64,000 nucleotides of DNA from Halobacteria archaeon AArc-dxtr1 (GTDB lineage Archaea; Halobacteriota; Halobacteria; Halobacteriales; Natrialbaceae), in assembly GCA_025517425.1 (NCBI GenBank), contig JAOPJY010000003.1:143367-207366 (forward strand), in the 5' to 3' direction. The notes beneath the pieces were generated by a model. It had not been told where the DNA came from. It was given only the letters and a program-made list of their open reading frames with translations, and made no database searches. The position numbers were made by a program, and so were the translations under genes. Of this stretch, positions 1-64,000 are shown one piece after another (the stretch's first letter is position 1; each line of letters begins with the position of its first letter).

Positions 1-1185
1 GACGACCGCGACGGAGTCGGCGATCTCGCCGGCCAGCCCCGCCTTTGATCCCTCGAACCGAGCGACGTCTTCGCCGTGGACGAGCAGCGCCCGGGTCCGA
101 TCTGCGCCCATCACCGAGGCGTCGTTGGCGACGACGAACGCGAGTCCCGCGCGATCGATTAGCTGCCCCGCAGCCTCGATCATGGCACGCTCGTCGCCGC
201 TCGCCTCGGTCTTGAAGCCGACGATGGGGAGGTCCGCGTCTCGGTCGCGAACCGCATCGATCAGCTTCGACGTCGGCTCCAACTCGAGCGTTCGCGGCTC
301 CCCGGAGCGCAACTTCTCCGGGCTCGGGTCGGTGGTGTAGTCGCCGATCGCGGCCGCCGAGACGAACGCGTCGGCGTCCGCGCAGGCCCCAAGCGTTACC
401 TCGCGCATCTCCGCTGCGCTCTCGACCTGCCGAACGTCGACCATCTCACCGGGGAGGCCCGGCTCCGCCGCGTCAGCCAACGATTGCGCTCCAACGAGGC
501 CGTGGACGAGCGTGACGTCGGCGCCCCGAACCGCACAGGCCGTCGCGACCGCCCGCCCCATCTTCCCCGACGAACGGTTCGAAAGCACCCGAACCGGGTC
601 GATCGCCTCGGCGGTCGCCCCTGCGGTGACGACGACATGTTGGCCCGCGAGCGGGCGATCCCCGGCCGCGCGGGCCGTCGCGGCGACGATCGCCTCCTCG
701 GACGCGATCTTCGCTTTCCCCTCCTCGATCCGCGGCTCGACGAACTCCACTCCCCACCCCTCGACGGTTCCGATCGCGGAGAGCACGCCGGGGTGGTCGT
801 ACATCGGCTCGTGCATCGCGGGCGCGATGACGACCGGCGTGTCGGCGCCGAGCGCGGTCGTCGCACACGTCGTCACCGTCGTGTCGTCGACCGCGCCGGC
901 GATCTTCCCGACCGTGTTCGCCGTCGCCGGCGCGATCAGGAGCACGTCGGCCCAGCCATCGTACCCGCAGAGCTCGACGTGTTCGACGCTACCGGTGATC
1001 TCCGTGACGACGTCGTTGTCGGTGGCGAACTCGACCGCCCAGGGGTGGACGATTCCCTGTGCGCTGCCCGTCATCACGCCTCGAACCGACGCGCCGCGCC
1101 GTCGCAGCTCGTGGGCCAGTTCGACCGTCTTGACGGCCGCGATCGACCCCGTCACCCCGAGTGCGACGTTGACTCCCTCGAGCAT
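1..1185 (-). CDS. coaBC: CoaBC, phosphopantothenoylcysteine decarboxylase / phosphopantothenate-cysteine ligase (3' end outside window)
   Basis: Bifunctional enzyme of coenzyme A synthesis: the CoaB half joins cysteine to 4'-phosphopantothenate and the CoaC half decarboxylates the product with FMN. The reverse-strand frame starts at ATG 1183-1185 (MLEGVNVALG) and runs open to the window edge, so the C-terminus is missing. The N-terminal flavoprotein domain (about residues 1-175) shows GVTGSIAA, the conserved EHVEL...WAD region with the family His, and APAMHEPMYDHP. The CoaB domain then shows VLSNRSSGKMG. A TATA-like tract lies about 29 nt upstream of the ATG. MfnA, which makes the beta-alanine precursor, is encoded elsewhere in this window. 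Confidence 0.93.
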   Translation of the reverse strand, partial: MLEGVNVALGVTGSIAAVKTVELAHELRRRGASVRGVMTGSAQGIVHPWAVEFATDNDVVTEITGSVEHVELCGYDGWADVLLIAPATANTVGKIAGAVDDTTVTTCATTALGADTPVVIAPAMHEPMYDHPGVLSAIGTVEGWGVEFVEPRIEEGKAKIASEEAIVAATARAAGDRPLAGQHVVVTAGATAEAIDPVRVLSNRSSGKMGRAVATACAVRGADVTLVHGLVGAQSLADAAEPGLPGEMVDVRQVESAAEMREVTLGACADADAFVSAAAIGDYTTDPSPEKLRSGEPRTLELEPTSKLIDAVRDRDADLPIVGFKTEASGDERAMIEAAGQLIDRAGLAFVVANDASVMGADRTRALLVHGEDVARFEGSKAGLAGEIADSVAVV

Positions 1186-1259
1186 TCGGCTGCTAGTCTC
1201 TCTCGAAGTGTGTTAAGGGTAGCGAGGATCGACGCCGGTCGCTATCGACGCACAGCTCG

Positions 1260-2435
1260 TTACCCGTTACGCACGTCGTCGTGGTGTCCGAGCGTGCCCA
1301 GCCTGACCCGCGAGTCTTCGCTCGATCCGTCCACGTCCGCGTCGATCGCGTACAGCGTCTCCCCACCACCAATGTAGACCGTTCCATCGACCACGGTCGG
1401 TGACGAGTAGGCGATCCGTTCCAGTTCGGTGAACGCCCACTCCTCCTCGCCGGTTTCGGCGTCCACCGCGTACAGCGTCTCCCACGAACCGACGTAGACG
1501 GTTCCGTTCGCGACCGTCGGTGAGGAGTCGACCGCTTCCGACGGTTCGGTGAACGCCCACTCCTCCTCGCCGGTTTCGGCGTCCACCGCGTACAGCGTCT
1601 CGTCGCCGGCGCCGACGTAGACCGTGCCGTCCGCGACCGTCGGCGACGAGTAGATCGGGTCGGGCGACTCGTCGAACGTCCACCCCTCATCTCCCGTTGT
1701 CGCGTCTACCGCGTGCAGGGCTCCATCGTCCGATCCGACGTAGACGAGGCCGTCTGCGACCGTCGGAGACGACTGCGTAATCCCCCCCGGAACGGTGTAT
1801 GCCCACTCCTCTTCGCCACTGTCCGCATTCACCGCGTACAACGTCCCATCTACCGATCCAACGTAGACGAGGCCGTCGACAACCGTCGACGCCGACTGAT
1901 TGATCGACTCGGGGTCGGTGAACGCCCACTCTTGGTCGCCAGTTTCGGCGTCCATCGCGTACAGCGTCCCATCTATCGATCCGGCGTAGACGGTACCGTT
2001 CGCGACTGTCGGCGACGAGCGAACCTCTTCCGTCGGTTCCGTGAACGCCCACTCTCGCTCGCCAGTCTCCGCGTCCACCGCGTACAGCGTCTCGTCCCAC
2101 GAGCCGATGTAGACCGTGCCGTCTGCGACCGCAGGCGACGTGCTGACTCGCCACGTCGGCTCGTCGAACGCCCACTCCTGCTCGCCAGTCTCTGCGTCCA
2201 CCGCGTACATCGCCCAAGCGTGGTCGAACCCCATGTAAACGGTTCCATCCACAACCGTCGGTGAGGCTGATTCCAGCACATCGCTGTTGGACCTGCTGAA
2301 CTCCCACTCCAGTCGCTCGGGCGGTGTCTCGTCGAACGGGAGACTCCCGCATCCAGCGATCGACGCGCAGCCGATACTCGCGGCGACCTGGAGAACGCGG
2401 CGTCGGCTCACTTCACCTGTGTCGTTTTCGTTCAT
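1260..2435 (-). CDS. PQQ-type beta-propeller repeat lipoprotein
   Basis: 391-residue secreted protein. The N-terminus has a twin-arginine-like SRRRVLQ stretch (residues 10-16), a hydrophobic segment and a lipobox ending at Cys29 (SIAGC), so it is probably exported and lipid-anchored outside the cell. The rest is about eight repeats of roughly 40 residues with the pattern VxDGTVYxGS...LYAVDAETGEEEWAF, the PQQ/WD-like propeller blade seen in BamB-like scaffolds. There are no dehydrogenase active-site features, so a binding or scaffold role is more likely than a quinoprotein enzyme. Repeats are nearly identical at DNA level. The last blade is shortened (VDGSSEDSR region). Ligand unknown. Confidence 0.85.
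   Translation of the reverse strand: MNENDTGEVSRRRVLQVAASIGCASIAGCGSLPFDETPPERLEWEFSRSNSDVLESASPTVVDGTVYMGFDHAWAMYAVDAETGEQEWAFDEPTWRVSTSPAVADGTVYIGSWDETLYAVDAETGEREWAFTEPTEEVRSSPTVANGTVYAGSIDGTLYAMDAETGDQEWAFTDPESINQSASTVVDGLVYVGSVDGTLYAVNADSGEEEWAYTVPGGITQSSPTVADGLVYVGSDDGALHAVDATTGDEGWTFDESPDPIYSSPTVADGTVYVGAGDETLYAVDAETGEEEWAFTEPSEAVDSSPTVANGTVYVGSWETLYAVDAETGEEEWAFTELERIAYSSPTVVDGTVYIGGGETLYAIDADVDGSSEDSRVRLGTLGHHDDVRNG
1424..1601. repeat. Intragenic tandem repeat, 120-bp period
   Basis: Within the propeller gene, 58 bases at 1424-1481 recur without a mismatch at 1544-1601. The offset is exactly 120 bp, or 40 codons, one propeller blade. Weaker copies continue with similar spacing to about 2210. 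The identity at synonymous sites points to recent blade duplication or gene conversion. Confidence 0.85.
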
Positions 2436-2699
2436 CTGGGGGTGGCTCCTTCGTGAATGGAATGTCTATTCAAAAAAACCTTTTTGCTTGTCTGACAGTT
2501 TCCGCGCTTCGTCGGCACGTGTCGAGCAACCCGCCCCCTCTCATCGCCGGTACCCTCCTCGATTCGCGCTGCCTTGCTTCGATCGGCGTGTCCCGGGCTC
2601 GTGGCGTGTACTCACGCTCGTGGCGCGACCGTGGTGCGGCCGACGGGTTCGCGTGCTGACCACCATTTCGGCTGCTTTCAAGAAACCGCATCGCCTTCG

Positions 2700-4922
2700 T
2701 CACTGCGGAACGATCCGCTTTTGCCCCGCTTCCGACAGCGGATTCGACACCTCGCTCGTGACGTACTCGTGGCGCTTACCGCGAAGCCGCATGGCGGTCA
2801 GCGCCTTGTGGGTCGCGGGCTCCGCGAACAGGGCGCGCTCGTCGCGCCGGATGCGGTCCGCCGGCGCCAGCCCATCCGCACGGAGCGTCTCGAACGCCCG
2901 CTCGCACTCGGTACGGACGAGCGCCCAGCAGTCGCGCTCGTCGACCGGAAGCGCCGTCGCGATCGTCGCAATCAGTTCCGCGAGGTGGTTCTGGAAGAGC
3001 GCGTAGTACAGCTTCCGGTAGCAGTCCGCCTCGCCGTCCGCGTCGAGATCCGAGTCCGGGTACGGATCGATCGAGAGCCCATGCTCAGTAAGCCGGCCCT
3101 GATGGACCCGGATTCCGCCGAGATCACGGACCAGGGCCGCGATCGGCTGCGCGCGCTCGGGGTCGAAGACGACGAGGCTGTTCTGGAGGTGGCTCTCGAG
3201 GGCGACGCCGTAGACACACAGCAGGCGCAGTTGCGCCGGAACGACGATGGAGAGGTACTCCTCGAGAAATGCGAGCGCAGCCTCCTCGGTGCTCGATACG
3301 CCCTGCACCTCCCCGTACCGATCGATCAACTCGGCGACGAGGGGGCGCCCAGTCGACGGCGCGTCGGCGACAAGTGCCGAGGCGACCACCAGAGCCGCGC
3401 CCTCCGGGACGAGCGGGTGCGCAGCGGGATTGGTCCGGAGCAGCCCGGAGAGGTGGCGGGCGTCGTCGAACGCCTCGCCCTCGGGGTGGGGACCGCCCGG
3501 CGGGTGGTAGCAGGTCGCCACCGGCTCCGAGAGCAGTCCGAACGCTTCGAAGGACTCCCGTCGCTCGATCTCCCGGACGACGTCGGTCACCTGCGGCCCG
3601 TTCGTCACGGCGTGGGGCGACAGCGTCCGGACGACGTTCGTCGTCTGGACCGGGATCGCGAGCTTGAGATGCGGGAGGGGCGCGTCGGGAGTGCGATCGG
3701 TCTGGTAGGGAACCACCGTCCGGAGGTTGAGCTGCGGCGTCGCCGGGTGGGCGTAGTCGGGAATCGGTACGACCCGGCCCTCGGCGCGCTGACGGGCGTA
3801 GCGCGCCGGAATCGTCCGGTAGTACTGCAGCGGGTGGACGGGGACGACCGCGTACTCGTCGACTGCCCGCCCCGTCGGAATCGCGCGCTCAGCCGCCGAC
3901 TCGAGCCCCGCGAACGCGTCGTACAGCCGGTCGGTCAGGCGGTCCCCGTCGGCTGCCGGCGCAGATTGCGTTCCGTCGCCCGCCAGCTCAGATTGACTCC
4001 TATCGCCCGATCGCGCGTGCGATTTCCCGCCGGCCGTAGCCGTCTCGAGGGCAATCTCCCGGTCGACGGCGACGAACCGGAGATCGATCCGCTCTGCGAA
4101 CTCCGGGGCGTAGGCCAGCCCTTCGGCGGCGCTCATGCCCTGTCGAATCTTCCCCGCCGGGTGGAACGGGTGGCCGCCGGTGACGATGCGCTCGAACGCG
4201 CTGGCGGGATCGGCGGCCGGGACGCCGGCCGCGATGGCGTCGAAGGGAGACGCGGCCGTCTCTGCTCCCAGTGCCTCGATTCCCCCCGCCTGCACGCGTT
4301 CTGCCAGCCGCGCCAGCGCCAGATTGGCGGCACTCTCGGCCACCTCGGTCCGGATCCGCTCGGCTTGCTCGGCGTCCCCGAACGCGCCCTCGTGGGCGAG
4401 CAGCGGGACGAAGTCAACCGGGTGGGTCAGTCGGTTGTCCGCGTTCGAACGAGCCGCCGATTCGATCCCAGCCCGGTCCGCAGACCAGCGCCGAATCGGG
4501 CCGGCGAACCGAAACCGGTCGTAGCCGTGTCTCGCTGCGACCGCGGCGACCACGACGCTCTCGGAGGCGGGAAACGGGAGGAGTGCGAGCCGCCGACACC
4601 GATCCGACAGCGGCTCGGCGAGGCTGCGCAGTTGGTCCCCGTCGAGCGCGCCGAGCGGCGCCGGCTCGTTCGGCACGGTGTCGGCGTCCGGGTCGAGAAA
4701 TCGGGGCTCCGCTATTCCTGCCGGACGCCCGCGAAGCACTCCTCGGACGAACCGGCGGAGAATCTCGCGGCGGGCCTTCGGGAGCGCCGCGAGATACGCC
4801 GTCTCAGCGGGCGTTTCCAACCCGTGGGTCCGTGCGTACCGGGTCGCGGCACCGAGAGCCTCTCGCTCGGCGTCCGTCCGGAGGCGCGGCTCGCGTCCAC
4901 CTCGGTCACGTTCGCTCATCAT
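2700..4922 (-). CDS. IucA/IucC family NIS siderophore synthetase
   Basis: 740-residue NRPS-independent siderophore synthetase, a cytosolic ATP-dependent enzyme that condenses a citrate or dicarboxylate unit with an amine. Family motifs are clear: GHPFHPAGKIRQGMS (about 249-264, ATP-binding region), HPLQYYRTIP (about 363-372), KLAIPVQTTNVVRTL (about 420-434), the FhuF-like ESHLQNSLVVF and RDLGGIRV. A low-complexity insertion of about 35 residues (about 298-330, GGKSHARSGDRSQ...) interrupts the core. ATG can be 4922 or the next codon, 4919. The decarboxylase, aminotransferase and monooxygenase genes that usually accompany haloarchaeal siderophore loci are absent here. The upstream same-strand flavoprotein gene lies 126 bp away. 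Substrate not predictable. Confidence 0.88.
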   Translation of the reverse strand: MMSERDRGGREPRLRTDAEREALGAATRYARTHGLETPAETAYLAALPKARREILRRFVRGVLRGRPAGIAEPRFLDPDADTVPNEPAPLGALDGDQLRSLAEPLSDRCRRLALLPFPASESVVVAAVAARHGYDRFRFAGPIRRWSADRAGIESAARSNADNRLTHPVDFVPLLAHEGAFGDAEQAERIRTEVAESAANLALARLAERVQAGGIEALGAETAASPFDAIAAGVPAADPASAFERIVTGGHPFHPAGKIRQGMSAAEGLAYAPEFAERIDLRFVAVDREIALETATAGGKSHARSGDRSQSELAGDGTQSAPAADGDRLTDRLYDAFAGLESAAERAIPTGRAVDEYAVVPVHPLQYYRTIPARYARQRAEGRVVPIPDYAHPATPQLNLRTVVPYQTDRTPDAPLPHLKLAIPVQTTNVVRTLSPHAVTNGPQVTDVVREIERRESFEAFGLLSEPVATCYHPPGGPHPEGEAFDDARHLSGLLRTNPAAHPLVPEGAALVVASALVADAPSTGRPLVAELIDRYGEVQGVSSTEEAALAFLEEYLSIVVPAQLRLLCVYGVALESHLQNSLVVFDPERAQPIAALVRDLGGIRVHQGRLTEHGLSIDPYPDSDLDADGEADCYRKLYYALFQNHLAELIATIATALPVDERDCWALVRTECERAFETLRADGLAPADRIRRDERALFAEPATHKALTAMRLRGKRHEYVTSEVSNPLSEAGQKRIVPQ

Positions 4923-5048
4923 CGCCGTCGCCTCATCGGTCGAATTCTCACCACGAGCCGTGATAACTGCACAGGGAGTGCCTCGAACTGCGTGCCGGCG
5001 TCTGCGTCGACGTCGGCGGCGCAGTGACTGGCCCCGGATCGCCCGCGC

Positions 5049-5786
5049 TCAGTCTCGTTCGACACTGGGATGCATCGTCGGCTCCTCGTCGAGCGGCTCG
5101 GCGAACGCCTCGAGAATCGTCTCGCGCGCCTGCTCGTCGCGCTTCCGGCGCTCCTCGTCGTCGATCTCCTCGCAGCCGGGGGGCACCTCGCGGCCGCGAC
5201 CCGTGAAGTAGCCCTCAGGGGCGACCCAGTCGTGGTAAAAGTTCACGTCCGAGTCGTGGGTCACCGCGAGGCCGACCTTCGAGCCGTGGCCGGCAGCGAT
5301 GATCGCCTGGTGTGGCTCTCCTGCGATTCGGCCCGCCGCGTAGACGCCGTCGACGGCCGTGCGCCCGCCCTCGTCGACGCTGACGAAGTGCTTGCTCCCA
5401 CGCTGGATACGTCCGACGTCGAGGGGGACGAGGTACTCGCTGTCCGACCAGGAGGCGGCGATCACCCGGCGCGCCTCGATCGGCTCCCCGCCCTCGGTCT
5501 CTACGACGAATCCAGCCTCGAGGTCGTTCTCGTCGACGAGTTCGGCGCTCGTAACGCGTCCGAGTTCGAACGTCGCGCCCGCGTTCTGGGCCTGCTCACG
5601 GGTCAGTTGCAGGTACCGGCGCGCGTCGACGCCGTCCGGAAAGCCGGGGTAGTTTTCGAGGCTCGCGTTGCGCGCGAGGATGGATTCGCCCCCGTCGATG
5701 ACGAGGGTATCGAGACCCGCGCGGGCGGTGAAGATCGAGGCGGCGAGGCCGGAAACGCCCCCGCCGACGATGCAGACGTCTCGCAT
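5049..5786 (-). CDS. Minimal FAD-binding oxidoreductase (thioredoxin-reductase-like)
   Basis: 245-residue flavoprotein starting at ATG 5784-5786 (MRDVCIVGGGVSG). The dinucleotide-binding fingerprint GGGVSGLAASIFTARAG and the C-terminal FAD motif TAVDGVYAAGR resemble thioredoxin reductase. The NADPH-binding middle domain and the redox CxxC are both missing, which explains the short length compared with about 320 residues for a true TrxR. Only one Rossmann fingerprint is visible. The C-terminal 60 residues are charged and specific to this group. It could be a flavin sensor or an oxidoreductase with an external electron donor. It may be co-transcribed with the IucA/IucC gene downstream. Confidence 0.75.
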   Translation of the reverse strand: MRDVCIVGGGVSGLAASIFTARAGLDTLVIDGGESILARNASLENYPGFPDGVDARRYLQLTREQAQNAGATFELGRVTSAELVDENDLEAGFVVETEGGEPIEARRVIAASWSDSEYLVPLDVGRIQRGSKHFVSVDEGGRTAVDGVYAAGRIAGEPHQAIIAAGHGSKVGLAVTHDSDVNFYHDWVAPEGYFTGRGREVPPGCEEIDDEERRKRDEQARETILEAFAEPLDEEPTMHPSVERD

Positions 5787-5893
5787 GCCTCTCCGTTGCC
5801 GACGGCGGGTATAGAAGGTTCCCACTCGCGCAAAACGACCGGCGCGTCCGTTGCGATGGTAATTCTTACGTTCTATCCGGTCGTAGCCGGATC

Positions 5894-6415
5894 GTGGACA
5901 GAATTCTCCTCAGCACCGTCGCCTACCGATCACCCGAGGAGGTCTTTCCGTACGTGCGATCGTTCGGCGACTATCCCCGGTACACGGAGCACCTGACAGA
6001 CGTCCAGGTCAGCGGCGACGGCGGCGTCGGCTCGGTCTACGATCTTCGCCTCGCGTGGTGGAAGCTCTCCTACACGGCCCGATCGGAGGTCGTCGACGTC
6101 TCGGCACCGAACTCGCTCGCGTGGCGCCTGCTGAACGACCTCGACGCACGCGGCGAGTGGCGTGTGGAAGAAGAACCCGGCGCCGCCCCGCCCGACGAGG
6201 AGACGGCGAGCCGGATCTACTTCGAGGCGACGTACGATCCCCACTCGGCCGACGAGGGTGCGATCTCGCTGCCGCGGTTCGTCTCGCTGGACTGGGTGAT
6301 TGGGAAGGTCGAGCCTCGCTTGCTGTCGGAGGCAGAAGAGGTCGTCGAGCGCCTCGTCGCCGACGTCGAGGGCGAGGCTCGCGAGGTCGAACTCACCGTT
6401 CACGAACTTCCCTGA
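5894..6415 (+). CDS. SRPBCC (START/polyketide-cyclase fold) protein
   Basis: 173-residue protein beginning at a GTG codon (MDRILLSTVAYRSPEEVF). The start resembles coenzyme-Q-binding COQ10/START proteins: a beta strand followed by SPEEVFPYVRSFGDYPRYTEHL, then a long amphipathic sheet and a C-terminal helix (SLDWVIGKVEPRLLSEAEEVV). The fold forms a hydrophobic ligand pocket. No ligand or catalytic residue can be assigned. The divergent flavoprotein gene starts about 108 bp upstream. It ends 132 bp before trkA. Confidence 0.75.
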   Translation: MDRILLSTVAYRSPEEVFPYVRSFGDYPRYTEHLTDVQVSGDGGVGSVYDLRLAWWKLSYTARSEVVDVSAPNSLAWRLLNDLDARGEWRVEEEPGAAPPDEETASRIYFEATYDPHSADEGAISLPRFVSLDWVIGKVEPRLLSEAEEVVERLVADVEGEAREVELTVHELP

Positions 6416-6547
6416 CGCCGCCTTCTGGCCGCACCCGGGTTCGAACCGTCCGAAACCGGCACCCTCGTGCGACGGTTCGCGCCATTCGGATGCGATAGAA
6501 ACGGATTTGCCGCTCGGTCTGATAGCCGAGTTTATGGTGGAGTTCGC

Positions 6548-7885
6548 GTGCGAGTAATCGTCGTCGGCGCCGGCGAGGTGGGGACCAACATCGCCGAGAG
6601 CATCGCCGCCGACCACGACGTCGTGGTGATCGACAACGATCCCGACCGCGTCGAGGATATCACGTACGATCTGGACGTCCTCGCGCTCGAGGGTGACGGA
6701 ACCTCGATCGACACGTTAGACGAGGCCGGCATCGAGAAGGCAGAACTGGTCATCGCCAGTACCGACGACGACGAGACGAACGTCGTCATCTGCGGCGCGG
6801 CCAAGACCGTCGACGATCCGTTTACGATCGCCCGAGTGAAGCGGACGACCCTGTTAGACACCTGGAACCGCTCTGCGGGTGCCTTCGGTGTCGACGCGAT
6901 GGTCTGTACGAACCTCTACACCGCCGAGGCGATCGTCCGCATCGCTGGTCTACCCGGCGCCTGCGACGTCGAGCAGTTCGCGGGCGGCGCGGTCCAGATG
7001 GCCGAGTTCGAGATCGATGCCGACTCACCGATCACCGGCGAGACCGTCTCGCAGGCCGACCGCTACGAGTCGCTGACGTTCGCCGCTCTCTTTCGCGACG
7101 GGGACGTCGTCGTCCCCCACGGCGGCACCGTCATCAGACCCGGCGATGCGGTCGTGGTTATCGGCTCGCCGTCGAGCGTCCGCGGCTTCGCGAGTTCGCT
7201 CTCCCCCGAGCCCACGCTCGAGGACGCAGACGAGATTGTCATCGTCGGCGGCAGCCAGATCGGCTACCAGACGGCGCGGCTGTTCGAAAAGGAGGGGCTC
7301 TCGCCCCGACTGGTCGAGCAGGACCACGACCGGGCACGGGAGCTGGCAGAGGCCCTCCCGAATACGCTCGTCTTAGAAAGCGACGCGACGGACATCGACT
7401 TCCTCGTCCGCGAACACGTCGACGAGTCGGACATCGTCGTCGCCACCCTTGATAGCGACGAGAAGAACCTGCTCGTCTCCCTGCTGGCAAAGCGAATCGG
7501 CGTCGACCGAACCGTCGGCATCGTCGAATCCGGCGAGTACGTCGAACTCTTCGAGACCGTCGGCGTCGACGTCGCGATCAACCCTCGGCTGGTCACCGCC
7601 GAAGAGATCACCCGGTTTACCCGCGAGAAGCGCACTGAGAACCTCGCGATGCTCGAATCCGACCGAGCGGAGGTCCTCGAGATCGAAGTCGATTCGGACA
7701 GTCACCTCCTCGGACGGCCGATCCGCGAGACGATGGCAGAGCTTCCCGAGGGAGTCGTTATCGGCGCGCTCACCCGCGATGGAGCAGTCATCCCGCCGCG
7801 CGGCGAAACCGTCGTCGAGTACGGCGACCACGTCGTTGTCTTCGTCGAAACCGAACTCGTCGGCGAGATCGCCGACGCGCTCTGA
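6548..7885 (+). CDS. trkA: TrkA, Trk potassium uptake system regulatory subunit
   Basis: 445-residue cytosolic regulator of Trk/Ktr potassium channels, the main potassium entry route in salt-in haloarchaea. It has two RCK modules. The first nucleotide-binding site is VIVVGAGEVGTNIAESI with the acidic VVVIDND strand end; the second is VIVGGSQIGYQTARLFE with LVEQD. Each is followed by a TrkA-C domain. I chose GTG 6548 because the fold starts immediately (VRVIVVGAG); the upstream in-frame ATG 6467 would add 27 non-conserved residues. The TrkH membrane partner is not in the window. Confidence 0.92.
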   Translation: MRVIVVGAGEVGTNIAESIAADHDVVVIDNDPDRVEDITYDLDVLALEGDGTSIDTLDEAGIEKAELVIASTDDDETNVVICGAAKTVDDPFTIARVKRTTLLDTWNRSAGAFGVDAMVCTNLYTAEAIVRIAGLPGACDVEQFAGGAVQMAEFEIDADSPITGETVSQADRYESLTFAALFRDGDVVVPHGGTVIRPGDAVVVIGSPSSVRGFASSLSPEPTLEDADEIVIVGGSQIGYQTARLFEKEGLSPRLVEQDHDRARELAEALPNTLVLESDATDIDFLVREHVDESDIVVATLDSDEKNLLVSLLAKRIGVDRTVGIVESGEYVELFETVGVDVAINPRLVTAEEITRFTREKRTENLAMLESDRAEVLEIEVDSDSHLLGRPIRETMAELPEGVVIGALTRDGAVIPPRGETVVEYGDHVVVFVETELVGEIADAL

Positions 7886-7923
7886 CTGGGCCGTAAACGA
7901 AGCTGGGCCCCGCTATCCGCTCC

Positions 7924-8991
7924 TCACAGCGTGTAGTCCTGCCGCCCGTTTTCCCGTTCGAGAAACGCACAGAGGAGATCGACCGTGGCCGCAATATCGG
8001 CTACGTGGGCCATCTCGGTGGTGGTGTGGAGATACCGCGTCGGGACCGAGAGCGCCCCGACCGGGGTAGCACCACCGCCCAGCTGGAAGCCGGCCGTGTC
8101 GGTGCCGCCGGCAGGTAGCACCTCGTGCTGGTAGTCGATTTCCGCATCCTCGGCCGTCTCCCGGAGCCGGCGGTGGACCTTCGGGTTCGTCAGGACGCTC
8201 GAATCCTTGAGCTTGATCGCCGTTCCCCCACCGAGCTCGGTGACGTGATCACCGTCGTCGGCCTCGGGAACGTCGTTGGCGACGGTGACGTCGAGAGCGA
8301 TCGCCAGGTCCGGATCGAGGTCGACGCCGAGCGCCCGTGCGCCGCGGAGGCCGACTTCCTCCTGGACGGTCGCACAGAAGTGGATCGTCACGTCCGGCTC
8401 GGAGAGCCGCTCGGCCGCCTCGAGCATCGCGAACAGACAGACCCGGTCGTCGAGCGCTTTCCCCGTCACCGTCTGCCCGACCTGACGGGTCGAGCGAGAC
8501 ATCGTGACCAGATCGCCGACGGAGACGCGTGCTCTGGCCTCCTCGACGGGGAGGCCGACGTCGACGTAGCAGTCGGAAACGTCGGGCTCTCCCCGATCGT
8601 CCTCGTCGGTCGTGTGAGGCGGCGGCGAGCCGATCACGCCCGGGAGATCGCCGTCTTCGGTGTGGACGGTTACCCGCTGGGCGCGCAGGACGCGGGCGTC
8701 CCAGCCGCCCAACGGGTCGATCTCGAGAAAGCCATAGCCGTCGTCGTCGCCCCGGACGTGTCTGACCATGAAGCCGATCTCGTCCATGTGGGCCGCTACG
8801 GCGACCTCGTAGTCGGGGTCGGCTCCGTCGAGCGTTCCCACTACGTTCCCCATCGCGTCGGTCTGTACCCTGTCGACGTAGCCTTCGAGGGCGCCGACGA
8901 CGTGCTCCCGGATGCGGTCTTCGTATCCGGGAACGCCGTCGATCTCGGTGAGCGTCGAGAGCGAGCCGACGTCGATCGAGTTCTCTCCCAT
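7924..8991 (-). CDS. M42 family metallo-aminopeptidase
   Basis: 355-residue dinuclear-metal aminopeptidase of the TET/FrvX (endoglucanase M-like) family, which forms large oligomers that trim peptides left by the proteasome. Metal ligands and catalytic residues are visible in order: AAHMDEIGFMV (His), GKALDDRVCLFAM (Asp), TVQEEVGLRGARALG (two Glu), ALDVTVANDVPE (Asp) and TRYLHTTTEMAH (His). Length is normal for the family. The start MGENSIDVGSLSTLTEIDG matches the family N-terminus. A TATA-like GTTTATCAC lies on the reverse strand near 9023-9031. Convergent with trkA, 38 bp apart. Confidence 0.92.
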   Translation of the reverse strand: MGENSIDVGSLSTLTEIDGVPGYEDRIREHVVGALEGYVDRVQTDAMGNVVGTLDGADPDYEVAVAAHMDEIGFMVRHVRGDDDGYGFLEIDPLGGWDARVLRAQRVTVHTEDGDLPGVIGSPPPHTTDEDDRGEPDVSDCYVDVGLPVEEARARVSVGDLVTMSRSTRQVGQTVTGKALDDRVCLFAMLEAAERLSEPDVTIHFCATVQEEVGLRGARALGVDLDPDLAIALDVTVANDVPEADDGDHVTELGGGTAIKLKDSSVLTNPKVHRRLRETAEDAEIDYQHEVLPAGGTDTAGFQLGGGATPVGALSVPTRYLHTTTEMAHVADIAATVDLLCAFLERENGRQDYTL

Positions 8992-9042
8992 ACCCCACTC
9001 TTTAGATTAATCAGTGATAAACTCGGCTAGAGGAGACCCGGG

Positions 9043-9714
9043 TTATTCGGTGGGGTCTCTGCCACGGAGCCGCTCTACCGTCGTCGAGAGTGCACTCACG
9101 TCGGCGTCTGTGATCGCGTGTGCATCGCCGGGAACCAGGTCGACGCTCACCTCGCCGCCCAGCGCCTCGATCGCCGCCGCACTCGCGGCGACGTGCTCGC
9201 GGTCGACGACCGGATCAGCCGCGTGGCCGCCGAACCACACCGGCGTGCCGCCGAGGCCGTCTCGAGCCTGCTGTGACCCGTCAGTGAGTTCGTCGAGACG
9301 ATCCGTCGGATCGTCGCCCGGAATCGCGCCCGAAAGGACGAAGACGCCGCCGTAGCGCTGTGGCCGGCGCAGGACGTACTCGGCTGCCAGGCAGCCACCC
9401 TGGGAGAAGCCAACCAGCACCGTCTGCTCGGGTGGTATTCCCGCCTGCACAGCGTGTTCGAGCGCACCCTCGACCCGCGCGACCGCCTCGGTAAGCTGGG
9501 GCTCGTTATCCGAGATGGGCGACCCAGCCGGCCGTGGGAACCAGCTGCTGCGGTCGGCCTCGGGTGCGATGAAGACGACGCCACGACGGTAGACCGGCTC
9601 GAGCAGGTTGATTACTCCCTGGGCCGTCGCACCCCGTCCGTGAAGCGCAACGACCGCGACGCGAGCGGCGGCCCGGGGGGCCCCCGAAACGACGATCGAG
9701 CCTTCCCCGGTCAT
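9043..9714 (-). CDS. Phospholipase/carboxylesterase family hydrolase (MhqD-like)
   Basis: 223-residue alpha/beta hydrolase of the carboxylesterase/phospholipase group. The oxyanion region is VALHGRGATAQG, the nucleophile elbow GFSQGGCLA, the acid is in GGHAADPVV and the catalytic His in PGDAHAITD. ATG 9712-9714 overlaps the stop of the upstream dioxygenase gene by ATGA, so the two are translationally coupled. In Bacillus subtilis the homologous pair MhqD and MhqO is induced by quinones and handles their adducts; a similar quinone or aromatic detoxification role here is inference from family and pairing. Confidence 0.85.
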   Translation of the reverse strand: MTGEGSIVVSGAPRAAARVAVVALHGRGATAQGVINLLEPVYRRGVVFIAPEADRSSWFPRPAGSPISDNEPQLTEAVARVEGALEHAVQAGIPPEQTVLVGFSQGGCLAAEYVLRRPQRYGGVFVLSGAIPGDDPTDRLDELTDGSQQARDGLGGTPVWFGGHAADPVVDREHVAASAAAIEALGGEVSVDLVPGDAHAITDADVSALSTTVERLRGRDPTE

Positions 9715-10643
9715 CGCCCCACGGGTTCGGTTGGCGCGATGAACTCTGGGTGCTGGCGCTCGACGAGGTCGCGCTGGTGGGCGAACCGCTCCGGGAGGTA
9801 GATCGAGTCGCCTGGATCGTGGTCCGCGGCTCGCGCCAGCCCCGGCGCCTCGGTGGCCAGCTCGAAGAGAATTCCCCCCGGCTCCCGGATGTACAACGAG
9901 TGAAAGAAGTGCCGATCTTTCACGCGCGACACCTCGGCGTCGCGGTCGCGAAACCGGTCGTGCCACGCGTACAGCGCATCCAAATCCGGAACTCGGAGAG
10001 CGACGTGGTGGAGCGTTCCGGGGCCCTCCCTGCCGAATTCCCCTTCCCGGTCGACGACATCGACGACGCGGCCCACGTCAGCGGTGCCACGGTATCGGAT
10101 GCGGTCGTCCTCCTGGTCGGCGCGGTCGAAGCCAAGTGTCTCGAGGACTGCTGCGGTCGCGTACGGGTTTACCGACTGGAGGGTGACGCCGTCGATTCCA
10201 CGAATGCGGGTCTCCGCCTCGCCTTCCGCCTCGACGCGCGACGTCTCGACGAGTTCAACCCGCGTTCCGTTCGGGTCAGGAAACGAGAGCACGCGCTCGC
10301 CGAACCGATCGCTTCGGCCACCGATGTCGACGCCTCGCCTCTCCAACCGCTCAGTCCAGTCCGGGAGCGATCCCTCGGGAACTGCGAGGGCGACCGCTGT
10401 CGGCTGGGGCGGACCCACTCGCCCGGGATCCGTCTCACCGAACGGGAAGAACGTAAGCACCGAGCCCGGTCGGCCGCTCGGATCGCCGTAGTAGAGGTGT
10501 GGCGTCAGCACGTCCTCGAAGTTGACGGTGCGGACGAGCCACGAGAGTCCGAGCGTCCCCGCGTAGAAGTCCACGTTTGCCTGGGCGTCGCCTGCGGTCC
10601 CGGTGACGTGGTGGATGCCGACCGGAGCCTCGTCTCGATGCAT
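9711..10643 (-). CDS. Ring-cleaving dioxygenase, VOC/glyoxalase superfamily (MhqO-like)
   Basis: 310-residue protein with four beta-alpha-beta-beta-beta modules. Metal-ligand positions of extradiol-type dioxygenases are present: HHVTGTAGDAQANVDFY near the N-terminus, TLHHVALRVPDLDA in the second half, and Glu in GGILFELATEAPG. It resembles MhqO/LinE-type hydroquinone ring-cleaving enzymes. Start at ATG 10641-10643 (MHRDEAPVGIHHV); the longer frame upstream adds 39 residues unlike the family. First gene of a two-gene operon with the esterase. The substrate is probably a hydroquinone, catechol or related toxic aromatic, but this is not proved. Confidence 0.85.
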   Translation of the reverse strand: MHRDEAPVGIHHVTGTAGDAQANVDFYAGTLGLSWLVRTVNFEDVLTPHLYYGDPSGRPGSVLTFFPFGETDPGRVGPPQPTAVALAVPEGSLPDWTERLERRGVDIGGRSDRFGERVLSFPDPNGTRVELVETSRVEAEGEAETRIRGIDGVTLQSVNPYATAAVLETLGFDRADQEDDRIRYRGTADVGRVVDVVDREGEFGREGPGTLHHVALRVPDLDALYAWHDRFRDRDAEVSRVKDRHFFHSLYIREPGGILFELATEAPGLARAADHDPGDSIYLPERFAHQRDLVERQHPEFIAPTEPVGR

Positions 10644-10744
10644 ACCCGAAGGGAGGCGCGCCGGACACAAAAGCACGCAGCCGGGACACCGCAACTGCAT
10701 TTCGCCACCCCAACTGACTACCATCTGCTCGGTGTACGACCGGT

Positions 10745-11236
10745 ATGCGCCTTCGAGCACTGCGGCCGTCGACCCTCTCAGGGCGGAACCTCGCGGTCGC
10801 GCTCGGGCTGATCGTCGGCGCCAACCTCCTTGGGTCCGCCCCGAGCGTCTTCGTCGGCAGCGATACCGGCTGGTTCGAGCCGCCGTGGTTCTACCCGCCG
10901 GAGATCGCCTTCCCGGTCGTCTGGACGCTGTTGTTTACTCTCCTCGGCGTCGTCGTCTTTCGTCTCTGGCGTCGGGGTCTGGGCCGACGCGATGTCCAGA
11001 TCGCCCTCGCAGCGTTCGCCGTCCAGTTCGCACTGAACCTCGCCTGGACGCCGGCCTTCTTCGGCCTGCAGCGACCCGGACTGGCACTGGCCGTGATCGT
11101 CGCGTTATGGGTTGCAATCGTCGCCACTATCGGCGCCGTCGCCAGGGTCGATCGGGTGGCCGCGGCTCTGCTGGTTCCGTATCTGGTGTGGGTCTCGTTC
11201 GCGACGGTGCTCAACTACGCCATCTACGCGACCTGA
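10745..11236 (+). CDS. tspO: TspO/MBR family tryptophan-rich sensory membrane protein
   Basis: 163-residue integral membrane protein with five predicted helices. Family signatures are clear: WFEPPWFYPPEIAFPVVWT in the first loop and second helix, FALNLAWTPAFFG in the middle, and PYLVWVSFATVLNYAIY at the C-terminus. TspO binds porphyrins, and in bacteria it is linked to tetrapyrrole and oxidative stress responses. The N-terminus extends about 15 residues beyond the usual start. It diverges from the dioxygenase/esterase pair with 101 bp between the starts, so a shared promoter region and shared stress response are possible. Confidence 0.9.
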   Translation: MRLRALRPSTLSGRNLAVALGLIVGANLLGSAPSVFVGSDTGWFEPPWFYPPEIAFPVVWTLLFTLLGVVVFRLWRRGLGRRDVQIALAAFAVQFALNLAWTPAFFGLQRPGLALAVIVALWVAIVATIGAVARVDRVAAALLVPYLVWVSFATVLNYAIYAT

Positions 11237-11253
11237 GCCGATTCGAACACCGG

Positions 11254-12192
11254 CTACCGATCGGTGCCGGCACGCGGGCGCTCGCTAACGAGGTACTCAG
11301 CAACCGTCTCGGGGTATTCCGCGTGAGGAAGCAGCTTCGCCTCGTCGACGACGACCAGGTCGCAGTCGGCGGCGTCGGCGAGATCTCGACCCTCCTGCAG
11401 AGGAACGCGCTCGGCTTCACGCCCCCAGACGAGCGTCACCGGAATCTCCAGGCCCGCGAGCGCTGTCGCCAGATCCGTCTCGGGGTCGAGCGCACCCGAC
11501 GCGAACGATGCTGGTGCGTAGCGAGCGCCGGGTTGGTGGGCGCTGCGCCAGGCGTAGGCCAGTCGCCCGTCGTCGAGAACCGTCGGATCCTCGTAGCCGT
11601 CTCGTGCGTAGAAGTACCGCAGCGAGGGCTTGCTCGCGAGCAGGTTGAACAGCGTCGTGCCAACTACCGGCGTCCGAAGCAGCGTCCGCAGTCGCGGCCG
11701 ATCTGGGCCCGTCTCGTCGGTCGGACAGATCAACACCAATCGTCCGATCGGCGCCTCTCGCGCCGCCTCCGCGGCGAACGCACCGGTCAACGAGGAGGCG
11801 ATCACGGTCGGTTCAGAGACCAGGTCCGTCGCGACGTCCCGGAGGAACTCCGTGTAGATCCCGGGTGAGTAGACCAGCGGGGGGCGATCCGACCGCCCGA
11901 ATCCGGGAAGGTCGACCGCAACGACGTGGTGGTCGTCAGCCAGTTTCGCGGCGATCGGTTCGAACTCGTCGCTGCTCGCAGCGGCGTGGATCCCGTGACA
12001 CAGCAGGACGTCCGGATCGTCCGGATTGCCTGCTTCCGTGTAGGCGACGTCCATGCCGCGCCAGCGGTAGGTTCGCTCGACGCCCGGCAGCGAACTCTCG
12101 AGGTTGCCCGCCCGACGCGAGAGCAGTCGGTTGCCAACCACGGCCGTCCCCGCGGCGCCGATCGCCGACGCCACCGCTGTTCGAACGTTCAT
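11254..12192 (-). CDS. Alpha/beta hydrolase
   Basis: 312-residue hydrolase starting at ATG 12190-12192 (MNVRTAVAS), with a short hydrophobic N-terminal segment that may anchor it. The fold is clear: VLLCHGIHAAASSDEFEPIAAKL (oxyanion loop), VVAVDLPGFGRSDRPP, and KLLPHAEYPETVAEYL carrying the catalytic His near the C-terminus. The nucleophile elbow reads IASSLTGAFA rather than GxSxG, a variant found in related archaeal hydrolases. Substrate unknown. Convergent with tspO, 17 bp apart. Confidence 0.82.
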   Translation of the reverse strand: MNVRTAVASAIGAAGTAVVGNRLLSRRAGNLESSLPGVERTYRWRGMDVAYTEAGNPDDPDVLLCHGIHAAASSDEFEPIAAKLADDHHVVAVDLPGFGRSDRPPLVYSPGIYTEFLRDVATDLVSEPTVIASSLTGAFAAEAAREAPIGRLVLICPTDETGPDRPRLRTLLRTPVVGTTLFNLLASKPSLRYFYARDGYEDPTVLDDGRLAYAWRSAHQPGARYAPASFASGALDPETDLATALAGLEIPVTLVWGREAERVPLQEGRDLADAADCDLVVVDEAKLLPHAEYPETVAEYLVSERPRAGTDR

Positions 12193-12273
12193 GGCACTGA
12201 ATACGCCGCGAAGAACCTTCAACGTGGGGCCAAAGAGCGGTGAGTTCATACTACTACAGACGACGGTCCACGC

Positions 12274-14274
12274 TCAGTCCGAACCTTGCTGATATAACGC
12301 GTCGGTCTCGATCACCGACAGCGGGCGATCGTAGAGGCGGACGTCGGCTAACTCACCGGTGAACCAGTCGTCGTCCCCAGATTTCGAGGCGATTCCGAGC
12401 GGAGCGTCGGAGGGCGCCGATTCGGTCACGTCGTCGTTCGACGCCTCCAGCTCGCCGTCGACGTAGATGGTCGACTCGTCGTCCGGGTTGTGACAGTAGA
12501 CGACGTGGTGCCACTCGCCGTCGTCGATCGCGGTCTCAGCAGCGAAGTCCTCGCCTAGTTCGAAATCGTCGTGGGGATCCAGGCGCGGCTGGGCCGTATC
12601 GTCTAAGGTCCCACACCAGAGCGAGGTATCCTTGCCGACCAGTACCGACCAATCACCCGTCCCGTCGGATCGGGCCCAGACCGAAACCGTGTACGCTGGC
12701 GGATCGATCTGGTCGGCGTCATCGATCAACACCGTTCCGTCTTCGCCGTCGAACTCCGCAGCGCCGCCAACAGGCGCCTCGAGGCCCGTCTCGACGCCGC
12801 CCTGAATCTCGCCGTCGTGGCCGTTCCCGCTGCTGTCCGCGACGGTGTCGCCCTCGACGCTGCCCTCCTCGAACGACCAGTGGCCGGCCAACCCGTCGGT
12901 GACCTCACCGTCGAACTCGCGGATCTCGATACCGCTGACTTTCGGATTCTCCTCCGACGACTCGAGTGCGACGACCAGTTCGTTGTCCTCGACCTCGACG
13001 ACGTGGGTGAACGTCACCGCGGTGTCCGGACCGTAGTCGGCGTAGAGATCGACGTCCGCGAAGAGCGACTCGCCGTTTACTGCGCCGCTGTAGATGCGCT
13101 CTTCCTCGCCGACGAACCAGATCTCTGCGGTATGCAGCGTAACCTCGTAAACGCCGTTCTCGATACCGAACGTGTAGGTGAGCTCGTCGTCGCCCCAGTG
13201 TTCGGTCCAGTACAGCGAGTCGTACTCGGTCCCCTCGATGTCCGGTTCGGCGCTGAATCCCTCCTCGTCGTTGAGCGGCCGGGACTCGTCGGTCGCGCCC
13301 GGGGACTCGTTGGGTTCGGGCGAGATCGAGAGCTGATCGGGCCACCAGATCTCGTCGTCTTCGAGGGGGCGGTTCTCACCCTCGAGTTCGATCGCCTCGG
13401 CGACGTCGGGTGCGGGGCCGAACTCGAGGCCGTCGATCTCGACGGTCTCGTCGGTGTGAGCGCCGCCGCAGTCGATCCCGAAGGGGGCGCTCATCGGCGT
13501 AAAGACCGAGACTTCGTGACTCACCGAGACGGTCGCCGTCTCGTCTCTCGCGCCGTAGCTCACGTCGGCGGTCAGCTCGTAGGAACCGTCTGCCTCCTCG
13601 GGAATCGACAGCTCCCAGCTGACGTCCAGACTCTCCTCGGCGCCGATCTCGTCGAACTCGGTCCCCGATTCGCCGTCGACGGCCCAGTCGTCGGGAACGT
13701 CAAGGCTCACATCGCCATCCTCGACCGGCACGGCGTACGGGTTCTCGACCGTCCCCGAGAGAGTGCTCGGCCCCGTGGGTAGTTCGTCGTCGTCGAACGA
13801 GAGCAGTGGATCGGGGTCGTCGAGCAGCGCCGCGAGTTCGAGCGTGCCGGACTCTTCGTCGTCCTCGGTCACCACCGCGTAGGTGTACTCGCCGGCGTCG
13901 AAATCGCCGGTGTCGAGCTCGAAGGCGATGGATTCGTTCTCCCCCGCTTCGAGCGTGTACTCCTCGTCGGCCTGTCTCTCACCGTCGACCTCGAGTGCGA
14001 CGGTCTGGGTTCCCTCCTCGTCGCCGGTGTTCGCGACCGTCGCGGAGATGCCGACCGCGTCACCTCGCGTCGCGGTCGCCTCGGTCGGTTCGAAGTCACC
14101 CAGCGCGAAGAACGCCGCGTCCGTTTCCTCGTCATCTGCAGGCTCGTCGTCACCGTTCTCGTCCGCCAGACAGCCCGCCAGCACCCCGACGAGGCTGGCC
14201 GCGCCGACTCCGCGAAGAAATCGCCGCCGATTGCTTCCCTCACCCGTTCGTGTGCGTCTCTCGTCTGAAGACAT
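12274..14274 (-). CDS. Malectin- and LamG-domain lipoprotein
   Basis: 666-residue secreted protein from ATG 14272-14274. It has a twin-arginine NRRRFLRGVG signal and lipobox VLAGC, then an acidic linker. Domains in order are: CARDB-like Ig module (about 50-135), a second Ig-like module (about 140-235), a malectin-like carbohydrate-binding domain starting at FGIDCGGAHTDE and ending at VSGIEIREFDG, and a C-terminal LamG/concanavalin-like lectin domain (HWSFEEGSVEGD...LADVRLYDRPL). Malectin and LamG folds bind glycans, so it is probably an anchored surface adhesin or glycan receptor. A larger paralogue lies at 44636-47395. No catalytic domain. Confidence 0.82.
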   Translation of the reverse strand: MSSDERRTRTGEGSNRRRFLRGVGAASLVGVLAGCLADENGDDEPADDEETDAAFFALGDFEPTEATATRGDAVGISATVANTGDEEGTQTVALEVDGERQADEEYTLEAGENESIAFELDTGDFDAGEYTYAVVTEDDEESGTLELAALLDDPDPLLSFDDDELPTGPSTLSGTVENPYAVPVEDGDVSLDVPDDWAVDGESGTEFDEIGAEESLDVSWELSIPEEADGSYELTADVSYGARDETATVSVSHEVSVFTPMSAPFGIDCGGAHTDETVEIDGLEFGPAPDVAEAIELEGENRPLEDDEIWWPDQLSISPEPNESPGATDESRPLNDEEGFSAEPDIEGTEYDSLYWTEHWGDDELTYTFGIENGVYEVTLHTAEIWFVGEEERIYSGAVNGESLFADVDLYADYGPDTAVTFTHVVEVEDNELVVALESSEENPKVSGIEIREFDGEVTDGLAGHWSFEEGSVEGDTVADSSGNGHDGEIQGGVETGLEAPVGGAAEFDGEDGTVLIDDADQIDPPAYTVSVWARSDGTGDWSVLVGKDTSLWCGTLDDTAQPRLDPHDDFELGEDFAAETAIDDGEWHHVVYCHNPDDESTIYVDGELEASNDDVTESAPSDAPLGIASKSGDDDWFTGELADVRLYDRPLSVIETDALYQQGSD

Positions 14275-14362
14275 GTGCGGGGAGTCATCACACGATCGTA
14301 TATGCGCTCGGCAGATTCTCACGAAGCGGACAGTCAGCGGCGAACGAACGTTCGTCGCCGCG

Positions 14363-15487
14363 TCACTCAGTCTGGCCGTCTGGCTCGGTTGCCGCCACCG
14401 TCGCCTCCTCCAGGCAGCGCTCGACGGGGGTCAGAACGTCTTCGGCGATCGCGTACGGATTTGTTTCTCCCGTCCTGACCGCCTCGGCGAGGTGGTCGAG
14501 GCCGCCAGCCTCGTCCAGGCGTGTCTCGAGAAGGCCGTGGAGATCCTCGCGCAGGAGCGTCCGAATCTCCTCGGCGCGGCGCTCGCGGGCGCGACGCTCA
14601 CCCCCACCGGACTCGGCGAGGAACGCGCGGTGGTCGGCGAGCGCACCGAGCAGGTCCTCGATTCCCTCACCGGTCGTCGCGACGGTCTCGACGATCGACG
14701 GCTGCCAGCCAGCGGCGTCAGTCTCGTGGGTCTGGAGCTGCCCCGGTCCGTGGTGGCCTGCCTCGACTCGTCCGTCAGTTCCGAGGTCGATCATCTCCCG
14801 GAGTTCCCGGACCGTCTGGTCGGCGCCCGGCCGGTCGGCCTTGTTGACGACGAGGACGTCCGCGATCTCTAAGATCCCCGCCTTCAGCGTCTGGACGGAG
14901 TCGCCGGCCCCCGGCGGGACGAGGACACAGACCGTGTCGGCGGTCCGAACCACGTCGATCTCGTTCTGGCCGGCGCCGACGGTCTCGACGACGATCTTGT
15001 CCTTTCCGAACGCGTCCATCGCTGCGACGGCCTCCGCAGTTGCCGTCGAGAGGCCGCCGAGAGTCCCGCGGGCGCTCATCGATCGAACGAAGACGTCCAT
15101 ATCGCCGACCGTCGAGGCCATCCGGATGCGGTCGCCGAGGACGGCGCCGCCGGTAAACGGTGATGAGGGGTCGATGGCGATCACGCCGACGGTCTCACCC
15201 TGCTCGCGGTAGGTCTCGGCTAGCTTGTCGACCAGGGTCGACTTTCCCGCACCTGGACTGCCCGTTATGCCGATCACGTCGGCGCTCCCAGTGTGTGCGT
15301 AGAGCTGGCCCACGAGATCGCGGTAGCCCGGCGATCGGTCCTCGATCTTCGAGATCGTCCGGGCCAGCGACCGGTGGTCACCGTCGAGGACGCCGTCGAC
15401 GAGAGCGTCGGTCTCCCTGCCGGTCGATCCAGAAGCGTCGTCCGTCGGTTCGGCGTCGTCTCCCGTCGCCTGAGACCCGTCGTTCAT
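14363..15487 (-). CDS. meaB: MeaB, methylmalonyl-CoA mutase-associated GTPase
   Basis: 374-residue G3E-class GTPase that protects and reloads B12-dependent methylmalonyl-CoA mutase. The P-loop is [17 protein letters not shown], followed by [21 protein letters not shown], the base-III switch [13 protein letters not shown] and the guanine-specificity motif VVNKADRPG. The C-terminal dimerisation arm is present ([16 protein letters not shown]). It starts inside the stop of the upstream B12-subunit gene (ATGA overlap at 15484-15487). The N-terminal 30 residues are acidic and not part of the fold. Confidence 0.93.
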
Positions 15488-15900
15488 CGATCCGGAACGT
15501 TCTCGCGGACGAACTCGATCGTCTCCTCGGTGGAGGTTCCGGGGCCGAAGACGGCCGAGACGCCCGCTTCCATCAGCTCTGGCCGGTCTTCCTCGGGAAT
15601 GACACCGCCGACGAGGACGAGGGTGTCCTCGGCAGCGCCGTACTCTTCGAGTCCCTCGATGACTTTGGGAACGAGGGTGTCGTGGGCGCCGGAGAGAATC
15701 GAGATTCCCAGCACGTCGACGTCCTCCTGGACCGCCGCCTGAACGATCTCCTCGGGCGCCCGATGGAGGCCGGAGTAGACGACCTCGAAGCCGGCGTCCC
15801 GGAACGCCCGCGCAATCACGTGGGCACCGCGATCGTGGCCATCAAGGCCGACTTTCGCCACGAGACACCTGATCGACGCACCCGTCTGTTCGCTGCTCAT
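15484..15900 (-). CDS. Methylmalonyl-CoA mutase, cobalamin-binding subunit
   Basis: 138-residue stand-alone B12-binding domain. The DxHxxG motif that places the lower-axial His on cobalt is present ([18 protein letters not shown]), followed by the [18 protein letters not shown] and GGVIPEED strands and loops. It serves with a separately encoded catalytic mutase subunit in propionate/odd-chain and ethylmalonyl/methylaspartate-type carbon flow. The catalytic subunit is not in this window. I chose ATG 15898-15900 ([17 protein letters not shown]); longer frames add 61 non-conserved residues. Coupled to meaB by ATGA. Confidence 0.92.
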
Positions 15901-16117
15901 GCCATCACGTACCGTGGCCCGTCGCTTGGGTGTAACGGTCCCGGTGAGACGTCCCTCGTCACAGCGTTGACGTTCCCGTCCCCTCCCATCCCCAACGGTC
16001 TCCTTCCGGACTGACGGCGGGCCTGCGGGCCGTTGTTGCCCGAACCAAAGGCTAAAGAGCGAAACTCGCATAGAGTACACCAATGACTATCGTTCGTTTG
16101 CTGCGGAGGGATCTCTC

Positions 16118-16792
16118 GTGGGCGTCGAAATAAAAGAGACCAGGGTGTCCGACGCCGAGTTCGAGGCGATGCAGTCGTTCGTCTTCGAGTATCTCGCGGC
16201 CAGCGTCGAGAAAGAAGAGGAAGGGGGGCGGATGCGCTGGTACCCGTGGCACTCCGCGGAGTACCGCCACAACCACATCCTCAACGTCGTCTCACTCGCC
16301 GAGGAGATCGCCGAGAAAGAGGGTGCCGACGTCGACGTCACCCGCGTCGCCGCCCTCTTTCACGACGTCGCCAAGCTAGAGGCCGACCAGGAACTCCACG
16401 CCGAAGCCGGCGCCCGGATCGCCCGAGAGTACTTGGAATCGCGTGGCGACTACCCCGATTCGTTCATCGACCAGGTGTGTCGCGCCGTCGAACACCACTC
16501 CTATCAGGGTACCCTGAGCGACCTCTCGCTCGAGGCGCAGTGTCTGCTCGAAGCCGACCTTCTCGATAAGGTCGGCGCCAACGGCACGGCCCTGATGCTC
16601 CTGCGAATGGGCTACGAGGCCCGGACACATCTCGACGCCGACGAGATGATCGACCGCGTGCTCGACCGCGGAATGGACGCCGCCAACCGGGTCGAGAGCG
16701 AAACCGCCGAGGGGATCGCCCATCAGCGGCTCAAGCGCGTGAAGTGGTTCCGCGAGTGGCTCGAAGACGAAATCGCCGCCCTCGGCAACTGA
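16118..16792 (+). CDS. HD-domain phosphohydrolase
   Basis: 224-residue HD-superfamily protein. Metal-binding residues appear as HNHILNVVSLA, ALFHDVAKLEA and later AVEHHSYQG, with a downstream Asp (LLEADLLDKVGANG). It resembles small archaeal HD hydrolases that act on nucleotides or phosphoesters. Substrate unknown. The GTG at 16118 is favoured because GGAGGG (16105-16110) sits seven bases upstream, an uncommon strong ribosome site for this genome. A 16-codon ATG frame at 16083-16133 overlaps the start out of frame. Confidence 0.85.
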   Translation: MGVEIKETRVSDAEFEAMQSFVFEYLAASVEKEEEGGRMRWYPWHSAEYRHNHILNVVSLAEEIAEKEGADVDVTRVAALFHDVAKLEADQELHAEAGARIAREYLESRGDYPDSFIDQVCRAVEHHSYQGTLSDLSLEAQCLLEADLLDKVGANGTALMLLRMGYEARTHLDADEMIDRVLDRGMDAANRVESETAEGIAHQRLKRVKWFREWLEDEIAALGN

Positions 16793-16822
16793 CAGGGACT
16801 GCCAACACCCTCCAGGCCTCCC

Positions 16823-17500
16823 TCACAGCGATCCGACGCCAAGCCCGAGGAAGACGACGCCAAACACCGCGAGCACCGCGGCGCTCAATCCGGCCACAAG
16901 CGGCGCGATCGCGTCAATCCGCCGGCCAGCCCGAACCAGCGCAGCCGGATACGTGACGGCCCAGACGGCGATCCCGGCAAAGAACCCGAGCAACAGGACC
17001 GGCGATCCGGTCCGAACGACGAGCTCTGCGTCGGATGCGCCGCCGACAGCCGGCACGTAGGCGGCGACGTCGATCGTGCCCGGTTCTAACAGCGCGATCC
17101 CGGCAGTCAGCCAGAAGCCGATCTGGTAGGGATTGGTCAGCGAGAGCGCGAACGTCCGCCGGAAGCCGGTCGAGTCGGTGGAGACGTCCTCCCGAAACGC
17201 GGTCGACCTGCGAGCGTCTGCCAGTGCACCCACGGCGAAGTACAGCATCAGGACGCCGCCAACCAGGTAACAGACCGTCCGAATCGACGGATAGTGGTCG
17301 ACGACAGCGAGTGCCCCGAACGCAGCCAGTACGAAAAAGAGGACGTCAGCACTCATCGCGCCAAGCCCGGCGCGAAATCCTGCAGTCCATCCTCTGAGGA
17401 CGCTCTCCTCGGCGATGATCGCGTTCATCGGCCCCGGCGGCGCCGCGAGCGCGAGTCCGAAGAGTGCGCCCACGAGGAGGGTGTCGACGGGCGAAAGCAC
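16823..17500 (-). CDS. LysE/RhtB family amino-acid exporter
   Basis: 225-residue membrane protein with about six hydrophobic helices. The family N-terminus is clear: ALFGLALAAPPGPMNAIIAEESVLRGWTAG, with the PPGPM motif of LysE translocators, then LSLTNPYQIGFW typical of the second half. It probably exports amino acids or similar small metabolites by proton exchange. Substrate cannot be deduced. Convergent with the HD gene and divergent from the small lipoprotein gene at 17629. Confidence 0.88.
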   Translation of the reverse strand: MLSPVDTLLVGALFGLALAAPPGPMNAIIAEESVLRGWTAGFRAGLGAMSADVLFFVLAAFGALAVVDHYPSIRTVCYLVGGVLMLYFAVGALADARRSTAFREDVSTDSTGFRRTFALSLTNPYQIGFWLTAGIALLEPGTIDVAAYVPAVGGASDAELVVRTGSPVLLLGFFAGIAVWAVTYPAALVRAGRRIDAIAPLVAGLSAAVLAVFGVVFLGLGVGSL

Positions 17501-17599
17501 GTCTCAGATTGGGACGGGACCGTGAAAACCCTCTCGAACCCAGTCGACGGTCGACTCAGCCCCGCTTCGGTAAAACAGCTCTTTCAGCTAGAAGTGGTT

Positions 17600-17608
17600 G
17601 TTTATCCC
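17600..17608 (+). promoter_or_regulatory. TATA box of the small lipoprotein gene
   Basis: GTTTATCCC is centred about 25 nt before the ATG at 17629. That spacing fits a leaderless haloarchaeal transcript. Confidence 0.5.
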
Positions 17609-17628
17609 AGCAACTCCTACGGGTAGCT

Positions 17629-18198
17629 ATGCCAAAACCCAGTCGACGCCAACTACTCTCCGGAACGGCCACAGCAGTTCCCGCAGTGCTCGCCGGCTGC
17701 GTAACTGAGGCGCGTTCATCGTTCGAAGCCGGAAGCGACGATGGAGATGATGGAAGTGGTGACGACAGCGACTCGCGGTCCGACAGCGAGAACGGCGATA
17801 CCACCGGTGGCGACGACGATGCGGAAGACGGTACTGGAGAATATCGTCCAACAAACGACTCGGTCGATGCGTGGATCGAGACGGTCGACGCGGACTGTGG
17901 TGGCCCAACCGACCACAGGGTTGCCGCCGAACACGACGGGGAGAGCGTCGTCGTCACGGGTGCGCTCACCGCCTCGAATCCGTGTCACGAGGCGATCGTC
18001 ACCGGAAGCGAGTACGATGACGGAAACCTCCGGCTACAGATCGACGTCAAGTCGACGCTCGAAGACGGAGAGGTCTGTGTGGAGTGTGTTGGGATCATCT
18101 CGTATGAAGCGACGGCCAAACTCGCGGACGGCGCCGAACCCGACACAGTGGTCGTCGACCATGCGACCGGCGACGAGCACGTCGTCGAACTGGAGTGA
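17629..18198 (+). CDS. Small acidic lipoprotein of unknown function
   Basis: 189 residues starting at ATG 17629 (MPKPSRRQLLSG). The SRRQLL twin-arginine-type signal and lipobox VLAGC predict export and lipid anchoring. A very acidic Asp/Ser/Gly linker follows (about residues 36-80), then a globular domain of about 110 residues with four Cys (DADCGG, SNPCHEA, EVCVECVG) that could form disulfides or bind metal. I do not recognise the domain. Similar lipoproteins are common in haloarchaea. Confidence 0.75.
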   Translation: MPKPSRRQLLSGTATAVPAVLAGCVTEARSSFEAGSDDGDDGSGDDSDSRSDSENGDTTGGDDDAEDGTGEYRPTNDSVDAWIETVDADCGGPTDHRVAAEHDGESVVVTGALTASNPCHEAIVTGSEYDDGNLRLQIDVKSTLEDGEVCVECVGIISYEATAKLADGAEPDTVVVDHATGDEHVVELE

Positions 18199-18225
18199 GC
18201 GGCCCGTCTTCGTTCGGAGTAGAAG

Positions 18226-18247
18226 CGGTGGGGATGGGATTTGAACC
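18226..18247 (-). repeat. Direct repeat of the tRNA-Ser 3' end (att-like remnant)
   Basis: 22 bases at 18226-18247 are identical to 18359-18380, which encode the discriminator base, the acceptor 3' strand and part of the T arm of tRNA-Ser(UGA). The copies are 133 bp apart in the same orientation. No anticodon or D arm accompanies the outer copy, so it is not a tRNA gene. Integrase insertion into a tRNA gene leaves such duplications. Confidence 0.7.
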
Positions 18248-18358
18248 ACGGTCGTTTCGCTCACGTCGTTCGCTTCACTCCCTGATTCAACTCCCATCGT
18301 CCGTGCTTTCTCGCTCACGCACTCCTCGCTGTGCTCGTCGTCATTGTTCGCGAGAAAA

Positions 18359-18442
18359 CGGTGGGGATGGGATTTGAACCCATGAGGCTTGTAGGCCAGT
18401 TGCTCTCAAGGCAACCGCGTTGGGCCGCTCTGCCACCCCACC
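18359..18442 (-). tRNA. tRNA-Ser(UGA)
   Basis: 84-nt gene read on the reverse strand. Acceptor 5' GGTGGGG (18436-18442) pairs with CCCCACC. The anticodon stem GTTGC/GCAAC closes the loop CTTGAGA, giving anticodon UGA, which decodes UCA serine codons. The long class II variable arm (TGGCCTACAAGCCTC) agrees with serine. The T arm is ATGGG-TTCAAAT-CCCAT and the discriminator base is G. CCA is not encoded and there is no intron. The gene lies 23 bp beyond the stop of the GT-A-like gene on the same strand. Confidence 0.93.
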
Positions 18443-18465
18443 TCACGTTATCTTTCCTCGCCCGC

Positions 18466-19224
18466 TCAAAAAGCGTTGTCGGTCTCCCGGTGTTCGATTT
18501 CGCCGTCGGCGCCGACCGAGAGGGCGAGGTCGGCTATCGCAGCCGCAGTCGCGGGCGCGACCTCCCGGCCCGCCGCCGCTCGAGCCTCGATTCCGGCGAT
18601 GGTCGCGGCCAGACCAGTCGACGTCTCGACGGTCGGAACCGTCGGGGCGAAGCCGACCTGCAGACCGGCGTCTGCGCCACGCTGGGCTAGCGTCGCCAGC
18701 GCGGGCGATTCGGAGGCGTCGGTGAAGTCGATCGGTTCGCCGAAGCAGGCTATAGAGACGTTGCCACCGGTCGCCGGTCCCAGGACGACATCGTGGCGAC
18801 GGAGCGACATCGCCGCGCCGTCGATCTCGGTCCGTGTCACGAGCGCTGCGGTGGGATCGAGGACGGCAACGCTCGAAGCCCCCTCTCGCTCTAGCAGGTG
18901 GGTGACGGTGTTCCCCATCCTGGCTGCTCGGGTGGAGCCGACCTGACGTTCGAACCGAACATCGTCGAGATCGCCGAGTGCGTCGCTGGCGAGGTCGCGA
19001 ACGTCTCCCGCCGGATCGTCGCCTGCGTGCTCGTCCGGAAGCGTCTCGTCGTCGCGATAGTTCACCAGTAGGTCGCCGCCACTTTCGGTTGTGGCTCGAA
19101 ACACGTCGCTGACTGTCGCCCGATACAGCGTCACAGCCTCTCGGTCGGTAAGCGGCGTCGACTCGACGAGTCGCGTCAGGACGAGCCCGTCTCGGGGTGG
19201 GTCGACAGGGACGACGACGATCAT
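18466..19224 (-). CDS. GT-A-fold protein resembling DUF2064 / CofC-type nucleotidyltransferases
   Basis: 252 residues starting at ATG 19222-19224 (MIVVVPVDPPRDG). The N-terminus has the layout of small GT-A enzymes: VxPVDPPRDGLVLTRLVESTPLTDREAVTLYRATVSDVF. The central DVVLGPATGGNVSIACFGEPIDFTD aligns in position with VLGPAxDGGYYLIG of DUF2064, but the DGG metal/sugar motif is changed to TGGN. A nucleotide-sugar or phospholactate-type substrate is possible; loss of the acidic residue makes activity uncertain. Convergent genes are absent; the membrane gene at 19295 diverges from it. Confidence 0.6.
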   Translation of the reverse strand: MIVVVPVDPPRDGLVLTRLVESTPLTDREAVTLYRATVSDVFRATTESGGDLLVNYRDDETLPDEHAGDDPAGDVRDLASDALGDLDDVRFERQVGSTRAARMGNTVTHLLEREGASSVAVLDPTAALVTRTEIDGAAMSLRRHDVVLGPATGGNVSIACFGEPIDFTDASESPALATLAQRGADAGLQVGFAPTVPTVETSTGLAATIAGIEARAAAGREVAPATAAAIADLALSVGADGEIEHRETDNAF

Positions 19225-19294
19225 GCCATCTCGTGGGTTCCGGCGAGCCTTGAAGCCCGTGCTTCGGAGGGTCAGACTGCGCCGGTACGTATTT

Positions 19295-19798
19295 ATGGCA
19301 GTTGTCGAGAGTGTCAGTGTGATCGGAACGTTCGAGAGCGATCGTGACACCGGCGGACGCAGGTGGCCCGGCTCAGAAAGCGTCGACGGGCGCCTCTACG
19401 TGCTCCTGGCTGTGGCAACGGTCTTTGGCGCCGGCCACCACGTCGACCACCTGATTCGCGGCAATCACGTGGGGTGGCCCGTGATCCCGGAGGTGACGGT
19501 CTTCACCTACACCCTCGCCATCTACCCGCTTCTGGCGATCGGACTCTATCTGACGCTCACAGAACGTGTGGGGGCGGGCTACTGGACGATTCTGCTTGGC
19601 GCCATCTTCGTCGCCGTCACTGTCACGCACTTCGGCCCCCTGGCGGTCGAACCGCCGGGGGACGTCGTTGGGCCGTACGAGAGCGCGATCGTCGGCTACG
19701 CCGCCCTCGCCTGGCTGGTCGGGTTCGTCGCGTCCCTGTTCGTCGCGACTGCCTACGCCGCACACCGGTGGCGACGAAGTCGGATGCACAGTTCGTAA
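19295..19798 (+). CDS. Four-helix membrane protein, unknown function
   Basis: 167 residues starting at ATG 19295. After about 30 polar residues there are four hydrophobic helices: LYVLLAVATVFGAGHHVDHLI, VTVFTYTLAIYPLLAIGLYL, WTILLGAIFVAVTVTHF and AALAWLVGFVASLFVATAYA. The His pairs in the first helix (GHHVDH) and a His at the end of the third could bind heme or metal. I do not recognise a characterised family. Confidence 0.72.
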   Translation: MAVVESVSVIGTFESDRDTGGRRWPGSESVDGRLYVLLAVATVFGAGHHVDHLIRGNHVGWPVIPEVTVFTYTLAIYPLLAIGLYLTLTERVGAGYWTILLGAIFVAVTVTHFGPLAVEPPGDVVGPYESAIVGYAALAWLVGFVASLFVATAYAAHRWRRSRMHSS

Positions 19799-19863
19799 GA
19801 AGACGGACACGCACGGTTCGTGAGGACGAAGACCAGGGTGTCGGATACTGCCAGCAGTCGACG

Positions 19864-20538
19864 CTACCGTCCCTGTCGCCCCTTCGTCTGGCGGTAGTCG
19901 GTCGCCAGCAGCGCGGCAAAGGCTTCGACCCACGCCTGGGTCTGCTCTGCGGTCTGTTCGGCCGGGTGGATCATCGGAACCAGTTCGAAGCCCCGGCCAC
20001 GGATACGCTCGCCGTGGTGGCTCGTCACGTCGAACTCGTCGGCTGGCGTGGTCGTGTACTCGGTGGCGATTTCGGCCAGGGCACGCTCCCCGATGGGAAC
20101 GATGATTTCGGGGTTGATCATCCGGATCTCGGCGTTGAGATAGAGCTCGCAGGTGTCGACCTCCTCGTCGGTCGGCGACCGTTCCGGGTCGCGACACCGC
20201 GTCAGGTTCGTCAGGAAGGTGTTGACGAGCCGCGGCTGGTCTGCAGGCGAGGTCGCATCACAGAGGCCGAGGCGCTCTAAGATGCGCCGGAGCCCGCCGC
20301 TTTCTGCATGTCCGTCGTCGTCCGCGTCCACACCCGTCCCGCCGTCCGAGGCGGCGACGAGCGGAACGCCAACCGTATCTGCAGCCGCACTCGGTGCCTC
20401 GCCGACGAAGAGGAAGTCGCCGCCGACATCGCCGTAGCCGTGAACTACCTGCGTGCGGGTCTCACAGAGCGCCGGGCAGTTCCGACACTCCTCGTCCATG
20501 CCGAACGGGTTCGATTGCGACCGTTGATTCGCGTCCAC
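19864..20538 (-). CDS. Uracil-DNA glycosylase superfamily protein (family 4-like, altered motifs)
   Basis: 224 residues. Four Cys match the family 4 iron-sulfur ligands: the CRNC pair near residue 20, then two Cys separated by 15 residues in LTRCRDPERSPTDEEVDTC. Motif A reads VGEAPSAAADTVGVPLV in place of GEAPGxxExxxGxPFVG, so the usual Glu and uracil-stacking Phe are not present. An acidic insertion follows (DGGTGVDADDDG). Motif B is PMIHPAEQT. It probably still binds DNA bases or a 4Fe-4S cluster, but uracil excision is less certain than for canonical family 4 enzymes. Confidence 0.78.
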   Translation of the reverse strand: MDANQRSQSNPFGMDEECRNCPALCETRTQVVHGYGDVGGDFLFVGEAPSAAADTVGVPLVAASDGGTGVDADDDGHAESGGLRRILERLGLCDATSPADQPRLVNTFLTNLTRCRDPERSPTDEEVDTCELYLNAEIRMINPEIIVPIGERALAEIATEYTTTPADEFDVTSHHGERIRGRGFELVPMIHPAEQTAEQTQAWVEAFAALLATDYRQTKGRQGR

Positions 20539-20685
20539 GGTCGCTCTCGGGCCCGGGGGATCAAAAACGTCGCGTCAACGGTCGCCGACGGTGTCCCAGC
20601 GTAGCGGCGGTAGCAACGATGTGACGGCGTGCGGTAGCGCCGACGATATGCCAGCCGTCGATGGCGCCGCTACACGTGTGGCCGA

Positions 20686-21825
20686 TCAGTCGGTCTGTCT
20701 CGTTGGGTCGTGTCCGTGGGCCGATTCGTCGCCGCGATCGCGGGCGCCAGGTTCGGAGGGAGTCGACTCGGGATCGGGAGTCGACTCGCCGGCGATCCCG
20801 CGCCGGTGAACGATGCCGGTGTTGTTCGCGACGTTCGCGGCGAGTTCGCGGAACGCGTCGCCTGTCTCACCCTCCGCGAGGACGGTCGGCGTGCCGGCGT
20901 CGCCGCCCTCACGAACTGCGGGATCGAGCGGGATCGAGCCGAGAAACGGCATCCGGTGGACGTCTGCGAACGTTCGGCCCCCATCGGCACCGAAGATGTC
21001 GTGCTCGCCGCCGCAGTCGGGGCAGGCAAACGACGCCATATTCTCGGCGATTCCGAGGACGACGGTGTCGTGGCGGGCGAACATCTCGAGGCCTTTGCGC
21101 GCGTCGTCGAGTGCGACCTCCTGGGGGGTCGTGACGATCACTGCGCCCGTCACGGGCATCGTCTGGAGCATCGTCAGCTGGGTGTCGCCGGTTCCCGGCG
21201 GGAGGTCGACGACGAGGTAATCTAGATGGCCCCACTCGACGTCCTCGGTGAGCTGGGTGATGACCTTGTGGACCATCGGCCCACGCCAGATGACGGGGTC
21301 GTCCTCGCCGACGAGGAAGGCCATGCTCATCAGCTTCACGCCGAACTTCTCGGGCGGGACGAGCGTCTCGTCTTCGGTCGCCATCGGCGGTTCGTCGGCG
21401 TCGACCATCCGGGGCACGTTCGGGCCGTAGATGTCGGCGTCGAACAGGCCGACCCGGGCACCCAGATCTGACAGTCCGGCGGCGATGTTGACCGCGAGCG
21501 TCGACTTTCCGACACCACCCTTGCCGGAGGAGACAGCGATGACGTTCTTGACGTTCGGTAACACCTGGTCCTCGGCGCCAGCCGCGTCGCGGTCGGGGAT
21601 GCTCGCCGAGAGGTCGACGTCGAGCCCCTCGGCATCGAGTACGTCCCGGACCTCACCGGCAAGCGCCGTCTCCGTCGGTGAGTACGGCGCACCGAGCGCG
21701 AGGTCGACCGCAACCGAGTCACCGTTGACGGTCACCTCGTTGACCAGTCCCAGCGAGACGATGTCGTCGCCGAGATCGGGGTCCTCGACCGCTTGCAGCG
21801 AGTCGAGAACGGCGGATTCGTCCAT
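20686..21825 (-). CDS. Mrp/NBP35 family Fe-S carrier ATPase
   Basis: 379-residue P-loop ATPase that assembles and transfers iron-sulfur clusters. An N-terminal MIP18/DUF59 domain (about 1-85) precedes the deviant Walker A AVSSGKGGVGKSTLAVNIA, then LFDADIYGPNVPRM and VDLPPGTGDTQLT. The cluster-binding FACPDCGGEHDIFG motif is present. The C-terminal 45 residues are an acidic, low-complexity tail (ESTPDPESTPSEPG). Known homologues act as homodimers in the cytosol. Confidence 0.93.
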   Translation of the reverse strand: MDESAVLDSLQAVEDPDLGDDIVSLGLVNEVTVNGDSVAVDLALGAPYSPTETALAGEVRDVLDAEGLDVDLSASIPDRDAAGAEDQVLPNVKNVIAVSSGKGGVGKSTLAVNIAAGLSDLGARVGLFDADIYGPNVPRMVDADEPPMATEDETLVPPEKFGVKLMSMAFLVGEDDPVIWRGPMVHKVITQLTEDVEWGHLDYLVVDLPPGTGDTQLTMLQTMPVTGAVIVTTPQEVALDDARKGLEMFARHDTVVLGIAENMASFACPDCGGEHDIFGADGGRTFADVHRMPFLGSIPLDPAVREGGDAGTPTVLAEGETGDAFRELAANVANNTGIVHRRGIAGESTPDPESTPSEPGARDRGDESAHGHDPTRQTD

Positions 21826-21912
21826 AGTGGCACTCGTCGCCGGTGTCGAAAAAGGATTGTGTTCGGTTGACCCCTCGGTCTCGTCAGCTCACGGTCGTCT
21901 CGGGCAGGCGTC

Positions 21913-22236
21913 CTACGCGTTGAAGTCGAACCGTGGACCGCCGTACGTCGGCGGGTCGGGATCGAGTTCGACGCCATGCTCGTACCGGACGAAATTGAGG
22001 TAGAACGGACGTCCGCAGCCCTCGACGGGGTCGCCCTCGAGGTTCGTGACCGGTCCGTCCTCGCCGCAGACGAATGCGATGCCGTCGGCGGACTCGCGGT
22101 CGGAATCGTCCGGTGGGGCGTACTCCCACCCCGGCTGGCGGACTTTCGTGACCGACCGATCCGCCAGATCAGGCGGTCGCTCGAGGCTGACGACGGCGTT
22201 GCAGTGGGGACAGGTGTATCGAACGGTGACGGTCAT
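21913..22236 (-). CDS. Small zinc-ribbon-like haloarchaeal protein
   Basis: 107 residues starting at ATG 22234-22236 (MTVTVRYTCPHCNAVV). An N-terminal CPHC and later FVCGEDG and VEGCGRPFYL supply Cys residues that could form a zinc ribbon. The sequence is acidic and lacks a recognised catalytic motif. It is probably soluble and may bind nucleic acid or protein, as inferred from the zinc-finger-like Cys pattern. It lies 87 bp downstream of the mrp start on the same strand, so it is transcribed before mrp. Confidence 0.68.
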   Translation of the reverse strand: MTVTVRYTCPHCNAVVSLERPPDLADRSVTKVRQPGWEYAPPDDSDRESADGIAFVCGEDGPVTNLEGDPVEGCGRPFYLNFVRYEHGVELDPDPPTYGGPRFDFNA

Positions 22237-22521
22237 CGGCGGGAGTAAGGGACTCAAGGACGTAAGCTTGCGGCCGAAAATGGCGGGCCGTCGTCGACGC
22301 CCGGCAGTCCGTACGGTTGCGTTGTGCCAGCGTGAGTCCGAACCGTTTCTCTGTCAGCGAACCCGGTTCCGTCCACGACCAACTCCAGATCAGAGTTTGA
22401 CCCCACGAAGTTCGAACCCCTCCACGAGGTATTCACCGGCCGATCCACCACGAGCCTCGGTAGCTCTTCGGAGCGATCAGCGAGTGAGGTGGTCGGTGAG
22501 CCGCGGCCGCGTTTGCAGCGT

Positions 22522-23832
22522 CTAGAGCACGTACTGGTCGGCCATCTCCACGGGCGAGATCACCTCGAGTTCGCCCTCGCTCTCGAGGTCGGCGAGTCGT
22601 GCGGCTGTCTCTTCGAGCGCCTCGATCGCGTCGTCCTCTTCGAGCAGGTAGAACGGGATCACCGTGATCCCGCCGTACTCGGCGGTCCACTCGAGCAGTT
22701 CGGGACCGTCGCCGGGATCGGGCGAGCTAGTTATCGAGCAGAGGTGGGGGTTCCCTGCGTACCCCTGGGCGGGCGCCTCGCCCGCGAACGCGATGTCGTA
22801 GTTCTCCCGGACGAGCTCGTAAGCCGCCTCGTTGTACGTCGAGCCGGGGTAGGCGAAACAGCGGGCACCGTCCTCATAGCCTCGCTCCTCGAGCCACTCG
22901 ATAGGACCGGCGATGTTATCCTCGAGGCCGTCGCCGGGAGCGTCGTCGTCGCTAAGTTGCGAGCCCTGCGCGGAGTAGCTACCGATCGTCCAGCCGGCGT
23001 CGGCGAGGTCTGCAACCTGGTCTTCAGTGAGGTAGTCGCCCGCAGCCGCCGCATCGGGGCCGATTCGATTCGTCGGAACGAACGCGGTGCCGGTTAGGCC
23101 GTGTTCTTCGAGCGTCGAGAACCCTTCTGAGTAGTGGGTTTCGTGGCCACCGTAGAATTGGAGCATGACCTTCCCCGGTTCGTCTGGACGAGGTGTGAAG
23201 TAGAAGTCATCGACCCACAGTCGAGCGTCTTCGGCCCAATAGACGACCTGCAGGACGATGATCTCACTCAGGTCGGGATCTCCGCGAATGCGGCTGAGGC
23301 CGAAATTGTGGCGCGTCAGCGGTCCGTCTTCGACCACGCGTTGACTGAACTCGGCGTAGTCACCGTTTTCGTCCTGAAGCTGGATTCGGATCCTGCTATC
23401 GGTTTCACAGGTCATCGCGATTCCAGGAACGACGTCCCGGACGTCGATCGGTTCGTCCAGACTCCGGCGCATCCGAACCTGTCCGTCGTCCTCGGGGTCG
23501 AGAACGGCCGACTGAGACCCCTCAAACGATCGATCCGTGTCCGCTTCGATGGAGCCGAAATCCTCGTGTTCGAACCACAGGTCGAGATCTTCGAGGTCGT
23601 CGAAGGTACCTATCAGGCCGTGGTCGGATTCGTCTTCGTCGTCGGGTTCTTCTTCCTCGTCGGGTTCGTCTTCGTCGTCGGGTTCGTCCTGCGTATCTGT
23701 CTCGTCGCTGTCGTCGGATTCGTCTTCAGGGTCTGTATCGTCCTGAGGGTCTGGCTCTTCTTCAGTGGTGTCGCCCATGCAGCCAGCGAGGGCGACCGCG
23801 AGCCCCGTCGCGAGGTAGCGTCGTCGGTTCAT
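22522..23832 (-). CDS. Polysaccharide-deacetylase-like lipoprotein lacking catalytic residues
   Basis: 436 residues starting at ATG 23830-23832 (MNRRRYLATG). Lipobox LAGC gives Cys18. A long Asp/Glu/Pro linker (about 20-75) is followed by a beta-sandwich domain (about 80-215) that resembles a carbohydrate-binding module, then a NodB-like domain from about 222 to the end. The NodB signature TFDDG appears as QFYGG (225-229), and the HxxxH metal motif appears as GSYSAQGSQL (284-293) with no His. FAYPGS (about 326) is retained. It therefore has the fold without the Asp-His-His metal site, suggesting glycan binding rather than deacetylation. Confidence 0.75.
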   Translation of the reverse strand: MNRRRYLATGLAVALAGCMGDTTEEEPDPQDDTDPEDESDDSDETDTQDEPDDEDEPDEEEEPDDEDESDHGLIGTFDDLEDLDLWFEHEDFGSIEADTDRSFEGSQSAVLDPEDDGQVRMRRSLDEPIDVRDVVPGIAMTCETDSRIRIQLQDENGDYAEFSQRVVEDGPLTRHNFGLSRIRGDPDLSEIIVLQVVYWAEDARLWVDDFYFTPRPDEPGKVMLQFYGGHETHYSEGFSTLEEHGLTGTAFVPTNRIGPDAAAAGDYLTEDQVADLADAGWTIGSYSAQGSQLSDDDAPGDGLEDNIAGPIEWLEERGYEDGARCFAYPGSTYNEAAYELVRENYDIAFAGEAPAQGYAGNPHLCSITSSPDPGDGPELLEWTAEYGGITVIPFYLLEEDDAIEALEETAARLADLESEGELEVISPVEMADQYVL

Positions 23833-24257
23833 CAGTACAGTAGTTTCCCGGTCGGGCACCACATTTGTTATTCCACAGATACATCGAGGAGGGTTGGTAC
23901 CGAGGTGCCAGTGGTTCGAAGTAGTACGATCCAACTGAGCTGGAACTGCCGGCTACCAGAACAGTCGAGACCCCGTTCGTCGAGAGTCACTCGTCAACGT
24001 TCCCGAACGACACACTGGGTCTTCTGCACGACCAGCCTACTCATGGTAGCTCCGCCCTTGGAATGATCCCCGAGACTGAGTGTCACGTGAAAGGGATGAC
24101 GAACGGACGCAGTAGTCCCGTACATCGGTGATCGGCCGACCGACTGCGACGTGCCCTACAGGGGCAAGGAAACCGAACCGATACGTGAGACACGGATCGA
24201 GTCTCCCCGACGCAGTCACCCGGAACATCTTTGACGCTGACCGGAATCCGTACGCAT
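23833..24257. other. 425-bp non-coding interval
   Basis: Divergent promoter interval between the deacetylase-like gene and the eIF2B-type gene. I see no convincing open frame, tRNA or long inverted repeat. The G+C looks lower than in the flanking genes. An unannotated small RNA cannot be excluded. Confidence 0.5.
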
Positions 24258-25109
24258 ATGATCGACCAGACGGCCGAGGAGATCAGAGAGATGCAGACCC
24301 ACAGCTCCTCCGTGGTGGCCGTAAACGCGAGCCGTGCCCTCCGAGCGCTCACGGAGCGCGAGTTCGCAACCGTCGAGGAGTACCTGCGCGCGTTAGAGCA
24401 AAACGGCACGATCCTGCGCCGGGCGAATCCGTCCCACGCCTCGTTGCAAAACGCAGTCCGGGCCGTCGTCCGCGAGGTGACCGACGCCGAGCCCGATACG
24501 GTCGAGGAGGCAAAGCGACTGACCGACACCCACATCCAGGACGTCGTCGCCCGAATCGAGTCGGCAAAGCGCCGCGCCGCGGAAAACGCCGTCGACGTCC
24601 TGGCAGACGGTGCGACGCTGTTAACCCATGATTACTCCTCGACGGTCATCGAGGCGCTCGAGGCTGCGACCGCCGAGGGGAAATCCTTCGACATCTACGT
24701 CACCGAGGCGAGACCACGCTACATCGGCCGTAAAACCGCCCGACGGCTCGCCCCGATCGAGGGAATCGACGTGACTCTCATCACAGATAGCGCGAGCGGC
24801 CTCCACCTAGACCAGTGTGACCGCGTCGTCGTCGGCATGGACTGCATCGTCGAGGAGACGCTGTACAACCGGGTCGGCACCTTCCCCATCGCCGCAGCGG
24901 CCGACCAGGTAGACGTACCCGTCACCGTCCTCGGCTCGGCCGCGAAGCTCGTCGGCGACGGCTTCGTCTTCGAGAACGAGTTCCGCTCTGCCAGCGAGGT
25001 CCTCCTCGAGCCTGCCGAGGGCTTTGCGGTGGAGAATCCGGCCTACGACGCCACGCCGGTGTCCCTCCTCGAGAGCGTGGTCACCGACGACGGCCGGCAG
25101 ACCTTCTAA
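24258..25109 (+). CDS. eIF2B-alpha-type / ribose-1,5-bisphosphate isomerase family protein
   Basis: 283 residues starting at ATG 24258 (MIDQTAEEIREMQTHSS). The C-terminal Rossmann half carries VTLITDSASG, VVVGMDCIVEETLYNRVGTFPIA and VTVLGSAAKLVGDG, typical of the eIF2B alpha/beta/delta and sugar-1-phosphate isomerase superfamily. The isomerase active-site Cys, normally in LTHCNS, is replaced: the sequence reads LLTHDYSSTV, with Asp125. That matches the eIF2B-like rather than the isomerase branch, and the protein is also shorter than archaeal ribose-1,5-bisphosphate isomerases (about 320). A regulatory or sugar-phosphate-binding role is likely. Confidence 0.8.
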   Translation: MIDQTAEEIREMQTHSSSVVAVNASRALRALTEREFATVEEYLRALEQNGTILRRANPSHASLQNAVRAVVREVTDAEPDTVEEAKRLTDTHIQDVVARIESAKRRAAENAVDVLADGATLLTHDYSSTVIEALEAATAEGKSFDIYVTEARPRYIGRKTARRLAPIEGIDVTLITDSASGLHLDQCDRVVVGMDCIVEETLYNRVGTFPIAAAADQVDVPVTVLGSAAKLVGDGFVFENEFRSASEVLLEPAEGFAVENPAYDATPVSLLESVVTDDGRQTF

Positions 25110-25133
25110 TTCGAGTCGACTCTCGCTCGAGAC

Positions 25134-25841
25134 TCAGTCGCGATCCCGCGGACGCTCGCCGAACGTGCGAGGGCCCCCATCGGTCGGCGTCGCCCACGTG
25201 ACGGCGTTTCGGAGCACGCGGCGGATCTCCTCGTTTTCGTAGATCGGAATCGTCTCGTGCCCCGGTCGGAAGTAGAAGATCCGGCCACTCCCTCGTTGGT
25301 AACAACAGCCACTCCTGAACACCTCTCCGCCCTCGAACCAGCTCGTAAACACCAGTCGGTCGGGTTCGGGGACGTCGAACGGTTCGCCGTACATCTCCGT
25401 TTCGGGGAGCTCGATGTACTCGTCTAGGCCGTCAGCGATCGGATGGCCCGGATCGACCACCCAGAGGCGCTCGGTGCCGTCGTCTTCTCGGTACTGGAGG
25501 TTGCAGGTCGTCCCCATGAGCCGCTTGAACACCTTCGAGAAGTGCCCGGAGTGCAAGACGATAAGCCCCATTCCCTCCAGAACATGCTCCTGAACGCGGT
25601 CGACGATCTCGTCTGTAACCTCGTCGTGGGCCTCGTGACCCCACCAGCACAGCACGTCCGTCGCCGCCAGAACCTCGCGAGTGAGCCCGTGTTCGGGCTC
25701 GTCTAACGTCGCCGTCGTGACGTCGTGATCACCGTCGAGCACGTCGGCGATCGTCGCGTGGATCCCGTCAGGGTAGACCGCCGCGACCGCCTCGTCTTCG
25801 CGCTCGTGCCGATACTCGTTCCAGACCGTCACGTTCGCCAT
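25134..25841 (-). CDS. ThuA domain protein
   Basis: 235 residues starting at ATG 25839-25841 ([13 protein letters not shown]). It has the ThuA/glutamine-amidotransferase-like fold: [33 protein letters not shown], and [15 protein letters not shown]. ThuA proteins accompany sugar oxidation loci; in Sinorhizobium they belong to trehalose utilisation. The divergent neighbour is a Gfo/Idh/MocA oxidoreductase, the standard ThuA companion, which supports a shared carbohydrate pathway. Substrate unknown. Confidence 0.88.
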
Positions 25842-26110
25842 ACCGTCCAGTCTGCCCTCGGTGGATATAGGACACACAGAGGATTCCACAGCCACAACAC
25901 CAAATTTACACATACAGTCACATATTCGTGGTATTTTATTCCTGTATAGAATACTATTCCCATACTTTCCAAATATTCGTGCACAACGTTTATTCGTCTC
26001 GGCTTCTCGATAGCATCTATGAAGCATTGGTCTCCTCGACACCCTCCCGTACAACGGCTTATTACCGACCCGGCTACAGCCGCGTCTGAGGGGAAAGGGG
26101 GGGTTTCCCG
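25842..26110. promoter_or_regulatory. AT-rich divergent promoter region
   Basis: This interval between thuA and the oxidoreductase gene is much richer in A+T than anything around it. An imperfect inverted repeat at 25931-25954 (GTATTTTATTCC/TGTATAGAATAC, nine of twelve positions pairing) could be an operator. GCTTATTACC near 26060 could be a promoter element for the rightward gene. Confidence 0.45.
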
Positions 26111-27412
26111 ATGAGCGTCGGCATCGGCATCGTCGGACTCGGCGGGATGGGCCACCTCCACGCCCGAACGCTCTCCGATCTCGGTGCGTCCGTCGTCGCG
26201 GGAGCCGACCCGATTCCCGGAAAGCGAGAGCGATTCGCGGATGAGTTCGGCGCGCGCGCGTACGAGTCCCACGACGAACTCGTCGTCGACGACGACGTCG
26301 ACGCCGTCGTCGTCACGACGCCGAATCGGTTCCACGAGCCGATCGCCGTCGCCGCCCTGGAAGCCGGCTGTGACGTACTGGTCGAAAAGCCCCTCGCACA
26401 CACCATAGAGAGCGCAGAGCGGATCGCCGCCGTCGCGGCCGAGTCTGCCGGCCACTGCATGGTGGGCTTTCACAACCGCCACGCGGGCTCGATGGCGATG
26501 TTCGACGAGCACCACGCTCGCGGCCGCTTCGGCGATCTCACGCACGTCGAAGCAAACTATGTGCGCCGGCGGGGCGTCCCAGGAACCGGCTCCTGGTTCA
26601 CCAATCCCGACCTCGCAGGTGGTGGCGCCTTGCTCGACATCGGCGTCCACGCCATCGACCTCGCACTCTACGCGCTCGACTTCCCCGAGGTCGTGGAGGT
26701 AAGCGGCGTCACCCGATCGACGTTCGGCTCCCGCGACGAGTACGCCGATCCAGAGGGGTTCGGTGAGGATTGGAACGCTGAGAACGGCGGCTACGAGGTC
26801 GACGACTCGGTCAGTGCCTTTATCCGGTGTGCCGACGGCACGACTGTCTCGCTCGAGGCTGCCTGGGCGACCAACCGCGAACCGACCGCTGATTTCGTCG
26901 TCCGAGGAACCGAGGCGGGTGCACGGTTCGAAATCGGCGACACCGACCTCTCGATCCTCGAGGCCGGAAAGGCCGGCTGTGACCACTACGCCGACGTCGA
27001 CCTGTCGGGAGATCCGTCGGCGACCGGCTACCGAGCACAGGACCAGCGATTCCTCGAGACGGTGGTCACCGGAATCGAGCCGAACACGAACACCATAGAA
27101 GAGGCGCTGACCGTCCAGCGAGTGATCGACGCGATCTACCGCTCGAGCGAGACGGGACGCGCCCAGCGAGTCGAGGCGCCGGTTTCGGACGACGTCTCGG
27201 CTGCAGAGACCGAGACAGCGCCTGGCAGTGTCGAACCGAACGCCGAAGAGGAAGTCGCCGACGGTACAACATCGAAGGAGACCGAGGACACCGACGCGGG
27301 CGTTTCGGCGGACTGCGACGCGGAGGCCGGGCCAGGTGCCAATGCGGAGACGGGTCCGGGTGCCGATGCGGAGACGGAAGTGGAAGCCGAAGCGGCGACG
27401 CAACCCGAGTGA
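26111..27412 (+). CDS. Gfo/Idh/MocA family NAD(P)-dependent oxidoreductase
   Basis: 433 residues. N-terminal Rossmann domain with [16 protein letters not shown], the [11 protein letters not shown] segment and the catalytic-loop VEKPLAHT (EKP motif). The C-terminal dimerisation domain has [20 protein letters not shown] with the conserved His. Such enzymes oxidise sugars, inositols or their derivatives. After about residue 365 there is an acidic, low-complexity tail of about 65 residues (with GPGANAET / GPGADAET repeats) not seen in typical members. Divergent from thuA. Confidence 0.9.
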
Positions 27413-27465
27413 CACGCGTCACGCTGGACGCTCTTGTTCGAGACGAACCCGAATCGACCGTTCGG

Positions 27466-27475
27466 GATTTATGAG
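27466..27475 (+). promoter_or_regulatory. TATA box of the UspA gene
   Basis: GATTTATGAG is centred about 28 nt before the ATG at 27498, which fits a leaderless transcript. Confidence 0.5.
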
Positions 27476-27497
27476 GCTTCGAGCGTAACCTGGTACT

Positions 27498-27914
27498 ATG
27501 ACAATTCTGGTCGCCTACGACGGCTCCCAGCCCGCTCAGGAGGCAGTCGAGTACGCGCTTCGCGAACACCCCGACGAGGAGTTCGTGTTATTCCGGGTGG
27601 TCGAACTCGCCGGCGGCTCGGTGAGTGCCGGGCTCAACCTGGCCAGAGAGGAGGTCACGAAACGCCGCGACGAGGTTGCAGACGATGTGGCCACGGACGT
27701 CACGACGCTCCTCGAGGAGGCCGACGCCGACTTTCGTATCGAAACCGCGCTCGGCGATCCGGCCCGAGAGATCGTCGAGTACGCCGAGGAGGGGGGCGTG
27801 TCTCAGATCGTAATTGGTAATCATGGCCGGGAGGGAGTCTCCCGAATCCTGCTTGGCAGCGTCGCCGAGTCAGTGGTCAGACGGTCGCCGGTTCCAGTCA
27901 CCGTCGTCCGCTGA
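27498..27914 (+). CDS. Universal stress protein, UspA family
   Basis: 138-residue single-domain Usp. The N-terminus TILVAYDGSQPAQEAVEYAL and the C-terminal ATP-binding signature VIGNHGREGVSRILLGSVAESVVRRSPVPVTVVR are complete, so it is an ATP-binding type Usp. It is small, cytosolic and probably dimeric. The exact stress role is not deducible. Convergent with psmB, 63 bp apart. Confidence 0.92.
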   Translation: MTILVAYDGSQPAQEAVEYALREHPDEEFVLFRVVELAGGSVSAGLNLAREEVTKRRDEVADDVATDVTTLLEEADADFRIETALGDPAREIVEYAEEGGVSQIVIGNHGREGVSRILLGSVAESVVRRSPVPVTVVR

Positions 27915-27977
27915 CGGAGCAGCTCTTCTCGCCAAGCCATCGGCTACAGGCCGGGAAACGAACCGAAAAGGGGACGC

Positions 27978-28709
27978 TTAGATGACTTCGTCGAAGTCGT
28001 GGTGGCCGTGGATATCGACGCCCTCGTCGGTGATCTCACAGAGGAAGACCCCGTTTCCGGAGCCGGTGTCACGCTCTGCTGCGGACTTGATCCCGCGTGC
28101 GGCGACCGTCGTCGCCTCCTCGTTGGACATGTCCTCCTCGTAGGCCTGCTCTAAGTGACCGTAGGCGAGTTGCATCCCGGAGCCGGTAACGGTGTAGTCG
28201 TCTTCCATGACACCGCCGGCTGGGTCGATGCTGTAGACGTGACTGCCCTCCTCGTCGACGCCGCCCAGAATCGGGTGGATCGCGAAGAACGGGCCGCCAC
28301 GGGCGAAGTTGCCCGCGAGCGTCGCCAGCGCGTTGATGCTCATCGGCTCGCCGCGGCGGGTCTCATAGAGGTTGACTTCGGCACGCAGGCTCGAGATGAA
28401 CGACTGGGCGCCACCGACGCTGCCGACCATCGTCAAGGCGGCAGTCGGGTGGATCTGCTCGACCTTCTGGACGTTCTTGTTCGAGACGAACCGGCCGCCG
28501 AGACTGGCGCGCATGTCCGTCGCGATGACGACGCCGTCGGCCGTCGAGATCCCGATCGTCGTCGTCCCGGTCTTGTTGACCGTGTCGAGATCGGTGCGTG
28601 AGAGGTCGTTTTCGGGCATCGAGCCGAGTTCCGGAGCGTACGGATCCGACTCGGTGGCCAGCTTGTCGACCGTGCGAGAGAATTCCGACTCGTGTGTAGG
28701 CGTACGCAT
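27978..28709 (-). CDS. psmB: Proteasome subunit beta
   Basis: 243-residue catalytic subunit of the archaeal 20S proteasome. An N-terminal propeptide of 48 residues ends at Gly48, and the mature N-terminal nucleophile is Thr49 (NKTG/TTTIGIST). Catalytic Asp and Lys positions are conserved (VVIATDMRASLGGRF). The propeptide length is close to that of haloarchaeal homologues. The core digests proteins delivered by PAN ATPases; the M42 peptidase encoded at 7924-8991 may trim the products. Confidence 0.95.
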   Translation of the reverse strand: MRTPTHESEFSRTVDKLATESDPYAPELGSMPENDLSRTDLDTVNKTGTTTIGISTADGVVIATDMRASLGGRFVSNKNVQKVEQIHPTAALTMVGSVGGAQSFISSLRAEVNLYETRRGEPMSINALATLAGNFARGGPFFAIHPILGGVDEEGSHVYSIDPAGGVMEDDYTVTGSGMQLAYGHLEQAYEEDMSNEEATTVAARGIKSAAERDTGSGNGVFLCEITDEGVDIHGHHDFDEVI

Positions 28710-28730
28710 TGTGCACCACTAACGGCGGGG

Positions 28731-28743
28731 CGATATAAAACCC
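28731..28743 (-). promoter_or_regulatory. TATA box of psmB
   Basis: On the reverse strand the sequence reads GGTTTTATATCG, centred about 27 nt before the psmB ATG (28707-28709). This implies a leaderless transcript. Confidence 0.6.
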
Positions 28744-28835
28744 CGGCGGTCGCAGCACTTCAGGAATCGTCGATCGGCTCCTCTGGGCTGTGGGCACCCA
28801 TCCCGACGCATCGGCACCGAAACCGCCCAATAAGA

Positions 28836-30200
28836 TCAGTCGACGTCGACGCGCGTCCCGTACCCCGACTCGCCAACGACCTCGCCGTCGTCGTAGACGA
28901 CCTCGCCGCGGACGACTGTCGTCGTCGGCGCCCCGGTAAAGGTCTCGCCCTCGAACGGCGTCACGCGACTCTTCGAGTGGAGCGCGTTGCGGTCCTCGAG
29001 GGTCCACTCGCGATCCGGATCGACGAGGGTGAAGTCGGCATCGGTACCAACCTGTAGCGATCCCTTCGTTGGATACAGCCCCCAGACCTCCGCAGGCCGC
29101 GCCGAGTGGTGGTAAACCCACTCCTCGAGGGAGAGCCAGCCACGGTCGACGAAGGTGAGCATCGCGGGAACCTCCGTCTCAAGGCCGACGAACCCCGAAA
29201 TCGACTCCCAGGTGTCGGCGAAGGGGTCGTCGACGCCTTTCTCCGCGTCGGTGTGGGGTGCATGGTCGGTCGCGATGCAGTCGATCGCGCCGTCCTCGAG
29301 AGCGTCCCAGAGCCGTGCGCGCTCTTCGCGGTCTCGAATCGGCGGTTGCACGCGCGCGACGTTTCCTTTCTCGCGAAGGACCTCCTCGGTGAACCAGAGG
29401 TAGTGTGGACAGGTTTCGGCGGTGACGTCGACGCTACGATCGCGGCCGTCCGCGACCGCCTCGGCAGCCGAACCCGAGGAGACGTGAAACATGTGAATCT
29501 TGGCGTCGGTCTCCTCGGCGAACGTCACCATCCGCTCGACCGCCTCACGCTCTGCGATAACGGGTCGGGAGTGGGCGTGATCGATCGGCTCGTTTTTTTC
29601 TTCGGCTTGGAACTGCGCCGTATAGTGGTCGATGATCTCGCCGTTCTCCTCGTGGAAACCGAGTCGCTTGCCCGTCTCGCGGATCGCCTCCATCGCCTCG
29701 AGGATCTCGCCATCGGTCGGCGGCGGCACGTCGCCGACCGTCGAGCCGAGAAAGATCTTGTAGCCAAGCGCCCCGGCGTCGTCTATGTCGGGAATCAGAT
29801 CGAGGTTCTCGGAGGTGACGACCGCGTAGCTCTGGAAGTCGACGTGTGCACCCGCCTCGCCGCGTTCGAACTTCAGTTCGAGGTGTTCGGGTCGATCGAT
29901 CACCGGGTCGGTGTTTGGCATCCCGACGACGGTCGTCACGCCGCCAGCGGCCGCAGAACGGGTGGCAGACTCCCAGTCTTCTTTGTACTCGAGACCCGGC
30001 TCGCGGTTGTGGATGTGACAGTCGACGATGCCGGGGACCAGCACGCGACCGTCGGCGTCGATCTCTCGTCTTGCCTCGGGCAGTCGATCGCTGCGAGCGA
30101 CGGCGGCGATCGTCTCGTCCTCGACGGCGACGCCTGCGTCTTCGGTGCGGCCGGCCGGCGTGACGACGGTGCAGTTTCGAACGACGAGATCGACGGTCAT
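28836..30200 (-). CDS. Cyclic amidohydrolase, dihydroorotase/allantoinase type
   Basis: 454-residue TIM-barrel amidohydrolase from ATG 30198-30200 (MTVDLVVRNCTVV). Metal-site motifs are DCHIHNREPGLEYKEDW (HxH), GALGYKIFLGST with the likely carboxylated Lys, FHVSSGSAAE, and the catalytic Asp in DCIATDHAPHTDAEKG. The last motif (TDHAPHT) is standard for dihydroorotase and allantoinase. NREPG instead of LREPG sets it apart from the common PyrC, so it may be a second dihydroorotase, an allantoinase or a hydantoinase. No pyrimidine or purine catabolism genes are adjacent. Confidence 0.82.
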   Translation of the reverse strand: MTVDLVVRNCTVVTPAGRTEDAGVAVEDETIAAVARSDRLPEARREIDADGRVLVPGIVDCHIHNREPGLEYKEDWESATRSAAAGGVTTVVGMPNTDPVIDRPEHLELKFERGEAGAHVDFQSYAVVTSENLDLIPDIDDAGALGYKIFLGSTVGDVPPPTDGEILEAMEAIRETGKRLGFHEENGEIIDHYTAQFQAEEKNEPIDHAHSRPVIAEREAVERMVTFAEETDAKIHMFHVSSGSAAEAVADGRDRSVDVTAETCPHYLWFTEEVLREKGNVARVQPPIRDREERARLWDALEDGAIDCIATDHAPHTDAEKGVDDPFADTWESISGFVGLETEVPAMLTFVDRGWLSLEEWVYHHSARPAEVWGLYPTKGSLQVGTDADFTLVDPDREWTLEDRNALHSKSRVTPFEGETFTGAPTTTVVRGEVVYDDGEVVGESGYGTRVDVD

Positions 30201-30249
30201 CTGGCTAGACGGTTCAATTTGGGGCGGATAAAACTTCCGCGAACGGCTC

Positions 30250-30423
30250 TCAGCGGGACTGTGCGCTCTCGTAGGCCTCACCCACGTTCGCGAGGAGGCG
30301 GTGGACGGGGAGGGAGAGTCCAACCCGATTGGCGGCGATCGCCAGTGGCATCGCCGTGATGCCGATCAGGATGCACAGTTGGTACAGGGCGAACAGGGTC
30401 GCGTGGTACGCGCGGGATATCAT
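30250..30423 (-). CDS. Small membrane protein, 57 residues
   Basis: Short reverse-strand frame from ATG 30421-30423 to TGA 30250-30252. Translation starts MISRAYHATLFALYQL and includes a hydrophobic helix (LYQLCILIGITAMPLAIAA) followed by a polar end (LPVHRLLANVGEAYESAQSR). A strong TATA sits at 30452-30460, about 30 nt upstream. Codon choice matches the neighbouring genes. I do not recognise a characterised family. A single helix with amphipathic ends suggests an accessory subunit or regulator of a membrane complex. Confidence 0.72.
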   Translation of the reverse strand: MISRAYHATLFALYQLCILIGITAMPLAIAANRVGLSLPVHRLLANVGEAYESAQSR

Positions 30424-30752
30424 CGGCGTTCGCTCGTGTGCAGATCAAGGGTGTATATAAGCCTTTGTGAAGAGTGCAGACCATCACCGTTGTTCGTGTC
30501 GGTATCAGGTCGACGCAGTCGTGCGATTCAACTAGAGTTTCGCCAAAGGCAACCGAAGGCGCACTCGCGTCGAACTATATGGATCCCAACGGAAATCGAT
30601 GGACTCTATTCTCATAACGTATGGCCATCATCCGAAGCACGTGCGCGGCCAGCCAGCGCGCGCAATCGGGCGTTTCATGCGGTGTGCGCCCGTTTCGCAG
30701 TCGTTCCGGATCGAACCGCAAGACAGGAAACCCCCCGGACCGATTAGTCGGT
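30424..30752. other. 329-bp intergenic region
   Basis: Divergent region between the 57-residue membrane protein gene and the DUF555 gene. It carries the leftward TATA described separately. I see no further open frame or RNA gene that I can support. Confidence 0.45.
30452..30460 (-). promoter_or_regulatory. TATA box of the 57-residue membrane protein gene
   Basis: TTATATACA on the reverse strand, centred about 32 nt before ATG 30421-30423. It supports real transcription of this very short gene. Confidence 0.55.
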
Positions 30753-31106
30753 ATGAGCAACTATCTCGTCGGGATGGAGGCCGCGTGGTTGGTTCGGGAC
30801 GTCGACGCAATCGACGACGCGATCGGCGTCGCGGTCAGCGAAGCGGGCAAACGACTCAACAGCCAGAATATGGAGTACGTCGAGGTCGAGGTCGGCGCGA
30901 CCGGCTGTCCGGCCTGTGGCGAACCGTTCGACTCGGCGTTCGTCGCAGCCGATACCGCTCTCGTGGGTCTGGCCCTCGAGATGGAGGTGTTCAACGCCGA
31001 CGGCGAGGAACACGCCTCGAGAATCGCGAAAAGTGAGGTCGGCGGTGCCCTCCGAGACGTCCCGCTCTCAGTCGTCGACGTCCTCGAGACAGAGGCAGAC
31101 GAGTAA
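30753..31106 (+). CDS. DUF555 (UPF0212) family protein
   Basis: 117 residues from ATG 30753 (MSNYLVGMEAAWLVRDVDA). The central GATGCPACGEPFDSAFVAADTALVGLALEMEVFN with a CPAC pair is typical of the archaeal UPF0212 family. Function is unknown; the Cys pair may bind zinc. The length is normal for the family. The upstream in-frame extension to 30621 is not conserved in character. Confidence 0.82.
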   Translation: MSNYLVGMEAAWLVRDVDAIDDAIGVAVSEAGKRLNSQNMEYVEVEVGATGCPACGEPFDSAFVAADTALVGLALEMEVFNADGEEHASRIAKSEVGGALRDVPLSVVDVLETEADE

Positions 31107-31179
31107 GGTAGTTGGCGCTCGTCGCCGCTACCGTGAGGCCGTCGGGCGGCGAGTACGGCAGCCACCCCAAAGCATTTCT

Positions 31180-31194
31180 ATAACTAACAGTTAT
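31180..31194. promoter_or_regulatory. Operator-like palindrome before the HTH-CBS gene
   Basis: ATAACT-AAC-AGTTAT is an exact inverted repeat with 6-bp arms and a 3-bp spacer. It ends eight bases before the ATG at 31203 and overlaps the probable promoter (TTCTATAAC). Its position suggests autoregulation. The arms equal the outer arms of the thiC palindrome at 57886-57911. Confidence 0.55.
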
Positions 31195-31202
31195 TGATTC
31201 GC

Positions 31203-31742
31203 ATGGAACTGCCGACGCCAGCCGATCTCCGGCAGCGGCGTACCGACCTCGGGCTGACCCAGAGCGAACTCGCAGAGAAGGCCGACGTCTCTCAGCCGCT
31301 GATCGCCAGGATCGAAGGCGGCGACGTCGACCCTCGACTGTCGACGTTACGACGCATCGTCAACGCGCTCGAAGAGGCCGAAAGCGACGTGATCCGCGCC
31401 GAGGATCTGATGAACGAGGCCGTCGTCAGCGTCGCCCCCGACGAACCGGTCAGCGAGGCCGCCAGCCGGATGGAATCGGAGGCGTACTCGCAACTCGCCG
31501 TTATTCAAAACGGGATCCCAGTCGGCTCGATTAGCCAGAGCGACCTCGTTCGCCTCGATTCTGAATCCCGGGATGAGCCCGTCGAGACCCACATGAGCGA
31601 GAGCTTTCCGACGGTCTCGAAAGATGCCACGCTAGACGAGATCAGCAACCTGCTCGAACACTACAAAGCAGTCATGATCACCGAGGCCGGCGAGACGGTC
31701 GGCATCATTACCGAGGCAGACCTCGCAGCTCGGCTCTCCTGA
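31203..31742 (+). CDS. HTH-CBS domain transcriptional regulator
   Basis: 179 residues from ATG 31203. The N-terminal Xre-type helix-turn-helix (about 5-55; LRQRRTDLGLTQSELAEKADVSQPLIARIEGG) is followed by two CBS repeats (about 66-118, starting VIRAEDLMNEAVVSVAPDEPVSEA, and about 122-178 with TVGIITEADLA). CBS pairs bind adenine nucleotides, SAM or similar ligands, so this is a ligand-responsive regulator. An earlier TTG at 31194 would add three residues and is less likely. The upstream palindrome suggests autoregulation. Confidence 0.88.
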   Translation: MELPTPADLRQRRTDLGLTQSELAEKADVSQPLIARIEGGDVDPRLSTLRRIVNALEEAESDVIRAEDLMNEAVVSVAPDEPVSEAASRMESEAYSQLAVIQNGIPVGSISQSDLVRLDSESRDEPVETHMSESFPTVSKDATLDEISNLLEHYKAVMITEAGETVGIITEADLAARLS

Positions 31743-31810
31743 GACTGGCCTTGTGGCTCGCTTCTCCTAACACCGATCGAAACGAGCGCCGCGGTTCGAC
31801 TCGTCGTCGG

Positions 31811-32587
31811 TTAGACGGCCAGATACTCCGTGACCGTCTCCCGATCGTCGAGGTCGGCGGCGTCGAGTTCGTCGACGATTGTTCCCTTGTCGACGGCGTA
31901 ACAGCGTTCCGCGAGGTTCTGGATGACCTGCAGATTCTGTTCGACGAACAGAATCGTCGTTCCGAGTTCCTCGTTTATGTGCTGTAGGTCTCGGGTAATC
32001 TCCTGGACGATCGACGGCTGAACCCCTTCAGAGGGTTCGTCGAGCAAGAGCAGGTCTGGGTTGCCGATCAGCGCGCGGCCGATCGCCAGCATCTGCTGTT
32101 GTCCGCCACTCATCGTGCCGGCTTTCTGTGTCCGGCGCTCGGCGAGAATCGGGAAGTACTCGTAGACCTCGTCGTACAGCAGCGTGTCGTCGTCCGCGTT
32201 GATGGTTTCGCCCATCGTTAAGTTCTGTTCGACCGTCAGATCGGGGAACACGTCCCGTCCCTGCGGTATGTATCCCATGCCACGGCAGGCGCGCTCGTCC
32301 GCGCTCGTCCAGGTTCGAAGGCTGGTAGCGCCCAGTCGCGAGCGCACGCGATTGGCGAACGTAGCGGCCGACTCCGGTTCGGCGGCGTCCGCGACGACAT
32401 CGTCTTTGAACACGATCTGGCCCGATCGCGGTTCGAGGAGTCCCATGATCGCCTTCACGAGGGTCGTCTTTCCGACCCCGTTTTTACCCATGATGCCGAC
32501 GATCTCACCGTCGTCGACGTCGATGCTCACGTCCCGAAGGATCGGCGTCTTTCCGTAGGAGACGCCAAGGTTCTCGACGCGCAACAT
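31811..32587 (-). CDS. urtE: Urea ABC transporter ATP-binding protein UrtE
   Basis: 258-residue ATPase, one of the pair driving the branched-chain-type urea importer. Walker A is GKNGVGKTT, signature MSGGQQQMLAIGRAL, Walker B LLLLDEPSEGVQP. Before the Q-loop (GYIPQGRDVFP) there is an insertion of roughly 30 residues (about 67-95) absent from ordinary LivF/UrtE proteins, explaining the greater length. The gene is last of urtABCDE. ATG 32587 overlaps the urtD stop. Assignment to urea rather than amino acids rests on the adjacent urease operon and the UrtA-like binding protein. Confidence 0.88.
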   Translation of the reverse strand: MLRVENLGVSYGKTPILRDVSIDVDDGEIVGIMGKNGVGKTTLVKAIMGLLEPRSGQIVFKDDVVADAAEPESAATFANRVRSRLGATSLRTWTSADERACRGMGYIPQGRDVFPDLTVEQNLTMGETINADDDTLLYDEVYEYFPILAERRTQKAGTMSGGQQQMLAIGRALIGNPDLLLLDEPSEGVQPSIVQEITRDLQHINEELGTTILFVEQNLQVIQNLAERCYAVDKGTIVDELDAADLDDRETVTEYLAV

Positions 32588-33366
32588 CACGACTCCTCCC
32601 CCAGGTAAATCCGCTTGACTTCAGGGTCCTCTCTGATCTCTCCGATCGATCCCTCGGTGAAGATCGAACCTTGGTGTAACACCGTCACCCGGTCGGCGAT
32701 CGATTCGACGAAATCGATATCGTGCTCGATGACGATGAACGCGACGTCGTCTTCTGCCCTGATCTCCTGGAGGTAGGTTCCGATCCGCTCGGTCTCCTCG
32801 ACGGAGAGTCCAGCGACGGGTTCGTCGAGCAACATCAACGTCGGTTCGAGACTGAGTGCCATTCCGATTTCGAGGCGCTGTTGTTGTCCGTGCGAGAGGT
32901 TCGCAGCTTTGGTGCCCGCGTACGCAGCGAGGTCAGCGCGATCAAGAACCTCGCGGGTTCGCGTCGCGTACTCCGACGGCGAACAGACGCGCTGGAGTGG
33001 GATGCGAAGGTTTTCTCGAACGGTGAACGACTCATACACGCTCGGAACCTGAAACTTCATGCTGATGCCGCGGTCGACGCGCTCGTGAGACGGGAGTTCC
33101 GTGATATCGGCACCGTTGTAGTAGATCACGCCCTCAGAGGGCGAGAGCTGTCCCGTGAGGAGGTTGAGCAGCGTACTCTTCCCCGCACCGTTGGGTCCGA
33201 TCAGACAGCGCAGTTCGCCGGCGTCGATACCGAAGTCGACGTCGTCCGTCGCGGTAATCCCGCCGAAGTGCTTACTCAGGCTCCGAGTCTGGAGAATCCG
33301 GTCTGTCTGCTGGCCAGTTTCGTCCGCCGCAGCCGTCGTCTTGACTGTCGGGTCGCTAACACCCAT
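32587..33366 (-). CDS. urtD: Urea ABC transporter ATP-binding protein UrtD
   Basis: 259-residue ATPase of the LivG/UrtD type. An N-terminal extension of about 25 residues precedes SLSKHFGGITATDDVDF. Walker A is GPNGAGKSTLLNLL, signature LSHGQQQRLEIGMAL, Walker B LMLLDEPVAGLS; the RGISMKFQVPSVYESFTVREN segment before the helical domain is typical of UrtD. Start and stop overlap the neighbours by one base each, so translation is coupled within urtABCDE. Confidence 0.9.
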   Translation of the reverse strand: MGVSDPTVKTTAAADETGQQTDRILQTRSLSKHFGGITATDDVDFGIDAGELRCLIGPNGAGKSTLLNLLTGQLSPSEGVIYYNGADITELPSHERVDRGISMKFQVPSVYESFTVRENLRIPLQRVCSPSEYATRTREVLDRADLAAYAGTKAANLSHGQQQRLEIGMALSLEPTLMLLDEPVAGLSVEETERIGTYLQEIRAEDDVAFIVIEHDIDFVESIADRVTVLHQGSIFTEGSIGEIREDPEVKRIYLGEES

Positions 33367-34469
33367 CAGTCAGTCACCTCCTCGGGAGTCGCAGGCGGCC
33401 CAGATGACTCGTCCGAGCGACTCTCCTGAATCCAGACGTAGACGTCCTGTACCGCAGGAGCCATCCCTTTCGGTAGCAAGAGGATGACCGCGACGAGCAG
33501 CGATCCAACCATGACCAGTGCCCACTCGTCGGCGAGCTGGAGTTCGAACCACTGGATCGCTATCGCGGCCGCGGCAGTCCCGATGAGCGATTCCCGGCCA
33601 CCGATGCTGGCCCAGATCACCGGCGCCGCTGCGGCCGTGATCTCGAAGACGTTCGGGTTGATGTAGTTGTCCGTCGTGACGAACAGCACGCCACCGAGAC
33701 CAGCGATCGCGCCGCCGGCCGTGAACGTGGCGAACTTGATGAACGTCGTGTTGTAGCCGAACATCTCGGTTCGTTCTTCGTCTTCGCGCGTCGCAACCAT
33801 CGCGTACCCAAAGCGGCTGTTCACGAGCCAGCGCAACAGCAGGTAGGTCCCGATCAGGGCTCCGAGGACGACGTAGAACTGTGCGGCGTCCCCGAACTCG
33901 ATGCCGGTCTCGCCGATCCCGATACCGAGGTTCGGAATGCCGGGCATCCCGTTGTGACCGCCAAGTCGCGCTTCGCCGATCGCCCACTCGCTGCCGGCGG
34001 TCTGTCGCATGAACGTGAACAACACGAGTGCGACGACTAACGTGATGATCGTGACGTAGACCTCTCTGACGCCACCGTAGAACATGAAGTAGCCGAGTAC
34101 GGCGGCGAAGCCTGTCGACACGAGTAGTGCGACGACGATACCGAGTGTCACCCCGGTGAACGCCTCGAGATTGAATGCGACGATCCCGAAGGTGTAGCCG
34201 CCGACGCCGAAGAACGCCACCTGGCCGAAGCTCAGGATGCCACAGTACCCCCAGATGAAACAGAGGCTGATCCCGAGCAACGCGAACACCATGAACCCGG
34301 TGACCGTCCGTGCGGCGTACGGCCCGAACAGCACGGGGTACAGCGCGAGCAACAAGACACCGACGGAGAGCCCGATCCAGAACGCCCTGGAGTTGCCGAG
34401 CGTGTTCGGCCCTTCGAACGGCGCTCTGAGTCGCTCACCGAGCGTCGGGCTGCGGTCGGGCTCTGTCAT
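33366..34469 (-). CDS. urtC: Urea ABC transporter permease UrtC
   Basis: 367-residue polytopic permease of the LivM/UrtC class with about ten helices. Landmarks are ALLGISLCFIWGYCGILSFGQVAFFGVGGY (first conserved loop) and MVATREDEERTEMFGYNTTFIKFATFTAGGAIAGLGGVLF, the EAA-like region that contacts the ATPases. The C-terminal 30 residues are cytosolic and charged. It overlaps urtB by ATGA and urtD by one base. Confidence 0.9.
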   Translation of the reverse strand: MTEPDRSPTLGERLRAPFEGPNTLGNSRAFWIGLSVGVLLLALYPVLFGPYAARTVTGFMVFALLGISLCFIWGYCGILSFGQVAFFGVGGYTFGIVAFNLEAFTGVTLGIVVALLVSTGFAAVLGYFMFYGGVREVYVTIITLVVALVLFTFMRQTAGSEWAIGEARLGGHNGMPGIPNLGIGIGETGIEFGDAAQFYVVLGALIGTYLLLRWLVNSRFGYAMVATREDEERTEMFGYNTTFIKFATFTAGGAIAGLGGVLFVTTDNYINPNVFEITAAAAPVIWASIGGRESLIGTAAAAIAIQWFELQLADEWALVMVGSLLVAVILLLPKGMAPAVQDVYVWIQESRSDESSGPPATPEEVTD

Positions 34470-35377
34470 TCTGACTCCCTCCGTTTTTCACGCCAGTTTT
34501 CGACCACGCCGGTGATCCCGTCGGGCATCAGCCTGATGGCGAAGATGGCGACGATCAGCATCATGATTTCACCCATGAACTGCCCCCAGCCGACGGTGAA
34601 GATGGCGTCGACCGTCCCGAGCACGCTGCTCGCGAGCGAGGTGCCGAGGATCACCGACGGGCCGCCAACGACGACCGCGACGAACGCGTCGACCAGGTAT
34701 CCGGTACCGAACTCCGGTCCGAGCGAGCCGCCGAACGCCGGCGCCAGGAGGGCACCGGCCAGTCCGGCCAGTCCGGAGCCGATCGCGAACGTCGTCATGT
34801 ACATGCGGTCGGTGTCGACGCCCATGCTCCGTGCCGTCTCTGGGTCCTGCATGGTCGCACGGGCTCGAACGCCGAAGTTCGTCCGCGTGAACAGCCAGTA
34901 CAGGAAGATGAGCACGATGATCGCCGCGCCAGCGAGCATCGTCCGGTAGGTGCCGGAGGTGTACGGACCGTAGCTGATGCTGCCAAAGGGCGTGCCGATG
35001 CTGTCCAGTGAGCTTCCCCACTGGATGCGAACGAGTTGCATGATCGCGATACTGATCCCGAACGTGAGCACCATCGAATCGAGCAGCCTGTCGTAGACGT
35101 GTCGGATAATCGTCCGCTCGAGGATCAGCCCGAACACCGTCGTCGCGAGAACGCCGACGACCATCGCTGCGGGGAGTGGGAGCCCGGCGTGAAACGAGAG
35201 GGCCGTCCCGTAGGCGCCAATGAGGATGAACTCCCCGTGGGCTAAGTTGATGATCCCCATCATCCCGAAGATGATCGCCAGGCCGACCGTCGCGAGCACG
35301 ATGATACCGAAGCTCCGCGTGAACTCGAACAGCACCCGTAACACTTCGTACTGATCTACTGCCGCAATCGTAATCAT
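34466..35377 (-). CDS. urtB: Urea ABC transporter permease UrtB
   Basis: 303-residue permease of the LivH/UrtB class with about eight helices. Typical features are VGLAIIFGMMGIINLAHGEFILIGAYG near the N-terminus and MQDPETARSMGVDTDRMYMTTFAIGSGLAGLAGALLAP in the coupling loop. Its start lies 3 bp after the urtA stop and its stop overlaps urtC by ATGA, so these genes form one transcript. Confidence 0.9.
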   Translation of the reverse strand: MITIAAVDQYEVLRVLFEFTRSFGIIVLATVGLAIIFGMMGIINLAHGEFILIGAYGTALSFHAGLPLPAAMVVGVLATTVFGLILERTIIRHVYDRLLDSMVLTFGISIAIMQLVRIQWGSSLDSIGTPFGSISYGPYTSGTYRTMLAGAAIIVLIFLYWLFTRTNFGVRARATMQDPETARSMGVDTDRMYMTTFAIGSGLAGLAGALLAPAFGGSLGPEFGTGYLVDAFVAVVVGGPSVILGTSLASSVLGTVDAIFTVGWGQFMGEIMMLIVAIFAIRLMPDGITGVVENWREKRRESE

Positions 35378-35380
35378 CGG

Positions 35381-36643
35381 TTAGATTGCGTCGTAGAACT
35401 CTTCAGGTTCGTACTGCGTTGTCTCTGACTCTTCGGTCAGATCGCAGCCGACCTCGTGGAGGAAGGATGGTTCGATGTACTGTTCTTCGTCGAAGGTGAC
35501 CTCGTGGTCCTCGTCGGCGTGTCCGATCCGCATGTGGTGGGTCATGTGGTGGGTCGCCGGGTCGAGTTCGATCGTTCCCTCGGGGGCGTCGATCTCCATG
35601 CCCGACTCGAGTTCGGCGATGACTTCTTCCTGGTCGAACGTGCCGGCGGCTTCGACGGCCTCCGCCCACAGGTGGACCGAGAAGTAGTTGTTCTGGGCCT
35701 CCTGGTTGAGGTAGTCGGCATCGGGGTACTCCTCGTAGAAGGCGTCGACGAACGTTTGACTCTCCTCGGTCTCGAGTTCCTCCATGTAGTTGACGCCGAC
35801 GTACATGTCCTGCAGCGCGGGCGTGTCGAGGCGAAGATGCTCGTATCCCTGGGCCATCGTCGTCGAGGAAGCCATCGGGAGCATCAGGTCGTTGTCGGCA
35901 CGCTGCTCGTAGAAGTTCCCATGATTGTCTCCGACGAGCATGGAGGCGATGAAGTCGACGTCCTCGCCTTGGATGTTGTTGATCGTCGACGAGAAATCCT
36001 CCTCTTCGAGCGGGATGTACTCCTCTTCGACGACCTCTGCCCCTTCTTCTTCGGCCAGAACCTTGACCCAGTCGCCGGAGATCTGTCCGAAATTGTAGTC
36101 GGCCGCAATCGTGTAAATCCGCGGGCCGTACTCCTCGATCATCCACGGGATGACGGCGCCGAGTTGCTGGCGGGCGGTCGCACCGACCGGGAAGACGGTT
36201 CGGTCACAGACACCGCCTTCGTACTGGGTCGTGTAGAAGTACAGCTGATCCTCCTCGTTGATAATCGGTCGGATCGCCTCGCGAGTTGCGCTCGCGTAGC
36301 CCGCCCAGAGCGCGTCGACTTGCTGATCGTTGATCGCCTCGCGCGTCAGGTCCTGGTAGCGCTCGTCGTCGGATTGGGGATCGGGATCGAAGACTTCGAT
36401 CTCTTCGCCGAGAACGCCGCCGTTCTCGTTGAGTTCGTCGATCGCCAACAACGACGCCTGCCACTTCGAGGTCCCGTTGAGCGCGAAGTTGCCGGATCGA
36501 TCCTCCAGAATTGCGACCGTGTGTGCGTCGGTTCCGCCACCGCCAAGGATCCCACCGTCAGAGACACAGCCGGCGACACCCGCGAGCAAACCAGCTCCGC
36601 CGGTCGCAAGCACCTCACGGCGCCCGTATCCTCGATCCGTCAT
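35381..36643 (-). CDS. urtA: Urea ABC transporter substrate-binding lipoprotein UrtA
   Basis: 420-residue extracellular binding protein. The twin-arginine-type signal (GYGRREVLATGG) and lipobox VAGC anchor it to the membrane. The periplasmic-binding fold is of the AmiC/UrtA kind: VAILEDRSGNFALNGTSKWQASLLAIDELNENGG, LYFYTTQYEGG, and IYTIAADYNFGQISGDW. It heads the urtABCDE operon and lies divergently to the urease operon, which argues for urea or a short amide as ligand. No unusual gaps. Confidence 0.88.
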   Translation of the reverse strand: MTDRGYGRREVLATGGAGLLAGVAGCVSDGGILGGGGTDAHTVAILEDRSGNFALNGTSKWQASLLAIDELNENGGVLGEEIEVFDPDPQSDDERYQDLTREAINDQQVDALWAGYASATREAIRPIINEEDQLYFYTTQYEGGVCDRTVFPVGATARQQLGAVIPWMIEEYGPRIYTIAADYNFGQISGDWVKVLAEEEGAEVVEEEYIPLEEEDFSSTINNIQGEDVDFIASMLVGDNHGNFYEQRADNDLMLPMASSTTMAQGYEHLRLDTPALQDMYVGVNYMEELETEESQTFVDAFYEEYPDADYLNQEAQNNYFSVHLWAEAVEAAGTFDQEEVIAELESGMEIDAPEGTIELDPATHHMTHHMRIGHADEDHEVTFDEEQYIEPSFLHEVGCDLTEESETTQYEPEEFYDAI

Positions 36644-37159
36644 CGCCCCACCTCTTGGGCGACAGCAATCTGCGAGACTATCTTGAAAGACAGAGGCAAT
36701 TCAACAACATCACCAGACATTCGTCCAGTCATCGTTCACTCGATTCGGAAGCAAGAGTATTATAAAAGGCTTCTCCCCAGACTATCCAATTCCGTATACA
36801 GTCTTGAAGTCACCTTAGCCGATACTTCTGCCCTTCCTGACGGTTATATTCTGGCCATATGTCCACTTTATTGAGCCCCACCATGGCACCACACACGATG
36901 TCACGCTCCCGCCGAGGAGTCGGACTTTCGCCCGTTTGTCCAGCGCCACCTCGAACGACCCTAGACGAATAAGAGAATATCCACTTTTCACACCTGAACA
37001 ACAGCGATTGAGTTATTTTGACTGTCAATACGCAATCTGTGGGCAAATATTGGGCCGTCTGCGTAGTATTAGGCTACCCGTGCCCGAGTGGGCACTCGTG
37101 ATCACACAGTCCACAGTGAACGGCACGAAGCGGAATCGTCGGCCAGTCAGACCGAGGGG
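36644..37159. promoter_or_regulatory. 516-bp divergent control region between urt and ure
   Basis: AT-rich interval between urtA and ureB starts. TATTATAAAAGG at about 36758-36770 is a strong TATA-like tract readable on either strand, and the reverse reading (CCTTTTATAATA) could drive urtA with a leader of about 90 nt. A weaker TAGTATTAGG at 37063-37072 could serve ureB. No RNA gene or convincing long open frame is visible. Common control by nitrogen or nickel status would act here. Confidence 0.5.
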
Positions 37160-37579
37160 ATGCCGGTGAGTTCGTTCGTCCCCGGAGAGCTCCGGCCTGC
37201 CGACCAAGCCGTCGAAATCAACGCTGATCGGCCCACGACGACGGTGGCCGTCGAGAACACCGGTGACCGACCGGTCCAGGTCGGCTCACATTTTCACTTC
37301 TTCGAGGTCAATCCCGGACTCCGCTTCGATCGAGAGGCGGCGTACGGCTACCGGCTCGACATTCCCGCCGGAACAGCCGTCAGGTTCGAGCCGGGAATCG
37401 AGCGCGACGTCGATCTGGTCGCCATCGGCGGCGATCGCAACGTCTACGGAATGGGCGGACTCGTCGGCGGTCCACTCGACGACGATGGGATGAAAGCCCG
37501 CGCACTGGAGCGAGCCCGAGAGCGAGGATATATACACGAGGCGGCAGGCGAAGACGAGAACGGGGAGGGCGACGAATGA
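37160..37579 (+). CDS. ureB: Urease subunit beta
   Basis: 139-residue structural subunit. Family core [19 protein letters not shown], [51 protein letters not shown] is complete. The ATG at 37160 abuts GAGGGG (37154-37159), so the GTG at 37166, six bases beyond that ribosome site and giving VSSFVPGEL, is an equally good start. Further upstream in-frame codons add unconserved residues. The stop overlaps ureC by ATGA. The 22-residue acidic tail is haloarchaeal style. Confidence 0.92.
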
Positions 37580-39282
37580 GTCGCGACCTCTCGCGGCGCG
37601 AGTACACCGACCTCTTCGGCGCCACCGAGGGTGACCGGGTCCGACTGGGAGATACGAACCTGTTGGCGGAGATCGAGACGGACTACGGAACACCGGGCGA
37701 AGAGGCGGTCTTCGGCGGCGGAAAGACGATGCGCGACGGGATGGGGATGCAGGCCGGAACCACGCAAGCCGAGGGAGCGCTCGACTGGGCGTTTACCAAC
37801 GTCGTGATCATCGACCCCGTCCTCGGCGTCTGTAAGGGCGATATTGGCGTTCGCGACGGAGAGATCGTCGGGGTCGGGAAAGCCGGCAACCCCGACACGA
37901 TGGACGGCGTGGACATGGTCATCGGCCCGAGCACGGATACGGTTCCTGCGGACGGGCTGATCGCCACGGCGGGCGCACTCGACATCCACGTTCACTTCAA
38001 CAGTCCGCAACTGGTCGACCATGCGCTGGCCAGCGGGGTCACCACGATGTTCGGGGGCGGCTTCGGCGGCGGGGCGACGACCTGCACGCCGGGGCCGACG
38101 AACATCCAGCGCTTTCTGCAAGCCGCCGAGGAGTGGCCGGTCAACGTCGGCTTCTACGCGAAAGGCAACAGCAGCAAGCCCGAGGCACTCGTCGAGCAGA
38201 TTGAGGCCGGCGCCTGCGGGATGAAACTCCACGAGGACTGGGGCTCGACGCCCGCGGCGATCGACACCTGTCTCGAGGTGGCAGACGAGGAGGACGTCCA
38301 GGTCTGCATCCACACGGACACGCTAAACGAGTCAGGCTTCGTCGAGCACACCTTCGACGCCATCGACGGCCGGACGATCCACACGTTCCACATCGAAGGC
38401 GCCGGCGGGGGCCACGCGCCGGACGTGCTCGAACTCGTCGGGCACGAACACATGCTTCCCTCCTCGACGAATCCGTCGATGCCCTACACCGACAACACCT
38501 TCGACGAGCACCTGGATATGGTGATGGTTTGTCACCACCTGAATCCGGACGTTCCCGAGGACGTCGCCTTCGCCGAATCCCGTATTCGCGCGGAGACGAT
38601 CGCCGCCGAGGACGTCCTTCACGATACCGGTGCCATCTCGATGATGACCTCCGACTCCCAGGCAATGGGGCGACAGGCCGAGGTGATCTCTCGGACCTGG
38701 CAGACCGCTCACAAGATGAAGGCCCAGCGCGGACCGCTACCCGAAGACGAGGGCACGGGCGCCGACAACGCCCGCATCGCACGCTACGTCGCGAAGTACA
38801 CGATCAATCCAGCGATCGTGGCCGGTATCGACGACCACGTCGGCTCGCTCGAACCCGGAAAACTCGCCGACCTCGTGCTCTGGGATCCCGCCTTCTTCGG
38901 GGTCAAACCCGAGGTCGTGATCAAGGGCGGGTTCCCCGTCCAGTCACAGATGGGCGAGGCCAACGGCTCGCTGATGACCTGCGAGCCGATTCTCTCTCGC
39001 AAGCGCGCCGGTGCGCAGGGGCGGGCGAAACAGGCGCTCTCGGTTACCTTCGTCAGCGAGGCGGCCGCCGAGAACGACGTCGGCGAGGCGTACGACCTGA
39101 AGACGCCGGTCCGCCCGGTCCGCGGAACGAGGTCTGTAACGAAGTCCGAGATGCTGCACAACGATCACTGCCCGGACGACATCGACATCGACGCCCAGAC
39201 GTTCGAAGTCGAAATCGACGGCGAGCACATCACCTGTGATCCGACCGACGAAGTGCCACTCGCACAGCGATACCTCCTCTAA
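37576..39282 (+). CDS. ureC: Urease subunit alpha (catalytic)
   Basis: 568-residue catalytic subunit that hydrolyses urea to ammonia and carbamate with two nickel ions. All landmarks are present: the N-terminal [34 protein letters not shown] (nickel His pair), Lys217 in [12 protein letters not shown] (carbamylated nickel bridge), [14 protein letters not shown], and the flap [22 protein letters not shown] with Cys319. Numbering coincides with bacterial UreC. The start overlaps ureB by ATGA. Adjacent genes encode all accessory proteins, so the enzyme should be active. Confidence 0.97.
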
Positions 39283-39284
39283 TC

Positions 39285-39374
39285 ATGTCCGAACGACCCG
39301 ATTCACCGAACCACGAACCGCTGGACGCTCCCGCCAAACCGCACGACGCTTCCGCCGAGGTGAGCCGCCGATGA
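39285..39374 (+). CDS. 29-codon frame between ureC and ureA
   Basis: Small in-operon open frame: ATG 39285 follows the ureC stop by two bases, and its TGA (39372-39374) overlaps the first ureA ATG (39371). Translation begins [16 protein letters not shown] and ends VSRR. The exact overlap at both sides suggests it is translated, either as a tiny peptide or as a coupling leader that delivers ribosomes to ureA. No known family. Confidence 0.45.
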
Positions 39375-39787
39375 TGCTCTCGCCAAAGGAGATGGAGCGA
39401 CTCACCGTCTTCATGGCGGCCGAACTCGCGCGCCGACGGAGAGACCGCGGCGTGAAGCTAAACCACCCCGAGTCCGTCGCCTACATCTCCGACTGGGTCT
39501 GCGAGGCCGCGCGGGACGGCAAATCAGTCTCCCAAATTCGGGAGGAGGCGACGGGACTGCTCACCCGCGAGGACGTCATGGATGGCGTCCCCGAGATGAT
39601 CGGGATGGTCCAGATCGAACCCGTCTTCCCCGACGGGACGAAGCTCGTGACCGTCCACGACCCCATTCGGGCAGACACCCGTGAACAGCTCGACGAACTG
39701 GACGACGGCCCAGACGCCGAATCCGTAGACAGCGGTTCGGCAGACGCCGCCGCAGCTGCATCCGGAACGCCAACGGAGGGCGAGTAG
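39371..39787 (+). CDS. ureA: Urease subunit gamma
   Basis: 138-residue small structural subunit. Family core [53 protein letters not shown] and [24 protein letters not shown] is complete. The C-terminus carries an extra 35 acidic/alanine-rich residues beyond the bacterial length of about 100. Start can be ATG 39371 or 39374. The gene order beta, alpha, gamma is the one common in haloarchaea. It abuts ureG directly. Confidence 0.94.
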
Positions 39788-40408
39788 ATGGGCTACCGAG
39801 ACGTCGCGAAAGTCGGCATCGGCGGCCCCGTCGGCTCCGGGAAGACGGCACTGGTACGCCACCTCGTCCCCGAGTTGGTCGCTCGCGACTACGAGGTCGG
39901 CGTGATCGCAAACGACATCATGACCCAGGAAGACGCCGACGTCTTCCGCGAGTCGTTCGCCGATCTCATCCCCGCGGACCTCGTCTCCGGCGTCGAGACC
40001 GGTGCCTGCCCGCACACGGGCATTCGCGAGGATCCCTCGATGAACCTCGCAGAGATCGACGAGTTTACCGAGCGCCACCCGGAGCTCGATGTCGTCATCG
40101 TCGAGAGCGGTGGGGACAACCTCGCCGCGACGTTCAACCCCGAACTCGCAGACTACTTCCTGTTCGTAATCTCGGTCGCAGAGGGCGAGGATATCCCCAG
40201 AAAGCGCGGCCCCGGAGTCACGCAGGCCGACTTGCTGGTCGTCAACAAGACCGACCTCGCACCCTACGTCGACGCGGACCTCGACGTAATCGAGCGCGAT
40301 ACGGACGCCGTGCGAGGCGAGGATCCGTTCGTCTTCACCGACTGCAAGGCCGGCGAGGGGATCGACGACGTCTTAGAACACGTCGAGCGCGAGGTGCTGT
40401 TCGCGTGA
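39788..40408 (+). CDS. ureG: UreG, urease nickel-insertion GTPase
   Basis: 206-residue SIMIBI GTPase that drives nickel transfer into UreC. P-loop [15 protein letters not shown], metal-binding [17 protein letters not shown] (CPH), [23 protein letters not shown], and the guanine motif [11 protein letters not shown] are present. It follows ureA with no gap and its stop overlaps the ureD start by GTGA. It acts with UreD, UreE and UreF, all encoded downstream. Confidence 0.95.
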
Positions 40409-41388
40409 GCGGAGCCGGCGCGACTCGCCACCCCACTGCCTCACGGACGCCGACCGTTCCGCCGGCGTTCGAGCGCTACGGCGACGAGGAACTCCCGCAG
40501 GCGCCCGCGTTCGGTCCCGGAAAGAACGGGCTGCTCGAGGCGACGTTCTCACGGGTCGCAGACGGCCCCACGCGGCTCGTCCGCGACCGCGTAGAAGTCC
40601 CCTACCATCTCACCGGGACGCTCGAGACCGATCCGGCGCCGGGGCTGACGACGCTGGTCGCCCAGGAACCGACCGGTGGCGTCGCCCAGGGCGACCGCCA
40701 CCGGATGGATCTGGAGGCCCGAGAGGGGGCTCGGGCGCACGTGACGACCCAGAGCGCGACGAAGGTCCACAGCATGCGCGCGAACTACGCCCACCTCGAC
40801 GCCAGGCTATGCGCTCACGAGGGAAGCTACCTGGAGTATCTCCCCGGCCCGACGATCGTCAACGCAGACGCACGTTGCTTGCAGACCGTCTCGGTCGACG
40901 TCGCGAGCGACGCGGTCGTCGTCGTCGCAGACGTGCTCGTTCCCGACGGACTCAGCGACCACGAGCCGTTCACGTTCGACCACTACCATGCCCGCGTCGA
41001 GGCAGAACACGAGGGGCGGCTGATCTGTGCGGACGCGGTCGATCTCCGGCCGGAGGAGCGCGATCCACGCGATCCCGCCAGCGTCGGCGCGTACGGCGTC
41101 GTCGGCTCGCTGTACGTCTTCGCGCCCGGCGATGGAAACACAGGTGGGGAAAACGGGTCTGAGCGCGCCGACACGCTCGTCGGGCGGATTCGCGACCGAT
41201 TCGAGGAAAAGGCAGAGAGCGAACCGACGACCCACGCGGGCGTCTCTGCGCTACCCGCCGACTCGGGCGTCGTGGTGCGAATCCTCGGCCACCAGGCGGC
41301 GGCCGTAAGCCGCGCGGTTCGGGACGCGTGGGACGAGACGCGACGGGAACTACTGGGGGTCGGCGCACCAGCCGACCGGCGATACTGA
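40405..41388 (+). CDS. ureD: UreD, urease accessory scaffold
   Basis: 327-residue UreD/UreH family protein, which recruits apo-urease and channels nickel in the UreD-UreF-UreG complex. Recognisable stretches include [41 protein letters not shown] and [25 protein letters not shown], then [12 protein letters not shown]. It starts with GTG 40405, four bases into the ureG stop region. A glycine-rich insertion near residue 245 ([12 protein letters not shown]) is lineage-specific. It overlaps ureE by one base. Confidence 0.9.
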
Positions 41389-42101
41389 TGGAGCGCATCG
41401 ACGGCGTTCTCGGAAACGTCCACGCCGACGACGATCTGGCGGCGCTGCGAGACGATCACGCTGCGGCGGGGACCCTCGAACGAGTAATTATCGACGCGGC
41501 CAACCGTCGCCGATCGCGATTTCGGGCGACGACCGACGCCGGAACCGACGTCGGCGTCGTCCTCGACCGGCCTGCGCTGTCGGTCGGCGACGTCCTCCAG
41601 TGTGCGGACGATCGGATGATCGTCGTCGCCTTCGAGCCCCGCGAGGCCCTCGCCATCACGCTTCCGGAGCCGACCGAGACAGCGCTCGATGCGGCGGTCG
41701 AACTCGGCCACCGAATCGGCAACCAGCACTGGGATCTGGCCGTCGAGGACGGGACGGTGTACGTCCCGCTCGCGGCCGACCGCCACATCGTCGAGCGCGT
41801 GGTTTCGGACGTCGTTCCGGGATCGCACGTCACAGAGACCACCGTCGAAGCCGACCTGTTCGTCACGGATCCCGGAGAGTTCACTCCGGACCACGATCAC
41901 GGAGGCAGCTCAGAGGGCGACAGCCACGACCATAGTCCCAGCGAGCACAGCCACGATCACGGCGAGCACGACGAGCACAGCCATAGCCACGGCCACAACG
42001 AGCACAGCCATAGCCACGACTACGACCATACCCACGAGGACGCTGGCCGCGGCCACACTTACCACGACAAGTCCGACGCTGATTCCCACCATGACCACTG
42101 A
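41388..42101 (+). CDS. ureE: UreE, urease nickel metallochaperone with His-rich tail
   Basis: 237-residue UreE. The N-terminal domain (RVIIDAANRRRSRFRATTDAGTDVGVVLDRP) and nickel-binding central domain with LGHRIGNQHWDLAVEDGTVYVPLA are present. The C-terminus from about residue 167 is an extended histidine-rich tail of about 70 residues (DHDHGG..., HSHDHGEHDEHSHSHGH), which can store or buffer nickel. The length is well above the common 150-200. It overlaps ureD by one base and ureF by eleven. Confidence 0.92.
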   Translation: MERIDGVLGNVHADDDLAALRDDHAAAGTLERVIIDAANRRRSRFRATTDAGTDVGVVLDRPALSVGDVLQCADDRMIVVAFEPREALAITLPEPTETALDAAVELGHRIGNQHWDLAVEDGTVYVPLAADRHIVERVVSDVVPGSHVTETTVEADLFVTDPGEFTPDHDHGGSSEGDSHDHSPSEHSHDHGEHDEHSHSHGHNEHSHSHDYDHTHEDAGRGHTYHDKSDADSHHDH

Positions 42102-42855
42102 CTCCGACGCCTTCCTGGCTGCGCTCCGACTCTCGGACTCGTTTCTCCCGGTCGGGGGGTATACGGCTTCCTACGGGTTAGAGCAGTACCTGAACGAAGA
42201 CGAGATCGAAACCGCCGACGATCTCGAGGCGCTCCTCGAAGCGTACCTTCGGCGCATCGTCGGCCCCTGTGAAACCGTCGCAGTCGCGAACGCGCACGCG
42301 GCGAGTGCGGCCGCCGATTTCGAGCGCGTTTGCGCCGTCGACGAGCGTCTCCACGCGGTGACGATGCCCCGCGAGTTCCGCGACAGCTCGACAAAAGCGG
42401 GTCGAAAGCTCGCCGAACTGCTCTTGGAGAACGACCGCGACCGGCATCCGGGCGCTGGGTCGAAGAGCGCCCAGTCGGATACAACGGGTTCAGAAATAGC
42501 CGACGCCGATCGTTTCAGGGGCAAATTCGTCGACGCGATCCGAACGGAGTCGACGCCCGGGAACTACCCAGTCGTCTTCGGCGTCGTGGCCCAGCGCCAG
42601 GGGATTTCGGTGCTCGAGGCCTGTCTCTCGCAGGCGTACTCGTTCGTCACTGGACTGTTAGGCGCCGCCCAGCGCCTCGGTCGGTTCGGCCACACCGAGA
42701 TCCAGGACGTACTGGAGTCCCTTCGGCCCACGATCGCAGCGGTCTGCGAGCAGTACGTCGACGCCGACATCGATGCGATGGCGTCGTTCGCACCGCTGGC
42801 CGAGATCATGGGGATGCGCCACGAGCGCGCAGGGCGGCGGCTGTTTATGAGTTGA
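42091..42855 (+). CDS. ureF: UreF, urease accessory protein
   Basis: 254-residue UreF, a helical gatekeeper of the UreD-UreF-UreG nickel-transfer complex. Landmarks are FLAALRLSDSFLPVGGYTASYGLEQYL at the N-terminus and VVFGVVAQRQGISVLEACLSQAYSFVTGLLGAAQRLGRFGHTEIQ in the middle. An insertion of about 25 polar residues (RDRHPGAGSKSAQSDTTG) separates two helices. ATG 42091 lies inside the ureE His-rich end. It is the last urease gene; TATTTTTTAG follows within about 75 bp. Confidence 0.92.
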   Translation: MTTDSDAFLAALRLSDSFLPVGGYTASYGLEQYLNEDEIETADDLEALLEAYLRRIVGPCETVAVANAHAASAAADFERVCAVDERLHAVTMPREFRDSSTKAGRKLAELLLENDRDRHPGAGSKSAQSDTTGSEIADADRFRGKFVDAIRTESTPGNYPVVFGVVAQRQGISVLEACLSQAYSFVTGLLGAAQRLGRFGHTEIQDVLESLRPTIAAVCEQYVDADIDAMASFAPLAEIMGMRHERAGRRLFMS

Positions 42856-42924
42856 GACCGCCAGTCACTCGACCGGCGAGGAACACGACAGCAACACCCA
42901 CGAACGTGACAGCAGTCGTGGCCG

Positions 42925-42942
42925 TTATTTTTTAGTGAATAA
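42925..42942 (+). terminator. T-rich tract after ureF
   Basis: TTATTTTTTAGTGAATAA contains a run of six T (42928-42933), suited to archaeal U-tract termination of the ureBCAGDEF transcript. The same AT-rich element lies at promoter distance from the small ORF at 42960, so it may serve both roles. Confidence 0.45.
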
Positions 42943-42959
42943 ACGCCCATATTCGAACC

Positions 42960-43052
42960 ATGGTGGACGAGCAGCCCACCGCCGACACGAACGATAGCGA
43001 CGACAGTGGCATCGTCTCGCGAATCAAGCGTGTCTTCGGTCGCGACGGGTAA
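42960..43052 (+). CDS. 30-residue open frame between ureF and nikR
   Basis: ATG 42960-42962 to TAA 43050-43052 encodes an acidic N-terminal half (MVDEQPTADTNDSDDSG) followed by a basic amphipathic end (IVSRIKRVFGRDG). An AT-rich promoter-like element lies about 27 nt upstream and a five-T run follows 18 nt downstream (43071-43075). The pattern fits an independently expressed micro-protein with a membrane- or nucleic-acid-binding helix. No family recognised. Confidence 0.45.
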   Translation: MVDEQPTADTNDSDDSGIVSRIKRVFGRDG

Positions 43053-43086
43053 GCCACCCGTCAGTAGCCATTTTTATCGGCCGTGG

Positions 43087-43117
43087 TTTGCGGTCAGGAG
43101 GGTGTACTGACCGCGAA
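43087..43117. terminator. Inverted repeat between convergent genes
   Basis: TTTGCGGTCA and TGACCGCGAA form a ten-base stem with one G-U pair and an eleven-base loop. It sits between the 30-residue ORF and the convergent nikR. It may aid termination in either direction or protect 3' ends. Confidence 0.45.
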
Positions 43118-43156
43118 TAGAGCGGGCAGTGATGAGAACGGAGTAGACGGCGACTG

Positions 43157-43576
43157 TCAACCCAGCGGGTTAAAATCGTCGACCGGCATCACCGAGTAGT
43201 CGACGGAGAGGACGTCCTTGGTGGCCCGAATCTTCCCGACGAACGTCGAGATGTCCTCGAGTTCCCCCTCTAAGACGAACAGCTCCATGCAGTAGTGATC
43301 GCCGACGTGACTGTGGAAGTTCGAGGCGACCAGGTCCTCGTGTTCGTGGCGAAGGTGCATCATCTGCTCTTCGACTGCCGTCGTCTCGTAGTCGAACAGA
43401 ACGGTCACGATACCCATCAGCTCGCGCTCTTCGAGCCGCGTGTCTTCGAACTCTCCGAGGAGATTCCGGGAAGCCTCGCGAACGACCTCGCTGCGACCGG
43501 TGTAGCCGTGGTCCTCGGCGAACTGATCGAGACGTTCGAGGAGTTCATCCGGCATCGAAACGCTGACGACTGCCAT
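43157..43576 (-). CDS. nikR: NikR, nickel-responsive transcriptional regulator
   Basis: 139-residue ribbon-helix-helix repressor from ATG 43574-43576 ([40 protein letters not shown]). The C-terminal ACT-like domain carries the square-planar nickel ligands of NikR, His77, His88, His90 and Cys96 ([13 protein letters not shown]), the same spacing as in Escherichia coli NikR (76, 87, 89, 95). It lies beside the urease operon, the main nickel consumer here, so nickel control of uptake or urease is likely. No nickel transporter gene is in the window. Confidence 0.93.
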
Positions 43577-43644
43577 ATAATAATTCAATCCCGTTCGAGT
43601 ATTAAGGCTTATCATCGACTGGGTCCCGCCTCGTCTCCCATCCG

Positions 43645-43659
43645 TGTGTCGACGACACA
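43645..43659. promoter_or_regulatory. Palindrome between nikR and the next gene
   Basis: TGTGTCG-A-CGACACA is an exact inverted repeat with 7-bp arms in the divergent interval upstream of nikR (69 bp from its start) and of the membrane protein gene. It differs from the E. coli NikR site, so NikR binding is only a possibility. Confidence 0.4.
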
Positions 43660-43679
43660 TACTGACTGCTCACCAACAG

Positions 43680-43688
43680 CTATATACC
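43680..43688 (+). promoter_or_regulatory. TATA box of the membrane protein gene at 43716
   Basis: CTATATACC is centred about 32 nt before GTG 43716. It decides that start over the ATG at 43644, which would lie upstream of the promoter. Confidence 0.55.
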
Positions 43689-43715
43689 CATCCCTGCTAT
43701 TCCTCCGAGCAACCG

Positions 43716-44159
43716 GTGTACGACGTGGGCTCGTTTATTACCTCGAACCGACTGCGGTTCGCTGCTTCGCTTACTGGATTTGCGGTCGTCGGAGCGGCGC
43801 AGACGGCGACTGGTGGGGTTTTGGTCGTTCTCGTGACAACCCTGCTCGCAGTCACGGCAATCTACGGGGTCGCTCAGTATGCAACGCGGATCTCTCGACG
43901 ACAGCTCGCGATCCGTTCGCTCGGCCTCTGGGTCGCTTTCCTCGCGATTGCGGCAGTCCACGCGGTCGGGATCGGCACCGTCATCGGAGCGTTGTCCGTT
44001 CCATCGTCGGTCGGACACCTGATCGTCTCCGGGCTCACGTGGGCGACGCTGCTGGGGGCCGGTTCGACGACAGCGTTTCTTGGGTTCCGTGAGTACGGTT
44101 CCCCGGCTAGCGTCGAGCGGACTGACGAGGCGGTGCTCGACGGAGACTCGATCCAGTGA
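43716..44159 (+). CDS. Small membrane protein, unknown function
   Basis: 147 residues if GTG 43716 is the start (MYDVGSFITSNRLRF). Four hydrophobic segments are visible: FAASLTGFAVVGAAQTA, VLVVLVTTLLAVTAIYGVA, LGLWVAFLAIAAVHAVGIGTVIGAL and VSGLTWATLLGAGSTTAFL. The C-terminal 25 residues are acidic. No family recognised and no nickel-transporter motif. Divergent from nikR, convergent with the TFS gene. Confidence 0.65.
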   Translation: MYDVGSFITSNRLRFAASLTGFAVVGAAQTATGGVLVVLVTTLLAVTAIYGVAQYATRISRRQLAIRSLGLWVAFLAIAAVHAVGIGTVIGALSVPSSVGHLIVSGLTWATLLGAGSTTAFLGFREYGSPASVERTDEAVLDGDSIQ

Positions 44160-44245
44160 CTGAGTGAGTCAGTCGCCGTACCGAGACACTGCAGGCAGTA
44201 TGTGTGATAATCGAGAGACCGGAGCCGAGACGCCAGAGACGGCGG

Positions 44246-44554
44246 TCAGTTATCGTCCTCGCGCCACTTGTACTCGCAGTCGGTGCAGATGAAAAAGCGC
44301 GTCTCGGACTCGTCTGCCGACCGAATCTGCTGGAGGTACCAGTAGGCGCGATCGTTTCCACACTCGGGACACCGAGTGTCGGTCTCCGGGAGTGAGGTCT
44401 CCTCGGAGGACTCGATGACCTCGGTGGCCTCCTGGTCTTCGGTCAACGTATACTGGGAGGCGTCGCCGCGCGGTTTCGTGGCGTCGCAGCTCCCACAGAC
44501 CCACAGTCCGTCATCGGTTTTCATCATCGAGCCGCAGTCGTCGCAAAACTCCAT
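44246..44554 (-). CDS. Transcription factor S (TFIIS/RPA12-like)
   Basis: 102-residue archaeal transcript-cleavage factor. The N-terminal zinc ribbon has CDDC...CGSC (residues 4-23) and the C-terminal ribbon CPECGNDRAYWYLQQIRSADESETRFFICTDCEYKW holds the DE acidic pair (ADES) that inserts into the RNA polymerase active site to trigger cleavage of backtracked RNA. Length is typical. It is cytosolic and acts with RNA polymerase. Confidence 0.94.
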   Translation of the reverse strand: MEFCDDCGSMMKTDDGLWVCGSCDATKPRGDASQYTLTEDQEATEVIESSEETSLPETDTRCPECGNDRAYWYLQQIRSADESETRFFICTDCEYKWREDDN

Positions 44555-44635
44555 GTGTCCGGGGTAGGCGCGCCGAGGGACTTAAGCGACCCGTTTATGC
44601 CTTCGGAAGGAAGCGCATCGAGAGAGGAAAACAGC

Positions 44636-47395
44636 TTATGCGTCGGCGAGGTCGGCGATCTCGGCTTCGGACAGCGGCCGATCGTAGACGCGGACGTCGG
44701 CGATCTGGCCCGGCAGCCAGTCACGCCAGCCGCCCTCCTCGTCCGGATTGCCACCGATGCCCAGTGGCTGTTCGCTCTCTTCGAACTCGTCGCCAGCCTC
44801 AACGGAGGCTTCCAGTTCGCCGTTGAGGTAGATCTCCGAGACCCCCTCGGAGGGTGCCTGCCGGTAGACCATGTGGCGCCATTCGCCGTCGTTCAGCGAG
44901 TCCTCGCCCCACGGACCTTCGTCCCACTCGTTGCCGTCGTAGGCGTCCATCCGGGCGGTCTGATTCTCGCCTTCTAGCCCACACCACATCGCCCCCTCCT
45001 TGGCGACGATGCAGTGCCACTCATCTGCCTCCTCAGAGACCTGTACCCACGCCGAGACGGTGAACTCCTCGAGATCGAGCGCGTTCTCGTCTTCGACGCG
45101 AATCAGTTGTTCGTCGTCTTCGTCGCCGCTAAACGCCGCTGCAACCTGGCCGGCCGGACTCTCGAGGCCGGTCTCGACGTCGCCGAAGATCTCGCCGTCG
45201 AGACCGTTCCCGCTTTGGTCGACGACCGTCCCGTCCTCGACGCTCTCCTCGTCGAACGTCCAGTGGCCGGCGAGTCCGTCGATCTCGTGGGAGACGTCGA
45301 CACCCCACGTCTCGCCGAGCTGGTTTTCGAGTTCCTCGCGCTGGTCGGTTGGGAGTTCCCAGTCGTAGACCACCGCCTCGCCGATATCGCCGTGGAAGTA
45401 CGGCGGAGCGTGGCCGTCGTTCGTGTCCTGGCCGATGCTGAACTGGTCGGACGGCGCGACCGGCGGGTTTGCCTCGACCTGATCTTCCAGCGTCAGTAGC
45501 TGCCCGTCGAGCCGGAGTTCGGGCTGGTCGGGGGCGTCCTCTGAGATGGTGAGCGTCGCAACGTGGAACTGATCCTCTTCAACCGCCGTATCCGACCAGT
45601 ACCAGTTGACGCCGCCGTACAGGACGTGGAGGTAGCCCTCCGAATCGGGGCCGCTGCCGCCTTCGTTGTTGACAAAGATACCGTAGCCGTCGCCGTTGTC
45701 GTCGCTGCCGTTGTAGAGGAGAGTCTGGCGTTCGGCGGTGACGTCGTGGGTGTTGAACGCGACGGCCATCGTCACGCCCGCCGTCGACTCCGTCGGCACA
45801 CCCTCGGAGTTGATGTACTCGCCCTCGCCGAAGTCGGTGTTGCCCTCGAATCGGACAGTGGCGTTGCCGTCTGCCCCATCGGCGTGGTAAGTGGGCTGGG
45901 CATCCTCGTCGTCCTGGGTCAGATCGAGGCCCTCGCCGGTGGCGTCGGCCCAGGCGGCGAGCGCGTCGCCGTCGTCGACGTCGAGCGCGTTCGCATCGTA
46001 GTGTCCGGCGACGCCGGACTCGAGGCCCGCCTCCCGGATCTCGATGCCGGCGATGTTGGTCCCCTGCCCTTCGACGCGAACCAGAAGCTCGTTGGCGTCG
46101 ACGGCGGTCGTCGTCGTGTAGGTGATTGCGGTGTCGGGTCCGTACTCGGCGTAGGGATCGAGTCCCTCGACGATCGCCTCGCCGTTGACCAGCACGGTCA
46201 GATCCCGAGCGCCCTCCTCGTTGTCCCAGACCTCGGAAATGTGTGCCGTCACTTCGTAGACACCGTTTTCGATGGTGAAGTGGTAGTCTAACTCCGCTTC
46301 CCAGTGCTCCGTCCAGTAGAGTTCGTCGTGGTCGGTTCCCTCGATGTCGGGAGACGTGTCGTAGCCGCTGTCGGCAGTGAGCGGCCGGTTCTCGTCCATC
46401 GCGGCGTCAGAGGAGTTTGGACTCGGATCGATTGTGAGTGAATCGGGCCAGTACTGGTCGTCCGCGTCGAGTTCGGCGGATTGCTCCGCGCTGGGGGCGA
46501 ACTCGAGGCCGTCGATCTCGACTGCGTCTTCGGTGTGGACACCACCACAGTCGAGTCCGAACGGGGCGGACATGGGTTCGGTGACGGTCACGTCCAGGGT
46601 GAGGGTCACGTCGGCCTCCTCGTCGAACACCGCGTAGCTGCCCTCGATCGTGAGTTCGTACTCGCCGTCGGCATCGTCGGACGTCGAAATCTCCCACTGG
46701 GCGTCCTGCTCGGCTCCACCCTCGAGCCCGTCGAGGGCGGTCCCGGACTCGTCTACAACCTCCCAGCCGTCCGGCAGCTCGATCTCGAACTGTCCGGAGT
46801 CGATCGCGACCGAATAGGGGTTTTCGATCGTCCCCGAGACGGTGTTCTCACCCGGGACGAACGTCAGTTCGTCGGTCTCGAACGAGAGCAACTGATCGGG
46901 ATCGTCGTCGAGAACCGTCTCGACGGTCACCGTCTCTCCGGCGGCGTCGTCCTCGGTGGTGACCTCGTAGTCGTAGTCGCCCGGTTCGAAGTCCGCGGTG
47001 TCGATCGACGCGAACGAGACGGTCTCGTCGCTGCCGGCCGAGAGGGTGAGTTCGTCGCTGTCGTGTTCCTCGCCGTCGAACGTCAGCGCAACCGTCTGCG
47101 TCCCCTCTTGTTCGCCCGTGTTTTCGATCGCCGCGTTGACGTCGACAGACTCTCCCCGTGTAAGACTGGTCTGTCCCGGCGTCAGAGCGGTGATCTCGAA
47201 CGCGGCGGGGTCTTCCTCGCCGTTCTCGTCGTCGTCACCGTTCCCGTCGTCGGCTGGTTCATCGTCGCCGTTCTCATCGTCGTCGCCGAGACAGCCGGCG
47301 AGTCCGGCGAAACCGGCGCCGCCGACGGCCTGTAGGACCCGACGTCGGTCGGCGCGGTGTGAACGATCCGTGCTTCGCTCTGATTCGTTTGCCAT
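44636..47395 (-). CDS. Large malectin/lectin-domain lipoprotein
   Basis: 919 residues from ATG 47393-47395 (MANESERSTDRSHRADRRRVLQAVGG). Twin-arginine signal DRRRVLQ, lipobox LAGC and an Asp/Gly linker lead to a CARDB-like Ig module (about 60-150), a second Ig-like module, a malectin-like domain (FGLDCGGVHTED to IAGIEIREAG), a further concanavalin-like module of about 235 residues (AWADATGEGLDL... ending near YDWELPTDQREELENQLG), and a C-terminal LamG domain (HWTFDEESVEDG...IADVRVYDRPLSEAE). It is a paralogue of the 666-residue protein at 12274-14274 with one extra lectin module. Probably a surface glycan-binding protein. Confidence 0.82.
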   Translation of the reverse strand: MANESERSTDRSHRADRRRVLQAVGGAGFAGLAGCLGDDDENGDDEPADDGNGDDDENGEEDPAAFEITALTPGQTSLTRGESVDVNAAIENTGEQEGTQTVALTFDGEEHDSDELTLSAGSDETVSFASIDTADFEPGDYDYEVTTEDDAAGETVTVETVLDDDPDQLLSFETDELTFVPGENTVSGTIENPYSVAIDSGQFEIELPDGWEVVDESGTALDGLEGGAEQDAQWEISTSDDADGEYELTIEGSYAVFDEEADVTLTLDVTVTEPMSAPFGLDCGGVHTEDAVEIDGLEFAPSAEQSAELDADDQYWPDSLTIDPSPNSSDAAMDENRPLTADSGYDTSPDIEGTDHDELYWTEHWEAELDYHFTIENGVYEVTAHISEVWDNEEGARDLTVLVNGEAIVEGLDPYAEYGPDTAITYTTTTAVDANELLVRVEGQGTNIAGIEIREAGLESGVAGHYDANALDVDDGDALAAWADATGEGLDLTQDDEDAQPTYHADGADGNATVRFEGNTDFGEGEYINSEGVPTESTAGVTMAVAFNTHDVTAERQTLLYNGSDDNGDGYGIFVNNEGGSGPDSEGYLHVLYGGVNWYWSDTAVEEDQFHVATLTISEDAPDQPELRLDGQLLTLEDQVEANPPVAPSDQFSIGQDTNDGHAPPYFHGDIGEAVVYDWELPTDQREELENQLGETWGVDVSHEIDGLAGHWTFDEESVEDGTVVDQSGNGLDGEIFGDVETGLESPAGQVAAAFSGDEDDEQLIRVEDENALDLEEFTVSAWVQVSEEADEWHCIVAKEGAMWCGLEGENQTARMDAYDGNEWDEGPWGEDSLNDGEWRHMVYRQAPSEGVSEIYLNGELEASVEAGDEFEESEQPLGIGGNPDEEGGWRDWLPGQIADVRVYDRPLSEAEIADLADA

Positions 47396-47585
47396 ACCGA
47401 TGGGTCTCAACAACGGTAAAAATCACTTTTCATTATGTATGTAACAGAATACACAAGCTGGTGGTCCCACACGTCGAAAATCCAACATATATAAAATATT
47501 CTCTAACTTTGATACTATGGCCCTGGTGCTCCCAATAGTGGGCTACGGTGGATATCGTCTCGAGCCGGCCACCAACACCGTGGTC

Positions 47586-48332
47586 CTACTCGTTTCGGGC
47601 AATCGTCAGATATCCCGTGTGGCCCACGGGCGCCGTCGACGGCCTAGAGCCGCGATCGTCGAAGTCCATCTCGCGCTGGATCGTCTCACGCGTCCGAATC
47701 TCAGAGAGGCCGACCTCCCGGGCGGTCCGGGCGACCTCGCGAGTCGACTCGACGAACGGGCTGTAGACAGCGAGGAACCCGCCCGCTACCAGCAGGTCGG
47801 GAGCGTCGGCGACGACCGTCGCCGCGTCGCCGGTGTCGAGGGTGAGGACGTCGAACGCCTCCTCTTCGGTGACCGAATCAAGTTCGTCGGTCAGGTCCCC
47901 CGTCCGAACGTCGACGTCGTCGGTGACGCCGGCCAGCGCCATGTTCTCCCGGGCGACGTCGGCGAACTCGGGATCACGTTCGTAGGTGACGACTGTCGCG
48001 CCCGCGCGGGCCATCGACGCCGCGAGGACGCCGGTTCCGGTGCCCGTGTCGAGCACGCGGTCGCCGACCGAGACGCCGGTCTCGCCGATCACCAGGCCGA
48101 CGTCTCGGGGGACCATCGGCGCGCCGGTCCGCTCGAAGTGATGAAAGAGGTCCGGACCGCGAAGTCGTCGGACGCGAAAGGCGTTCTCCAGGTGTGTCTC
48201 GATCGTCTGGCCGGGTTCGACGTCCTCGGGGACCTCGAGGACGCCCAGATCGGTACCGAGCTCCTCGCCCGGGGCAACGAGGTACTCACGGTCGTCGCGA
48301 ACGAGCAAGACGGGAACTGAGTCGCCCGTCAC
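47586..48332 (-). CDS. tRNA (adenine-N1)-methyltransferase TrmI
   Basis: 248-residue SAM methyltransferase of the archaeal TrmI/GCD14 type, which makes m1A at tRNA positions 57/58. The N-terminal strand region is followed by motif [40 protein letters not shown], the DVLTLDTGD motif IV and the [13 protein letters not shown] strand. Adjoins the NAC gene with an ATGA overlap (48329-48332), so the two are coupled. Confidence 0.88.
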
Positions 48333-48712
48333 TCGAGTTGTGCGACTGCTGCGGCGAGGTCGCCGTCGTTCTCCTCTAGGGCCGCGCGAGCGTCGTCCTC
48401 ACTCGCGCCGGTACGGGTCGCGACGAGTTCGACGTCGCCTTCGTCAACGCCGCCAGCAGCACCGTCGTCCGACGCGCTGTCGGCTGCGGAGCCGGCAGTA
48501 CCAGCCTCGCGCTCCTCGGGCGAGCCGATGACCTGGTAGGTCTCCTGGCCACGGGCGTCCATCTTCGTGACCTCGGGGTCGGTAAAGACGAGGTCGTGCT
48601 CGCCGGTTCGGATAATGACCTCCTCGGCGTCGATGTCGTCGACGTCGATTCCCATCTGCTTCATCATCTGTTCCATCTTGCGCGGGTTGAGTCCGCCGCC
48701 ACCTCCAAACAT
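48329..48712 (-). CDS. nac: Nascent polypeptide-associated complex protein
   Basis: 127-residue archaeal NAC homodimer subunit bound at the ribosome exit. The NAC beta-barrel (about 35-75; [34 protein letters not shown]) is followed by an acidic/Ala linker and a C-terminal UBA domain ([33 protein letters not shown]). The N-terminus [22 protein letters not shown] is characteristic of the family. Upstream of trmI in a two-gene operon. Confidence 0.95.
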
Positions 48713-48793
48713 AGTCGAGACGTTACCACGCGCGGCAAAAAGGCTACCGCAACGGTACGACGCGACGGCGGGGTCGTCGATGTGGCGCAGTTC

Positions 48794-50551
48794 TCAGATC
48801 GGGTCGGTCCGCCCCTGAAGATCGCCCTGATAGACCACGCCGCGCTCGGCGTCGATCGTGACGACCGTCCCCGACTCGAGGTCGGTGAGGTCGGCCCCCG
48901 AAACCATCGGGATATCCAGTTCGCGTGCGACCAGCGCCGGATAGCTCGTCATACCGCGGCGTGCGTCGATGATACCGTTGATCCGGTCGACGTCGCCGTC
49001 GAACTCCGCGTCGAACTCGGAGCCGAGGACTAACACACTGCCAGCCGGTACCTCAGAGAGGTCTCCGTCCGTCACGTGGACGATCGGTCCCGAGGCCCGG
49101 CCTTCGACGACCACCCGTCCCGCCGCGATCGCATCGGCGGCGACGTGGACTTTCATCATGTTCGTCGTGCTCGCCCCCTCGAGGTCGGTCATCATGCCAC
49201 AGAGGACGACGACCGTATCGCCACTGTCCGTGACGCCTGCGTCCATGGCGGCCTGAACGGCGTTCTCGACGACGGCGTCGGCTCCCTGATCGGAGACGTT
49301 AGCGTACAGCGGGATCACGCCCCATGAGAGTGATAAGCGCCGCCTGACCTCGTGACTCGGCGTCGAGGCGACGACCGGCACCGGCGGCCGGTATTTCGCC
49401 GTTTTGAGGGCAGTGTAGCCCGATTCCGTCGCTGCGACAACGGCATCGGCGCCGATGTCGCGGGCCATAAAGCGCGCCGAGCGCGCCAGCGCGTCGGTGC
49501 GGGCCTCACCAGCCGCAGGGACGCGCTGTTCGACCATCTCCGCGTACTCCCGAGAGTTCTCGACCTGCCGGACGATGCGATCCATCGTCTCGACAACCTC
49601 GACGGGGTAGTCCCCGACCGCAGTCTCGGCCGAGAGCATCACCGCATCCGTTCCGTCGATGACGGCGTTAGCGACGTCAGAGGCCTCCGCTCGTGTCGGC
49701 CGTCGGGCGTGGACCATCGAGTCGAGCATCTCCGTCGCGGTGATGACGGGTGTGCCGGCCTCGCGACACTCCCGAATAATCCGCTTTTGAATCATCGGGA
49801 CGTCTTCCATCGGACACTCGACGCCCAGGTCGCCCCGGGCGACCATCACGCCGTAGGCAGCGTCGATGATCTCGTCTAAGTTCTCGACGGCACCGACGCG
49901 CTCGATCTTCGCGATGATCGGGATCTCCGCGCCGAACTCTTCGAGAACCTCGCTGACCTCGTAGACGTCCTCTGCGTCCCGGACGAAACTCGCCGCGACG
50001 AAGTCGACTCCTTTCTCGGCGGCCAGTTCGAGATCGGCTCGGTCCTTCCCAGTCACCATGTCGAGTCCCAGATCGACGCCGGGGACGTTGACGCCCTTTC
50101 GGCCGCCCAGTTCGCCACCGGCTTCGACGCGAACGTCGACCCCGTCCTCGTCGCACTCGAGAACGGTCGTCTCGATCAGGCCGTCGTCGAGTAAGATCCG
50201 ATCACCCGGGCTGACGGCGTCGATAGTCAACGAGAGGCCGACCTCCGTGGGGGTTGCCTCCGCGCCCTCGACCAGTCGTACCGTCGACCCCTCCTCGAGC
50301 GTCACCGTCTCGCCGTCAGGAAGCGGCGCCGTCCGGATCTCTGGCCCCTTCATATCGAGCATGACGCCCACCGGACGGTCGTGGGTCTCGTCGACCCGTC
50401 GAACCCGATCCATCAGCTCGGCCCGCCCCGCCCTATCGCCGTGGCTCGCGTTAAGCCGCGCAACCGACATTCCAGCCTCCGCAAGCCTGGTGATCGTCTC
50501 CCGGCTACTGGTGGCCGGCCCAAGCGTACAGACGATTTTCGCGTTTCTCAT
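48794..50551 (-). CDS. pyk: Pyruvate kinase with C-terminal swivelling domain
   Basis: 585 residues from ATG 50549-50551 (MRNAKIVCTLGPATSSRE). The TIM barrel has the metal and substrate motifs VDFVAASFVRDAEDV, IAKIERVGAVENLDEI and MVARGDLGVECP, followed by MLDSMVHARRPTRAEASDVANAVIDGTDAVMLSAETAVGDYP. The C-terminal PEP-utilising-like swivelling domain (about 470-585) aligns with GGxTSHAA, but here reads RRGMTSYPALV, with Tyr537 where the phosphohistidine normally lies. The kinase should work; this extra domain cannot phosphorylate at the usual residue. Confidence 0.95.
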   Translation of the reverse strand: MRNAKIVCTLGPATSSRETITRLAEAGMSVARLNASHGDRAGRAELMDRVRRVDETHDRPVGVMLDMKGPEIRTAPLPDGETVTLEEGSTVRLVEGAEATPTEVGLSLTIDAVSPGDRILLDDGLIETTVLECDEDGVDVRVEAGGELGGRKGVNVPGVDLGLDMVTGKDRADLELAAEKGVDFVAASFVRDAEDVYEVSEVLEEFGAEIPIIAKIERVGAVENLDEIIDAAYGVMVARGDLGVECPMEDVPMIQKRIIRECREAGTPVITATEMLDSMVHARRPTRAEASDVANAVIDGTDAVMLSAETAVGDYPVEVVETMDRIVRQVENSREYAEMVEQRVPAAGEARTDALARSARFMARDIGADAVVAATESGYTALKTAKYRPPVPVVASTPSHEVRRRLSLSWGVIPLYANVSDQGADAVVENAVQAAMDAGVTDSGDTVVVLCGMMTDLEGASTTNMMKVHVAADAIAAGRVVVEGRASGPIVHVTDGDLSEVPAGSVLVLGSEFDAEFDGDVDRINGIIDARRGMTSYPALVARELDIPMVSGADLTDLESGTVVTIDAERGVVYQGDLQGRTDPI

Positions 50552-50723
50552 ACCGGGGGGTTGCCCGAGCATCCTCTAAAAGATAGGGACTTCTTCGCGT
50601 TCGTGTGTCGATGTCGCATTCGGGCGACGTTTCGTCCGGATCTCACGGCCGTGGGTTGCTGCTCGGATCGATATTGGCGGGATGTGTCAACAGATGCGTA
50701 CTCCGGATCTGGGAGGTCGCGTT

Positions 50724-52859
50724 CTATCGAATCTTCTCGCCAACGGTGGCGTTGCCGTGGGTCGTCAGCAGGTCTGCCTCCTCGCCGGCCGCGAGGACCA
50801 TCCCGTTCGACTCGACGCCGAACAGCTCGGCGGGCTCCATGTTCGCGAGCAGGATGCACTTTTCGCCGGGCAGCTCATCTAGGTCGTGGAGCTGCTTGAT
50901 GCCGGCGACGACCTGGCGGGTCTCGAAGCCGATGTCAACCTCGAGTCGGGCGAGATCGTCGGCGCCGTCGATACCTTCTGCGACCTCGATCCGGCCCACG
51001 CGGATGTCGACGTTCTGGAACTCCTCGAAGCCGATTCGGTCCTCGAGTAGGGGTTCGAGGTCAGCTGGTTCTGCCATGTCCGTGGCTTCGTCCGCCTCGG
51101 CGTCGTCGCTTTCGGTTTCCTCGTCGGCGTCGTCGGCGTCGCCGTCTTCTTGGCCCGCGTCCTCCCCGTCAGCAGCAGCCGCGACGCGCTCTGCTAACTT
51201 CTCGTTTAATTCGTCGACGCGGTCGTCCTCGATCTTCTCGAAGAGTTCGCCCGGCTCGTCGAAGCGCCCCGGCGGCGCCGTCAGGGCGTCCTCGATGTGG
51301 GCGTCTGCGATCGCTCCCTCCTCGCCGATCTGCTCCCAGAGGGCCTGGGATTTGTCGGGTGTGATCGGAGACATGAGGACGGCGACGGCTTTCGCAATCT
51401 GGACGCAGTCGCGGATGACCTGGGCCGCTTCGTCGGGCGAGTCGTCGGTGAGCTTCCAGGGCTCGTTGCGCTGGATGTACTCGTTGCCGAACTGCGCGAG
51501 GCGAGTGGCGGCCTGGCCAATCCCCCGAAGGTCGTAGTCGTTGACCGCCTCTCGGACCTCGCCGATGGCGCCCTCGATTCGGTCTTCGACGTCCGCAGAG
51601 ACCTCGACGTCTGGTGTCCCCTCGTAGTTTCGGTAGGCAAAGAGCAGTGAGCGGTACCAGAAGTTGCCGACGGTACCCACGAGCTCGCCGTTTACCTTCT
51701 CCTGGAAGGCGTCCCAGGAGAAGTCGACGTCCTGCTGGAGGCCCCCTGTCGTCGTCAGGTAGTACCGCAGCAGGTCGGGATGGAACCCCTCGTCGACGTA
51801 CTCACGGGCCCAGATCGCGCGGTTGCGGCTCGTCGAGAGTCCCTTCCCGTTGATGGTGATGAAGCCGGTCGCCGCGATGGCTCGCGGAGCGTTGTAGCCA
51901 GCTCCCTCCAACATCGCGGGCCAGAAGATCGCGTGGTGCTGAATGATGTCGCGGCCGATAACGTGGACGATCTCCCCATCGTCCGTCCACACCCGTTCCC
52001 AGTCGTACTCGTCGCTGCCGACGCGATCGCTGTACTGCTTCGTGCTCCCGATGTACTCGATCGGCGCGTCGACCCAGACGTAGAGGACGAGGTCACTCTC
52101 GGCTTCTCCCTCGGCGGTGGGGTAATCGATCCCCCAGTCCATGTCACGGGTGATACACCAGTCCTGCAGGCCGTCTTCGATCCACTGACGGGGCTGGTTG
52201 CGCGCGTTCGAAGTTCCCTCGAGGTCGTCGAGGAACTCCGTGAGGTAGTCCGAAAATTCGGAGACCTGGAAGAACTTGTGAGAGCGCTCGCGGTACTCCG
52301 CGGGGTTGCCCGTGATCGAGCTGGTCGGGTCCTCGACGTCGCCAGGCTCTAAGTGGCGCTGACAGCCCTCGTCGCACTCGTCGCCACGAGCCTTCTCGCC
52401 GCAGTAGGGGCAGGTGCCGACGACGTACCGGTCCGGGAGGTACTGGTCTGCCTCGGGGTCGTAGGCGACCTGGATCTCCTTCTCGTAGATGTGGCCGGCC
52501 TCGTCTAAGGTGCGAACGATCTCTTTGGTCAGCTCGGTGTTGGTCTCGTCGTGGGTGTGCCCGTAGTTGTCGAACTCGACGTTGAACTGCGGGAACGTTT
52601 CCTCGTACTGCTCGTGCCACTCGAGGGCGAACGCCTCGGGGTCGACGCCCTGCTCTTCGGCGTTGACGGCGACGGGGGTGCCGTGCATGTCCGAGCCGCA
52701 GACGTAGGCGGTCTGCTGGCCGAGCGTCTCCAGGGCGCGCGAGAAGGCGTCCGCGCCGATATACCCGCGCAGGTGGCCGATGTGGAGGTCCCCGTTGGCG
52801 TAGGGCAACCCACACGTCACGACCGCGGGGCGGTCCGTCGGGAAGTCGTCGTGGCTCAT
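50724..52859 (-). CDS. metG: Methionyl-tRNA synthetase
   Basis: 711 residues from ATG 52857-52859. The class I signature is HIGHLRG (26-32), the zinc knuckle Cys150, 153, 162 and 166, and the second signature KGLSTS (339-344) in place of KMSKS. The anticodon-binding helical domain follows. An acidic linker of about 45 residues (EDAGQEDGDADDADEETESDD) connects to a C-terminal EMAP-like tRNA-binding domain (FQNVDIRVGRIEVAEG...GVESNGMVLAAGE). All domains are complete. Confidence 0.96.
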   Translation of the reverse strand: MSHDDFPTDRPAVVTCGLPYANGDLHIGHLRGYIGADAFSRALETLGQQTAYVCGSDMHGTPVAVNAEEQGVDPEAFALEWHEQYEETFPQFNVEFDNYGHTHDETNTELTKEIVRTLDEAGHIYEKEIQVAYDPEADQYLPDRYVVGTCPYCGEKARGDECDEGCQRHLEPGDVEDPTSSITGNPAEYRERSHKFFQVSEFSDYLTEFLDDLEGTSNARNQPRQWIEDGLQDWCITRDMDWGIDYPTAEGEAESDLVLYVWVDAPIEYIGSTKQYSDRVGSDEYDWERVWTDDGEIVHVIGRDIIQHHAIFWPAMLEGAGYNAPRAIAATGFITINGKGLSTSRNRAIWAREYVDEGFHPDLLRYYLTTTGGLQQDVDFSWDAFQEKVNGELVGTVGNFWYRSLLFAYRNYEGTPDVEVSADVEDRIEGAIGEVREAVNDYDLRGIGQAATRLAQFGNEYIQRNEPWKLTDDSPDEAAQVIRDCVQIAKAVAVLMSPITPDKSQALWEQIGEEGAIADAHIEDALTAPPGRFDEPGELFEKIEDDRVDELNEKLAERVAAAADGEDAGQEDGDADDADEETESDDAEADEATDMAEPADLEPLLEDRIGFEEFQNVDIRVGRIEVAEGIDGADDLARLEVDIGFETRQVVAGIKQLHDLDELPGEKCILLANMEPAELFGVESNGMVLAAGEEADLLTTHGNATVGEKIR

Positions 52860-52926
52860 ACGCCAACCAAGTCGACGGCGGGCGTAAAACCCGCCGGTTT
52901 CGCCTCGTCGGCCGGCCCCACCGTGA

Positions 52927-53283
52927 TCAGCTACCGTCGCCGTTCGCAGCCCTCTCGGCGTCCGACTCGTCGCCATTGACGCCGGGCTCGGAACGCGCGC
53001 CGCTCCGACTCGCGAACAACACGACGATGCCGATCACGACAGGTCCGAGAAATCCGGCCCAGAACGCCAGGCCGCCGGGCGGAAACACGACGACAGACAG
53101 CGCCGCGACGACCCACGCGAACCAGGCGACGGCCTCCCAGGGTCGCCCTCGATAGAGCTGCCAGGTCGACAGTGAGAGCAGAAAGCCGCCGAACACCGCC
53201 GCGGCCAGTGGCTGGCCGAGCCACGTCGACGCGAGCAGTATCGCGGCGATGCCGACGACCGCGACCGTGTCGAATCGCTCCAT
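52927..53283 (-). CDS. Small membrane protein next to metG
   Basis: 118 residues from ATG 53281-53283 (MERFDTVAVVG). Four hydrophobic segments (AVVGIAAILLASTWLG, LAAAVFGGFLLSLSTW, AWFAWVVAALSVVVF, WAGFLGPVVIGIVVLFAS) are followed by an acidic tail. No motif identifies a function. It reads toward metG on the same strand, 67 bp away. Confidence 0.65.
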   Translation of the reverse strand: MERFDTVAVVGIAAILLASTWLGQPLAAAVFGGFLLSLSTWQLYRGRPWEAVAWFAWVVAALSVVVFPPGGLAFWAGFLGPVVIGIVVLFASRSGARSEPGVNGDESDAERAANGDGS

Positions 53284-53361
53284 GTACCCGCATTGAACGG
53301 TTCGCACAAACGCGTATCGGTGTCGCTCGTCGGCGATCCATGGCGGCACAGACCCGGAGAA

Positions 53362-54447
53362 TCAGTCGTCGCTCACGACCGGGACGCTGGCCCGACACTG
53401 CAATCGATCTAAGTCGGCGACAAACGCCTCGAGCATTGACCGGGTGACGTGGGGCATACAGACGATCCGCATCTCACCGCTTCCAGTCCGCGAGAGGCGC
53501 CACCCCTCGCGGCGCAACGCCTCGAACGTCGGTGCGGGGACGTCCGCGGCCACGAGCGGAAGCGTGGGCGTGACGACCTCGAAGCCCCGGGCTGCGAGCG
53601 CGTCGGCCAGCCAGTCGGCATTGCGCTGGGCGCGTCGGTACTGTCGGCGGTAGCCGTCGGGCCAGAGCGCCTCCATCGCGGCGACGGCGCTCGCGACGCC
53701 GGCACCGGAGCGCGTTCCGGTGAGCGTCACCTGGGCGGTCGACTCCAGGTACGGCGTCTGAATTGAGAGCGTCGAGAGAAGCTTCTCGCTGCGTGCCAAT
53801 AGCCCGCCGGCGGGGACCGCGGCCCGCCCCATCTTGTGGGGATCGATCGCCATCGTGTCGACCGGGGCGTGTGCGAAGCTCCACTCGTGGTCGGTAAACG
53901 GGAGCACGAAGCCGCCCCAGGCGGCATCGACGTGGAGGAGGGCGTCGACCTCCCGGGCGATTTCGCCGAGTTCGGGGATCGGATCGACCCGGCCGTACTC
54001 GGTCGAACCCGCGACGCCGACGACCGCGGCGGTGTCGTCGTCGACGCAGCGCCGGACTCCCTCGAGGTCGACCCGGTGGTCTTCGTCGGTGGGCGCGATT
54101 CGTAGTTCGACCCCGAGGACGTTCGCCGCCTTTCGGAAGCTGAAGTGGCCTGACTCGGGGAGGACGACGTTTGGAGCGTGCGTCTCGGCTCGTTCGCGAG
54201 CGATTCGAACCGCCTGAATGTTCGCTTCGGTTCCGCCGCTTGCGACGTAGCCGGCGGGCTCCTCGAGGCCGACGATCTCGCCGAGGGCGGAGACGGCCTC
54301 CTCTTCGAGCGTGGCGACCGTCGGGTACGTACCCGGATCGCCGGGGTTGGTTGCGAGGAATCGTTCTGCCGCCTCGCGTGCGGCCGGGTGCGGCTCGGTA
54401 CACATCGAGGACAGCACCCGGTCGAACGCCTGCGGCTCTCCCTGCAT
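53362..54447 (-). CDS. mfnA: MfnA, tyrosine/aspartate decarboxylase (PLP)
   Basis: 361-residue group II PLP decarboxylase. Key features are [19 protein letters not shown] (cofactor phosphate loop), [16 protein letters not shown] and the Schiff-base Lys205 in [18 protein letters not shown]. In methanogens it decarboxylates tyrosine for methanofuran; in haloarchaea, which lack methanofuran, the likely role is aspartate to beta-alanine for pantothenate and CoA. That assignment is inference from family knowledge. CoaBC at the left edge uses the downstream product. Confidence 0.93.
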
Positions 54448-54598
54448 ATCAGATGGCCACGGGCGTCATCGGCTTAGTGGTTGCGTTTGTCCGAGACGAG
54501 AGCGAGAGGCGACTGCACTGTCGTTTTGGCCGTCTACGCATCGCGTCAATAGGGCCAACAGCGACGAGTATCACATCGAGATGACACTCAGCCGCAGT

Positions 54599-54607
54599 GA
54601 TTATATG
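54599..54607 (+). promoter_or_regulatory. TATA box and ribosome site of the acidic membrane protein gene
   Basis: GATTATATG is centred about 26 nt before ATG 54629, and GGAGG occurs at 54620-54624. Either fixes the ATG at 54629 in preference to the in-frame ATG at 54605. Confidence 0.5.
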
Positions 54608-54628
54608 AGTCGTCTGTGTGGAGGTTGT

Positions 54629-55423
54629 ATGGAGCTTTCGAACGCGATCAAGTGGACAGTGATCAACCGAGTGGTGACGATTGGAGCGCTGCTAGCCGCG
54701 ACTGGGATCGTCGTTCTCGGATTCGTCCTCGGCTTCTGGGGGTCGATCGAACTCCTGATCGACGATCCGCTGGATCCGGGGCCGGCGGTTGAGGAGGCGA
54801 ATCCGATTATCACGCTGGTCGGTCTGGTCGCCGGATTCCTCGTCTGGCAGGTCGGAAAGACCTACGCGTTCTTCCGGACGCTTCCGCGGGCATCCGGCCG
54901 GCGAGCGGCCGCTGAGTTCGACCACGAACGCGTCAAAAGTGGGGTGCTCGACGGACTCGACGATCGACTCACCCAGATCGAGGAGGACCTCGCCGAGACC
55001 AAACGCAGCGTTCACGAGTTAAAACGCGCCGAGCACGCCGCCGCCTTCGACGAGGGAGACCTGCTGGCCGCCGGACGCGAAGACAGCGCGACCGCAGCCG
55101 ACGAGTCGGGTCAGCCAGACGAACACACGGACTCGTTCACGTTCGGAGCGGAGGGAGAAGGCGACAGCGAAGGCGATAACGGAGTCCAGGAGGAAGCTAA
55201 TGGCTCGTTCGAGTCCGGTGCCGACGACGATCCGTTTAGCTCAGCAGAGACAGTTCGACCAGTCGGCGACGAGTCCGCAGAGACCGGTGGGTCGTCGGTT
55301 GGGGATGACGACGCCTTCGATTCCGACGCGGATGAATCGGGCTCGAAAGCAGGGGATGATCCGTTTACGTCTGCCGAAGACGATCCCCTCGCGTCCAACG
55401 ATGACGACGATCCGCTGGCCTGA
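54629..55423 (+). CDS. Membrane protein with coiled coil and acidic repeat tail
   Basis: 264 residues from ATG 54629 (MELSNAIKWTVINRV). Two N-terminal helices (VTIGALLAATGIVVLGFVLGFWGSI and IITLVGLVAGFLVWQVGKTY) are followed by a short coiled coil (LDDRLTQIEEDLAETKRSVHELKRAE) and about 130 extremely acidic residues with repeated DDPF/DDPLA units (DDDPFSSAE, GDDPFTSAEDDPLA, DDDDPLA). It resembles haloarchaeal proteins of unknown function. The tail may organise cytosolic partners at the membrane. Confidence 0.72.
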   Translation: MELSNAIKWTVINRVVTIGALLAATGIVVLGFVLGFWGSIELLIDDPLDPGPAVEEANPIITLVGLVAGFLVWQVGKTYAFFRTLPRASGRRAAAEFDHERVKSGVLDGLDDRLTQIEEDLAETKRSVHELKRAEHAAAFDEGDLLAAGREDSATAADESGQPDEHTDSFTFGAEGEGDSEGDNGVQEEANGSFESGADDDPFSSAETVRPVGDESAETGGSSVGDDDAFDSDADESGSKAGDDPFTSAEDDPLASNDDDDPLA

Positions 55424-55442
55424 CCTCGAGGCCAGATAGCGC

Positions 55443-56339
55443 TCAGACCTCGATGATGTCGTCGTCCGGTGCTTCGGGGACGGAAAGCGTTCCGGTGAGC
55501 GACGTGACGCCGGTTCCACCGATCCTGACCGGGTCGTCGATCTGCACCCGGACGGTTCCGGGTCGGTCGACGTAGTGGCCCTGTTCGACGCGACACTCCT
55601 GTGGGAACGGATCGAATGCCTCGTACTGTTTTAGATAGGCGCCGACCGCACCGCTTGCCGTCCCCGTCACCGGGTCTTCGGGAACGCCGGCGCCGGGAAC
55701 GAAGGTGCGACCGTGAAGCGTCGCGTCCCCTGCGAGTGTATCGAACGTAAAGAGGTAGATGCCGGCCGCGTCGACCGCCTCTGCGAGCGTCTCGATCGCC
55801 GCCAGATCCGGCTCGGCGCCGCCGACGTCAGAGAGGTAGGTGATCGGAACCAGCAGGAAGGGGAGTCCAGTCGACGCGACCGCGAGCGGCAGGTCCGCGC
55901 TCGGGCCGCGAAGCGCGGTTCTGTCGACGCCTAAGGACTCTGCCACGCGGTCGTAGTCAATGTCGACCTCACGGATCGTCGGCTCGTCCTGGCTCATCCA
56001 GACCGTCCCGTCTGGGTCGACCTCCACGTCGAGAACGCCGGCGTTCGTTTCTACGGTCGTCGTTCCGGCCACCTCTCCCGCTTCGTGGAGGTGGGCGAAC
56101 GTACCGATCGTCGCGTGTCCGCAGCAATCGACCTCAGTAGTCGGCGTGAAGTACCGGAGCCGGCGGTCGGCGACGTCGCTCTCGCGGACGAACGCGGTCT
56201 CGCTGACCGCCAGTTCGCTCGCGATCGCCTGCATCTGGTCGGCCGAGAGACCGTCGGCGTCGGGGACGACCCCCGCTGGATTCCCGGCGAGCGGTTCGTC
56301 GGCGAACGCGTCGACCTGTCGGACGCGGATGGGCTGCAT
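55443..56339 (-). CDS. PhzF family isomerase-like protein
   Basis: 298 residues from ATG 56337-56339 (MQPIRVRQVDAFADEPLAGNPAGVV). The PhzF fold is a pseudo-twofold diaminopimelate-epimerase-like protein; the catalytic Glu sits in ELAVSETAFVRE, and the second half has the GxPEDPVTGTASGAVGAYL signature. Substrates of most family members are unknown. Length is normal. Nothing in the neighbourhood suggests phenazine synthesis. Confidence 0.9.
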   Translation of the reverse strand: MQPIRVRQVDAFADEPLAGNPAGVVPDADGLSADQMQAIASELAVSETAFVRESDVADRRLRYFTPTTEVDCCGHATIGTFAHLHEAGEVAGTTTVETNAGVLDVEVDPDGTVWMSQDEPTIREVDIDYDRVAESLGVDRTALRGPSADLPLAVASTGLPFLLVPITYLSDVGGAEPDLAAIETLAEAVDAAGIYLFTFDTLAGDATLHGRTFVPGAGVPEDPVTGTASGAVGAYLKQYEAFDPFPQECRVEQGHYVDRPGTVRVQIDDPVRIGGTGVTSLTGTLSVPEAPDDDIIEV

Positions 56340-56437
56340 ACGGTGTCGGTCGGCCGAGCGCGGTATCAATCCTCGGTCCGAAGCCGCGGTCGGGAGTGAA
56401 CGCGACGGGTGCGCGCTCGTCACGTCCGCCAACCGGA

Positions 56438-57883
56438 TCAGTCGTCGCTTGCGGCGCGATCGGCGGCGTCCGGTTCGTCGTCGAACGTCGGGATTTCCGC
56501 CGAGTCGTGGGTACCCACCGGCGGCAGGTTGACGTCGGCGGCAGGCGAGGCGTCGAGGTCAGTTTCGCCCGACAGCGTCCGCATCTCGCCGTCGTCGCTC
56601 GTCTCTCGTGCGTCCTGGTCGATCCGCATCGAACAGAACTCGACGCCACACATCGAGCAAAAGCGCGCTTCCTTGTAGTTGTCCCCGGGCAGCGTCTGGT
56701 CGTGGTACTCGCGGGCGCGCTCGGGATCGAGCGCGAGCGCGAACTGCTCGCGCCAGTCGAAGGCATAGCGTGCCTCAGAGAGGGCGTCGTCCCAGTCGCG
56801 GGCGCCGGGGAGGCCGTTGGCGACGTCGCCGGCGTGGGCTGCGATCCGGTAGGCTGCGAGGCCGTCACGGACGTCTGCTTCCTCGGGGAGCCCCAGGTGC
56901 TCTTTGGGGGTGACGTAACAGAGCATCGCCGCGCCCTCCTGGGCGGCGATGGCCGCGCCGATCGCGCTCGTGATGTGGTCGTAGCCGGGTGCGATGTCGG
57001 TCACGAGCGGCCCGAGGACGTAGAACGGCGCACCGTTGCAGACCTCGCGCTGGCGCTCGACGTTCTTGGCGATGCGGTCCATCGGGACGTGGCCCGGTCC
57101 CTCGACCATGACCTGGACGCCGCGGTCTTGGGCGATTCGGGTGAGCTCGCCTAACGTGTCGAGTTCGGCATACTGGGCCTCGTCGCAGGCGTCGGCCAGC
57201 GAGCCGGGCCGGAGACTGTCTCCGAGACTGAAGGTGACGTCTTGCTCGACGAAGATTTCGCAGATCTCGTCGTAGACCTGGAACAGGGGATTCTGCTCGC
57301 CGTGTGCTTCCATCCATTTTGCCATGATCGAGCCGCCGCGGGAGACGATTCCCGTCGTCCGGCCGTCGGTCAGGGGCAGGTGTTCGGCGAGGATGCCGGC
57401 GTGGATCGTCATGTAGTCGACGCCCTGCTCGGCTTGCTTCTCGATGACGTCGAGCAGCAGGTCGGTGGTGAGGTCCTCGGGACTGCCGGCCCGCTTGACG
57501 GCCTCGTAGAGGGGGACGGTGCCGATCGGTACCGGCGAGTGCTCGACGTTGGCCTCGCGGATCTCGTCCAAGTCGCTTCCCGTCCCGAGGTCCATCACCG
57601 TGTCGGCGCCGTGGTGGACCGCAGTGTGGAGCTTCCGCAGTTCGGTCTCGATATCGCTGGTCTCGGCACTGTTGCCGATGTTCGCGTTGACCTTCGTCGA
57701 GAACGCCTCGCCGATGATCATCGGGTCGAGCGTCCCGTGGTTGCGGTTGGCCGGGATAACGGCTGTTCCCTCGGCAACCTGCTCGCGAACGAACTCCGGG
57801 TCGCGGTTCTCTCGCTCGGCGACTCGCTCCATCTCGGACGTGACGACCCCGTCTCTGGCGGCCTGTCGCTGCGTTTGTGCCAT
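56438..57883 (-). CDS. thiC: ThiC, phosphomethylpyrimidine synthase
   Basis: 481-residue radical-SAM enzyme converting aminoimidazole ribotide to the hydroxymethylpyrimidine phosphate of thiamine. Landmarks are [72 protein letters not shown] and the C-terminal cluster motif [11 protein letters not shown]. Length is slightly greater than that of short archaeal forms because of an acidic tail. It is transcribed alone from a promoter overlapped by a 26-bp palindrome; no TPP riboswitch is visible in the leader, which is only a few bases long. Confidence 0.95.
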
Positions 57884-57885
57884 CG

Positions 57886-57911
57886 ATAACTAGATAATAT
57901 TATCCAGTTAT
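57886..57911. promoter_or_regulatory. 26-bp near-perfect palindrome at the thiC promoter
   Basis: The left arm ATAACTAGATAAT and the reverse complement of the right arm (ATAACTGGATAAT) differ at one position. The element lies between the thiC start codon (57881-57883, two bases away) and a TATA box (57908-57916), so a bound protein would block transcription start. A thiamine-responsive repressor of the archaeal ThiR type is a reasonable candidate. Confidence 0.75.
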
Positions 57912-57988
57912 AAACCTGCCGTCACGCCGACGAAGTCACCTGACTTAAGACCGGCGCGTCCCTGTCTCTCGACAGGTGGCCACGAGCA

Positions 57989-58684
57989 ATGTCCGATCTG
58001 CCGGAGGATTTCAAGTGTACCGTGACGAACTGGGAGTACATCTACGGGCTCTGCCGGGACGTCAGCGAGGACGTTCGCCGCGACGAGTTCGAGCCAGACG
58101 TCGTCGTCGCGCTGGCTCGCGGCGGCTGGTTCGCCGGGCGGTGTCTCTGTGACTTCCTCGGACTCGACGACCTGACCAGCCTGAAGATGGAGCACTACGT
58201 CGGCGCCGCCGAGAAAAGCAGCGAGCCACAGATTCGGTACCCGATGCCAGAGGGGACCGTCGAGGGAAAGAACGTCTTGATCATCGACGACATCGCCGAC
58301 ACCGGCGGCTCGATCGAGCGCGCCGAGGAGTACGTCACCGACCGCGGTGCCGACAGCGTCCGCACCGCGACCCTCCAGTTACTCGGCACCAGTGAGTTCG
58401 AGCCCGACTACGTCGGCGAGCGACTGTCGGAGTGGGCATGGGTCGTCTACCCCTGGAACTTCATCGAGGACATGATCGACCTGATCTCGGGCGTGATGGA
58501 CGAAGCAGATCAGGAGACGTTTACCCTCGAGGACGTCAGACACTATCTCGACGCGTTCCACGAGATCGAGCGCATCGAGATGGAGATCGCCCAGCCAAAT
58601 CGTATGCGCGAGGTCCTCACGGAGATGGAGCGCCGGGACGTCATCGAGATGACCGCGCCTGGCGAATGGCGCCTCGTCGAATAG
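57989..58684 (+). CDS. Phosphoribosyltransferase with C-terminal extension
   Basis: 231 residues. The type I PRTase core has VVVALARGGWFAGRCLCDFL and the PRPP-binding loop VLIIDDIADTGGSIERA. It resembles the Gpt/xanthine-guanine-type group used for purine salvage in archaea. After the core (about 160) there is a 70-residue helical extension ending in EMERRDVIEMTAPGEWRLVE that resembles a winged helix, so DNA binding is conceivable. The base specificity cannot be read from sequence. Divergent from thiC, 105 bp apart. Confidence 0.85.
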   Translation: MSDLPEDFKCTVTNWEYIYGLCRDVSEDVRRDEFEPDVVVALARGGWFAGRCLCDFLGLDDLTSLKMEHYVGAAEKSSEPQIRYPMPEGTVEGKNVLIIDDIADTGGSIERAEEYVTDRGADSVRTATLQLLGTSEFEPDYVGERLSEWAWVVYPWNFIEDMIDLISGVMDEADQETFTLEDVRHYLDAFHEIERIEMEIAQPNRMREVLTEMERRDVIEMTAPGEWRLVE

Positions 58685-58726
58685 CCCCGCGTTTTTTACG
58701 GCCGGCGGCGTCCGTCACTCACCGGA

Positions 58727-59380
58727 ATGACGCGCTATCGCGCTCCATCTCGACTCCGCTCGCGACGCGCCCACCTCGCCGGAACCGGCGCACTCCTCGC
58801 GAGCGCCGTGCTCGCCGGCTGTGCCGACGCGGACGGTACTGACGACGCCGACTCGTCCGTCGATGACCCCGACAACGGAGGCGCTGGCGACGCCGAATCC
58901 GCCGACGGCGACGGCGGCACCGATGCCCAATCCGCCGACGGTGGAGACAATTCCGAATCGGACGACGCGGACGGCGCATCCGTCCACGACGAGTACGAAA
59001 CCACCGACGTACGCGTGTTATCCGCTGAAGGCGACGAGTTGGGCTCCGTGACCGCGGCGATCGCCGACACGCCACACCTCCGTCGAACTGGCTTGAGCGA
59101 GACGCCGTCGCTGCCGGTAGATCGAGGAATGCTGTTCGTCTACGGCGAGTCCGGCCAGCGTACGTTCGTCATGCGCGAGATGGACTTCGGGATCGACATC
59201 GTCTACGCCGACGCGGACGGCACGATCACCGAGATCCACCACGCGCCCGAGCCGGAGCCCGACGAGGACGGCGCCGATCAGCGCTACCCTGGCACCGGTC
59301 AGTACGTCCTCGAAGTCGGCTACGAGTGGACTGCCGACCGCGATATCGAGGCGGGCGACGTACTCTCGTTCGAACTGTGA
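58727..59380 (+). CDS. DUF192 lipoprotein
   Basis: 217 residues. An arginine-rich N-terminus with a hydrophobic segment and lipobox VLAGC leads to an Asp/Gly/Ser linker of about 60 residues, then a DUF192 domain (about 95-217): VTAAIADTPHLRRTGLSETPSLPVDRGMLFVYGESGQRTFVMREMDFGIDIVYADADGTI...GTGQYVLEVGYEWTADRDIEAGD. DUF192 domains are exported proteins of unknown role, sometimes linked to carbohydrate metabolism. Convergent with scpA, three bases apart. Confidence 0.88.
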   Translation: MTRYRAPSRLRSRRAHLAGTGALLASAVLAGCADADGTDDADSSVDDPDNGGAGDAESADGDGGTDAQSADGGDNSESDDADGASVHDEYETTDVRVLSAEGDELGSVTAAIADTPHLRRTGLSETPSLPVDRGMLFVYGESGQRTFVMREMDFGIDIVYADADGTITEIHHAPEPEPDEDGADQRYPGTGQYVLEVGYEWTADRDIEAGDVLSFEL

Positions 59381-59383
59381 GCG

Positions 59384-60412
59384 TCAGTCCGCGATCGCTT
59401 CCTCGGCCTCTGCATCGACGCTCGGGCGCTGGACCCAGAGATCGCCGAACAGCTCGTCCTGCTCTAAGACGATCCGCCCGCGATGGGCCAGAAAGAGTAA
59501 GGCGAGGTAGGTCATCACCCGGGAGCCGCCGACCCCCTCAATTTCGGCGTACAGGACTTCCTCACGCCCGTTTCCGTACTGGGTTTCGAGCGCTGCCTCG
59601 ACGTCGTCGATCACGACTTCGATATCTTCCTCGTGGGTCGTGTGAGTGACGTCGTCGGCCGTCGGCTCGTGGTCGATCCGTCGGTCGTCGTCGGCGTGGT
59701 AGGACAGCTCCTGCACGCCGCGATCGAACCCCGTCGGCGACCCACTCGTGTCATAGCTCCGGGACTCCTTCCACCAGGTTCCCCGTTCTGCCTCCCGAAG
59801 CTCCCGGACGAGTTCGTCTAAGGTCTCCGGCTTCCCACGGGCGTGCTTTCGCTCGAGCCGGCGGTCCATTTCGGCTTCCAGACTCTCGACGGGGTCGAAG
59901 CCGTCGTCTTCCGGCGGCGCCATCGCCCCGTCGTCGGCAAAGGGCGCCTCCCACGGCGGCAGCTCCTCCGCTTCGGGCTCGTCCGGGGCGAACAGCTCGT
60001 CGCTTTTCATCCGGAGGAGCACGCTCGCGTAGAATAGCGCCCGTCCCGACGTGCGCAAGTCGGCATCGTCTAACGCTTCGAGGAACTTGTCGGTGACTCG
60101 GACGACGTCGATGTCCCAGGGGTCGATCTCGCCGTCTTTGGCGAGCTGGACCAGCAACTCGACCGGCTCGACGTCGTCCTCCTCGGAGTCGTCGCTCCCC
60201 TCCGTCGCGTCGATGTCGTCCTCGTCGAACGAGAGGACCGAACCACCCTCCGCCGATGATCCGTCCCGATCCGACCCCGGATGTGAACGCGATTCGTGGC
60301 CGGCGATCTGCAGCGGGATATCGTCGTCCGATTCTTCGCCGTCTCGCGGGTTACTTCGTTCCCCGCTCGCTTTCTCCGAGGCGCTTCGCGCCTCGCGCTC
60401 CTCGCTAGTCAC
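59384..60412 (-). CDS. scpA: ScpA, SMC-associated kleisin
   Basis: 342-residue kleisin that bridges the SMC head domains. Core sequence VELLVQLAKDGEIDPWDIDVVRVTDKFLEALDD, RALFYASVLLRMKSDELFAPDEPE and a C-terminal winged helix (VMTYLALLFLAHRGRIVLEQDELFGDLWV) are present. An acidic N-terminal extension of about 85 residues is typical of haloarchaea. GTG 60410-60412 (MTSEEREARS) overlaps the last codons of smc by eight bases; ATG 60433 would extend deeper into smc. Co-transcribed with smc. Confidence 0.88.
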   Translation of the reverse strand: MTSEEREARSASEKASGERSNPRDGEESDDDIPLQIAGHESRSHPGSDRDGSSAEGGSVLSFDEDDIDATEGSDDSEEDDVEPVELLVQLAKDGEIDPWDIDVVRVTDKFLEALDDADLRTSGRALFYASVLLRMKSDELFAPDEPEAEELPPWEAPFADDGAMAPPEDDGFDPVESLEAEMDRRLERKHARGKPETLDELVRELREAERGTWWKESRSYDTSGSPTGFDRGVQELSYHADDDRRIDHEPTADDVTHTTHEEDIEVVIDDVEAALETQYGNGREEVLYAEIEGVGGSRVMTYLALLFLAHRGRIVLEQDELFGDLWVQRPSVDAEAEEAIAD

Positions 60413-63400
60413 TAGCAGGCACCTCCGCCTCACCGCTCAAGTCGATCCCCGTCACGGCGCTTACGTTGTCCTGTTGCATCGTCACGCCGATCGCACGCTC
60501 GGAGCGATCGAGCATCGCCGTCCGGTGGGAGACGACGACGAACTGGGCGTCGCCGGCAAGCTCGTCGACCATCTCACCGACGCGCTCGGCGTTGACCGCG
60601 TCGAGGAAGGCGTCGATCTCGTCTAACGCGTAGAACGGCGCCGGGTTGTGCCGCTGGATCGCGAAAATAAAGGCGAGCGCGGTCAGGGATTTCTCGCCGC
60701 CAGACATCGCGTCCAGCCGCTGGATCGGCTTGTCGCCGGGCTGGGCCTTCATCGCCAGCCCGGCCTCGAAGGGGTCTTCTTCGTTCTCTAACTGGAGGGT
60801 GCCAGTTCCCTCCGAGAGCTGCTCGAAGATCTCGGTGAAGTGGGCGGCGATCGCCTCGTACGCCTCCATGAACGTCGCTTTCTTCTGGGTCTCGTACTGC
60901 TCGATCCGATCGCGGATGCCGTCTGCCTCCTCGACTAACGTGTCTCGGCCCTCCTCGAGCTGATCGAGGGCCGCTCGGACCTCGTCGTACTCGTCGATCG
61001 CGAGCATGTTCACCGGCTCTAACGCCTCCATGTCCGCCTCGAGCAGCTCGATCATCTGAGTGACGGTCTCGTGGTCGGGGACGTCTGCGGGATCGTATTC
61101 GCCGACCTCGGCCTCGAGGGACTCGATCTCCCACTCGAGGTCCGAGACGCGTTCGCGGGCGTTCTCGAGTTTGCTCTCGACGGCGTTCACACGATCCTGT
61201 TGCTGGTCACGGGCGCTCCGTGCTTCGGAGAGCTCCTCGCGAAGGTCGCCGCGGTCGTCTTTCAGTTCGGCGAGTTCTTCCTCGAGTTCCGCGACGGCCT
61301 CCCGGCGCTCTTCGAGGGACTCGCGCTTTTCGGCGATTTCATCTTCGCACTCCGCGATCCGCTCCTCGTGGTTGGCCTTGCGATTTTGGGCCTCCTCGAC
61401 GTCGTCGTGGAGGTCCTCGATCGCGTCCTCGGCGTACTGCTTTTCGAGGCCGAGCTCGTTCAGTCGCCCGTCGAGTTCGTCGATTCGGGACTCGCGTTCG
61501 GCGATCTCCTCGTCGATACGCTCGATCTCGGCGGTCAGCTCGGGAATCTTCGAGTCGGCGAGTTCGGCCTCGAGCTCGTCGATCTCGGTTTCGATCGCCT
61601 CGATCTCGGCCTGGGTCGCCTCGATCGCCTCCGAGAGCTCGCCCATGCGCTCGTCGACCGACTCACGCTCCTCGCGGAGCTCCTCGAGTTCCGCTTCCAG
61701 CGATTCGATCTCGGCGTCGGTCTGCTCGCGCCGATCGTCTATGCCCTCGATCTCGCTTTCGATCGACCGCACTTCGTCGGCCGCATCGGTCCGACGGTCG
61801 CGGGCGTCCTCGAGCCGGTCCTCGACCCCGCGAAGCTCCTCGCGAAGCTCCTCGCGCTCGTCTTGCAGGTCGGTGATCCGCTTCGCCACACGCTCGAGTT
61901 GTCCCTCGCCGCCGCCCGAGAAGGAGTACCGCGATCCCTTCCGGGAGCCCCCGGTCATCGCGCCCGACTTCTCGACAAGGTCGCCGTCGAGGGTGACCAT
62001 CCGGTAGTCGCCCATGTACGCCCGGGCAGTCTCGATGTCCTCGACGACCAGCGTGTCCCCGAGCACGTACGAGAAGATCCCGGCGTACTCCTGGTCGAAC
62101 TCGACGAGATCGTAGGCGAAACCGACGACGCCCGGATCCGAGGGCGCCGAGGGCAGGCCCCGCTCGCGCATCTTCGTGATCGGGAGGAAGGTCGCTCGGC
62201 CAGCGTTTCGCGACTTCAGGTACTCGATGCACTGTTGGCCGACCACGTCGTCGTCGACGACGACGTTGGCGAGCCGACCGCCGGCGGCGGTCTCGCAAGC
62301 CGTCGCGTACTCGCCGGGGACACTGCCCAGCTGGGCGACCGCGCCGTGAACCTTGTCGATCCCCGAGTTGAGGATCGTCGTCACCGCCCGACCGAACGAA
62401 GAGTCGCCGCTCTCGCCCGCATTGGCCTCGAGTTCGGCGTACTCCTGTTGTTTCGCCTGGATCTCGTCGTCGACCTCGTCCAGATCGCTCTGTAATCGGC
62501 GTTTCTCGGCTTTCAGGTCGTCGACGACAGCGGCGATATTCTCGCGGTTCGTCTCGGCCTTCTCGAGTTCGCGCTCTAAGTCGGCGCGCTCGTCGTCGAG
62601 CTCCGGGAGCGTCTCCCGTTTTGCTTCGATCGTCGCCTCGGTCTCTTCGATCGCGTTCGAGCGCCGGCGCGCTTCGTCTAACAGTCGGTCTTGCTCGCGC
62701 TGGTGGTCGTTCTTCTCGGTTTTGGCCTCCTCCAGAGCGGCCTTCCGATCCTGGAGTTCGGCTTTGACCTCGTCGTACTCGGTGTCGACCGACTCGATCT
62801 CCTCCTGGACGGCCTCGCGCTCGGCCTCGCGCTCCTGTATCTCGGCTTTGATCGAGGCCTTCTCGAGTTTCGCCTCGCGAATCTCGTCGTCGAGTTCGCC
62901 GACGCGCTCTTGCTTGCGATCTAGCTGGACGAACGCTTCGCGGCGATCCGCCTCGGCGGCCTCGATCTGCTCTTCGCTGGCCTCGATCCGGTCTTCGAGC
63001 CGTGAGATCTCGCCTTTGATCGACTCGATCTCACTTTTGATCTCGAGCTGCTCGTCCTCGCCCTTGCGCTCGATTTCGGCGTTTAGGTCCTCTAGGTCCT
63101 CCTCGAGTCTGACGACCCGCCCCTGTCGCTCGTCGAGTTCGCGCTGGCGCTCCTCGAGTTCGTCGGCCAGCTCGTCGACCGCCTCCGCGGCCTGCTCGCG
63201 CGCCTCGCGTTTCTCTTCTAACTCGCTTGCCTTCCGGTAGCCCTCGTACTCGTCCTTTTCGCGGCGGAGCCGTCGGTACCGCATCGCAGTCCGGCGCTCG
63301 TCGGCAAGTTGCTCGAGCCGGTCGCGCTTCTCGCCGATGCGCAGTTCGGCCTCGTCGATGCGCTCTTGGACGACCTCCAACTCCTCGAAGGCGTCTTCCT

Positions 63401-63980
63401 TCTTCGCGTCGAACTCGGCGACGCCGGCGATCTCGTCGATGATCTCACGACGCCGGTAGGGCGTCGTGTTGATGATTTCGGTGACGTCACCTTGCATGAC
63501 GACGTTGTACCCCTCTGGCGTGACACCGGCCTGAGCCAGCAGATCCTGGATATCAGAGAGGTTCACCGAGCGGTCGTTCAGGTAGTAGTAGGAGTAGTAG
63601 TTGTCGTCGGTCTCCTTGATGCGCCGGCGGATCCGAATTTCGTCGACGTCGCCGACGTCCTCGCTGCCGGCGGCGTTGACGACCTGCGAGCGAGTGAGCG
63701 TCCCGTCAGCGTTGTCGAGGACGACTTCGACGCTGGCCTCGCGGGTGCCGCCGCTTCGCTCGCCGTCCTCGTGGCCGGGGTTGTAGATGAGATCCGGGAG
63801 CTTCTCCGCCCGAATACCCCGTGTCCTGGCGAGACCGAGCGCGAAGAGCACGGCGTCGATAATGTTCGACTTCCCGGAGCCGTTTGGACCCGTGATAACG
63901 GTGAAATCCTCGTAGAAGGGGATCCTGGTCGGTCGGCCGAAACTCTTGAAGCCGTCCAGTACGAGCGCCTTGATATACAT
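60405..63980 (-). CDS. smc: SMC chromosome segregation ATPase
   Basis: 1191-residue SMC. Walker A is TGPNGSGKSN (about 30-39) after MYIKALVLDGFKSFGRPT. Two long coiled coils (about 170-505 and 690-1020) flank a hinge domain (about 520-680, VHGAVAQLGSVPGEYATACETAAGGRLANVVV). The C-terminal head has signature LDAMSGGEKSLTALAFIFAIQ and Walker B FYALDEIDAFLDAVN. The dimer with ScpA extrudes DNA loops and organises the chromosome. The start codon is within the window, 20 bp from its end. Confidence 0.97.
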   Translation of the reverse strand: MYIKALVLDGFKSFGRPTRIPFYEDFTVITGPNGSGKSNIIDAVLFALGLARTRGIRAEKLPDLIYNPGHEDGERSGGTREASVEVVLDNADGTLTRSQVVNAAGSEDVGDVDEIRIRRRIKETDDNYYSYYYLNDRSVNLSDIQDLLAQAGVTPEGYNVVMQGDVTEIINTTPYRRREIIDEIAGVAEFDAKKEDAFEELEVVQERIDEAELRIGEKRDRLEQLADERRTAMRYRRLRREKDEYEGYRKASELEEKREAREQAAEAVDELADELEERQRELDERQGRVVRLEEDLEDLNAEIERKGEDEQLEIKSEIESIKGEISRLEDRIEASEEQIEAAEADRREAFVQLDRKQERVGELDDEIREAKLEKASIKAEIQEREAEREAVQEEIESVDTEYDEVKAELQDRKAALEEAKTEKNDHQREQDRLLDEARRRSNAIEETEATIEAKRETLPELDDERADLERELEKAETNRENIAAVVDDLKAEKRRLQSDLDEVDDEIQAKQQEYAELEANAGESGDSSFGRAVTTILNSGIDKVHGAVAQLGSVPGEYATACETAAGGRLANVVVDDDVVGQQCIEYLKSRNAGRATFLPITKMRERGLPSAPSDPGVVGFAYDLVEFDQEYAGIFSYVLGDTLVVEDIETARAYMGDYRMVTLDGDLVEKSGAMTGGSRKGSRYSFSGGGEGQLERVAKRITDLQDEREELREELRGVEDRLEDARDRRTDAADEVRSIESEIEGIDDRREQTDAEIESLEAELEELREERESVDERMGELSEAIEATQAEIEAIETEIDELEAELADSKIPELTAEIERIDEEIAERESRIDELDGRLNELGLEKQYAEDAIEDLHDDVEEAQNRKANHEERIAECEDEIAEKRESLEERREAVAELEEELAELKDDRGDLREELSEARSARDQQQDRVNAVESKLENARERVSDLEWEIESLEAEVGEYDPADVPDHETVTQMIELLEADMEALEPVNMLAIDEYDEVRAALDQLEEGRDTLVEEADGIRDRIEQYETQKKATFMEAYEAIAAHFTEIFEQLSEGTGTLQLENEEDPFEAGLAMKAQPGDKPIQRLDAMSGGEKSLTALAFIFAIQRHNPAPFYALDEIDAFLDAVNAERVGEMVDELAGDAQFVVVSHRTAMLDRSERAIGVTMQQDNVSAVTGIDLSGEAEVPASD

Positions 63981-64000
63981 CGTCTTCTCGGGACCTCCGT

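Follow-up and report, generated by a model that had tools for sequence, protein, structure and literature searches.

In bacteria, methionine control relies on MetJ, MetR and S-adenosylmethionine (SAM) riboswitches. The haloarchaeal HTH-CBS protein discussed here would share a task with these systems, as it would act on the genes for SAM synthetase and methionine synthase. Nevertheless, the folds of MetJ and MetR are unrelated to that of HTH-CBS and riboswitches are RNA, while here the promoter is archaeal and the proposed regulator is HTH-CBS. The XRE/Cro-CI autorepressors (Pfam HTH_3) also combine an HTH_3 domain with a dyad in their own core promoter, but HTH-CBS adds a CBS-pair sensor and putative sites located upstream of the BRE and TATA box of metabolic genes. 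The CBS pair of MJ0100 (PDB 3kpb and 3kpc, matched chains that are CBS only), a binder of SAM/MTA, is homologous to that of HTH-CBS (profile match, E ~8e-6), although this match is no pointer to SAM binding or to any ligand, because HTH-CBS has numerous CBS homologues with solved structures and many of them score better.

In archaea, the thiamine regulon of ThiR, an HTH-ThiN protein, was reportedly described in 2017 by Rodionov et al. and by Hwang et al. According to excerpts of PMC12029414, ThiR is a central regulator of thiamine synthesis and occurs in all Haloarcula and Natrinema species studied. The likeness to the present case is that of a haloarchaeal HTH regulator with an AT-rich promoter element whose half-site core is ATWAY. 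By contrast, ThiR has a ThiN sensor and thiamine targets, and a domain search found no ThiN domain in HTH-CBS. The DNA sites differ as well, the ThiR-type element of thiC and tenA being a 26-bp double unit with a spacer of 3, whereas the HTH-CBS site is a single 15-bp dyad with a spacer of 5. A literature search by all-terms matching, in which few subscription papers were covered, returned no report of an HTH-CBS methionine/SAM regulator, and the excerpts of PMC8305020 and PMC13286277 contain nothing on the HTH-CBS gene.

The HTH-CBS gene and the palindrome in its promoter

The features of the locus within the window (the whole stretch of 64,000 nucleotides that was analysed), together with the operator sites found in other genomes, are collected in Table 1. 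HTH-CBS scores above the HTH_3 cut-off of XRE/HTH_3 regulators and carries the two CBS repeats of a CBS-pair sensor. One match per genome was found in 194 of the 194 genomes sampled from the class. Among 112 orthologues, residues 29-36, 38 and 41-50 of the HTH are invariant, and the recognition helix is without variation. In the CBS pair, G108, G167, T170 and D173 are likewise invariant, while 107 of the 112 proteins keep S111 and 104 keep D114; these residues resemble the G-x-x-[ST]-x-x-D-like motif that presumably marks CBS pairs with adenosyl ligands. A DUF555 gene lies upstream on the same strand, less than 400 bp away, in 73 of 80 loci, and is possibly linked to HTH-CBS. A tRNA scan of positions 28000-35000 found no tRNA.

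Table 1. Coordinates of the features described in the text (positions in the window unless a locus of another genome is named)
Feature	Position or locus	Strand	Remarks
Candidate 15-bp dyad operator ATAACTAACAGTTAT	31180..31194	+	class consensus ATWACYNNNRGTWAT; conserved in 116/117 promoter records
Putative BRE-like block CCCCAAA	31165..31171	+	C/A columns conserved 10-15 bp before the dyad
Putative TATA-box-like element TTTCTATA	31175..31182	+	overlaps the first bases of the dyad; conserved T columns 3-6 bp upstream of it
HTH-CBS regulator gene, 179 aa	31203..31742	+	single-copy in 194/194 genomes searched
HTH_3 domain, residues 9-57	31227..31373	+	Pfam PF01381, 44.7 bits (cut-off 23)
CBS pair, residue 67 to end	31401..31739	+	Pfam PF00571, two stretches, 2.2e-21
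DUF555 gene upstream, a conserved neighbour	30753..31106	+
thiC promoter element ATAACTAGATAATATTATCCAGTTAT, 26-bp, ThiR-like, outside the proposed HTH-CBS regulon	57886..57911	-
thiC	56438..57883	-	NF009895, 683.7 bits
Operator before S-adenosylmethionine synthetase (MAT)	L242, L243, L258, L260, L262-L267
Operator before MetE-like methionine synthase	L245, L259, L261
Operator before Cys/Met-metabolism PLP enzyme	L249, L250, L252, L254, L256

A first-pass annotation of this DNA had pointed to an ATAACT-AAC-AGTTAT dyad in front of the HTH-CBS gene and to the identity of its arms with the outer six bases on each side of the thiC palindrome. Both observations hold, the dyad being separated from the ATG by 8 bases. 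With up to two mismatches tolerated, the HTH-CBS and thiC dyad patterns have one match each in the window, compared with means of 0.07 and 0.10 matches, respectively, in dinucleotide shuffles of it. Across the 2.8-Mb genome, ATAACT-N(0-30)-AGTTAT matches solely at these two sites, a count that is unremarkable because the pattern is so loose (one match for the reversed control). The HTH-CBS dyad is judged real because it is conserved among promoters.

This conservation was assessed in 117 promoter records (80 orthologous loci of named genomes, 36 promoters of further genomes and the window's own), of which at most 113 are distinct, as at least four of the 36 probably duplicate genomes already in the set. 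In 116 of the records, the consensus lies no more than 60 bp ahead of the ATG, and the remaining one departs from it by a single mismatch. In the control region, from -200 to -60 of the same promoters, there are no matches, and shuffles also give none. The distance from operator to ATG is 8 bp in 91 of the 116 records, 7 in 16, 9 in 8 and 14 in one. Pairs 1-15, 2-14, 4-12 and 5-11 are complementary in all 116, and positions 1, 2, 4, 5, 11, 12, 14 and 15 are invariant because the pattern itself fixes them. Consequently, the evidential weight lies in the number of matching records and the empty control region rather than in the invariant columns. Of the 116 operators, 101 have C and 15 have T as the sixth base; thus, the T shared by the arms of the window's HTH-CBS and thiC dyads is unconserved, and only three operators combine an ATAACT with an AGTTAT arm. 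The spacing of the BRE-like and T blocks places the dyad between the TATA box and the start codon.

A scan of 194 genomes with the consensus gave 341 sites, against 77 for the reversed pattern, and at least one site was present in 193 of the genomes, against 56. The strict form ATAACYNNNRGTTAT gave 32 sites in 41 genomes, 28 of them at HTH-CBS; the 4 elsewhere were not above the control (6), and further candidate targets emerged with the wider consensus. The relaxed form ATAACCNNNGGTTAT, with two mismatches, was uninformative because forward matches exceeded the reversed control in only 8 of 25 genomes. In the window's own genome, a scan with ATAACTNNNAGTTAT showed no excess (13 matches, 15 in the control), and no exact second operator was found. 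By its sequence conservation, the candidate operator is a class-wide haloarchaeal element.

The element before thiC

The promoter element of thiC, a gene found in 25 of 41 genomes, is a 26-bp double unit made of two successive ATWAY-N3-RTWAT-like units. A 26-base consensus is matched with at most three mismatches by 23 of the 25 thiC promoters and with 6-11 mismatches by the 117 HTH-CBS promoters, counts that are descriptive and no test because the consensus was drawn by eye from the same thiC promoters. For a few of these, the start codon was placed some codons off. The spacing of the ATWAY/RTWAT core differs between the two elements. With a spacer of 5, the core is exact in 117 of 117 HTH-CBS promoters and in none of the 25 of thiC. 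With a spacer of 3, it is exact in 11 of the 25 thiC promoters and one mismatch away in another 12, and in no HTH-CBS promoter is it exact. A spacer of 8 gives exact cores in four promoters of each kind.

When the window's genome was scanned with the 26-mer, allowing three mismatches, one other site appeared (control, 0), at C1:948667-948692 (L195:1501-1526), directly before a tenA-like gene (PF03070, 8e-49). With thiC and the tenA-like gene, the thiamine regulon of this genome has no fewer than two members. The thiC element is read as ThiR-like because its only other genomic copy precedes tenA, and thiC, as far as promoter sequences tell, belongs to a separate ThiR-like regulon. The genome also encodes two ThiN-domain proteins, at C1:1131129-1131602 (L147) and C1:676514-676981 (L148), and HTH-like stretches can be made out by eye close to the N-terminus of each, as described for ThiR. 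One of the two may be a ThiR paralogue.

Among 19 genomes with both sites, the six-base arms at HTH-CBS and thiC are identical in one, the window's own. Moreover, six genomes that are at least 97% complete (G006, G009, G013, G024, G035 and G037) have the HTH-CBS operator and no thiC match. The suggestion that a related factor may bind both sites stands only in the weak sense that their half-sites share the core ATWA(C/T).

Operator sites at methionine and SAM genes

From the genome-wide matches, 38 non-self sites were fetched in three batches (4; 19 of 20; 15 of 20), the remaining six being HTH-CBS itself. The sites of the two larger batches were picked among the matches listed, by hit count and sequence likeness and before their genes were inspected, and repeats within a genus were favoured; listed sites of G067 (five), G080 (four), G158 (two) and G092 (one) were left out. 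Eighteen of the 38 lie before methionine/SAM genes (10 MAT, 3 MetE-like and 5 Cys/Met PLP), a share that represents no random sample because genomes and places were hand-chosen from hit counts and listed matches. By batch, it was 0/4, 3/19 and 15/15. Six of the 18 proteins were identified by Pfam/NCBIfam, and the others were named by their likeness to these six. Thus named, genes of all three types have exact 15-bp operators in several genera. The distance from site to ATG is constant for each gene type, at 58-59 bp for MAT, 48-49 bp for MetE-like and 82-83 bp for Cys/Met PLP genes. In four Cys/Met PLP promoters (L249, L250, L254 and L256), the operator is followed, some 10 bp further on, by an extra AGTAAT half-site. 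In the window's genome, a one-mismatch operator, GTAACTGTGGGTTAT, is found upstream of metX (homoserine O-acetyltransferase) at C4:7720-7734 (L012:1501-1515), which may be due to chance.

Among the three gene types, the systematic promoter survey covered MAT, which is encoded in 106 of the 106 genomes sampled; a second, more divergent MAT gene is present in four of them (G096, G100, G114 and G117). The best match per genome was taken, and 105 promoters were anchored on a TATA region similar to AAGTTATA, one (L364) being without anchor. A perfect half-site, scored as ATWACY or RGTWAT, occurs at offsets -38 to -36 in 85 of the 105 promoters, 76 of them at -37, and every other offset gives at most 7. 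Only 7 of the 105 promoters have two perfect halves at -37. Many sites in Natrialbaceae have a perfect left half and an RGGCAT-like right half, and several other genera show the converse, a perfect right half preceded by ATGCC or ATGTC as the left half. The window's genome has ATTACTATTAAGCAT at the fixed place, with three mismatches to the operator and the left half alone perfect. In family f12, neither half fits in several genomes and one half fits in others. Several of its promoters (L276, L278, L333, L339 and L345) have, at this fixed place, stretches that resemble a dyad but do not fit the operator (for example, ATGCGTAGCGCGCAT); these may represent a diverged half-site or the site of another factor.

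At MAT, the site precedes the BRE and TATA box, whereas at HTH-CBS it follows the TATA box. The position of the MAT site suggests that of an activator, and opposite effects of the bound protein at MAT and at its own promoter appear likely because the sites are on different sides of the TATA box.

A proposed circuit and its rivals

These observations make it moderately probable that HTH-CBS is an XRE-CBS regulator with two roles, repression of its own gene at the core promoter and control of methionine/SAM genes through sites placed upstream. The first-pass annotation had suggested autoregulation and named absence of the repeat from orthologous promoters as the evidence against it; nearly all of them keep it, which supports the suggestion. 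Autoregulation is likely, since the operator is so widely conserved, the gene is single-copy in every genome searched and the HTH is near-invariant. HTH-CBS, presumably as a dimer, would bind the 15-bp dyad between the TATA box and the start codon, where it may hinder the transcription machinery and so repress its own gene. At MAT, MetE-like and Cys/Met PLP genes, it would also bind site variants that immediately precede the BRE and TATA box, and would probably activate these genes, while its CBS pair may sense an adenosyl ligand such as SAM. The fuller proposal, a class-wide methionine/SAM regulator of Halobacteria that senses a SAM-type ligand through its CBS pair, represses itself and drives MAT, methionine synthase and Cys/Met PLP genes, is quite possible but somewhat short of probable.

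Other readings would account for parts of these data. HTH-CBS might regulate only itself, with another factor of similar half-site acting at the look-alike sites of MAT, MetE-like and Cys/Met genes. This is rather unlikely: most MAT sites do consist of one perfect and one variant half, and some dyads of family f12 mismatch entirely despite the near-invariant HTH, but exact operators of equal length and spacing precede three types of methionine/SAM genes in several genera, and the query that brought these sites up was the HTH-CBS operator. Conversely, a separate methionine regulator might bind all of the sites, the HTH-CBS gene being a target rather than encoding the binder. Binding of HTH-CBS to its own promoter is indeed something that we infer, which leaves room for such a regulator; against it, the operator and HTH-CBS co-occur in 193 of 194 genomes and the HTH is near-invariant, like the operator core. 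Autoregulation is, moreover, common in the XRE-type class, and we consider a separate regulator clearly improbable.

The proposal of the first-pass annotation that HTH-CBS and thiC form one regulon, or share one binder, has become very improbable. In the window's genome, the outer arms are identical and only two such exact dyads exist, and the ATWAY/RTWAT core is common to both elements. However, the spacers differ, the thiC-type element recurs solely before tenA, arm identity is confined to one of 19 genomes and the operator persists in six genomes with no thiC match; for the first three of these reasons, a common regulon was rejected. A chance palindrome or mere core-promoter motif is next to negligible, for although an AT-rich dyad adjoining a TATA box might suggest one, the symmetric invariance across the records and the lack of upstream control matches speak against both. 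Pure chance, in particular, is refuted by the conservation and the empty control region.

Regulation by HTH-CBS of itself and of methionine/SAM genes predicts one DNA site, three types of target gene and one class of ligand. It also separates two AT-rich operators that are confusable from sequence alone, one with a spacer of 5 and the other with a spacer of 3. HTH-CBS thus probably controls itself and the methionine/SAM pathway rather than vitamin B1 synthesis. If true, this would name a haloarchaeal circuit for methionine and S-adenosylmethionine control, one without counterpart in the literature search, and would provide a function for a regulator that is present once in each of the 194 haloarchaeal genomes searched.
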